36,024 nucleotides of DNA from Bacillota bacterium (lineage in GTDB: Bacteria; Bacillota; Clostridia; Peptostreptococcales; Anaerovoracaceae). The first letter of the stretch is position 1. The number at the start of each line of letters is the position of its first letter. The notes under the pieces were generated by a model that was not told the DNA's origin, ran no database searches, and was given only the letters and a program-made list of their open reading frames with translations. The stretch is from the NCBI GenBank assembly GCA_017433375.1, contig JAFRHG010000032.1, positions 1 through 36,024 on the forward strand, in the 5' to 3' direction. Of this stretch, positions 1-36,024 are shown one piece after another. The translations under genes were made by a program, and so were the position numbers.

Positions 1-12
1 CTGAACATTCAT
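1..12 (-). CDS. 5' end of an unidentified minus-strand gene (partial)
   Basis: Only the first codons of this gene lie in the window. On the minus strand an AGGAGG ribosome site (plus-strand CCTCCT at 21-26) stands before two in-frame ATG codons, at 18-16 and 12-10. The second has the better spacing of 8 bases, so the start is placed at 12; with the first the protein begins Met-Lys-Met-Asn-Val-Gln. The block CACAGGAGG followed by a start codon closely matches the leader of the DUF6273 surface protein starting at 31151, which hints at another surface protein. The product cannot be named from this fragment. Confidence 0.45.
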
Positions 13-24
13 CTTCATAGCCTC

Positions 25-85
25 CTGTGAAAAAGTTCGGTCTGCTATGAAAAACTGATGCGCAGTTTTTCACAGTGACCGAACT
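25..85 (-). promoter_or_regulatory. Attenuator-like leader with mutually exclusive hairpins
   Basis: On the minus strand a 9-bp stem (34-42 with 77-85) encloses a second 9-bp stem (48-56 with 64-72) and is followed by five T residues, the layout of an intrinsic terminator. The 10-base block at 25-34, which includes the U-tract and touches the Shine-Dalgarno sequence, is perfectly complementary to 66-75. That pairing would break the inner terminator stem and also cover the ribosome site. A -10-like GATAAT lies at 87-92 without a convincing -35. It could instead be simply the end terminator of upstream transcription. Confidence 0.5.
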
Positions 86-169
86 CATTATCGCAGATCC
101 CCCAAGGGCGTGGCTACGCACGGATGGTTTACCGTTTACTTCAAAAACTATAGTCGAGGCATAACAATA

Positions 170-192
170 GGGCGATCCGTTTTGGACCGCCC
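170..192 (-). terminator. Intrinsic terminator of the large surface-protein gene
   Basis: A 9-bp GC-rich stem (170-178 with 184-192, one G-U pair) closes a 5-base loop, 56 bases past the stop codon of the gene ending at 248. The following tract on the minus strand, TATTGTTATG, is only moderately T-rich, so termination may be incomplete. Confidence 0.55.
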
Positions 193-247
193 CGTGTAAT
201 CTGATTATTCTGAGCTGTATGTTTCAGCCCGTTTTATGAAGCTGCTG

Positions 248-3200
248 TCACTTGACAGTCACTGCCATCGATTTCGAGATGCCGTTCACTGTGAAGACGT
301 ATACATTGCAACTTCCAGCGCCGTTGCCTGTCACAAGGCCCTTGGCATCTACAGTCGCTACCGCAGGATTATCACTTACGTATCTGAGCAGAGGTGCGTG
401 GCCGCTGTTGAGCAGCTTCTTGCCCTTCTTCACCTTCTTCTGCTTTGCAGTGATCTTGAAGGTGGCCCCCTTCGTTAATGATGCAGAGCTTGCTCCAAGC
501 GTCAGGCTCTTGGCGTTTGTCTTTTTGCCCTTTACATTGCCTGCAATGAAGTGGCCGGTCAGGCTCTTTGCGATCACATTGCCATTAGCATCCTTTGCAA
601 CGACATAGAACTTGTAGCATCTGCCCTTCCTGAGCTTCTTGACCTTCATGGAATTGCCGGCAGTAGCTCCCTTGAGCTTAACTGTGTATTTCTTGCTCTT
701 TGTGTTGCATCTATTCAGATATACTTCATATTTTGCTGCGCCGCTCACTCCGTTCCAGCTGATCTTGACAGCCTTCTTGCCGCTTGCGATTCCCTTGGCT
801 ACCAGTACCGGTTTAACTGCGGATTTGGCAGGTGTCGGCTTTGGCTCGGGTGTTGGTGTTGGCTTCACAGATCCCTTCTTGCCATCCTTCTTAGCCGCAT
901 CGTATGTTTCCTTTGCCTTCTTTATAGCAGCAACTGCTTCATCAACCTGCTGCTGTGTAGATCCCGGGTTGTCCAATACTGCCTGGGCTTTTTCAATGGC
1001 ATCGTCTAAGGCCTTCTTCTCTGCCGGTGTTGTGTACTTGTCAGCAGGGTCAACATCCTTTCCATCAGCGGATGTCTTAACTCCGTTTTCTGCATCCTTC
1101 GCTGCTTTGATAGCATCGCTAAGAGGCGTAGGATCGACCTTGTCGATGTCCTCTACCGTCTTTTTCTGTACTGCAAAATCCTTGTTGTTAAACTCAGCTG
1201 AGGTATACGTAGTCTCACCCTTAGCATCAATGGTTGCCGGCTTGGTTACCTTGGAAGTTGCATTTACTGTCTCTGTTTCTACATGCTTGTCGTCGCGCTT
1301 GCAGGTGCGTGTGGCGGTGACGGACTTGTTGTCAACCGACCACTCGTACGATATTTCATTCCAGTCGTAGTCTGCTGTAACCGCGAAGGTGATCTTTGCC
1401 ATGCTTCCATACGCGTCGATCTGCACACTATCCGAATCGGAGTTTTCCACAGTGACTGTCGGAGCGTTGCTATCGTATATGCAATACCCAAATGCGGGAT
1501 TTATATAAACCCGGGCACCATAGGTCTTCTCTCCCTCGATTGTTCCGGATAGAATCGTTTCATCCTTTTCTCTATCCCACCACTTGGTACGGCCTTCTTC
1601 TAATGTAACCGAGGAGCCGTCATTAACGCTGACAACGGGCCCGTCTTCCATGTCTGTACCGCAGAGCGGCTTTGCAACAGTGATATCAACTTTGTCTATC
1701 GCCTTGCAAAGTGCAATATAGAATGTGGTGTCTTTATCTATCTCTGTCCAGTACCGGTCAGCACCCTCGAGCTCGGTCCAACTATTGTAGTTGTTCAAAG
1801 GTTCTGATGTCATATAGACCTCTTTATTGTAGGGAGCATACTTACCCTTAGTGAAATGATCGATGATTTCCTTGTACTTATTTTGATCATTATCACACAG
1901 ATCTTCTATCGTTGTGCCTTTTGGAATGCGTACAGTATATGGCTTAGTCACAGTATATGGTTCTTCCTCATCATCACCATCTATCGAAGATCCAACAAAG
2001 GTGACATTGACAAACTCAAGCTTCGGGATCGGAACTCCCTTTGTCTGTGTTTTAAAGGCCGGGTTCTTGAAGGTGGCAGTATAAATCCTTGTGCCTTCAT
2101 CTTCTTCCGTTGCTTCCTTGGTAACTTCAGAAGTCGTATTTACAGTCTCGGTCTCCAAATGCATACGGTTATTTTTACAGAGTCGAAGAGCCGTTACTTT
2201 ACTATTACCCCCCCATACGTATTCCGGTTCGTCCCAGTCATGGTCTTCCCACAAGGCTTTCACGATGGTGTCCGCTGTTACCGTGATGGAATCTTCAGGA
2301 TCCTTTTCCACTGGCTCAGCCGATCCGATCTTAACTTCCCATGCTGAGAAGCGGCACTTATCTGCAGGTACGCCGAAGGGCTCTGCGTCCGGAAGAGTGT
2401 ATCTATCGTTCTCAGCAATTGATTCGGCTTCCTTTGTTCCTGTTCCGCCATTGGGATCAAAGGTCACGGTGTATTTCTTTTCTATTATCTCGAAGTCGCA
2501 CGTGGCTTCTCCGCCTTCGTAATTACTGCTTCCTTCTATGGTTGCCTTTACGGTATATTCGCCCTCCTCGCTTGGAACAGTATCAGAATATGTGCTGTCA
2601 TCAGCATTCTTTACCTTGTACACAAGGGTTGCAGTTTTAGCACCGAAATCTGCGGTCACGTCAGGAATGCTTGCTTTCTCACCCTTTGCCCAACCTTCTA
2701 TCGATACAGTAACCTTGTTCGGTGCCTTATTTATCACAAATTGCAGGTTTTTAGTACCAATGGTAAAGTTCTTTTCGCTGCTTGTTATGCTGACAGTAGC
2801 AGTGCCGGCATTGACGTTATTGGCATAGGTGAAGCTGTACTCTGAAGCATCAACCGTAATCGTGTCTAAGCCTGGTACGCTTCCGGGGTTGAACGTTCCT
2901 TTTACTTCCGGCTTGATAGCACTACCTGTATATGTGGCCTTGTCCGGAGTCACCGTGAATTCGATCGCTCTGAAGTCAGCCTTTTCTATTGCAGCGTCCA
3001 CCCTCTTTGCCGGGATATCGTTATGCTCGCTGTCGCCTTTGACCATGTACCAGACCTTGTAGTCACCTGCATCGGTGCCGACAGGAAGGGTTTCGGCAAA
3101 CTCCTCTGTCGCCCCGCTTTCATCTCCCAAGGCATAGAGCATTTGGCCGCCACTTGCCGTGCCGGCAGTAACAAGCTGTTGCTCATGTCCGTTATACGTT

Positions 3201-6200
3201 AACGTCTTAACTTCCGGTTCAGTTGTGATGGTCGCATTCGCAAGACCATACGACATTTCAACTACGTCCGTGTACTCCTGCCCGTCCAGGGTCACCTTCG
3301 CAGTGTAAACCGTCTTCGCAGGGTCTTCTCCGGTTGCCTCGACATTCTTTTCCGTCACGTCCGCATTCAATGTTTCAACATGCTTGCAAACGCTGCACGT
3401 AAACTTGGCTACTGCAGTGGCGTGGTCTTCGCCCCATGTCCATGCAGGATTGCCGTAGGTATGGGCCTCATGAGAAGTTTCGTAAGCACAGTATTTACAT
3501 GAGCTGCTGTGGTCAGTTCCATTGTCAACGATCGTGATGCCTCTGTGATCGCATGGACCTACCAATAAGTGGCGGTGGTCAGCCGTCTGCATGGTATTGA
3601 TTCGATCATCCTTGAGTACAATCCCCGAAGGCTGGTTCCAATCTTCATACCAATCGTCGTCGAACAGCACAAACTGATGTAAAGAAGCATCTTCTTTGAG
3701 GATGATATCCTTTGCCCGGACCATCGAAGACTGCCAGTTTACGGACCGATATGTGACTTTCTGCACGGTGGCACCGTTGAACTCCACCCTTCCGCTGTCT
3801 TCAAGAAGACCATCGTCACTGGTGGTTCCAATGGGGGTCACTCCCCAGGAAACTACCTTCACATTGCCGCCATTAAAACGAATGGTGCCGGAGAAATAGG
3901 TATTGTCTACCAACTTGTCGTCTATGTCGTAGCTGCATCCGCTCGCTCCTATGGCAGCACCGGCGTAGATATTTCTCTTACTTTGTTTGTTTCGCCAATA
4001 CGAAAAGCCTTCGCCTGTCTCAGCTGTAACATTGCCCCCATCGATGGTGACATCAACCGCGTTTTCTTTGTCTGTGCAATAAAAGCCGGAGCCGATGCCC
4101 GCACCGCCGTTTCGCCCGTGTGCGTAGACTTCACCGGCTGTGATCTTGATTGTTCCGGATTTTGACTCGGTGCCGCCGCCGATGGCTGCGCCAATAATAT
4201 TTTTAGTAGAACCGTTCGTGGCACTGACTTTACCGCCGCTTATGGTGATGGTACCACCTTCACCATAGCTTCCTCCACCGATGCCGGCTGCGCCGTGTCC
4301 GCCTTGCGCGTTGATGTCACCGCCTGTGATCTCGATGATGCGATTGGCAGCGTGGTCGCCGCCACCGATGCCTGCGCCGCCTTTATCGTAGTCGTCAGCT
4401 ACTCCTGAACTTCCGGTGGCGTTAACGTTGCCACCCTTGATTTCTATCTTGTCCACGTAGCCTTTACGCCCGCCGCCAATACCGGCTGCCGTCATGCCTC
4501 CTGATGCTTTGATATCGCCGCCGCTGATGGTTATATTTCCGCCTCTTCCATCATCGCCGGTTCCGATTCCTGCGGCACCAAAACACCAGATAACCGATAT
4601 ATCTTTCTTCCAAGAACCGCCGGTGGCCTCGACCTTGCCGTTTATGATATTGATGGTACCGGCACCGCCGCCTTCACCGCCGCCGATACCGGCTCCCAGA
4701 CTGTTCTTCTTTTCGCTTGTCGCTTTAATAAGTTCGTCGCTGGCAGAATTGATGGTGATATTTCCGCCTGCGCCACCTTCGCCGCCGCCGATGCCTGCGC
4801 CATCGACACCGCCCTTTGCGGTAATGGTTCCGCCAGTGATATTGATCGTGCCGCCGGCTGCGTCGTCACCTCCGCCGATGCCTGCAGCGTAATCAGCGCC
4901 ATCGGCTGTAACTGTACCGCCACTTATTTTTATATCTCCACCGGTGCCATATTCGCCACCGCCGATTCCGGCCGCGTCGGGACCGCCTGTAGCAGTTATA
5001 GTGCCTCCTGTTATTTCGATCTTTCCGCCATTTGCGCTTTCGCCGCCGCCGATTCCGGCACCTGAAAGGCCGCCGGTAGCCTCCACCGTGCCGCTCTTTA
5101 TATATATCTCACCGCCGGCGACGCCGCCGCCGCCGCCGATTCCGGCGCCATAGGGACCGCCCGTGGCTATTACCTGACCGCCGTGGATCGTCGTTTTACC
5201 GGCATTGATTGTTTCCCTGCCGTCTTTGAAGCCGGACCCGATACCTGCTCCGCAATTCATATTGCTGGAGTAGGTGCCGCCATTAGCTGTAACCTTACCA
5301 TCGTAGATGTCCACCGTAGCACCGCTGCCACCCTGGCCACCGCCGATGCCCGCCGAATAAGAACCACCTGTGGCCGTCACATCGCCGCCACGGATTTCGA
5401 CCGTACCGCCATGTATGTTTTCTCCATCGGCGTCACCGCTGCCGATACCTGCAGCAAAGCCGCCTCCGGTTGCTTTGACCGTGCCTCCGCGGATTTCGAC
5501 TGTACCGCCGCTTGCGCCGTCACCACCGCCAATACCTGCTGCATCTCCGCCGCCTTCTGCTTCGACATATGCGCCGCCGTTTACACCATTTATATAGACA
5601 TTGCCGCCGTTAACTTCGTTGCCGCCGCCGATACCGGCGCCATCAGTACCTCCTTCGGCATATACCTTGCCGCCGTATATATATACATTGCCGCCAACAA
5701 CGCCGTCTCTGCCAGCTTTGCTTCCCGAGCCGATGCCCGAGCCACCGTCTGCAGATGCAGCTCCACCCTTAGCGTGGACCTCGCCGCCGCGTATGAAGGT
5801 ACCGGTGCCGCTTCCGCCTTCGCCGCCGCCGATGCCGGCTGCACCTGAGTCTCCGTTTGCAGTAACATTGCCTCCGTAGATGTTTATCGCGCCGCCGTGG
5901 CCGCCTCTGGCTCCACCACCGATACCTGCTGCGTTAGCGCCACCGTTCGCCGTGACGGTGCCGCCGTAGATATTGATGGAGCTTTCGTTGCTGGCAGTAC
6001 CGCCGGCGCCGATTCCGGCTCCGCCGTTGGAACTATGGGAGCCGCCCGTCACCTGGATGGTGCCGCCGTAGATATTGATGGTGCCGTTGCTCTCTCCTGC
6101 ATTTCCGCCGATGGCTGCCGTGTCGGCTTTCGACTTGCCCACAATCAGCTTGCCGGTGCCTTGCTCCTGCCCGTAGATATTAAGCGTACTGCCCTTACCC

Positions 6201-6583
6201 ACATGGATACCGTTTTCGAATTCTATTGTCTTGCCATCCATCAGGATGAGGTTTGCCGTGGCGCCATTGTCCACCGACACCCTGTCGCTGATTACCAGTT
6301 TCTCCAAGTCGCGGGTGTACCACCAGTTATTGTGCCATTCCAGATGGCCGCTGGTCATCCACGCCACGTCGTTTTGGGTCTTGGTCTCGCTTACCACCTG
6401 ACCGTTCTCCCATTTCTTGTCGACGTACTGGGTCGCCGGCGCATCCCCGGCAAAAACGTCCGTTGCCATCATGCCGATCTGCATTATCATGGCAAGCAAT
6501 ACCATCAGCATTATTCTTACCGATGTACTGGTAGTGCGTTTAATGTCGGATCGATTTGATGTGTTCATAGAACCCCTTGTCAT
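248..6583 (-). CDS. Very large secreted repeat protein (2111 aa), putative surface adhesin
   Basis: The protein begins with a Sec signal peptide: basic residues, a hydrophobic run at about 23-40 and a cleavage-like VFAGDA near 43-48. Residues of about 157-880 hold some 22-23 glycine-rich repeats with the signature AGIGGG, alternating with short beta-strand motifs such as IYGGTVTA, as expected of a beta-helix or stacked-sheet stalk. Then follow a Cys/His-rich segment (about 1010-1070), Ig/MBG-like modules (about 1110-1290), an InlB B-repeat (about 1370-1450), a FIVAR-like helical unit (about 1820-1900), a fibronectin III-like domain and a Lys-rich BIG2-like C-terminus. No sortase signal is present, so the C-terminal module may hold it on the wall. 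AGGAGG with 8-base spacing supports this start. A role in host or glycan adhesion is inference. Confidence 0.85.
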   Translation of the reverse strand: MTRGSMNTSNRSDIKRTTSTSVRIMLMVLLAMIMQIGMMATDVFAGDAPATQYVDKKWENGQVVSETKTQNDVAWMTSGHLEWHNNWWYTRDLEKLVISDRVSVDNGATANLILMDGKTIEFENGIHVGKGSTLNIYGQEQGTGKLIVGKSKADTAAIGGNAGESNGTINIYGGTIQVTGGSHSSNGGAGIGAGGTASNESSINIYGGTVTANGGANAAGIGGGARGGHGGAINIYGGNVTANGDSGAAGIGGGEGGSGTGTFIRGGEVHAKGGAASADGGSGIGSGSKAGRDGVVGGNVYIYGGKVYAEGGTDGAGIGGGNEVNGGNVYINGVNGGAYVEAEGGGDAAGIGGGDGASGGTVEIRGGTVKATGGGFAAGIGSGDADGENIHGGTVEIRGGDVTATGGSYSAGIGGGQGGSGATVDIYDGKVTANGGTYSSNMNCGAGIGSGFKDGRETINAGKTTIHGGQVIATGGPYGAGIGGGGGVAGGEIYIKSGTVEATGGLSGAGIGGGESANGGKIEITGGTITATGGPDAAGIGGGEYGTGGDIKISGGTVTADGADYAAGIGGGDDAAGGTINITGGTITAKGGVDGAGIGGGEGGAGGNITINSASDELIKATSEKKNSLGAGIGGGEGGGAGTINIINGKVEATGGSWKKDISVIWCFGAAGIGTGDDGRGGNITISGGDIKASGGMTAAGIGGGRKGYVDKIEIKGGNVNATGSSGVADDYDKGGAGIGGGDHAANRIIEITGGDINAQGGHGAAGIGGGSYGEGGTITISGGKVSATNGSTKNIIGAAIGGGTESKSGTIKITAGEVYAHGRNGGAGIGSGFYCTDKENAVDVTIDGGNVTAETGEGFSYWRNKQSKRNIYAGAAIGASGCSYDIDDKLVDNTYFSGTIRFNGGNVKVVSWGVTPIGTTSDDGLLEDSGRVEFNGATVQKVTYRSVNWQSSMVRAKDIILKEDASLHQFVLFDDDWYEDWNQPSGIVLKDDRINTMQTADHRHLLVGPCDHRGITIVDNGTDHSSSCKYCAYETSHEAHTYGNPAWTWGEDHATAVAKFTCSVCKHVETLNADVTEKNVEATGEDPAKTVYTAKVTLDGQEYTDVVEMSYGLANATITTEPEVKTLTYNGHEQQLVTAGTASGGQMLYALGDESGATEEFAETLPVGTDAGDYKVWYMVKGDSEHNDIPAKRVDAAIEKADFRAIEFTVTPDKATYTGSAIKPEVKGTFNPGSVPGLDTITVDASEYSFTYANNVNAGTATVSITSSEKNFTIGTKNLQFVINKAPNKVTVSIEGWAKGEKASIPDVTADFGAKTATLVYKVKNADDSTYSDTVPSEEGEYTVKATIEGSSNYEGGEATCDFEIIEKKYTVTFDPNGGTGTKEAESIAENDRYTLPDAEPFGVPADKCRFSAWEVKIGSAEPVEKDPEDSITVTADTIVKALWEDHDWDEPEYVWGGNSKVTALRLCKNNRMHLETETVNTTSEVTKEATEEDEGTRIYTATFKNPAFKTQTKGVPIPKLEFVNVTFVGSSIDGDDEEEPYTVTKPYTVRIPKGTTIEDLCDNDQNKYKEIIDHFTKGKYAPYNKEVYMTSEPLNNYNSWTELEGADRYWTEIDKDTTFYIALCKAIDKVDITVAKPLCGTDMEDGPVVSVNDGSSVTLEEGRTKWWDREKDETILSGTIEGEKTYGARVYINPAFGYCIYDSNAPTVTVENSDSDSVQIDAYGSMAKITFAVTADYDWNEISYEWSVDNKSVTATRTCKRDDKHVETETVNATSKVTKPATIDAKGETTYTSAEFNNKDFAVQKKTVEDIDKVDPTPLSDAIKAAKDAENGVKTSADGKDVDPADKYTTPAEKKALDDAIEKAQAVLDNPGSTQQQVDEAVAAIKKAKETYDAAKKDGKKGSVKPTPTPEPKPTPAKSAVKPVLVAKGIASGKKAVKISWNGVSGAAKYEVYLNRCNTKSKKYTVKLKGATAGNSMKVKKLRKGRCYKFYVVAKDANGNVIAKSLTGHFIAGNVKGKKTNAKSLTLGASSASLTKGATFKITAKQKKVKKGKKLLNSGHAPLLRYVSDNPAVATVDAKGLVTGNGAGSCNVYVFTVNGISKSMAVTVK
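3940..6115 (-). repeat. Array of about 22 glycine-rich AGIGGG coding repeats
   Basis: This internal repeat array of the large surface protein has units of roughly 27-35 codons. Each contains an AGIG(G/S/T)G core, then a short G-rich turn, then a beta-strand such as ITISGG(D/T/K). The units are diverged rather than identical, so this is an old array. Most strong opposite-strand reading frames in this stretch are by-products of the GGC/GCC-rich codons. Confidence 0.8.
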
Positions 6584-6621
6584 TTTCTGCTCCTCCTGCT
6601 GTTTTGGTTTTCTCCGTTTAT

Positions 6622-6650
6622 ATTATACACCAGCTGATGGTTACAGAAAA
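6622..6650 (-). promoter_or_regulatory. Promoter of the large surface-protein gene
   Basis: On the minus strand a perfect -10 box TATAAT (6622-6627) lies 17 bases from TTTTCT (6645-6650). The spacer contains the near-palindrome CACCAGCTGATG (6628-6639), a possible operator. The same TTTTCT-17-TATAAT arrangement precedes the surface gene starting at 31151. The promoter sits inside the 3' remnant of the XRE pseudogene. Confidence 0.5.
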
Positions 6651-6672
6651 GTGAATGCGTGGTTGGAGATAA

Positions 6673-6861
6673 GTGAGAATCCAAAAAATAACTTATTGGA
6701 ACATCAAAGTGATCCGCAATCTTCTTTAGTTTGTCAGGTTTCGGAGTAGATCTTCCGTGCTTCTATTCAGAAAAGGTTGTTGAGCTAATTCCCGTAGCCT
6801 TTCCAACCTTATACGCGGTTTCTCCCCTCGTCGTTAACAATTGTTCGAATCTTTCATACAT
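6673..6861 (-). pseudogene. XRE-family helix-turn-helix repressor, interrupted by an amber codon
   Basis: Translation from ATG at 6861 gives MYERFEQLLTTRGETAYKVG and continues through a typical helix-turn-helix with the recognition-helix pattern SSTTFSE, but codon 33 is TAG (6763-6765). Beyond it the frame resumes with KHGRSTPKPDKLKKIADHF and DVPISYFL, exactly the second half of a phage-type XRE domain. Relatives usually have Trp at the stop position (FSxWK), and TGG to TAG is one base change. Family homology ends near 6673. The frame stays open to a TGA at 6580 that overlaps the next gene's ATG. It is probably a decayed repressor; sequencing error or suppression cannot be excluded. Confidence 0.75.
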
Positions 6862-6912
6862 TTAGATCATCCTATTATGCTACAATTTGTCTGATGACGA
6901 AGGGAGATCATT

Positions 6913-7086
6913 ATGGCTATCGTTCAAATCATTGATGCTGATGGCGTTTCCTATACCGAGAAGGAATACGCCGATCATATCCGGAAAAAGTATGTTGAAA
7001 ACCCTCCTGCAGGCTATTCTGCAGACGAGATCGAGAATATGAGTGACGAGGATCTTCTCGATATGGATTACTTTCTAAACGAATAA
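6913..7086 (+). CDS. Small acidic protein of unknown function (57 aa)
   Basis: A 57-codon frame starts at ATG 6913 behind AGGGAG at good spacing and ends at TAA 7086. The product begins MAIVQIIDADGVSYTEKEYA and ends in a run rich in Asp and Glu. No signal peptide or membrane segment is visible. It is divergent from the XRE pseudogene, with only about 50 bases between the two start codons, as in regulator-target or antitoxin-type pairs. The intergenic bases contain a TACAAT -10-like box (6881-6886) but no clear -35. I do not recognise the family. Codon use looks natural and the strong terminator downstream supports a real transcript. Confidence 0.55.
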   Translation: MAIVQIIDADGVSYTEKEYADHIRKKYVENPPAGYSADEIENMSDEDLLDMDYFLNE

Positions 7087-7187
7087 CTTCTTGAGATACC
7101 TCGCTTTGTTATTCCCTTTTTGTCTTTTCCAGATTATTCCTGTGAGAATCGTTTGATTTTTCTCAACGATATTTCCTATCATATCAA

Positions 7188-7217
7188 AAAAACACGATTG
7201 TATACAATCGTGTTTTT
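7188..7217. terminator. Bidirectional terminator, 30-bp perfect palindrome
   Basis: Bases 7188-7202 are the exact reverse complement of 7203-7217. The palindrome starts with an A-tract and ends with a T-tract, so it reads as hairpin plus U-run on both strands. It lies between the convergent 57-aa gene (ends 7086) and the surface gene (ends 7300). A 65-codon minus-strand frame running through it has no ribosome site and is not a gene. Confidence 0.75.
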
Positions 7218-7299
7218 CCAACCTTAAAGGAGTGAGGATACCCGATCGATTTCCCTTCACTCGCCTGGTCATTGACTTTATCCGTTCTGATCCTACCCC

Positions 7300-10200
7300 T
7301 TATCTCTGTCTTCTTCTGATGAACACTGCAGAACAGACTACTGATAGCGTGAGCAGTATCATAGTGTGAAGCAGCAACGGTGTATCATCTCCTGTGGAAG
7401 AACTCTTGTCTTTTTTATCAGATCTATCCTTGGCAGGATCGTCCGGATCGGTCGGAGTTGTCGAAAGATCCGTGGGGTCGGTCGGTCTCACAGTAGGGCC
7501 GGTGGGGTCAGTATTTTTAGCCCACTGGGCTGTGAATGTGTGATCGCCTTCGACAATATAGCTTTCATTCGGTTGGTAGACCGAGCCCTCCCAGTGTGTA
7601 AAGGTGTAGCCGTTCCTCTCAGGCGCAGCATGTATCTTTATCCTGGTTCCTTTCGGATAGACTTCCTTGATGTCTGCAGTGTCTCCCTTCCAGTTGCCTC
7701 CGTTGAGATCGTAGGTAATGGTGAACTCTTCGACGGGGACCGTGTATGTGTTTGTAAAGGCAACGGCTCCTCCGTCCACAACATCCACACCGTCTATAGT
7801 GTTGCTTTGGATAATGTAATTGTAGTTGTCGCTTCCTACTACCACCTTCCACTCATGGACAGTATCGTCATATGTATAGCCTTCTGCTGAACCAGCAGTC
7901 TCCCTGATGGCGAAGGTGTACTCTCCCGCCTCGGTGAATTCGAGCCCGGATCCAAAGGCGTTGCTGATCGTACCGCTTCCCTCGATGGATGCAGAAGTTC
8001 CAAGCCCGGTGACAACGTCCGGGTTATTGTCGGAAGCTGCTATGGTGAATCCAAAGGTCTCGCTTTTTTCCGGTAGCGTATCGTCGGTTTCTATGACCTT
8101 TGTTATGTCCGGAGAGTCGAGTTCAGCCTTGTTCTTCCTGCTCCACTGGGCATATAGCGTAATGTCGTGCGCAGGCATGGTGTTGCTGCTGTTTACCGCA
8201 TAAGTAGTCCCCGAGCCATCTTCTTTATCGTTCCATCCGGTGAAATAGTAGCTCGTGCGACTGATCTGTCCCGAGGGAGAAAGCACCTTGAAGAGATTGC
8301 CCGGCTTGTACGGGTTATTATCATCTTCAAGATCGCCCGTGCCCCCGTTGGCGTTATAGTATACGTTAAATTTCAGATCTCTGTTCTCACCGACGAGCAT
8401 GACTACGCTGGCCTGTGCATCCGCTTTTACCGTGAAGCTATTTCCCGACATGTTCGTGCCGTTGTTTCCCGGTCCTGCCTTGTAGGACGTTGTACTGTTT
8501 TCGTAGCCATCCACAGTATTCTTTTTGACGAGCCTATAGTCTCCCGGAATCAGGTTCTGGAGCATCAGATATCCGTCTTCGTCGGCGGTAAGTCCGGAAA
8601 GCTGCTCGCCATTTATTGTGTACGGTTCGTACTCGCCGGAGCCGTCTGCCTTCTTTTCCAGCGCAAATTCTCCACCCTGGATCCCTTCTCCGGTCTCTTC
8701 GTCATAATAATACATCTCGAAGTCTCCGCCGCTTCCCTGGACCCTGCTCTTGCTCCCGCGGATATTGTATTCCTGATTTGCCTGGCGGAATCCGGTCGAG
8801 CCATCGCCGCGTGGGTAGTTGAGCTGGGCGAGATTCTTGTACGTACCTCCCCATGTCTGCCTGCTGTGATCATCGCTGTATTTGATTACGTAGCACTGGA
8901 TGGTGCCGTTCAGAGGATTATCGTCACCAAAGACTTCATAGTAAGTCGAGTCGCTGAAAAGCTCATCACTAAAGACATCCGAGTATTTAAGACTCCCGGA
9001 GTCGTTGTCACCGAGCTTCAACTGAATGGTCGGTTTTCCGTCACTGCCTGTATAGATAGCATAAGCAGGAAGCTCCGCCGCGTTAAACCTCTGCCAGAAT
9101 GAACTGAGGCTCTCGCCATCTTCCTGGATGACAGCCGTCAGGTATGGCCTGACGTCTACCATACGGTACCAGCCCTGGTCGCCGTTTCCGTCCACCGGGA
9201 CCGGATATCCGTATCTGTTCTCTTTATAATACGGGAGCACCGCGTAGATCCCACCGTCGGACGGACTGTCAAAATTGAAGGAGGCGTCCACCGGGATCTC
9301 ATCCCAGAAATACAGACCTTTCAGCTTTCCGCCGGAAGGGAAAAGGCTGTTATCATCCTTCGCAGCAAAGAGCGGTGTGAACAAAGAGTGGTTTATCGAG
9401 ATCGTAAAGGGCGCATATTTGTTGTCGATGACACTGCTGACTTTTTTCCTGAGACTGCCTTCATAGTCGTAATGAGACGGTGCGTCCGCAATCCTCTTCT
9501 GGTACTCGTCGGGCTCGGTCGGATCAACAGGCGTCGGGGTCTGACCTCCGGATGAATCGGAGAAGGCGACGTGAACTCTGTTGTTACCGATCGTGAGCCC
9601 TGATTTATAAATTATGAAAGATCCTCCTTCAGGGGAGACATTGATGCTCTCCTGTGAACCGTCACTCTTTGTCAGGACTACGGAAAGCACAGTCTCACCG
9701 ACACTTGGCGTAGCCGTTATGCTGGTCCTCTCGGTATTACCGGTGAATTCGACGGTAGAAGCCGGGCTGATGGTTCCCTGCCCCGACTTTGACTTCGAGA
9801 GATATATAGGCTTGGCCTTCCACGTGACATCGCATGTGGCTTCGCCGATATTTATTTCTTTTGTAAGGGGGGAATTACTTGAGTTTATATCCATGGCCTT
9901 GAACTCATATTCCACACTAAAGGTTCCGGTATAGTGCGTCATACGATAAGCTTCCGCGACGCTGTTCCAGGTGATACTGATTTCATCCATCTTGTAGCTG
10001 ATTTCACCGACTACCTCGTCGGTGACAGCGTGATGCACCGGTTCAGTGAATGCTCCACCATCAAAGTAATCATAGAGATTCGTATCGACCTTCGTGACCT
10101 GTCCGTTTTTGAAGTAGCCACCGGAAGTACCGGTATAAGTGGCATCGATCCTGTAATCGATGGTCACAAAAGTACCTTCGTCTACCACAGATGGCGAAAC

Positions 10201-10332
10201 GGTAAAGTCTGAAACTGTCATGCTGATGTTCTCAGCTGCACTGACGTTGCTGGGATTGGTCATTACGAAGACGGCAAGAAAGATGGCCGCGCAGAGAGCA
10301 ACAAAACTCCCCTTGATTATTCGTGTTCTCAT
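7300..10332 (-). CDS. Pilin-like cell-surface protein with SpaA, FctA-like and InlB repeat domains
   Basis: A signal peptide (basic N-terminus, hydrophobic run, then NVSAAEN) is followed by about 500 residues of unassigned adhesin-like sequence. Then come a SpaA/Cna_B-type domain (about 537-647; GEGIQGGEFAL), an InlB B-repeat (about 654-734), and an FctA/Spy0128-like pilin domain with the E-box pattern AGEYTFAIRETAG (about 746-864). A second InlB repeat (about 869-934), a Pro/Thr-rich linker and a C-terminal TGDD, hydrophobic helix and RRRQR tail complete it. That tail is a sorting-signal layout, but the usual LPxTG is reduced to SSSTG. A further ATG lies 12 bases upstream (10344) without a ribosome site, whereas GGAG stands 6 bases before 10332. 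Intramolecular isopeptide bonds are expected for such domains; wall anchoring is inferred. Confidence 0.82.
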   Translation of the reverse strand: MRTRIIKGSFVALCAAIFLAVFVMTNPSNVSAAENISMTVSDFTVSPSVVDEGTFVTIDYRIDATYTGTSGGYFKNGQVTKVDTNLYDYFDGGAFTEPVHHAVTDEVVGEISYKMDEISITWNSVAEAYRMTHYTGTFSVEYEFKAMDINSSNSPLTKEINIGEATCDVTWKAKPIYLSKSKSGQGTISPASTVEFTGNTERTSITATPSVGETVLSVVLTKSDGSQESINVSPEGGSFIIYKSGLTIGNNRVHVAFSDSSGGQTPTPVDPTEPDEYQKRIADAPSHYDYEGSLRKKVSSVIDNKYAPFTISINHSLFTPLFAAKDDNSLFPSGGKLKGLYFWDEIPVDASFNFDSPSDGGIYAVLPYYKENRYGYPVPVDGNGDQGWYRMVDVRPYLTAVIQEDGESLSSFWQRFNAAELPAYAIYTGSDGKPTIQLKLGDNDSGSLKYSDVFSDELFSDSTYYEVFGDDNPLNGTIQCYVIKYSDDHSRQTWGGTYKNLAQLNYPRGDGSTGFRQANQEYNIRGSKSRVQGSGGDFEMYYYDEETGEGIQGGEFALEKKADGSGEYEPYTINGEQLSGLTADEDGYLMLQNLIPGDYRLVKKNTVDGYENSTTSYKAGPGNNGTNMSGNSFTVKADAQASVVMLVGENRDLKFNVYYNANGGTGDLEDDNNPYKPGNLFKVLSPSGQISRTSYYFTGWNDKEDGSGTTYAVNSSNTMPAHDITLYAQWSRKNKAELDSPDITKVIETDDTLPEKSETFGFTIAASDNNPDVVTGLGTSASIEGSGTISNAFGSGLEFTEAGEYTFAIRETAGSAEGYTYDDTVHEWKVVVGSDNYNYIIQSNTIDGVDVVDGGAVAFTNTYTVPVEEFTITYDLNGGNWKGDTADIKEVYPKGTRIKIHAAPERNGYTFTHWEGSVYQPNESYIVEGDHTFTAQWAKNTDPTGPTVRPTDPTDLSTTPTDPDDPAKDRSDKKDKSSSTGDDTPLLLHTMILLTLSVVCSAVFIRRRQR

Positions 10333-10383
10333 ACGTGTCTCCATGTCAGATTATGATGATAATAATGTCTGCTTTCGCTCTAT

Positions 10384-10412
10384 ATTATAGCATAGTGCTA
10401 CACTATCTGCAA
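10384..10412 (-). promoter_or_regulatory. Promoter with an operator-like palindrome in its spacer
   Basis: On the minus strand TTGCAG (10407-10412) and a perfect TATAAT (10384-10389) are exactly 17 bases apart. The spacer is almost filled by a perfect inverted repeat, ATAGTG-3-CACTAT (10392-10406). A second small repeat, CTATC/GATAG, surrounds the -35. A protein bound here would occlude RNA polymerase, so regulated expression of the pilin-like gene is likely. Confidence 0.65.
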
Positions 10413-10471
10413 AGATAGGACACATTGGAATGCTCTCCATGGTATCCCCATGCAGCAAGGTCTGTATTGCA

Positions 10472-10947
10472 TCATGCTTCATTTACCAGCTTGCCCGTCA
10501 TATGATCCGGAGTTATCTCGAAGCAGAGAACGTTCTTGCCGACTTTGGCGATCTCATCATCTGCGTAATTTGCGTCGTCGGTAAACTTGGAACTGAGACC
10601 GACGCAGATCTCCCTGACCTTATCGGGATCTTCCGCATATTCGAAAAATCTGATGCGGCCGAATACGATGACACTCCTGATGTTCAGCGCCCAGTCGTCA
10701 CCTTCTCTATAGCCCTGGTCCATTACACAGAACGAGACCTTGTCGCATGCTTTGATAGCATCCAGTTTATGTCCTGTCTTGGCTCCATGAAAGTAGATCT
10801 TACCATCCGCTTCATTGTACCAGTGGCTGATCGGAAGCCCGTATCATAGACTGTATCTACATACCCGCTAAGGCTGCGATTATACTCTCTCGACTAGAAC
10901 GATTCTATATCGTTTGTCAACGCTGCCTCAACTTCGATTCTCGCCAT
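10472..10947 (-). pseudogene. Pyridoxamine 5'-phosphate oxidase-like (NimA-type) flavoprotein, broken
   Basis: The C-terminal part reads clearly as a PNPOx-like split-barrel protein: LPISHWYNEADGKIYFHGAK, then the family-typical TGHKLDAIKACDKVSFCV, then an intact frame to the stop at 10472. Upstream this frame meets a TGA near 10849. The start of the protein appears in another frame from ATG 10947, with a TAG at 10894-10896 and the segment SGYVDTVYDTG just before a frame change at about 10835-10850. One stop and one frameshift therefore separate the two halves. Such proteins bind FMN or F420-type cofactors. The remaining open C-terminal frame of 83 codons is unlikely to be functional. Confidence 0.7.
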
Positions 10948-11030
10948 GATAGAAAATCCTCACTAAAATCCTCACTAACTATGCATTTCGAAGCGTATGA
11001 AAGCCCCTTGAAAGCACTTTTAGGACAAAA

Positions 11031-11066
11031 GAAAAAGCATTGATAATCGTTGAAAAATCAATGCTT
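11031..11066 (-). terminator. Second (distal) terminator behind tmRNA
   Basis: A perfect 10-bp stem AAGCATTGAT/ATCAATGCTT (11035-11044 with 11057-11066) is followed on the minus strand by a long T-rich run. It is the stronger of two tandem terminators after ssrA. Confidence 0.75.
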
Positions 11067-11079
11067 CCGTTGAAATCAA

Positions 11080-11111
11080 AAGGGAGTAGCAGATGAACCT
11101 ACTACCCCCTT
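11080..11111 (-). terminator. First (proximal) terminator behind tmRNA
   Basis: A 13-bp stem with two G-U pairs (11080-11092 with 11099-11111) and a 6-base loop, followed by TTTTGATTTC on the minus strand. It starts 5 bases past the CCA end of the tmRNA. Confidence 0.7.
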
Positions 11112-11115
11112 GGCG

Positions 11116-11474
11116 TGGTGGAGATGATGGGAATCGAACCCATGTCCGAAAGCATTTCCGCAGGAGTTTCTCCGAGCGCAGCTTCTGTTTTGAAGATTCG
11201 CCGCCGGAAACGCCCAGAAGCAGGCTGTTCCTTTGACTATCCCGTTAGTCCCTTACGCGGCCGGGATCACGCGCAAGGTTTTCCTGCATGTTTGACGTCA
11301 GGACCCCAACCTGCAGGTGAATCGAGGCTGACGCGCGGTGCTGACTTACGCAGCAAATGCGAGTTTGTTGTTAGTTTTTGCGTTTATCTTTAACGTGTCC
11401 TTTTTAACGCAGACTGGACAAACTGCGGCTCGCTTATCCTGTTTCTACACCCCCGTCGAAACCAGTGCATCCCC
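11116..11474 (-). ncRNA. ssrA: Transfer-messenger RNA (tmRNA)
   Basis: The minus strand begins GGGGATG at 11474 and ends with a tRNA-like T arm (GGTTCGATTCCC), CATCTCC and an encoded ACCA at 11116. The 5' and 3' seven-base ends pair as an acceptor stem with one G-U wobble. The length of 359 nt is normal. The 5' segment GGTTTCGACGGGG is the conserved tmRNA start. The tag reading frame lies at 11346-11381. tmRNA with SmpB releases stalled ribosomes and tags the nascent peptide for proteolysis. The smpB gene is encoded just upstream on the same strand, separated by one small gene. Confidence 0.96.
11346..11381 (-). other. tmRNA proteolysis-tag reading frame
   Basis: Starting from the resume codon GCA at 11381 the message reads Ala-Lys-Thr-Asn-Asn-Lys-Leu-Ala-Phe-Ala-Ala and stops at TAA (11346-11348). 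The hydrophobic LAFAA end fits recognition by ClpXP/ClpAP-type proteases. Confidence 0.9.
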
Positions 11475-11533
11475 GTGTATGGCGGCCGGTCAGCGGGCCG
11501 GCAGCCGGGTGGACGGCGATGGGCACGTGGAGA

Positions 11534-11860
11534 TTACAGCCGGTCACCGCCGATGGCGTCCGCCTTCTCCCTGTACTCCTCGCGAGTCTCTTCGATGGTC
11601 TTTTCCATGTTCTCGATCTCTTCGTAGCTGTCGCGGATCTGCTCGCAGAGCTCGACGATCGTGGGATCCTCGATGCGGCCTTCCTTATACAGCTTGAAGC
11701 AGTAATCGCCGATATCCTTCTTGGCGATGCCGATATCGGATCTGGCCGAACTGATCCGGCTCTTCATCTTGCTGATTTCCTTCAGTTCCTCCGCCTTGTT
11801 GCCGGCTCTGCTGGCCGCGTGGCTGGCGGATCTGGTCAGTTTTGAAATAAAGTCCTGCAT
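11534..11860 (-). CDS. Conserved-looking coiled-coil protein of unknown function (108 aa)
   Basis: The product starts MQDFISKLTRSASHAASRAG and is mostly charged heptad-like helix (Lys/Glu rich, few Pro/Gly), ending AIGGDRL. No signal peptide, membrane helix or cysteines are present. From memory, similar clostridial proteins carry a C-terminal zinc ribbon, which is absent here. GGAGG with 5-base spacing favours the start at 11860. An upstream in-frame ATG at 11896 overlaps the smpB stop as ATGA but has a poor ribosome site; it would add 12 residues. The position directly after smpB suggests co-transcription, not necessarily a shared function. Confidence 0.7.
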   Translation of the reverse strand: MQDFISKLTRSASHAASRAGNKAEELKEISKMKSRISSARSDIGIAKKDIGDYCFKLYKEGRIEDPTIVELCEQIRDSYEEIENMEKTIEETREEYREKADAIGGDRL

Positions 11861-11892
11861 ATTTCCCTCCACATTCAACGTATCTTTTCCGC

Positions 11893-12342
11893 TCATCCGT
11901 TCCGGCGCATCGCCTTCTGCATCCGGCGATCCGCGTCCCGTCTGGCGATATCGTGACGTTTATCGTACTCCTTTTTTCCCCGGGCAACGGCCAGCTCGAC
12001 CTTCGCCCTGCCCCTGTCATTAATGTACATCCGCAGAGGCACCAAAGTCAAGCCTTTCAGCGTGGTGTAGCCGATAAGCTTGCGGATCTCCCGCTTATGG
12101 AGAAGCAGCTTTTTCGGCCGCAGAGGATCGGTGTTGAACCGGTTCCCCTGTTCGTAGGGGCTGATGTTCATCCCGTAGAGGATCACCTCTTCCCCTTCGA
12201 TCTTGGCATAGCTTTCCTTGATGCTGACCCGTCCCTGGCGCACGGACTTGATCTCCGTTCCCGTCAGGACGATCCCCGCCTCGTAGGTCTCTTCGATGAA
12301 AAAGTCGTGCCTTGCCTTTTTATTGTTCGCTATGAGCTTCAT
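11893..12342 (-). CDS. smpB: SsrA-binding protein SmpB
   Basis: SmpB (149 aa) binds the tRNA-like domain of tmRNA and takes it to stalled ribosomes. The whole oligonucleotide-binding fold is recognisable: [29 protein letters not shown], then ISPYEQGN, and the basic C-terminal tail ([20 protein letters not shown]) that enters the empty mRNA channel. The length is typical. The frame is open for 29 more codons upstream, but homology starts at MKLIANNKK, so the start is put at 12342; the ribosome site there is weak. The gene lies 31 bases after lepB and four hundred bases upstream of ssrA on the same strand, a known pairing. Confidence 0.95.
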
Positions 12343-12373
12343 CCCGCAAACCCCGTTTTCCGCAAAGGCAATC

Positions 12374-12901
12374 CTACAGCCTGGTGATCTCGTTGAAGGG
12401 ATAGAGCCGCAGAACCGCCTTGCCCACAAGGCTGTCCTCGCTGACGGTGCCCACCACCGGCGAGCGGCTGTCCAGGCTGACCTCCCGGTTGTCCCCCATG
12501 AGGAACATCTGGTCCTCGGGGACCTTCAGATTGTTCACGTCCTCATCCATCTGGGTCTCGGTCCGCTGTCCGTGGACATAGGGCTCGTCCAGAAGCTTCC
12601 CGTTGCGGTAGACCTTGCCGTCGGAGATGGTCATCACATCGCCCTCGACGCCGATCACCCGCTTGATCAGCAGCTTCTTGCCCGTCCCGTCATCCTTGTC
12701 GATGTCGGAGCGGAAGACCACGATGTCCCCGTAGCCGGGATGGTCCTTGTGGAAATAGGCCAGCTTGTAGATGATCAGGTAGTTATTCTCATAGAGGGTC
12801 GGCTCCATGGAACTCTCCTTGACGATGGTCGGCTTGATCACTACAGTGATCGCCGCCACGATGATCAGCGCGATGATAATGTCCTTGATGAATTCTTTCA
12901 T
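12374..12901 (-). CDS. lepB: Signal peptidase I
   Basis: This membrane-anchored serine protease (175 aa) cuts signal peptides on the outer face of the membrane. It has a single N-terminal membrane segment (about 7-23) and then the catalytic boxes: ESSMEPTL with nucleophile Ser31, [16 protein letters not shown] with general base Lys80, and [12 protein letters not shown]. The ATG at 12901 is preferred over an upstream TTG at 12925 because it removes the overlap with the preceding gene and the protein still starts right before the membrane helix. It follows a catalytically dead paralogue by only 7 bases, so both are probably translated from one mRNA. Many large secreted proteins in this window are likely substrates. 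Confidence 0.93.
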
Positions 12902-12908
12902 TTGCCTT

Positions 12909-13448
12909 TTACTTGACCTTTCCAAAATTTGACAGCGGCCAGATCTTCAGAAGAACGTTGCCTTTGATCTGGCGCATATCCACCGTTCCCAGTTTCGGGT
13001 TCCGGCTGTCCATTTTTTCCTTGCGGTTGTCGCAGAGGAGGAAGACCTCGTTTCCCTCCAGGGTGACATCTATGTTTCCGGAGGCGCCCCGGATGCTTCC
13101 CGGCGCCACGTACTCCTCGCCGTTGACGGTCACCTTCCCGTCTTTGATCACCACACGGTCGCCGTCGGTGCCGATGACCCGGGCGATCACGTTGTCATCG
13201 GAGATCTCCCGGGAGAGGGTCTTCTTCAGAATGACCACCCTGCCCTGCTTGGGGACCTTCCGCTTGATGGAATAGGATGACTTGCTGACCACGAGGAACT
13301 GTCCGTCCTTGATGGTCGGATCCATGGCGTTGCCCTCGTTGATCTCCGGGGCGATGACCATGAACATGACCATGGCCAGCACCGCCGCCACCGCGTAGGG
13401 CGAGCGCCGCCGTCTTCGGGTTCCCCATCCTCCCTCGTATTCAGACAT
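12909..13448 (-). CDS. Signal peptidase I-like protein lacking the catalytic dyad
   Basis: The fold is that of signal peptidase I (179 aa): one membrane helix at about 18-33, then NAMDPTIKDGQFLVV, VIARVIGTDGDRV and CDNRKEKMDSRNPKLGTV. Where active enzymes have Ser-Met the sequence has Ala41-Met (codon GCC), and where they have Lys before Arg-Val-Ile-Gly it has Ala89. The GDNR glycine is Cys. It should therefore be inactive as a protease. The start ATG overlaps the preceding pseudouridine synthase stop by 8 bases and has AAAGGGA 8 bases upstream. Known precedent, from memory: streptococcal pilus islands encode SipA-type signal-peptidase homologues without a normal dyad that assist pilin assembly. 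A partner or chaperone role here is inference. Confidence 0.85.
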   Translation of the reverse strand: MSEYEGGWGTRRRRRSPYAVAAVLAMVMFMVIAPEINEGNAMDPTIKDGQFLVVSKSSYSIKRKVPKQGRVVILKKTLSREISDDNVIARVIGTDGDRVVIKDGKVTVNGEEYVAPGSIRGASGNIDVTLEGNEVFLLCDNRKEKMDSRNPKLGTVDMRQIKGNVLLKIWPLSNFGKVK

Positions 13449-14409
13449 CGATCAGTTCCCTTTCTGCCCGGGCAAAAGCAACGGGCGGACGGGCTTCCAC
13501 TCTCTGTCCGGAGAGAGCGGCAAGTCCTTCCGGCATATCGCCGAATTCCAGCCGGCAGGCGTGCAGCAGCTGGGTCGTCAGGTTTTTCTCCTTCAGCCTG
13601 CGGTTGATGACCGGGTTCCCGTATTTCGGATCCGCCGCCAGAGGATGGCCCAGGTGGGCCATGTGGGCGCGGATCTGATGAGTCCGGCCGGTGATCAGTT
13701 CCACCTCAGCCAGGGTGAACTGCTTTCCGGCACGCAGGGGCCTGACCCGGGTGACGGACGCCTTGCCGCCTTCCTCCCCGTCCTGACGGACGTGGACCCG
13801 GTTGCCTTTTTCTACCTTGACCAGATCCTCCGTGACGGTCTGTTCCTCTTCCAGTGTGCCGCAGAGGATGGTCAGGTAAAACTTCCGGACGCGGTCCTTC
13901 TCCCGCAGCAGGCCGGTGAGCAGCCGCAGGGCTTCCGCCGTCTTGCCGAAAATGACCAGACCGCTGGTGTTGCGGTCCAGACGGTTGGCCGGCGCGGGGC
14001 GGAATGTCCTCTCCGATGCCGGGTCGTACTCACCCTTTTCCTGCAGGTAGCCGCAGACCTGATTGACCAGGGTGTTGCTTTTTTCCTTCCGGTCGCCGTG
14101 GGTCAGAAGACCCTTCGGCTTGTCCACGATCAGAACGCTGCCGTCCTCATAGATCACCCGGAACTGCTTCCGGGCGGCCGGGGTTTTCACTTCCCGGGCA
14201 AAGCCGGCAACTTCCTCCTCGGAGAGGTACAGCACCAGCTCGTCCCCCTCCCTGAGCATGGTCTCCTGGCGGACCCGCCGGCCGTTGACCTTCAGGTCCC
14301 GCCGGATGATCCGGTACACGGCGCTGAGGGGCGCACCCCTGAGGTATTTCCGCAGAAAACGGTCTGTCCGCTGTCCGGCTTCGTTTGCTCCGATCGTGAT
14401 CCTAACCAT
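13441..14409 (-). CDS. RluA-family 23S rRNA/tRNA pseudouridine synthase
   Basis: The protein (322 aa) has an N-terminal S4 RNA-binding domain (about 14-70; RTDRFLRKYLRG, KVNGRRVRQ) and an RluA catalytic domain. The catalytic Asp lies in NRLDRNTSGLV, where many family members have His in place of the first Asn. Further family motifs are the KPKGLLTHG stretch, YLTILCG, and ELITGRTHQIRAHMAHLGHP. It converts uridine to pseudouridine in structured RNA; the target site (RluC/RluD-like) cannot be told from sequence alone. A promoter ends only 9 bases before the ATG and there is no Shine-Dalgarno sequence, so the mRNA may be nearly leaderless. It is first of the run leading through the two signal peptidases to smpB. 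Confidence 0.92.
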   Translation of the reverse strand: MVRITIGANEAGQRTDRFLRKYLRGAPLSAVYRIIRRDLKVNGRRVRQETMLREGDELVLYLSEEEVAGFAREVKTPAARKQFRVIYEDGSVLIVDKPKGLLTHGDRKEKSNTLVNQVCGYLQEKGEYDPASERTFRPAPANRLDRNTSGLVIFGKTAEALRLLTGLLREKDRVRKFYLTILCGTLEEEQTVTEDLVKVEKGNRVHVRQDGEEGGKASVTRVRPLRAGKQFTLAEVELITGRTHQIRAHMAHLGHPLAADPKYGNPVINRRLKEKNLTTQLLHACRLEFGDMPEGLAALSGQRVEARPPVAFARAERELIDV

Positions 14410-14418
14410 ACGGATATT

Positions 14419-14471
14419 ATTCTAACAATTCCCGTTCCCGATTGCAAGGGCTGCCCCGGATGTGTTAGAAT
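14419..14471. promoter_or_regulatory. Divergent promoters sharing one palindromic -35 hexamer
   Basis: The self-complementary TTGCAA at 14442-14447 serves as -35 in both directions. On the minus strand it stands 17 bases from TAGAAT (14419-14424), and on the plus strand 18 bases from TAGAAT (14466-14471). The minus promoter would start transcription within a few bases of the pseudouridine synthase ATG. The plus promoter drives the small membrane protein and aldolase. Confidence 0.6.
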
Positions 14472-14507
14472 GAGGACGAATGATGATGATTCTAAGGAGG
14501 ATCTCAC

Positions 14508-14819
14508 GTGGAAAAATTCAAGGATTTTATTTACCGCCAGAACGATCTGGTGATCGTTCTCCTCATTCTGGCGGCTGCCGCCTTCGTGATCTACGACCGG
14601 GTCGAGGTGATCATGGATTATCCGCAGAAGTTCGCTACGGAAGTCGTGATGGAACAGACCGCGCCGGATCAGCAGACGGAGCAGACCGCGCCCACCGGCT
14701 CCGATGACGCCAACGCCAACGGAGAGGCCGCGGGCTCGGATGACGCCAACGCCAACGGAGAGGCCGCGGGCTCGGACGATGCCAACGCCAACGGGGAACC
14801 GGCGGAAAACGCACAGTAA
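14508..14819 (+). CDS. Small membrane-anchored protein with an acidic repeat tail (103 aa)
   Basis: The start is GTG at 14508, behind a textbook AAGGAGG with 7-base spacing. Residues of about 14-30 form one membrane helix (DLVIVLLILAAAAFVIYD) after a short basic cytoplasmic start. The rest is hydrophilic and ends in three near-identical 12-residue units GSDDANANGEAA encoded by a 36-bp tandem repeat. No enzyme motif is visible. The gene ends 13 bases before the aldolase start and is probably co-transcribed with it. The low-complexity tail is presumably flexible and outside the membrane by the positive-inside rule. I do not recognise a family. Confidence 0.75.
   Translation: MEKFKDFIYRQNDLVIVLLILAAAAFVIYDRVEVIMDYPQKFATEVVMEQTAPDQQTEQTAPTGSDDANANGEAAGSDDANANGEAAGSDDANANGEPAENAQ
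14697..14804 (+). repeat. Three tandem 36-bp coding repeats
   Basis: Units lie at 14697-14732, 14733-14768 and 14769-14804, each encoding Gly-Ser-Asp-Asp-Ala-Asn-Ala-Asn-Gly-Glu followed by two residues. Units 1 and 2 are nearly identical in DNA; unit 3 has drifted. The length keeps the frame, so copy number can change without destroying the gene. Confidence 0.9.
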
Positions 14820-14832
14820 ACAGGAGGTCACA

Positions 14833-15762
14833 ATGGGATTTGTAACAACCAAAGACATGTTCGCTAAAGCACTGAACGAAGACTACGCGGTAGGCGCCTT
14901 CAATGTCAACAACATGGAGATCATCCAGGGCATCGTGGAAGCCGCCCAGCAGGAGAACGCTCCCCTGATCCTTCAGGTATCCGCCGGCGCGAGAAAATAC
15001 GCCAAGCCGGCCTATCTGCTGAAGCTGGTGGAAGCGGCCATCCTGGACACGGGCCTCGACATCGCCCTGCACCTGGACCACGGTGAGGATTTCGATATCT
15101 GCAAAAAGTGCGTGGATGACGGATTCACCTCCGTCATGATCGACGGATCCAAGCACCCCTTCGAGGAGAACATCCGCATGACGAAGGAAGTCGTGGAGTA
15201 CGCCCATGACAAGGGCGTCGTGGTCGAGGCGGAGCTGGGCAAGCTGGCCGGCATCGAGGATGCCGTCAACGTATCCGCCCGTGACGCCACATTCACCGTT
15301 CCCGAGGAAGCGGCGGAATTCGTCGAGAAGACCGGCGTCGACTCCCTGGCTGTCGCCATCGGCACCAGCCACGGCGCGTACAAGTTCAAGGGCGAGCCCC
15401 GTCTGGACTTCGACCGCCTGAAAGAGATCCACGCCCTGATCCCCGACACGCCTCTGGTCCTCCACGGCGCGTCCACGGTCCTTCCCGAGTTTGTCGCCAA
15501 GTGCAACCAGTACGGCGGAGACATCCCCGGCGCCCAGGGCGTTCCCGAGGAGATGATCCGGGAAGCTTCCAAGCACGGCGTCTGCAAAGTCAACATCGAC
15601 ACGGACCTGCGCCTGGCCATGACCGCCGAGATCCGCAAGTACATGGTGGAGCATCCGGCGGACTTCGATCCCAGAAAGTACCTGGGCCCCGCCCGTGACG
15701 CCATCCGCGGCATGGTCGCCCACAAGATCAGCAACGTGCTGAACGCGTCCAACAAGCGGTAG
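14833..15762 (+). CDS. fba: Class II fructose-1,6-bisphosphate aldolase
   Basis: The enzyme (309 aa) interconverts fructose 1,6-bisphosphate with dihydroxyacetone phosphate and glyceraldehyde 3-phosphate in glycolysis and gluconeogenesis, using a divalent metal. Family motifs run in order: GAFNVNNMEIIQG, LHLDHGEDF with the catalytic Asp and a metal His, GFTSVMIDGSK, EAELGKLAGIED, GTSHGAYKF, LHGASTV and NIDTDLRLA. The length is typical. The frame is open farther upstream, but homology starts at MGFVTTKDMF, and AGGAGGTCACA precedes that ATG. It follows the small membrane protein by 13 bases and ends at a strong terminator, making a two-gene unit. Confidence 0.96.
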   Translation: MGFVTTKDMFAKALNEDYAVGAFNVNNMEIIQGIVEAAQQENAPLILQVSAGARKYAKPAYLLKLVEAAILDTGLDIALHLDHGEDFDICKKCVDDGFTSVMIDGSKHPFEENIRMTKEVVEYAHDKGVVVEAELGKLAGIEDAVNVSARDATFTVPEEAAEFVEKTGVDSLAVAIGTSHGAYKFKGEPRLDFDRLKEIHALIPDTPLVLHGASTVLPEFVAKCNQYGGDIPGAQGVPEEMIREASKHGVCKVNIDTDLRLAMTAEIRKYMVEHPADFDPRKYLGPARDAIRGMVAHKISNVLNASNKR

Positions 15763-15773
15763 GCAAAGGCAAC
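15763..15773 (+). repeat. Copy of intergenic word GCAAAGGCAAC
   Basis: An exact copy that begins at the very next base after the aldolase TAG stop and lies before the terminator hairpin. Confidence 0.7.
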
Positions 15774-15789
15774 CCAAGCCAAACAAAAG

Positions 15790-15818
15790 ACCGGCCAGTT
15801 TCCACTGGCCGGTTTTTT
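15790..15818. terminator. Terminator shared by fba and pncB
   Basis: A perfect 10-bp stem ACCGGCCAGT/ACTGGCCGGT (15790-15799 with 15804-15813) with a 4-base loop. It is followed by TTTTT on the plus strand and by CTTTTGTTT on the minus strand, so it can stop both convergent genes. Confidence 0.9.
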
Positions 15819-15849
15819 CGCGGTTGATTAACGCCGTTGATGCCGGGGG

Positions 15850-17277
15850 TTATTTGCTCGCCTCCAGCATGTCGTTCTTCAGTTTCCAGAGATCGTAGGA
15901 CAGGTCCACGTAATAGGTCTGGGGATTCTCAAACCGCTTCATCTCGTCCCACATCCGGTCCTGCTGCTCCATGCAGTAGGCCTTGATCTCCTTGATGTCC
16001 GGGCTCTTGTAGACACACTTGCCGCCCTTGAAGATCTGCTCACGCAGGTTCTTGGCGTAGAAGTTGGTGAGCGTCTTCCGCTTCCAGACGGCGTTGGGAT
16101 CGAAGATCTCATACTCCTCTCCCGCGGGGGGATCCTCGTGGTCCAGGGCGATCACGTCGGCCAGGAGCCGGTGGGTATCCTTGTCGAAGAGGCGGTATAC
16201 GGTCTTGAATCCCGGATTGGTGATCTTCTCCACATTCTCGCTGATCTTGATCTTGGGGATCATCTTCCCGTCCCTCTCCAGGGCGGACAGCTTGTAGACG
16301 CCGCCGAAGACCGGTTCGGACCGGGAGGTGATCAGCTTCTCGCCCACGCCGAAGGAATCGATGCAGGCACCTTCGGAGATGACTTCCCGGATGATGTACT
16401 CATCCAGGGAATTGGAGATGACAATCTTGCAGTCCTGCAGGCCCGCCTCATCCAGCATCTTTCTGGCGTTCTTGGTGAGGTAGGCGATGTCGCCGCTGTC
16501 GATGCGGATGCCCTTGTTGGGCGGATCCAACTCCTTGAACACCTTGATGGCCGCCGGAATACCGGACTTGAGCACGTTGTAGGTATCCACCAGCAGGGTG
16601 GCGTTGGTGGGATAGATCTCCGTGTACTTTTTGAAGGCCTCGTATTCGCTGTCGAACATCTGCACCCAGCTGTGGGCCATGGTGCCCAGGGCCGGGGTGC
16701 CGAACATCTCGTCGGCGATGGCGCAGGCCGTGCCGGCGCATCCGCCGATGTAGGAAGCCCGCGCGCCGTAGACCGCGGCCGCCGTACCGTGGGAGCGGCG
16801 CGTGCCGAACTCCATGACCGGCCGGCCCGCTGCCGCGCGGACGATGCGGCTGGCCTTGGTGGCGATCAGGCTCTGGTGGTTGACGATGAGCAGGATCATG
16901 GTCTCCACGAACTGGGCCTGCATGACCGGGCCCCGCACGGTGATAATGGGCTCACCGGGGAATATGGGGGTTCCCTCCGGCACGGCCCACACATCGCAGG
17001 CGAACCGGAAGTTGGCCAGGTACTCCAGAAACTCCTCGCTGAAAATACCCTTGCCCCGCAGGTACTCGATGTCATCCTGCGTGAATTCCAGCTTGTCCAG
17101 GTATTCGATCACCTGTTCCAGGCCCGCCATGATGGCGTAGCCGCCTCCCTCCGGGATCTTCCGGAAGAACATGTCGAAATAGGCGATCTGATCCTCCATG
17201 CCCGCGTTGAGATATCCGTTGGCCATGGTGATCTCGTAATAATCGGTCAGCATGGTCAGGTTCAGTTTCTCGATCAT
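15850..17277 (-). CDS. pncB: Nicotinate phosphoribosyltransferase
   Basis: The enzyme (475 aa) makes nicotinate mononucleotide from nicotinate and PRPP with ATP, salvaging NAD. Motifs include LTDYYEITMANGYL at the N-terminus, YFDMFFRKIPEGGGYAI, MEFGTRRSHGTAAA with the nicotinate/phosphate-binding residues, GTMAHSWVQMF with the family histidine, LLVDTYN, RIDSGDIAYL and the FGVGEKLITS loop. The length is typical of the long clostridial form. AAAGGA stands 7 bases before the ATG. It is the last gene of the minus-strand run that includes uvrBA and ends at the terminator shared with fba. Confidence 0.95.
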   Translation of the reverse strand: MIEKLNLTMLTDYYEITMANGYLNAGMEDQIAYFDMFFRKIPEGGGYAIMAGLEQVIEYLDKLEFTQDDIEYLRGKGIFSEEFLEYLANFRFACDVWAVPEGTPIFPGEPIITVRGPVMQAQFVETMILLIVNHQSLIATKASRIVRAAAGRPVMEFGTRRSHGTAAAVYGARASYIGGCAGTACAIADEMFGTPALGTMAHSWVQMFDSEYEAFKKYTEIYPTNATLLVDTYNVLKSGIPAAIKVFKELDPPNKGIRIDSGDIAYLTKNARKMLDEAGLQDCKIVISNSLDEYIIREVISEGACIDSFGVGEKLITSRSEPVFGGVYKLSALERDGKMIPKIKISENVEKITNPGFKTVYRLFDKDTHRLLADVIALDHEDPPAGEEYEIFDPNAVWKRKTLTNFYAKNLREQIFKGGKCVYKSPDIKEIKAYCMEQQDRMWDEMKRFENPQTYYVDLSYDLWKLKNDMLEASK

Positions 17278-17295
17278 TTTCTGTTCCTTTCTCCT

Positions 17296-17306
17296 GCAAA
17301 GGCAAC
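17296..17306 (+). repeat. Copy of intergenic word GCAAAGGCAAC
   Basis: An exact copy in the gap between uvrA (stop at 17354) and pncB (start at 17277). On the coding strand it reads GTTGCCTTTGC immediately before the pncB ribosome site. Confidence 0.7.
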
Positions 17307-17353
17307 ACCTGAAGGGTCTTCTTCCGCCGGTCAGGAGCCTTCGCTTTGCCGCA

Positions 17354-20182
17354 TCATTTTACCAGTTTACGCAGAAATTGTCCAGTATAGGAGCCCTCCA
17401 CGGCGGCGATCTCCTCCGGTGTTCCCTCGGCCACGATGGTCCCTCCCCGGGAGCCGCCGTCGGGTCCCAGGTCGATGATGTGGTCGGCCCGCTTGATCAC
17501 ATCCATGTTGTGCTCGATGACGACGACGGTGTTGCCGGCGTCCACCAGTTTCTCCAGCATCTGCAGCAGCTTCTCCACATCGGCGAAGTGCAGTCCCGTG
17601 GTGGGCTCGTCCAGGATGTACAGGGTCCTGCCCGTGCTCTTTTTGGACAGCTCCGACGCCAGCTTGATCCGCTGGGCTTCTCCCCCGGACAGCTGGGTGC
17701 TGGGCTGACCCAGCTTGATGTAACCCAGGCCCACATCCTCCAGGGTCTGCAGCTGGCGGGCGATGGGCGGATGGTTGCGGAAGAACTCCAGGGCCTCGGA
17801 CACGTTCATGTCCAGCACGTCGAAGATGTTCTTGCCTTTGTATTTCACCTCCAGGGTCTCCCGGTTGTAGCGCTTGCCTTTGCATACTTCGCAGGGCACG
17901 TAGACATCGGGCAGGAAGTGCATCTCGATCTTGATGATGCCGTCTCCGCTGCAGGCCTCGCAGCGGCCGCCCTTCACGTTGAAGCTGAACCGGCCCTTGC
18001 CATAGCCCCGCAGCTTGGCCTCGGGGAGCTGGGCGAAGAGGTCCCGGATATGGGTAAAGACGCCGGTGTAGGTCGCCGGGTTGGACCGGGGCGTCCGGCC
18101 AATGGGCGCCTGGTTGATGTCGATGATCTTGTCGATGTTCTCGATGCCTTTGATCTTCCTGTGCTTCCCCGGCTTCGCCTTGCTGCCGTAAACCTCCGCC
18201 GAGACCGCCTTGTAGAGGATCTCGTTGACCAGGCTGCTCTTGCCCGATCCGGAGACGCCGGTGACGCAGACGAATTTCCCCAGGGGGAAGGTCACGTCGA
18301 TCTTCTGCAGGTTGTTCTCCTGGGCGCCGATCACCTGGATGGACTTGCCGTTCCCTTCCCGCCGGGCATCGGGCACGCCGATGCCGCGCTTGCCCGAGAG
18401 GAACTGGCCGGTGATGGACCCGGGGCAGGCCTTGATGTCCTCCACCGTGCCCTGGGCCACCAGCTTTCCGCCGTGGATGCCGGCTCCCGGGCCGATGTCG
18501 ATGATCTGGTCCGCCGCGTACATGGTCTCCTCGTCGTGTTCCACCACCAGCAGGGTGTTGCCCAGGTCCGTCAGACGGCGCAGGGCGGCCAGGAGCATCC
18601 GGTTATCCTTCTGGTGCAGGCCGATGCTGGGCTCGTCCAGAATGTAGAGGACGCCCACCAGGCCCGAGCCAATCTGGGTCGCCAGGCGGATCCGCTGGGA
18701 CTCGCCGCCGGACAGGGTCGCCGATGCCCGGGACAGGGTGAGATAATCCAGCCCCACCCCGGCCAGGAACTGAAGCCGTCCCCGGATCTCCTTCAGGATC
18801 TCCGCCGCGATGGCCCGGTGCATGTCCGACAGCTCCATGCCGTCGATGAATTCGATGGCCTCCACGATGGACATATCGCAGAACTCCATGATGTTCTTGC
18901 CGCCGACGGTGACGGCCAGAAGCTCCGGCCGCAGCCGCCTGCCCTGGCACGCGGGACAGGTGTCAAAACTCATGAAGGCTTCCATCTTCTCCTTGATCCA
19001 GTCGGAACTGGTCTCCCGGTAGCGCCGTTCCATGTTGTTGATCAGCCCCTCGAAGGTGTGGTGCCGGTGCTGGGTGTAACCCGCCCGGTTGGTATAGTCG
19101 TAGACCAGTTCCCGGTCCCCCGTGCCGTAGAGCAGCACATCCCGGAACCGCTTCGGCAGCTTCCTGTAGGGAACGGTCAGGTCCGCGTTATACATATCCG
19201 CCAGGGCCCGGATCACCTGCCAGTAATAGCTGGTGTGCTCCATGGTGCCGAAGGCGTTCTTCAGGCAGTGCTCCATGATGCTCTTGTCCTGGTCGGGAAT
19301 CAGCAGGTCCGGGTCCACCCGCTGGATGAAGCCCAGGCCGTTGCACTGGGGACAGGCGCCCATGGGATTGTTGAAGGAGAACATCCGCGGCTCCAGTTCC
19401 TCGATGCTGACCCCGTGCTCCGGACAGGCCAGGGAGGTGCTGAAGGTCCTCTCCTCCCCCTCATCGCCGACGATCACCTGCACCAGCCCATCTCCGTGGG
19501 CGATGGCCAGTTCACAGGCTTCGCTGAGCCGGCTGCGGATTCCCTCCCGGATCTTGATCCGGTCGATGACGATCTCGATGGTATGCTTGAAGGTCTTCTC
19601 CAGCTTGACCTCGTCTTCCTCCAGCCGGACCATCTTCCCGTCCACACGGGCCCGGGAGAATCCCTCCCGCATGATCCGGTCCAGGATCTTCTCGTGCTGC
19701 CCCTTCCGCTGCCGGATGACGGGAGCCAGTATGGTCAGCTTCGTCCCCTCGCCCTCCTGCAAAAGCAGCTCCACGATCTGGTCGATGCTCTGGCTGGTGA
19801 TCTCCCGGCCGCACACCGGGCAGTGGGGAATGCCGATCCGGGCATACATCAGCCGCAGATAGTCGTAGATCTCCGTCACCGTACCCACGGTGGAACGGGG
19901 ATTCTTGCTGGTGGTCTTCTGGTCGATGGAGATGGCCGGGGAGAGTCCCTCGATGGACTCCACGTCGGGCTTCTCCATCTGCCCGAGGAACTGCCGGGCG
20001 TAGGAGGACAGGCTCTCCATGTATTTCCGCTGGCCCTCCGCGTAGATGGTGTCAAAGGCAAGGGAAGACTTGCCTGAACCGGACAGTCCCGTCAGCACCA
20101 CAAAGCTGTCCCGGGGAATGGTCACGTCCATGCTCCGCAGGTTATTCTCTTTCGCACCCCGGATGATGATATCCTTCGCCAT
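17354..20182 (-). CDS. uvrA: Excinuclease ABC subunit A
   Basis: UvrA (942 aa) is the damage-recognition ATPase of nucleotide excision repair; it loads UvrB onto lesions. It has two ABC ATPase halves: Walker [10 protein letters not shown] at 32-40 and [10 protein letters not shown] in the second half, with signatures [12 protein letters not shown] and [12 protein letters not shown], and two ILDEP Walker B motifs. Zinc-finger cysteines are seen in [13 protein letters not shown]...CPQC and CEACSGDG...CEVC. The protein is full length. It follows uvrB by 30 bases in the order uvrB-uvrA, with AAGGAG upstream. A 941-codon open frame on the opposite strand is a GC-skew shadow. Confidence 0.98.
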
Positions 20183-20212
20183 AGTGTTTTCGATCTCCTT
20201 CTCCCCGGGCCC

Positions 20213-22186
20213 CTACAGTCTCGCCCGGTATTCAAATACCATGTCACGCAGCTGGGCCGCCCGCTCGAACTGCAGATCGGCCGCCGCCTGCTTCATTTCC
20301 TTTTCCAGTTTCGCCACGTACTCCTTCAGTTCCTTCTTCGTCAGTTCCAAAGGGCTCTTCCCCTCGTAGGCCGACGCGTCCTCCAGGACCTTCGTGGCCT
20401 CGATCACGTCCCGGATGCCCTTGCGGACGCTGGTGGGCGTGATGTTATTGGCTTCGTTGTATTCCTGCTGGATCTTCCGCCGCCGGGCCGTCTCATCGAT
20501 GGCCGCCCTCATGGCGGGGCTGATCTCGTCGGCGTACATCAGCACTTTGCTGTCCGCGTTGCGGGCCGCCCGGCCGATGGTCTGGATCAGGGAGGTCTCC
20601 GTCCGGAGGAACCCCTCCTTGTCCGCGTCCAGTATGGCCACCATGGACACCTCGGGGATGTCCAGGCCCTCCCGCAGAAGGTTGATGCCCACCAGTACGT
20701 CGAAGCGCCCAAGGCGCAGGTCCCGGATGATCTCCATCCGCTCCAGGGTGTCGATCTCCGAGTGGAGATAGCGGACCCTGATGCCGGCGGCGGCCAGATA
20801 GTCGGTCAGGCTCTCCGCCATCTTCTTGGTCAGGGTCGTGATGAGGACCCTCTCTCCCCTCTCCGTCACCTGATTGATCTCCCCGATCAGGTGGTCGATC
20901 TGTCCCTCCGCGGGATGGACTTCGATCACCGGGTCCAGAAGCCCCGTGGGCCGGATGATCTGCTCCGCCGTCACCCCGCCGCTTTCCTCCTTCTCGTACT
21001 CCGCCGGGGTAGCGCTGACATAGAGGATCTGGTGCACCATGCTGTTGAATTCCTCAAACTTCAGGGGCCGGTTGTCCAGAGCCGAAGGCAGGCGGAATCC
21101 GTAGTCCACCAGGGACTGCTTCCGGGACCGGTCGCCGGCGTACATGGCCCGCAGCTGGGGAAGCATGACGTGGGACTCATCGATCATGACCAGGAAGTCG
21201 TCGGGAATGTAGTCGATCAGGGTATAGGGACGGCTGCCCGGAGGCAGGCCGGTAATGTGACGGGAGTAGTTCTCGATGCCCTTGCAGGTGCCGATCTCCC
21301 GGAGCATCTCCACATCGTAGCGGGTCCGCTGTTCGATCCGCTGGGCCTCGATGAGCTTCCCCCGGTCCTGGAACCACCGGACCCGCTCCTGCAGCTCCTC
21401 GGTGATGGTCTGGGTCGCCCGCTCGATGTTCTCCTGGCTGGTCACGTAATGGGACGCCGGGTAGATGGCCACGTGGCTGCGCAGGCCCAGGATCTCCCCC
21501 GTCAGGGGATTGATCTCCTTGATGGACTCCACCTCATCGCCGAAAAGCTCGATGCGCACGGCGTTCTCCGCCCCCGCCGGGTGGATGTCGATGGTGTCCC
21601 CCCGCACCCGGAAATCACCCCGCTCAAAAGCCGTGTCATTGCGGGTATACTGGATGTCCACCAGCTTCCGCAGCAGCTCCTGCCGGTCCTTTTCCATGCC
21701 CGGCCGCAGGGAAACCACCTGGTTCTCGTAGTCGATGGGGCTGCCCAGCCCGTAGATGCAGGACACGCTGGCGACGATGATGACGTCCCGGCGCTCCGAC
21801 AGGGCGGCCGTCGCCGAGTGGCGCAGCTTCTCGATCTCGTCGTTGATGTCCGAGTCCTTTTCGATATAGGTGTCCGTGGAGGCCACGTAGGCTTCCGGCT
21901 GGTAGTAGTCGTAGTAGGACACGAAGTACTCCACCGCGTTGTCCGGGAAGAATTCCCTGAATTCCCCGTGGAGCTGGGCGGCGAGGGTCTTGTTGTGGGA
22001 GATGATCAGCGTCGGCTTCTGGACCTTCTCGATGATCTTGGCCATGGTGAAGGTCTTGCCCGAGCCGGTGACCCCCATCAGGGTCTGGGCCCGGTTGCCC
22101 GCCATAATGGAATCGGCGATGGCGTCGATGGCCTGGGGCTGATCGCCCATGGGTTCAAATTCGGAAACGACATGAAACTTCGTCAT
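20213..22186 (-). CDS. uvrB: Excinuclease ABC subunit B
   Basis: UvrB (657 aa) verifies lesions handed over by UvrA and recruits UvrC. Visible are Walker [14 protein letters not shown] (38-50), the damage-probing beta-hairpin [11 protein letters not shown], the DESHVMLPQ Walker B box, helicase motifs V and VI ([24 protein letters not shown]), and the C-terminal UVR motif [18 protein letters not shown] that binds UvrC. GGAGG lies 8 bases before the ATG. The gene is 30 bases upstream of DUF1295's end and 30 bases before uvrA. UvrC is not in the window. Confidence 0.98.
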
Positions 22187-22216
22187 GGATGTAACCTCCG
22201 TCGGGGATTGCCTTTT

Positions 22217-23017
22217 CTAATGTGCCAGAAATTTCCAGTTACGCAGGCTGCGCAATGGAATGAAGGGGAGCAGGATCGGCACCCTCTTCACGTAGCGCTG
22301 GTACCGGGGATCCTGGCCGTAGACCCGGTCCTGCCGCTCTTCCAGGCGTCTGGCCGCGCTGAACATGACGAACAGGATGCCCAGATAGCCCAGGCCGGCG
22401 ATGATCCACTGGCCCGGGGACACGAATACGGTGATGCCCGCGATCAGCACGCCGGTCCAGAAGAGGATCTCCCCCAGATAGTTGGGGCAGCGGACGAAGT
22501 GGTACAGCCCCCGCCGGCAGACTTCCCCCGGGTACTTCTTCTTCTGCCTGCTCTTGCTGGCGTCCGCGGCCGTCTCCAGCACCGCTCCAAGGCCCATGAG
22601 CACCGCCCCTGCCGTCACCCAGCCGTCGGGCGCCTGTCCGCTGACCAGCCGGTAAACCAGGGGGGATGCCATCATGGCGTAGAGCACTGCGCAGCCGAAC
22701 CAGCACATGAGCCGGACGCCCATATCCGTCGAATCCGGGCCCGCCTGCTCCCCCTCCTTCTTCCGCCAGCTCCCGGGGGAAAGGTCACGGTGCAGCAGGA
22801 ATGCCGCCAGCCGGCAGCCGAAGAACAGCATGACGGCGCAGCAGACCAGGGTCACCGTTTCCGCCCTGGCGTGGAAAAGCAACAGCAATATGCCCCCCGC
22901 GCCGGCCACGGACAGTCCGTAGCCCACGGAGGTGAACCAGATGAACCGGTAGAGGCCCACGCTGCTGAAAAGCACGGCCACACCGAAGACGATGCACAGT
23001 TCTATAGGAAAGGTCAT
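22217..23017 (-). CDS. DUF1295-type integral membrane protein (steroid 5-alpha-reductase fold)
   Basis: This 266-aa protein has about six to seven hydrophobic helices. The C-terminal third carries the family hallmark GLYHFVRCPNYLGEILFWTG, shared by DUF1295 proteins, steroid 5-alpha-reductases and isoprenylcysteine methyltransferases. That pattern suggests an NAD(P)H- or SAM-dependent membrane enzyme acting on a lipid, but the substrate is unknown. Its ATG overlaps the RarD stop as ATGA, so the two are translationally coupled. The region at about 77-95 (HRDLSPGSWRKKEGEQ) is a charged cytoplasmic loop. Confidence 0.8.
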   Translation of the reverse strand: MTFPIELCIVFGVAVLFSSVGLYRFIWFTSVGYGLSVAGAGGILLLLFHARAETVTLVCCAVMLFFGCRLAAFLLHRDLSPGSWRKKEGEQAGPDSTDMGVRLMCWFGCAVLYAMMASPLVYRLVSGQAPDGWVTAGAVLMGLGAVLETAADASKSRQKKKYPGEVCRRGLYHFVRCPNYLGEILFWTGVLIAGITVFVSPGQWIIAGLGYLGILFVMFSAARRLEERQDRVYGQDPRYQRYVKRVPILLPFIPLRSLRNWKFLAH

Positions 23018-23925
23018 TTATTTTCCCTCCATTCTCCCCAGGAGAAGAAGACCAGACCGACCCAGATGATCCCGATGGCCAGGAACTGGATCCGGTCCGT
23101 GGGCTCCCGGTAGACCAGGACGCCCAGGATCATGGACAGGGTCGGGCTGATGTATTCCGACAGGCCCAGGGCGAACATGCTCACCTTCTGGGCCGCTGAC
23201 GCAAACATGGACAGAGGCACCACGGTCACCAGGCCGCAGAGCAAAAGCAATCCGTACTGGTAGGGCTCGCCTACGCCCAGGGCGCCCCGTCCCGTGGCCT
23301 CCAGCCAGATGATCACTCCCAGGGCCGCCGGGGCGAAAAAGATGGTCTCGTAAACCAGGGAAATCAGCGGTGGCTGGGATACGGTCTTTTTGATGGCGGA
23401 GTACACGGCAAAGGTCAGGGCGATGCCCAGGGATATCCCCGGAATCTGATGGAAGTGGATCAGCAGGATCACCACCGCCAGGCCCGCCAGGCACATGGCC
23501 GTCAGCTTGAAGGGCGTCAGCTTCTCCTTGAAGAAGATGATGCCGAAGATGCAGACCATCAGGGGTTCGATGTAGTAGCCGATGCTGGCCTGCACGATGT
23601 GGCCCGCGTTGACCGCCCAGATATAGGTGCTCCAGTTCAGGGTGATCACCGCCCCTGCCGCCAGGAACTTCAGGGCCATCCGTCCGTTGTGGAACAGGGG
23701 GTGGAAGATCTCCCTCCAGGAATACCGGGTCCTGGCCATCAGCATGGCCACCACATTCACCAGAAGGATCCGGTAGATGATGATGACCCAGGAACTGATG
23801 GGAATCAGCGCCTTCCAGTACACGGGAAGCACGCCCCAGAGGGCCATGCACCCGCAGGAGGCGATGAGACCATTGCGGTATTCTCTTTTCTTCTCTTCCG
23901 CGCTGAGGGCGGGTCGGTTGTCCAT
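23014..23925 (-). CDS. rarD: RarD-type EamA-family transporter
   Basis: The protein (303 aa) has ten predicted membrane helices in two EamA halves. The RarD hallmarks are WGVLPVYWKAL near the start, LNWSTYIWAVNAGHIVQASI in the first half, then SIGYYIEPLM, and GLSEYISPTLSMILGVLVY in the second. RarD was named for chloramphenicol resistance in Pseudomonas; the natural substrate is unsettled. It starts 13 bases after the CDF transporter gene with a weak ribosome site and overlaps the DUF1295 gene, so it is the middle member of a co-translated trio. Confidence 0.88.
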   Translation of the reverse strand: MDNRPALSAEEKKREYRNGLIASCGCMALWGVLPVYWKALIPISSWVIIIYRILLVNVVAMLMARTRYSWREIFHPLFHNGRMALKFLAAGAVITLNWSTYIWAVNAGHIVQASIGYYIEPLMVCIFGIIFFKEKLTPFKLTAMCLAGLAVVILLIHFHQIPGISLGIALTFAVYSAIKKTVSQPPLISLVYETIFFAPAALGVIIWLEATGRGALGVGEPYQYGLLLLCGLVTVVPLSMFASAAQKVSMFALGLSEYISPTLSMILGVLVYREPTDRIQFLAIGIIWVGLVFFSWGEWRENK

Positions 23926-23938
23926 AATATTGTTTCCG

Positions 23939-25105
23939 TTAATTATATGCGTGATCGAAGCTGATCACCGTTTCCGCCCCTTCATCAACGGTTTTCACTG
24001 CGTCGTTCATTGCTTTTGTGATATCTTCTGCCGGAAAATCGGCTTCATCGCTCACCACCAGGTCGAACACCACCTTGTAGTTCTCCCCGTCCCGGGTCAC
24101 CCGCAGGTCGTGGAAGCCCTCGATGGCGGCGAACTGCTGGGCCGCTTCCGCCACGGCCTCCTCCATCCGCCTGCGCACCGGATCCTCCGTCTCCACCGGG
24201 TCCATGTGGCAGGTCACGGCGATCTTCAGCTTCTGCTTCAGCTCCCGCTCGATGTGATCGATCAGGTCATGGGCCTGCATCATGTCCATGCCGGCGTCCA
24301 CTTCCGCGTGGAAGGAGGCGAAATTCATGCCCGGCCCGTAGTTGTAGATGATCAGGTCGTGGAAGCCCAGGATCTCCTCATGGGAGAGGATGATCTCCCG
24401 TACCGCGTCCACGGTTTCCCGGTCCGGCGCCTCGCCCAGAAGCGGCCCGATGGTCTCCTTCACCAGGGTCACCCCGGAATACACGATGAACAGGGCCACC
24501 AGGCAGCCCATGTATCCGTCCAGATTCAGCCCCGTGAACCGGTGGATCAGCATGCCCATCACGATGACGATGCTGGTGATCACATCGTTCCTGTTGTCGA
24601 CTCCCGCGGCGATCACCGGCAGGGATTGTATGTGCTTCCCCGTGGCGATGGTGAACAGGGCGCTGCTGCCCTTGAGCAGGATGGCGAAGACCATGAAGAT
24701 GACCATCAGCCAGGAAAACTCCGTCGCCATGGGATGGAGGCACTTGCTCACGGAACTGCGGAACAGTTCCACCCCCACCACCAGCACGATGGCCGACACC
24801 ACCAGGCTGGCCAGATACTCGATCCGGGCATGGCCGTAAGGGTGATCCCGGTCCGCCGGTTTCCTGGCGTAATGGGCGCCCAGCAGGGTGATGCAGGCCG
24901 CCAGGGAATCGGCCATGTCGTGGAGGCCGTCCCCGATCACGGCGATGGAATGGATGAGCACCCCCAGGATGATCTTCATCACGCAGAGGAGGGTGTTCAC
25001 CAGGATCCCCAGGGTGCCGGTCAGCCGGGTATACCGGACGCGGACCTCCGGATCCCGGGTATTCTCATAGTCTTTGACAAAGTGTTTCCAGATAAACGTT
25101 TTCAT
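23939..25105 (-). CDS. Cation diffusion facilitator (divalent metal exporter)
   Basis: The protein (388 aa) has the six-helix CDF core and a long C-terminal cytoplasmic domain with a metal-binding pattern (FHAEVDAGMDMMQAHDLIDH). Metal-site residues are in IGDGLHDMADSL (Asp59, Asp63) on helix 2 and AGVDNRNDVITS (Asp...Asp) on helix 5; DHPYGHARIEYLAS is the family loop. Zinc-type members usually have a His in the helix-5 site. Asp in its place recalls manganese/iron-type members, so manganese or iron export is plausible but unproven. GAGG precedes the start by 11 bases. It belongs to the run from the VUT transporter to rarD. Confidence 0.88.
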   Translation of the reverse strand: MKTFIWKHFVKDYENTRDPEVRVRYTRLTGTLGILVNTLLCVMKIILGVLIHSIAVIGDGLHDMADSLAACITLLGAHYARKPADRDHPYGHARIEYLASLVVSAIVLVVGVELFRSSVSKCLHPMATEFSWLMVIFMVFAILLKGSSALFTIATGKHIQSLPVIAAGVDNRNDVITSIVIVMGMLIHRFTGLNLDGYMGCLVALFIVYSGVTLVKETIGPLLGEAPDRETVDAVREIILSHEEILGFHDLIIYNYGPGMNFASFHAEVDAGMDMMQAHDLIDHIERELKQKLKIAVTCHMDPVETEDPVRRRMEEAVAEAAQQFAAIEGFHDLRVTRDGENYKVVFDLVVSDEADFPAEDITKAMNDAVKTVDEGAETVISFDHAYN

Positions 25106-25127
25106 GTATTATGTAGCCTCGGCTCCG

Positions 25128-25138
25128 TTGCCTTTGCG
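25128..25138 (-). repeat. Copy of intergenic word GCAAAGGCAAC
   Basis: An exact copy on the minus strand, two bases after the SDR TGA stop and upstream of the CDF gene. Confidence 0.7.
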
Positions 25139-25140
25139 GC

Positions 25141-25797
25141 TCAGTCCTCCCAGACAAATTCCACGTTGCCCGCTTCACCGCCGTCGATGAGCAGGTTCTG
25201 TCCGGTCATAAACCGGTTGTTCACGGCGACAAAGTAGATCCATTCCGCGATCTCCTCCGGCTGGGCCCACCGCTTCAGGGGGGTCATCTCCATGATCCTC
25301 TCCCAGAGCCGGGGGTTGTCCATGACGCACCGGTTCAGGTCCGTCACTACGCCGCCGGGATCGATGCTGTTGCAGGTCGCCCGGGGCGCCAGGCGCAGGG
25401 CCGTATTCTTCGTGTAGGCGATTACCCCGCCCTTGCTGGCGGCGTACTCGGGGAACTCCGCCCCCGTGTGGCCGCTGGCGGACCCAACGTTCACCACGGC
25501 GCGGACCGCCTCATTTTCGACGGCGTAGCGCTCGGTCACGTTGATCACGCCCTTCAGGTTCACGGCCAGATCCGCGCCGCTGTCCTGCACGCCGGCGCAG
25601 TTGACCACTACCTGGGGCTGCAGGTCCGCCGGGAAAGTCTCCGGCTCGCGGACATCGACCCTGTGATGGTGATAATGCCCGTGGACGATGGCCGCCGGCA
25701 GAATGTCCATGCCGTGCACCTCATGTCCCCTTTCGAGGAAGTATTCCGCTGTCGCCCGGCCGATCCCCCGGGCCGTTCCCGTGATCAGGATGTTCAT
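25141..25797 (-). CDS. Short-chain dehydrogenase/reductase (SDR)
   Basis: The protein (218 aa) has a Rossmann start NILITGTARGIG with the TGxxxGIG nucleotide-binding motif, VVNCAG, a catalytic Ser in NVGSASGHTG, YAASK with catalytic Tyr and Lys, and the usual C-terminal MTGQNLLIDGG. The loop after the second strand contains Asp (GMDIL), which favours NAD over NADP. Substrate unknown. The ATG at 25797 overlaps the previous gene's TGA as ATGA and has AAAGGG 7 bases upstream; the frame is open 22 codons farther, but no homology lies there. Translational coupling to the VUT transporter is likely. Confidence 0.88.
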   Translation of the reverse strand: MNILITGTARGIGRATAEYFLERGHEVHGMDILPAAIVHGHYHHHRVDVREPETFPADLQPQVVVNCAGVQDSGADLAVNLKGVINVTERYAVENEAVRAVVNVGSASGHTGAEFPEYAASKGGVIAYTKNTALRLAPRATCNSIDPGGVVTDLNRCVMDNPRLWERIMEMTPLKRWAQPEEIAEWIYFVAVNNRFMTGQNLLIDGGEAGNVEFVWED

Positions 25798-26537
25798 GAC
25801 ACTGCCCTTTCCTGGTCCTCCCTGTACCGGATGTACTGTTCGCCGACCTGCTCCGCCTCCCACTGCTGGCTGATCCGGTAGCCGAAGGGGCTGAAGATTA
25901 TCTCGCAGAGCAGTTCCATGGCCGCCCCCGTCAGGGAGCAGAAGATCACCTGGGTCCAGCTCCAGCCGAAGAAGTGCACCGACACGATGGCGGCGAACAC
26001 CAGATTATCGAGAAACTGGGCGATCCCCGTGGACACGAAGGATCGGACCGCGAAGGCCTTGAATCCGCCGTAGGTCAGCCTCCTGGCCACGGCGTGGTTG
26101 ATCAGGGAATTGGTGATGGCGGCGACGACCATGGCCGTGCTGCTGCCCAGGACCACATACCAGCATCCGCCGATGGTGGCGTTCAGGGCGTCGTTCACCT
26201 CGCTCATCCCCGTGGAATAGTATTCTCCCCACATACCCGGCGTCAGGGACAGCAGTTTCAGCACCAGCGTAGCGCCCAGGTTCACCGTCATCGCCAGGAT
26301 GGAGATCTTGGCCGCGGCCTTGGGGCCGAAGCGCTTGCAGATCATGTCCATGCACAGAAAACTGACCCAGCTGAGGCAGAAGCCGCAGTCAAGCGCCAGA
26401 TAGTGCGTATTGAACAATTCCTTGTTGGCAAGGAGGTTCATCATGATGACGCTGATGATGAAAAGCGAAACAACGAGACTGGGGATGTTCCGCAGCAGTA
26501 CGCGGTAATCCTCCATCTCGCGCCGGATGAGATTCAT
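25794..26537 (-). CDS. VUT-family (YhhQ-type) queuosine-precursor transporter
   Basis: The protein (247 aa) has six or so membrane helices and matches the YhhQ/VUT family in layout: SLFIISVIMMNLLANKE, then DCGFCLSWVSFLCMDMICKRFG, ALNATIGGCWYVVLGSSTAM, then VRSFVSTGIAQFLDNLVF. Family members carry preQ0/preQ1-type precursors of the tRNA base queuosine. No queuosine biosynthesis gene or recognisable preQ1 riboswitch is in the window, so the substrate remains an inference. AAAGGAG lies 9 bases before the ATG. It heads the minus-strand run. The C-terminus (EAEQVGEQYIRYREDQ) is hydrophilic. Confidence 0.82.
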   Translation of the reverse strand: MNLIRREMEDYRVLLRNIPSLVVSLFIISVIMMNLLANKELFNTHYLALDCGFCLSWVSFLCMDMICKRFGPKAAAKISILAMTVNLGATLVLKLLSLTPGMWGEYYSTGMSEVNDALNATIGGCWYVVLGSSTAMVVAAITNSLINHAVARRLTYGGFKAFAVRSFVSTGIAQFLDNLVFAAIVSVHFFGWSWTQVIFCSLTGAAMELLCEIIFSPFGYRISQQWEAEQVGEQYIRYREDQERAVS

Positions 26538-26723
26538 ATTCAGTTACTCCTTTGGTTTTAATATTTTACAAGCAGGATATCGGACCCGAACTGCTTGGTC
26601 GCGGCGCCAAAAGCCTGCCCTCCGGCCGGCTCCTGACCGCTCTCCATATCTTACTCCATTCCTCCGCCGGAATCAAGCCCGCGGGGGCTCTCCGGGCATT
26701 TCTCTCATGGAGTCATATTCCGG

Positions 26724-26753
26724 TTGCCACGAGGGGCTTCCCTATTGCATAAT
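26724..26753 (+). promoter_or_regulatory. Promoter of the EamA transporter gene
   Basis: TTGCCA (26724-26729) and CATAAT (26748-26753) are 18 bases apart, each matching the consensus at five of six bases. The transcript would have a leader of about 80 bases that is very GC-rich and contains two copies of GCCGGTGCGC (26791-26800, 26813-26822). Bases 26560-26720 hold nothing else I can support. Confidence 0.55.
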
Positions 26754-26842
26754 AGAGCCAAGGCGGCGGTTCGCGCGCCGCGGTCCGGGCGCCGGTGCGC
26801 CGCTGTTCGCATGCCGGTGCGCTGCGACATGGGGAGAGGCTC

Positions 26843-27757
26843 ATGCAAAAGCAACCGCAAAACTGGATGCTGATCGTGTTTCTGGTGGCAATGGTCTCCA
26901 TCGGCTGGGGAATTGCCTTTATTTCCCTTGCCCGGCTGCTTCAGGTGATGGCGCCCATGCAGCTCCTGTCCGTCCGGTGGGGCATCACCGCCTTTATTTT
27001 TCTGATTCTGATTATCTCGGGAAAGCTCCGCATCCGGCTCCGGGGGAAGAAAAACGTGGCGTTTCTTTTTCTGGCCGGCCTCTTTGAGCCTTGCTCCTAC
27101 TCCATTCTGGAGGCCTGGGGGGTCAAGCTGACCTCCGCGTCCACCAGCGCCATCTTCGTGGCCACCATTCCCAGCATGACGCTGATCCTGGGCATCGTCC
27201 TGTTCCGCCACAAAGCGGACTGGAAACTGGTGCTCAGCCTGCTGGTCACCTTCCTGGGCGTGGCCATCGCCACCGTGTTTTCCCCGTCCTTCTCCCTGGG
27301 CGGAACGAGGACGGGCATGCTCTGCATGATGCTGGGGGTCATCGCCGCCAGCATGTACAGCCTGTCCAGCAAAAAAGCCTCCTCCGACTTCGACGCCTCG
27401 ACGGTGACCGCCGTCATGGCCTTTGAGGGGGCTATACTGTTCAACATCATTTCTCTGTGCCAGGGGTATCGTCTGGACGGGTTCCGGCTGCTGTTCACCG
27501 ACTGGCACATCATGGCCGATATGCTGTTTCTGGCCGTCTTCTGCGCCTTTGCTTCCTACGTCTGTTACAACCGCCTCCTCCAGTACGTGGACGCGGCGCT
27601 GGGAAACAACGTGGTCAGCAGCCTGTCCACGGTGATCGGCGTCGTCGCCGGCATCGTTCTGCTGGGCGATCTGTGGGGATGGTATACGGTGGTCGGGCTG
27701 GCCGTCACCCTGGCCGGTGTCTGGCTGTCCACCCTGCGCATGCGGGAGGATCTGTAG
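26843..27757 (+). CDS. EamA-family (DMT superfamily) transporter
   Basis: The protein (304 aa) has ten hydrophobic helices in two EamA repeats: SIGWGIAFISLARLLQVMAP in the first half, KLTSASTSAIFVATIPSMTL between, and SYVCYNRLLQYVDAALGNNV in the second. This is the usual pattern of drug/metabolite exporters; substrate unknown. GGGGAG stands 6 bases before the ATG at 26843. The frame is open upstream to 26795, but that part lies in the GC-rich leader and lacks family similarity. It is a single gene, divergent from the VUT transporter and converging on the HAD gene. Confidence 0.88.
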   Translation: MQKQPQNWMLIVFLVAMVSIGWGIAFISLARLLQVMAPMQLLSVRWGITAFIFLILIISGKLRIRLRGKKNVAFLFLAGLFEPCSYSILEAWGVKLTSASTSAIFVATIPSMTLILGIVLFRHKADWKLVLSLLVTFLGVAIATVFSPSFSLGGTRTGMLCMMLGVIAASMYSLSSKKASSDFDASTVTAVMAFEGAILFNIISLCQGYRLDGFRLLFTDWHIMADMLFLAVFCAFASYVCYNRLLQYVDAALGNNVVSSLSTVIGVVAGIVLLGDLWGWYTVVGLAVTLAGVWLSTLRMREDL

Positions 27758-27772
27758 TCCCGCACGGGAAGC

Positions 27773-27783
27773 GTTGCCTTTGC
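27773..27783 (-). repeat. Copy of intergenic word GCAAAGGCAAC
   Basis: An exact copy on the minus strand, one base after the HAD-protein TGA stop, in the 27-base gap between convergent genes. Confidence 0.7.
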
Positions 27784-27784
27784 C

Positions 27785-28600
27785 TCAGCCCTCCATGGCC
27801 TTCAGCCGTTCCATGGCCGCAATGTTGTCGATGATGGCCATGACCGCCTTCTCCAGGGGCCGTCCCCTGCTGTAGTCCGCCTTGAAGGCGAAGTTCGCCC
27901 GGTTCTCCCGGATGAGCCGCTCCGCTTCGTTGCGGTCGTTCTGGAAGACGACGATGGAGTGGCCGCCGTTGACCCGGGTCAGTTTCATGCAGGGCACATC
28001 CGTATCCCCGTCGCCGAAGTAGATCATGTTCCGGAAAGGGATCCGCCGGTCGTCATCGGGCACGTACTGGTTGAGTTCCTTCTGCTCCGTCACGTCCAGA
28101 ACGCCCTTGTTGATCCGGTAGAGGAACTGGGTCTTGCTGGTGTAGTTCACCGCCATGGCGGGCCACCTGGCCAGGCCGTTGTCCCCGTACATGAATTCGG
28201 CGGCATAGATTTCCTTGAACTTGTCCGCGATCTCCGTGCCCTCGATGATCTCCTTCAGGCCGGAGGAGATGATATAGTGCTCGCAGGCCAGGCCGTACTT
28301 CGCGCAGTAATCGCTGATCCGGTCGAACCAGGTGCGCACGCCGGGAAACAGCTTCACGCTGCTGCCCAGCTGCTGGAAGTTCTCCCGCCGCAGCAGGAAA
28401 CTGGACTGCCCTTTCTCCAGCATCATGTACATATAGGACAGGATGCTGTCCATCTGATGGGTCCTGGTCAGCCGGGTGCAGGCCGCCCAGAATTCCTCCG
28501 AGCTGATGTCCAGCCCCTCCATGAACCCGTAGTCCTGCATATTCTTCGGGGACAGGGTCTTATCAAAATCATACATCAGCGCAACGATGGGCTTGCTCAT
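27785..28600 (-). CDS. HAD-superfamily hydrolase
   Basis: The protein (271 aa) carries the HAD motifs: YDFDKTLS with nucleophile Asp11 and acid/base Asp13, ISSG as motif II, a Lys-containing segment, and FGDGDTDVPCM as motif IV. Between motifs I and II lies a helical cap (EEFWAACTRLTRTHQMDSIL, then SYMYMMLEKGQ). This pattern is that of phosphoserine-phosphatase-like phosphatases, but no substrate can be named. AAGGAG stands 7 bases before the ATG. The product has no signal or membrane segment, so it is cytoplasmic. It ends 27 bases from the convergent EamA gene, without a clear terminator between. Confidence 0.85.
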   Translation of the reverse strand: MSKPIVALMYDFDKTLSPKNMQDYGFMEGLDISSEEFWAACTRLTRTHQMDSILSYMYMMLEKGQSSFLLRRENFQQLGSSVKLFPGVRTWFDRISDYCAKYGLACEHYIISSGLKEIIEGTEIADKFKEIYAAEFMYGDNGLARWPAMAVNYTSKTQFLYRINKGVLDVTEQKELNQYVPDDDRRIPFRNMIYFGDGDTDVPCMKLTRVNGGHSIVVFQNDRNEAERLIRENRANFAFKADYSRGRPLEKAVMAIIDNIAAMERLKAMEG

Positions 28601-28699
28601 GGTTCTTCTCCTTGTTTACTTTTGTTGAAATTCAGTGGATGCTACGAAGTGAATGCTCGCAGACCTCCAGGAGGCACTGCCGGAGCATACTGTGAGTTC

Positions 28700-28728
28700 A
28701 TTATAAATGACATTCTGCTGAATTAACA
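28700..28728 (-). promoter_or_regulatory. Possible promoter of the HAD gene
   Basis: On the minus strand a perfect TATAAT (28700-28705) has TGTTAA (28723-28728) 17 bases upstream, a weak -35. It would give a leader of about 90 bases. It falls inside the second of the two 36-bp CRISPR-like repeats. Confidence 0.35.
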
Positions 28729-28806
28729 GGGCTTTCAAACTAACCACGGTGTTCAGCATCCTCTGCAACGACACAAGTTCCTTTTGAATTAACAAGGCTC
28801 TCAAAC
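28705..28806 (-). repeat. Two degenerate 36-bp repeats with a 30-bp spacer, CRISPR-like
   Basis: On the minus strand GTTTGAGAGCCTTGTTAATT starts at 28806 and GTTTGAAAGCCCTGTTAATT at 28740, exactly 66 bases apart, which equals a 36-base repeat plus a 30-base spacer. The first 22 bases match at 20 positions; over 36 bases 26 match, with decay concentrated at the 3' end. The GTTTGAGAG...TGT.AATT pattern resembles repeats of clostridial type II CRISPR arrays (from memory). No third unit lies in phase and no cas gene is in the window. The first copy begins 5 bases after the stop of the surface gene. It could alternatively be a plain duplicated segment. Confidence 0.4.
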
Positions 28807-28811
28807 GCTGA

Positions 28812-31151
28812 TCAGAGACCTACACGAACCTTAATCTGCTTCGACACGCCGTTATGTGCGTACACATAGATGTAACATGTGCCCTTGCCTTTGGCGGTGA
28901 CCTTGCCTCCGGAATTTACGCTGGCGATCTTGCTGTTTGATGTCATGTAACGCAAAGTAAGTGCGTGACTCTTGGACATCAGTTTCTTTTTCTTGTTGAC
29001 CTTGTTTACCTTTGCTTTGATCTTGAATGTCTTGCCTTTCTTCAGAGTGACCTTTGTCTTGTTCACACTCACGCTCTTTGCGTTGGTGTAATTCTTGGTG
29101 CCGTTTCCTGTGTAGGCGTGTATGAGAGGACTGTTTCTGACATAGGTCTTCTTGCCGTTCTTATAGACATATGCTCTGACATAGGCCTTGTATGCTGTCC
29201 CTTTCTTGAGGCCGGACTTAGTCCACTTGAAGGTCTTGTTGCCCTTGATGGTCTTTACCTTCTTGGTGACGATTTTCTTATTATCGTGATTGCAGCGAGC
29301 GAAGAAGATATCGTAGCCTGCTGCGCCCTGGATCTTGTTCCAGCTGATGGTGATGCTTTTCTTCTTTGCCGTCAGTTTAGCAAGAGGTGTGCCACTGACC
29401 TTTGGCGCGGAAGGTTTCAGCTTCGGGATAGTTTCGGTCTTTGTTGCTTTGCAAGACTTACAGGTGTAGGTCTTGATGCCTGTCTGTTTTTCTGTGGCCT
29501 TCTTCGTTACCTTGCCCGCATCCCAGCTGTGGCTTGCCTTTTCAACATGGGTCTTATCGTTGGCGCAGACTCTCTGGTGCTGTGTGGCATCGAGGTTTTT
29601 CCAGGCACTATATTTGTGCTCACCGAGATCTCCATATTCCACATTGCATACTTCACACTTTGCTTTTTCTGTGCATGTGGCTGTACCACCCGAATGGGCA
29701 GCTTCATCTTTTTTCCTTTGACAAACTTCACACTCATGCCAATGTTGCACTCCATCAGCTGTCCATTCGTCCTGCCATGCATGATTATCTTCATAAAACT
29801 TAAGCAAACAATACTCACATTCTTTCCAATGCCATTCGCTATTATTACCATAAGAATCACTCAGGGAACTATGTCCACATGCGCCATTACATACGGTGCA
29901 GCGTCCTTGGTTGTACGTGTGCTTTTCCGTGATTTCTTCCCCACACTTGTCGCAGACACCCTTATGTTCTCCGTCGTTCACATACTCCCACAAATAGTTA
30001 TGCTCTGCTGTAGCGGGGACGGTTATCTCAATCAGCTTTGATGCGTAGTCGGTCTTCTTGTCTCCGTTCAGCTGTTCATTGAATACGTAGAGTTTATCTG
30101 TGGACTCCATCTTGCCATCGATCGTCACGTTAGCTGTGCCTGAGGTGCTGTCTCCATCGTCAAATTTTATCAGATTTCCGTAATATTTAACTGCATCATT
30201 CTCATCTGTGACAATCGCTGAGATGTATTCCCCCTTTTTTGCGACAGCATCGGAGTATTCAATGTTCAATGTTTTCCCGTCACAAGTCGAGACGTCTTCG
30301 ACTTTGAAACTATCATGGTCGCTTTTCAGGGTCAGCTTCCACTCATTGTTTGAATTTGGCTCAACAGATTTAAGAGATCCGGCTCCTACGTCGCCGGAGG
30401 ATTTGCCGCGGTCGGCGGCAGATGTGAAGATTACAGATAACAGATTCAAATTAAAAGCGGGGCGTACGCCGGCGGTGCCATCCACATAGCCGTTATGGTG
30501 GATGAAGCCGCTATAAGTCACGATCGCACCATCCTTGATGGAGCCGGAGGAGCGGAGCCACCAGCCACCGTTACCGGCATACTCTCCCGATGGTTCTGTG
30601 TACGCCCCCAGTCTTTTCACATAATCCGTATTCTTAGCCCCGCGGGTTGGTGTACTGTTAGCGTTATTTGTAAAGCCGTAGGCCTCTTCCTCTGCTTCAT
30701 CAATCGACAAAAGGAAGATATGATCATCTGTCTCTTTAATCGCTACCTTTTCATTATCTGTATAGGCTGTGTTGATAAAGTCATTATTTAGCCATGAGCG
30801 AAGAGTGCTGTTTTTCCATGTGATGGATGTATATGTATTGTTATACTTCTTGCAGTCCAGGTTTTGATCAGACAGCAGAAACAGTTCGCCATTCTCGTTG
30901 GATAAAACGCGCCATTTGATGGGATCCTTATTGTAGTCACCGCTTCCGTCGGGGCTCTGCTTATAGTCTCCGAACCAGATGCTGCTTGTCTGTCCGCCTT
31001 CGATATTTGGTGCCTCGCCATTCGCCAGATAGATGGCAGCCGGTGCCGGATCATCGGCATAAACCGGTGCTCCCATTATGGGCATCATGGTGAATACCAT
31101 GGCCAGCGACATAGCGAATGCGATTACCTTGTTTTTCATTTTCGATTTCAT
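28812..31151 (-). CDS. Secreted DUF6273-domain surface protein (779 aa)
   Basis: A signal peptide (MKSKMKNKVIAFAMSLAMVF, then GAPVYADDP) is followed by a DUF6273 domain (about 35-240; IKWRVLSNENGELFLLSDQN, WWLRSSG, GVRPAFNLNL). Several Cys-x-x-Cys/His-rich units (about 387-567; HKGVCDKCGEEITEKHTY and similar) come next, then a fibronectin III-like domain (about 584-680) and a Lys-rich BIG2-like C-terminus (about 690-779) closely related to that of the 2111-aa protein. There is no sortase motif. The frame is open to 31343, but AGGAGG 6 bases before 31151 and the signal peptide fix the start. The Cys-rich units may bind zinc. Attachment through the shared C-terminal module is inference. Confidence 0.85.
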   Translation of the reverse strand: MKSKMKNKVIAFAMSLAMVFTMMPIMGAPVYADDPAPAAIYLANGEAPNIEGGQTSSIWFGDYKQSPDGSGDYNKDPIKWRVLSNENGELFLLSDQNLDCKKYNNTYTSITWKNSTLRSWLNNDFINTAYTDNEKVAIKETDDHIFLLSIDEAEEEAYGFTNNANSTPTRGAKNTDYVKRLGAYTEPSGEYAGNGGWWLRSSGSIKDGAIVTYSGFIHHNGYVDGTAGVRPAFNLNLLSVIFTSAADRGKSSGDVGAGSLKSVEPNSNNEWKLTLKSDHDSFKVEDVSTCDGKTLNIEYSDAVAKKGEYISAIVTDENDAVKYYGNLIKFDDGDSTSGTANVTIDGKMESTDKLYVFNEQLNGDKKTDYASKLIEITVPATAEHNYLWEYVNDGEHKGVCDKCGEEITEKHTYNQGRCTVCNGACGHSSLSDSYGNNSEWHWKECEYCLLKFYEDNHAWQDEWTADGVQHWHECEVCQRKKDEAAHSGGTATCTEKAKCEVCNVEYGDLGEHKYSAWKNLDATQHQRVCANDKTHVEKASHSWDAGKVTKKATEKQTGIKTYTCKSCKATKTETIPKLKPSAPKVSGTPLAKLTAKKKSITISWNKIQGAAGYDIFFARCNHDNKKIVTKKVKTIKGNKTFKWTKSGLKKGTAYKAYVRAYVYKNGKKTYVRNSPLIHAYTGNGTKNYTNAKSVSVNKTKVTLKKGKTFKIKAKVNKVNKKKKLMSKSHALTLRYMTSNSKIASVNSGGKVTAKGKGTCYIYVYAHNGVSKQIKVRVGL

Positions 31152-31157
31152 AGGAAT

Positions 31158-31216
31158 CCTCCTGTGACAAAAACCGGAGCGCAGGTGCGGCAGATCAGTG
31201 TCACATCTTTCTCCGG
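31158..31216 (-). promoter_or_regulatory. Attenuator-like leader of the DUF6273 gene
   Basis: On the minus strand CCGGAG (31211-31216) pairs with CTCCGG (31174-31179), followed by five T residues: a weak intrinsic terminator that ends 5 bases before the AGGAGG ribosome site (31158-31163). The 7-base block TGTCACA overlapping the U-tract and ribosome site (31163-31169) is complementary to TGTGACA in the terminator loop (31199-31205). The two pairings cannot form together in a simple way. The layout repeats that of the leader at 25-85. Confidence 0.5.
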
Positions 31217-31250
31217 CATTATTTCCTGCTCGTTTATATTTATTTTTATG

Positions 31251-31279
31251 ATTATATTTTAACACAGCAGAGTAGAAAA
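31251..31279 (-). promoter_or_regulatory. Promoter of the DUF6273 surface gene
   Basis: On the minus strand TATAAT (31251-31256) lies 17 bases from TTTTCT (31274-31279) in a very AT-rich stretch. Both boxes and the spacing equal those before the 2111-aa protein. The transcript would have a leader of about 90 bases that includes the attenuator-like structure. Confidence 0.5.
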
Positions 31280-31315
31280 ACATACATATCTTGCACAAAC
31301 GTTGCCTAATAATAA

Positions 31316-31357
31316 AACACCCTGAGTATAATGCTGTTTGCACTACCCCAGGGTGTT
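31316..31357 (-). terminator. Terminator behind the truncated surface-protein fragment
   Basis: A 9-bp stem AACACCCTG/CAGGGTGTT (31316-31324 with 31349-31357) with a 24-base loop is followed by a T-rich run on the minus strand, 28 bases past the stop at 31385. Confidence 0.65.
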
Positions 31358-31384
31358 GTTTCTATTATTCTTTTCTCCTTACGA

Positions 31385-32281
31385 TCATCTCACCTTGACC
31401 GTGAACGTTACTGTCTTCACAGCGGATGGCTTGTAATTAGCATTACCTGCTGCCTTTACTTTGACCTTGACCTTGTAGGTGCCCTTCTTCAGGCCTTTCT
31501 TCACGGTGACCTTGCCGGTGGTCTTGGCGATGGTGATCTTCTTGCTACCGGAGGACTTGGTGTAGGTCATCTTGCCCTGGCCCTTTTTCGTAAAGGCAAT
31601 CACTTTGCTAACAGCCAATGTCTTGGTCTTTTTCAGCTTGCCGTTCTTGCCTTTCGTGGAGCCTTTGACTGTAGCTGTCTTGGCTTTTATGGTCAGAGGA
31701 TTGGCTGCCTTGTTGATCTTCCATTTGATGGACTTTACTGCTGTCGCTCCGTCGGACCACTTGTATACGTAGTTGGCATTGGTCTTCAGTGTAGCTTTCG
31801 CTGTAAATGTGCCGGCCTTAGTAGCCTTTACTGTGCCGGAAAGCGTGTAGTTAGCCCCTGATGCTACACCTGTCTGAGCCTTTCCGTTGTAGGTAAAGGT
31901 CTTACCTGCAGGAGCTGTTACCTTAACTGAAGCCTTGTTGATCTTCCATGAAATCTCCTGCATTCCGGTACTTCCGTCTGTCCATTCATATATGTAATCT
32001 GGATCAGTTTTCAGAGTTGCTTTTGCAGTGTAATCTCCGGCATTGGTTGCTGATGCATCGGTAAGTGTATATCTCTCTCCTGCAGCCACACCTGTCTGGG
32101 CCTTACCGTTGTATGTAAGTGTATCACCAGTAGGAATAGCTACTTTGTCTTCTGCGATAGCCTTGTTGATCTTCCATGGGATGGTTTTTGGGTCAGTATC
32201 TCCGTCTGCCCAAATATACCCATCCTCTAATGTGGCTGTGGCTTTATAAGACCCGGCATTTGCCGCAGATGTTGTACGGTC
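31385..32281 (-). pseudogene. 5'-truncated surface protein fragment with MBG-like repeats
   Basis: The open frame of 298 codons has no credible start. It begins abruptly after a TGA (32282-32284) in the middle of a repeat (TTSAANAGSYKATATL) and runs through one partial and two full MBG-like units ending WKINKA, each with FTYNGKAQTGVASGANYTL-type cores. A Lys-rich wall-type C-terminus follows (KVTVKKGLKKGTYKVKVKVK). A GTG at 32089 can be read as a start but lies inside a repeat. Signal peptide and N-terminal domains are missing and the upstream DNA is unrelated, so a recombination or deletion removed the 5' part. It is unlikely to be expressed as a surface protein. Confidence 0.75.
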
Positions 32282-32321
32282 TCAAGCATCTCCTTAGTAA
32301 CGATATTCGATAACTAAAATT

Positions 32322-32358
32322 ACCTGGCTGGGATGTAAGCTTCCTGGCCAGGTTTTTT
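32322..32358 (+). terminator. Plus-strand terminator at the edge of the truncated fragment
   Basis: A 12-bp stem with two G-U pairs (32322-32333 with 32342-32353) is followed by TTTTTT. No plus-strand gene precedes it in the window, so it is probably the tail of a lost gene brought in or cut off by rearrangement. Confidence 0.65.
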
Positions 32359-32383
32359 AATGTCAGGATGTTTACACACGTGT

Positions 32384-32389
32384 TATAAT
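32384..32389 (+). promoter_or_regulatory. Extended -10 promoter of the 76-aa ORF
   Basis: A perfect TATAAT is preceded by TG at the extended -10 position (TGTTATAAT, 32381-32389). The -35 region is weak. The leader to the ORF is about 155 bases and contains a small dyad AATGAT/ATGATCATT; no known riboswitch was recognised in it. Confidence 0.55.
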
Positions 32390-32552
32390 ATCAGAGCAAG
32401 GCAATCACACGGTAAGAACAGAATACTAAAGCACAAAACATAATGATTTCATGATCATTACAGATGCTACGGTTTGTTGTGGCATGGCGTGGTTTGGATC
32501 ATGAAAGCTACCCTCTTTTCTATATCTACCGATAATGTAAAGGAGGTACATT

Positions 32553-32783
32553 ATGTTAACAGAGAGAACTTTAAGAAACAAAGCCCATGATATTGGGTGT
32601 CATGTTACGATAATCAGACATCAAATTAGCCATTCCTTATTTTACATTATGTTCGGAGAACATATTCCATGTCAATCCGATTCTCATACTCTTCGTTCAA
32701 ACAGCTCCATTCAGGTAATCATTTACCGGATATCGCTGGTCAAATCACCAAAAGTCGGAAGTCACTTTATTCATCTTTACTGA
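32553..32783 (+). CDS. Small orphan protein of unknown function (76 aa)
   Basis: The frame starts at ATG 32553 behind a textbook AAAGGAGG with 6-base spacing and has an extended -10 promoter upstream. The product begins MLTERTLRNKAHDIGCHVTI. This N-terminal pattern recalls short clostridial proteins that start with (T/R)LRxKAxxxGY, but the rest shows no match I can name and may have drifted by frameshift. No signal peptide or membrane helix is visible. The base composition is AT-rich, unlike the flanking feoB. It is either a real small accessory protein or a decayed copy. Confidence 0.45.
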   Translation: MLTERTLRNKAHDIGCHVTIIRHQISHSLFYIMFGEHIPCQSDSHTLRSNSSIQVIIYRISLVKSPKVGSHFIHLY

Positions 32784-32813
32784 TAAAGTGGAGTGTCTCG
32801 AGATTGCCTTTCG

Positions 32814-33009
32814 CGCAGTGGGGATGCCCGGAGGTGCCTGCGGCTGGCTTCCGCAGTCCCGGCAACAGTTGTGCGAAGGAGGAACGTAAGGAGCCGTGGC
32901 GGATTCGTCGGGTGGTTCCGACGAATCCCGCAGGCGAACACGTTTCACCGAGCGTACAACTGTCCGGGATGAGGACTTAAGCCTCCGGCACCTCCGGGCA
33001 TCCCCTGCG
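32814..33009. ncRNA. Highly structured 196-nt element, candidate non-coding RNA or mobile hairpin element
   Basis: By hand the sequence folds into a compact four-way junction. P1 pairs 32820-32838 with 32987-33005 (19 uninterrupted Watson-Crick pairs), extended by 32814-32817 with 33006-33009. P2 is 32839-32843 with 32851-32855. P3 is 32857-32862 with 32964-32969 and 32865-32872 with 32956-32963, extended by 32873-32875. P4, inside P3, is 32881-32887 with 32940-32946, then 32893-32895 with 32933-32935 and a hairpin 32899-32911 with 32918-32931. P5 is 32971-32974 with 32982-32985. Almost no bases are unpaired at the junction. I recognise no known RNA family, and the strand is undetermined. No gene overlaps it credibly. 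Confidence 0.55.
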
Positions 33010-33042
33010 GAATGACATCACGATTTCTTTAACCATTAATGG

Positions 33043-33053
33043 GTTGCCTTTGC
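33043..33053 (-). repeat. Copy of intergenic word GCAAAGGCAAC
   Basis: An exact copy on the minus strand, 33 bases past the feoB stop, next to the structured element. A near-copy (ATTGCCTTTCGC on the plus strand, 32803-32814) lies at the other edge of that element in the same orientation. Confidence 0.65.
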
Positions 33054-33085
33054 ATAAAGCTAAAACAGATAAGGGAATGAAAGGC

Positions 33086-35467
33086 TTACAGAATCATGCT
33101 CCCGATCATGTGGGTCAGGACCGCCATGATCCAGGCGATCACGCACTGCCAGACGACGACGCCCAGGGCCCAGCCCCAGCCCAGTTCCCGCTTGGTGGAG
33201 GCGATGGCCGCCACGCAGGGGGTGTAGAGCAGGGAGAAGACCAGAAGGCAGATGGCCGTCAGGGCGGTCATAGCCCCGGCCACGTTGCCGGCGAAGAGGA
33301 TGCCCAGGGTGGAGACCACCGTCTCCTTGGCCAGGAATCCGCCGATGAGGGCGGTGCAGATCCGCCAGTCCCCCAGGCCCGCCGGCGCCATGACCGGCGT
33401 CAGCCAGCCGGCGATGATGGCCAGCATGCTGTCCTGGGAATCGGTGACCATGTTCATGTGCGGATCGAAGCTCTGGAGGAACCAGATCACGATGGTGGCC
33501 AGCAGAATGATGGTGAAGGCTCTCTGGAGAAAGTCCTTCGCCTTGTCCCACATGAGGCGCAGCACATTGCCCGCGCCGGGCATCCGGTAATCCGGCAGTT
33601 CCATGACGAAGGGCACCGGCTCACCGTGGAAAATCTTTTTGTACACGAAGGCCGCCAGTATCGCCAGCACGATGCCCAGGACGTAGAGGCCAATCATGAT
33701 CAGGGCGCCGTGTCCGGGGAAGAAAGCGCTGGTGAAAAAGGCGTAGATGGGGACCTTGGCCGAACAGCTCATGAAAGGCGTCAGCAGGATGGTCATCTTC
33801 CGGTCCCGCTCACTGGGCAGGGTCCGGGTGGCCATGACCGCCGGCACCGTACAGCCGAAGCCGATGAGCATGGGCACGATGCTCCGGCCGGAGAGGCCGA
33901 TCTTCCGCAGGAGTTTATCCATGAAAAAGGCAACCCTGGCGATGTAGCCGCTGTCTTCCAGGATCGACAGGAAGAAAAACAGGGTCACGATGATGGGCAG
34001 GAAGCTGAGCACTACGCCAACACCCTCGAATATTCCTTTGATGATGAGGCTGTGAATGGCCGCGTTCACCTCGGCCGAAGTCAGGATGTGATCCACGATC
34101 TGGGTCAGGATGCACACACCCCTTTCCACCAGTCCCTGGAGGAAGGCGCCGATCACGTTGAAGGTCAGCCAGAATACCAGGCCCATGATGCCGAAGAACA
34201 CGGGAATGGCTGTATACTTGCCGGTAAGGATCCGGTCTATCTTTTCGCTTCGGATCTTCGTTACCCGCTCCTTCGGGTGATGGACCGTGGTGATGCAGAC
34301 CCGGTGAATGAAGGAGAAGCGCATATCCGCGATGGCCGCGCTCCGGTCCAGTCCCCTCTCCTTCTCCATCTGCAGGATGATGTGCTCCACCATCTCCGCC
34401 TCGTTGGGTTCCAGATGCAGCTGTTCGGCGACCATCGGGTCGCCTTCGATCAGTTTGGATGCCGCGAACCGGACGGGGATCCCCGCCTCCTCCGCGTGGT
34501 CCTCAATGAGATGTATGATGCCGTGAAGGCACCGGTGAACGGCCCCGCCGTCTTCCGTAGGTGCGCAGAAATCCTGTCGGAGGGGTTTTTCCTGGTATTT
34601 CGCCACATGGATGGCGTGGTCCACCAGCTCCCGGACGCCCTGGTTCTTCGCCGCCGAAATGGCGATGACGGGAACGCCCAGCTGGGCTTCCATGGCGTTG
34701 ATGTCGATGCTGCCTCCCCCTGCAGCCACCTCGTCCATCATGTTCAGCGCCACCACCATGGGCACATCCATCTCCAGCAGCTGCATGGTCAGATAGAGGT
34801 TCCGCTCGATATTGGTGGCGTCCACGATGTTGATGATGCCCCGGGGCTTTTCATTCAGCACGAAACTGCGGGAGACGATCTCCTCGCTGCTGTAGGGAGA
34901 CATGGAATAGATGCCCGGCAGATCGGTGACGATGGTTTCCGGATGGCCCTTGATGACGCCGTCCTTGCGGTCCACCGTAACGCCTGGGAAGTTGCCCACA
35001 TGCTGATTGGCGCCGGTCAGCTGATTGAACAGGGTCGTTTTGCCGCAGTTCTGGTTGCCCACCAGGGCGAAGGAAATGACCGTGCCCTCGGGCAGGGGAT
35101 CTCCGCTTCCCTTGGGATGGAACCGTCCCCCCTCACCCAGGCCGGGGTGCTCCGGCGACGGATCCGACGCGGGACGGCCGGCGGCATTGCCCGCACCGGC
35201 AGATGCGGCGGCGACCTCCTGGTGTTTGCGCCGGCCGGAGGTTTCCCGGTCCACCTGGATCTTCTCCGCGTCCGCCAGGCGCAGGGTCAGCCGGTATCCC
35301 TGGACCGACAGTTCCACCGGATCGCCCATGGGGGCATACTTAACTACGGCAACCTCTTCTCCCGGGATGACTCCCATATCGAGAAAATGCTGCCGCAGGC
35401 TTCCTTCGCCGCCCACGGAGATGATTCGTCCCCGCTCGCCGGGTTTGAGCTCTCGCAGTGTGGTCAT
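33086..35467 (-). CDS. feoB: Ferrous iron transporter, FeoA-FeoB fusion
   Basis: This 793-aa protein imports Fe(II). Residues 1-73 are a FeoA SH3-like domain (LRELKPGERGRIISVGG). A 55-residue linker rich in Ala, Gly and Pro (about 74-128) follows. Then comes FeoB: G1 GNQNCGKTT (137-145), G3 DLPGIYS, G4 NMMD, and a membrane part with the gate motifs GFGCTVPAVMATRTL and FMSCSAKVPIYAFF. Many FeoA and FeoB proteins are separate; the fusion should hold the regulatory FeoA next to the G domain. GGAGG lies just before the ATG with short spacing. It follows clpB by 27 bases and may be co-transcribed with it. No Fur box is visible. Confidence 0.95.
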   Translation of the reverse strand: MTTLRELKPGERGRIISVGGEGSLRQHFLDMGVIPGEEVAVVKYAPMGDPVELSVQGYRLTLRLADAEKIQVDRETSGRRKHQEVAAASAGAGNAAGRPASDPSPEHPGLGEGGRFHPKGSGDPLPEGTVISFALVGNQNCGKTTLFNQLTGANQHVGNFPGVTVDRKDGVIKGHPETIVTDLPGIYSMSPYSSEEIVSRSFVLNEKPRGIINIVDATNIERNLYLTMQLLEMDVPMVVALNMMDEVAAGGGSIDINAMEAQLGVPVIAISAAKNQGVRELVDHAIHVAKYQEKPLRQDFCAPTEDGGAVHRCLHGIIHLIEDHAEEAGIPVRFAASKLIEGDPMVAEQLHLEPNEAEMVEHIILQMEKERGLDRSAAIADMRFSFIHRVCITTVHHPKERVTKIRSEKIDRILTGKYTAIPVFFGIMGLVFWLTFNVIGAFLQGLVERGVCILTQIVDHILTSAEVNAAIHSLIIKGIFEGVGVVLSFLPIIVTLFFFLSILEDSGYIARVAFFMDKLLRKIGLSGRSIVPMLIGFGCTVPAVMATRTLPSERDRKMTILLTPFMSCSAKVPIYAFFTSAFFPGHGALIMIGLYVLGIVLAILAAFVYKKIFHGEPVPFVMELPDYRMPGAGNVLRLMWDKAKDFLQRAFTIILLATIVIWFLQSFDPHMNMVTDSQDSMLAIIAGWLTPVMAPAGLGDWRICTALIGGFLAKETVVSTLGILFAGNVAGAMTALTAICLLVFSLLYTPCVAAIASTKRELGWGWALGVVVWQCVIAWIMAVLTHMIGSMIL

Positions 35468-35494
35468 ATTCCTCCGATCCGGCGGAGGGCAGGC

Positions 35495-36024
35495 TTACTG
35501 CACCTGCCCCTGCGCCGTAAAGGTCAGTTTTTCCCCATCGGTGTCGATGAGCACATGATCCTCGTCCATAATGTTTCCGCGGATCAGTTCTCCGGCCAGC
35601 TCCGTCTCCACGTTCCTCTGCAGGAAACGTTTCACCGGACGCGCGCCGTACTGGGCGTCGTAGCTCTCGTCAGCGATGAATTTCTTCGCCGCGTCGGTCA
35701 GTTCCAGACTGATGCCCCGCTCCGCCAGACGCCGTTCGATGTCCTTCATGGACAATTCTATAATACGGATGATCTGGTCTTCGGTCAATGGCGAGAATAC
35801 GACGATATCGTCGATTCGGTTGATAAACTCCGGCCGGAAATGGCGTTTCATTTCGTTTTCGACCTTCTGTTTGACCTCTTCGTCCACGGTGCCGTCATCC
35901 CGGATCCCTTCGATCAGGAAATGGCTGCCGATGTTGGATGTCATGATGACGATGGTGTTCTTGAAGTCAACCGTTCTTCCCTGGTTGTCCGTCAGACGGC
36001 CATCATCCAAAAGCTGGAGCAAGC
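35495..36024 (-). CDS. clpB: ATP-dependent chaperone ClpB, C-terminal part
   Basis: The last 175 or so residues of a ClpB-type AAA+ disaggregase are present; the gene runs off the right edge. The frame enters at LLQLLDDGRLTDNQGRTVDF, part of the second AAA domain, with the sensor-1 segment IVIMTSNIGS, then HFRPEFINRIDD (arginine finger) and YGARPVKRFLQR (sensor 2) in the D2 small domain. ClpB with DnaK dissolves aggregated proteins after heat stress. Presence of the LLQxLDDGRLTD motif and the missing zinc/ClpX features favour ClpB over ClpC, but the diagnostic middle domain is outside the window. Confidence 0.9.
   Translation of the reverse strand, partial: LLQLLDDGRLTDNQGRTVDFKNTIVIMTSNIGSHFLIEGIRDDGTVDEEVKQKVENEMKRHFRPEFINRIDDIVVFSPLTEDQIIRIIELSMKDIERRLAERGISLELTDAAKKFIADESYDAQYGARPVKRFLQRNVETELAGELIRGNIMDEDHVLIDTDGEKLTFTAQGQVQ

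What the first reader, a model, noticed from the sequence alone, without database searches (positions are those of the whole stretch)
32814..33009. Unrecognised 196-nt four-way-junction structure between feoB and a small ORF
Six stems nest without conflict: a 19-bp perfect closing stem (32820-32838 with 32987-33005), a local hairpin, a 14-17-bp stem with an inner arm ending in an 11-13-bp hairpin, and a small hairpin, with practically no free bases at the junction. It matches no riboswitch, 6S, SRP, RNase P or group II motif that I can recall. GC content is high against AT-rich DNA to its left. It could be a new structured RNA or a hairpin-type miniature mobile element.
Basis: seen in the sequence. 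Interest (0 to 1): 0.75.

Follow-up and report, generated by a model that had tools for sequence, protein, structure and literature searches.

The report
Dispersed giant hairpins at gene ends
The 196-base hairpin beside feoB belongs to a so far unnamed family of very long hairpins scattered between genes of Clostridia, each with a shared, structurally conserved middle and its own private matching arms, often sitting where a transcription stop signal would be expected.

Summary
The hairpin is real (z = -11.4), matches no Rfam family, and is one of a dispersed family. A covariance model finds relatives in 32 of 49 genomes of the genus and in 10 of 92 genera sampled from the family; a second model finds some outside it and 7 in the own genome. 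The family folds as an unbranched rod, not a four-way junction. A core of roughly 130-170 nt has conserved purine-rich internal loops (TCCGCAGGAGC / GCGACGAGGAC) and covarying stems (589 double-change cells against 161 in shuffles). Beyond the core most copies have private arms that pair with each other but not with those of other copies; two loci of one genome can share a 96% identical core with unrelated arms. Copies favour 3' ends of genes (54 convergent, 45 tandem, 9 divergent gaps). A canonical terminator remains outside the hairpin in 6 of 31 convergent gaps, against 20 of 33 without hairpin. Best reading: a REP/MITE-like extragenic palindrome whose core spreads or is converted between loci and which acts as a bidirectional 3'-end element. 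RNA or DNA as acting form, the enzyme, and termination itself are not shown.

The parts
32814..33009 (+). whole long hairpin, type 1 member of the family
   Evidence: model R1 match 32834-32992, 140.9 bits; model R2 match 32834-32991, 43.3 bits
32814..32838 (+). 5' outer arm, largely private
   Evidence: pairs with 32987-33009; BLAST matches in relatives start at 32830 or later
32850..32976 (+). core shared with the family, from TCCGCAG to GAGGAC
   Evidence: alignment A1
32850..32859 (+). 5' side of the most conserved internal loop (family form TCCGCAGGAGC)
32890..32899 (+). 5' side of inner loop motif GGAGCCGTGG
32900..32930 (+). apical stem-loop
32931..32939 (+). 3' side of inner loop motif CAGGCGAAC
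32966..32976 (+). 3' side of the most conserved internal loop (family form GCGACGAGGAC)
32987..33009 (+). 3' outer arm, private
   Evidence: no BLAST match in relatives reaches beyond 32982
33086..35467 (-). FeoA-FeoB fusion gene whose stop codon faces the hairpin
   Evidence: Pfam FeoA, FeoB_N, FeoB_C

Best explanation
It is one copy of a dispersed family of giant extragenic palindromes. Shown by computation: a core with conserved mismatched loops and covarying stems; private complementary arms at most sites; a preference for 3' ends of genes and for gaps between convergent genes; syntenic copies in several species; cores far more alike than their arms between loci. Inferred: the core is what spreads or is copied between loci (by insertion or by gene conversion), while the arms are at least partly local DNA kept complementary; the hairpin works as a bidirectional 3'-end element, in which RNA from either gene runs into the palindrome and folds into a rod that ends or pauses transcription and shields the 3' end from exonucleases, taking over the job of the ordinary terminator; a structure-specific protein reads the tandem G.A loops of one strand. 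No protein partner, transcript end or movement was observed.
For: Family and covariation. Private arms: 101 of 118 copies pair better than all 297 cross-copy controls; between copies whose cores are 84% identical at the median, arm identity is 0.56 and 0.54 against 0.51 at random; sharp junctions at TTTCCGC and GAGGACC in L111/L186; at one site syntenic in five species each copy's arms pair (scores 20-23), but 15 of 20 pairings with another species' arm score 6-11. Gene ends: 54 convergent, 45 tandem, 9 divergent among 108 copies with both neighbours. Terminator replacement: at the L185 site G020, G007 and G003 have a simple bidirectional terminator, and G033, G010 and G006 the hairpin in its place (by eye); a like pattern behind feoB; canonical terminator outside the hairpin in 6 of 31 single-hairpin convergent gaps against 20 of 33 controls, p = 0.001. 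Mismatch loops stay unpaired while stems covary. Spread: nearest non-orthologous core lies in the same genome for 48 of 121 copies against 10.8 expected; 7 near-identical copies in G408.
Against: No U-rich tract at the outer ends of the arms, so it is not a canonical intrinsic terminator. At the L098 site the hairpin pair of G010 lies beside a kept terminator, not in its place. The window copy itself is not between convergent genes: feoB faces it, the ORF to the left points away. The terminator comparison counts orthologous sites separately, uses a home-made ORF and terminator finder, and its controls include relatives' feoB and L098-type sites. In the genus no terminal repeat shared by many copies was found (best flank 7-mers in 8-11 of 102 copies), and only one enzyme family was searched for. 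Core similarity between loci could be gene conversion alone. At one syntenic site (L182) the arms of one species pair no better than with its orthologue (14 against 15).
Confidence: 0.5

Rival explanations
1. A purely selfish miniature mobile element: the structure serves only its own spreading (for example as a folded single strand recognised by an enzyme made elsewhere), and the gene-end location reflects where insertion is tolerated.
For: Dispersal in one genome and across genera; 7 near-identical copies in G408 inside longer inverted repeats; cores 96% identical at different loci of one genome; close pairs always in one relative orientation, 15 of 15, 12 independent sites, one of the 15 resting on a weak match; few copies in divergent gaps.
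Against: Syntenic copies stay paired in five species although their arms have diverged; an ordinary terminator is rarer where the hairpin sits; no shared terminal repeats seen in the genus; Y1 transposase, the one enzyme searched for, is missing from hairpin-rich genomes.
Confidence: 0.27
2. A structured RNA family transcribed from the + strand, acting in cis or trans through the G.A loops.
For: Double changes in 50 of 53 pairs; G.T above A.C in the type 2 core, 48 against 20; purine mismatches on + in the core.
Against: Sense to both neighbours in 17 of 45 tandem sites, antisense in 28; G.T only 2.4-2.7% of standard core pairs, no bias in the type 1 core, 9 against 7, none in the arms; in the window the nearest promoter-like match on + ends 200 nt upstream.
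Confidence: 0.18
3. A structure-specific recombination site on single-stranded DNA, working like an integron attC site.
For: Strand asymmetry of the loops with variable stems; location at 3' ends of genes.
Against: Ten sets of copies keep both flanking regions across species (sets as listed); no integrase and no attC boxes were looked for.
Confidence: 0.05

Closest known systems
REP / BIME / REPIN extragenic palindromes (PMC2817692, PMC3116915, PMC8266576; starts of abstracts seen in a search listing)
   Same: Dispersed, extragenic, palindromic, at gene ends, some in oppositely oriented pairs.
   Different: Several times longer (REP length recalled); conserved mismatched loops; private arms; no co-occurrence with a Y1 transposase in this genus.
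Miniature inverted-repeat transposable elements (general knowledge)
   Same: Short, non-coding, several copies per genome; near-identical copies in G408.
   Different: No terminal repeats shared between copies seen in the genus; arms mostly unrelated between copies.
Bidirectional intrinsic terminators between convergent genes
   Same: Same position; some relatives have one where others have the hairpin.
   Different: No U-tract, several times longer, with conserved internal loops.
Palindromic candidate structured RNAs of human microbiomes (PMC8040213; passages read)
   Same: That paper counts 250 palindromic candidates, 230 with a predicted intrinsic terminator and 20 without.
   Different: Its tables were not open to me, so whether a member of this family is among them is not known.

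Membership tests
Any Rfam 15 family | score at or above the gathering threshold | tested here: not met
   window, and 12 loci with relatives: only a tmRNA and a tRNA elsewhere; relaxed search of 601 bases gave two matches far below threshold
Structured RNA | stems kept by compensatory change | tested here: met
   589 double-change cells against 161 +/- 11, 0 of 500 shuffles; slid versions at most 102; the same is expected of a folded DNA strand
Structured RNA | one transcribed strand: G.U tolerated, sense orientation or own promoter | tested here: inconclusive
   type 2 core 48 vs 20, type 1 core 9 vs 7, arms 158 vs 137; 17 sense, 28 antisense
Intrinsic terminator | stem followed by U-rich tract | tested here: not met
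   T mostly 21-39% around the arm ends, no run; no terminator-like site at the hairpin in the window
Intrinsic terminator | lies at 3' ends of genes | tested here: met
   54 convergent, 45 tandem, 9 divergent of 108
REP/BIME/REPIN | extragenic palindromes in oppositely oriented pairs | tested here: met
   15 of 15 close pairs in one arrangement; but 91 of the 121 copies used are not in such pairs
REP/BIME/REPIN | companion RAYT-type Y1 transposase | tested here: not met
   PF01797 in 14 of 49 genomes, none in G015, G006, G008, G009, G016
MITE | terminal inverted repeats shared by copies | tested here: not met
   genus: best flank 7-mers in 8-11 of 102 copies, arm identity near random; G408, in another family, differs
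MITE | target site duplication | tested here: inconclusive
   filled and empty sites compared at two loci by eye, no clean duplication
attC site | R' and R'' boxes and an integron integrase | not tested
   considered only by analogy

The most novel reading that the evidence does not exclude
A new kind of genetic element: a small folded core that moves or is converted between loci without its arms, acquires or keeps locus-made arms that can fill the whole gap from stop codon to stop codon, and thereby replaces the ordinary bidirectional terminator, read by an unknown protein that recognises tandem G.A steps on one strand.
Probability: 0.3. Interest if true: 0.82.

Novelty: new variant of a known kind. 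Interest (0 to 1): 0.62.

Why it matters
If right, little-studied Clostridia carry an unnamed class of giant palindromes that stand in for terminators between convergent genes. It poses testable questions: how long palindromes are tolerated, how arms stay complementary while their sequence turns over, and which protein reads the G.A loops. The covariance models give a direct way to annotate it.

Tried and rejected
Phage and plasmid records: no match. Viral contigs: 3 pattern matches, none of which folds like the family by my reading. Genome contigs pattern: 28 loci, of which I judged 4 real by their folds (L018, L023, L034, L040); their contig lengths and positions equal those of genus genomes already found (G042, G016, G038, G030); 24 were dropped as chance. 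Y1 transposase as the driver: rejected for lack of co-occurrence. REP-like octamers beside the window copy looked suggestive, but 42 of 121 copies have one near and 42 in control stretches. Insertion into the loop of a resident terminator as the origin of the arms: considered; arms carry no U-tract and at L098 the terminator is kept outside, so not adopted. G.T against A.C on the arms: an early excess vanished after removing core bases and copies sharing arms. An orientation bias relative to genes seemed present, but convergent sites give it for free; only tandem sites inform, 28 against 17, p = 0.14. Literature: six answered searches (listings of 8 to 20 rows each, out of 14 to 1,404 papers) showed no title or abstract describing this family; the motif letters occur in 101 papers, of which the 10 listed are unrelated by title. 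PMC12306157: term search only, no mention of Clostridia, Firmicutes or convergent.

Limits of the sample: the 121 copies used were picked by me, and their types set by me from length and score; weak or partial hits were left out (L195, a second L184 hit, L154, L166, L156, L144, window 21304), one weak hit (L087, 15.8 bits) was kept. Fetched loci favoured strong hits and pairs. 118 of 121 entered; 91 of 104; 102 the 7-mer count; 45 of the 53 listed entered alignment A6. Orthologous copies are counted separately except where said. ORFs were called by length only. Searches over more than 40 genomes use stricter filters, and the models miss some copies (for example a 3' half at L221). Searches of family and class are samples.

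Full report
The observation. The stretch 32814-33009 folds at -132.9 kcal/mol on the + strand and -123.9 on the - strand, with z-scores of -11.4 and -10.2 and none of 200 shuffles as good. The perfect 19-bp closing stem is there. GC is 0.64 against 0.35-0.39 to the left. Rfam has no match. Its local 5' hairpin can form at least three of four pairs in 35 of 45 relatives, the competing rod pairs all form in 44.

A family. BLASTN found matches in 10 of 49 genomes of the genus, own included, and only the own genome among 197 drawn from the family. A covariance model from 11 copies (R1) matched 32 of 49 genus genomes (19 matches in G015), and 22 of 247 genomes in 10 of 92 genera of the family sample, own genus included. 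A second model from 45 type 2 copies (R2) matched 10 of 391 genomes and 7 of 223 genera of the class sample. Eight of the ten lie outside the family; five of these (family f11: G291, G408, G517, G553, G585) keep the TCCGCAGGAGC/GCGACGAGGAC loop or a near form, whereas the G630, G515 and G509 loci shown share mainly a long rod or the apical motif, so their kinship is less sure. The own genome has 7 R2 matches, E of 5e-8 or better.

Anatomy. I divide the genus copies into type 1 (R1 match about 158 nt; the window copy) and type 2 (about 172 nt, with an apical TTTGAGC...GCGAGTTT). Both are rods interrupted by purine-rich loops in which GA faces GA on the + strand; the outermost, TCCGCAGGAGC against GCGACGAGGA, is nearly invariant in 45 copies. 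Reading these as sheared tandem G.A pairs is my inference. In A6 93.4% of cells pair, 50 of 53 pairs show changes on both sides, and 589 cells carry a double change against 161 +/- 11 in shuffles and at most 102 when slid. The tool warns that related sequences can beat the shuffles without structure; the slid controls guard against that only in part. For type 1 the alignment of 11 gave double changes in 27 of 38 pairs.

Private arms. Outside the core each copy has arms, median aligned length 37 nt in 91 copies, that pair with each other: 101 of 118 copies score above all 297 pairings of one copy's 5' flank with another's 3' flank; 17 do not. Arms of different copies are mostly unrelated. The extreme case is G010, whose copies L111 and L186 share a 96% identical core with an abrupt change to different, internally paired arms at TTTCCGC and GAGGACC. 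Other pairs share arms over roughly 9, 20 or, with mismatches, 50 nt (L204/L176, L206/L073, L091/L092). The nearest non-orthologous core lies in the same genome in 48 of 121 cases, against 10.8 with shuffled labels. So cores spread or are converted within genomes, and arms are at least partly local.

Syntenic copies. At one site held by five species (A2) each copy's arms pair with scores of 20-23, while 15 of 20 pairings with another species' arm score 6-11 and the other five 14-22. At another (A3) G010 and G033 agree, but G036 has a different core and different arms, so that site may have been filled or converted twice. A4 and A5 compare close copies; in A4 the G033 arms pair weakly (14).

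DNA or RNA. In the arms G.T and A.C mismatches are about equal (158 and 137, p = 0.24), which gives no sign of a favoured strand. In the type 2 core G.T exceeds A.C (48 against 20, p = 0.0009), in the type 1 core not (9 against 7); G.T makes only 2.4-2.7% of standard core pairs. Repair of imperfect palindromes could keep arms matched without selection, but would be expected to remove the conserved mismatches of the core, so I infer selection on the core.

Place in the genome. Of 108 copies with an ORF on both sides, 54 lie between convergent ORFs, 45 between tandem and 9 between divergent ones (54 against 9: p = 6e-9). Tandem copies show no significant orientation (28 antisense, 17 sense, p = 0.14). 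Close pairs occur at 15 loci (12 independent sites) and all 15 have the same arrangement, 5' ends facing; one of them rests on a weak match. In 16 of 34 single convergent sites both arms come within 25 nt of, or run past, both stop codons.

Filled and empty sites. At the L098 site G010, G006 and G033 carry a hairpin pair between two convergent genes; G005 and G020 have the same two genes with no hairpin, and in G010 a simple terminator like that of G005 is kept next to the hairpin. At the L185 site G020, G007 and G003 have a plain bidirectional terminator, while in G033, G010 and G006 it is gone and the hairpin fills the gap; G036 has the terminator plus other inserted repeats and G035 another long hairpin (by eye). 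Behind feoB, R1 finds a hairpin in 4 of 30 loci: G000 (type 1), G008 and G027 (type 2, antisense to feoB) and G032 (type 2, sense); G025, G014, G001 and G004 show a simple hairpin terminator by eye, others have another gene directly behind. Counted over sites, a canonical terminator is found outside the hairpin in 6 of 31 single-hairpin convergent gaps and in 1 of 5 two-hairpin gaps, against 20 of 33 hairpin-free convergent gaps (6/31 against 20/33: p = 0.001). Orthologous sites are counted separately there, and the controls include relatives' feoB and L098-type sites.

Mechanism. I conclude, with moderate confidence, that these are extragenic palindromes in the REP/MITE mould, with a core that spreads or is converted, and that they come to serve as bidirectional 3'-end elements. 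They are not canonical intrinsic terminators, since there is no U-tract. The spreading enzyme is unknown; a Y1 transposase is absent from several hairpin-rich genomes, and no other enzyme family was searched for. In G408, of another family, 7 copies are nearly identical in the core and sit inside inverted repeats of a CATTGCGAG type (one copy is cut by a contig end); that this motif is a common REP-like repeat is recalled, not looked up.

Novelty. Six answered searches of the open-access library, seen as listings, showed nothing that describes the family. PMC8040213 (passages) reports 250 palindromic candidate RNAs in human microbiomes, and PMC2267715 (passages) 92 families of stem-loop repeats; I did not see their sequences, so an unnamed earlier sighting is possible.

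Noticed in passing
window 11116-11474 (-): A complete tmRNA gene, 183.7 bits.
   Followed up: no
L337 (G036:C2:135150-135900): A gap filled with many short TTGTACAAG-type palindromes next to an ordinary terminator, a different repeat at a site where relatives have the giant hairpin.
   Followed up: no
L255, L266, L271 (G630): Hairpins with very long, almost perfect stems and a shared apical motif in a genome of another family; possibly a distant branch.
   Followed up: partly
L283-L289 (G408): Seven near-identical hairpin copies lying inside longer inverted repeats of CATTGCGAG type, a good place to look for a mobile unit with defined ends.
   Followed up: partly
L336 (G035:C39:9850-10320): A long hairpin with other loop sequences at the same gap as the L185 hairpin, perhaps a further subfamily.
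   Followed up: no
window 32322-32353 (+): An ordinary terminator-like hairpin with T-tract, well upstream of the element.
   Followed up: no
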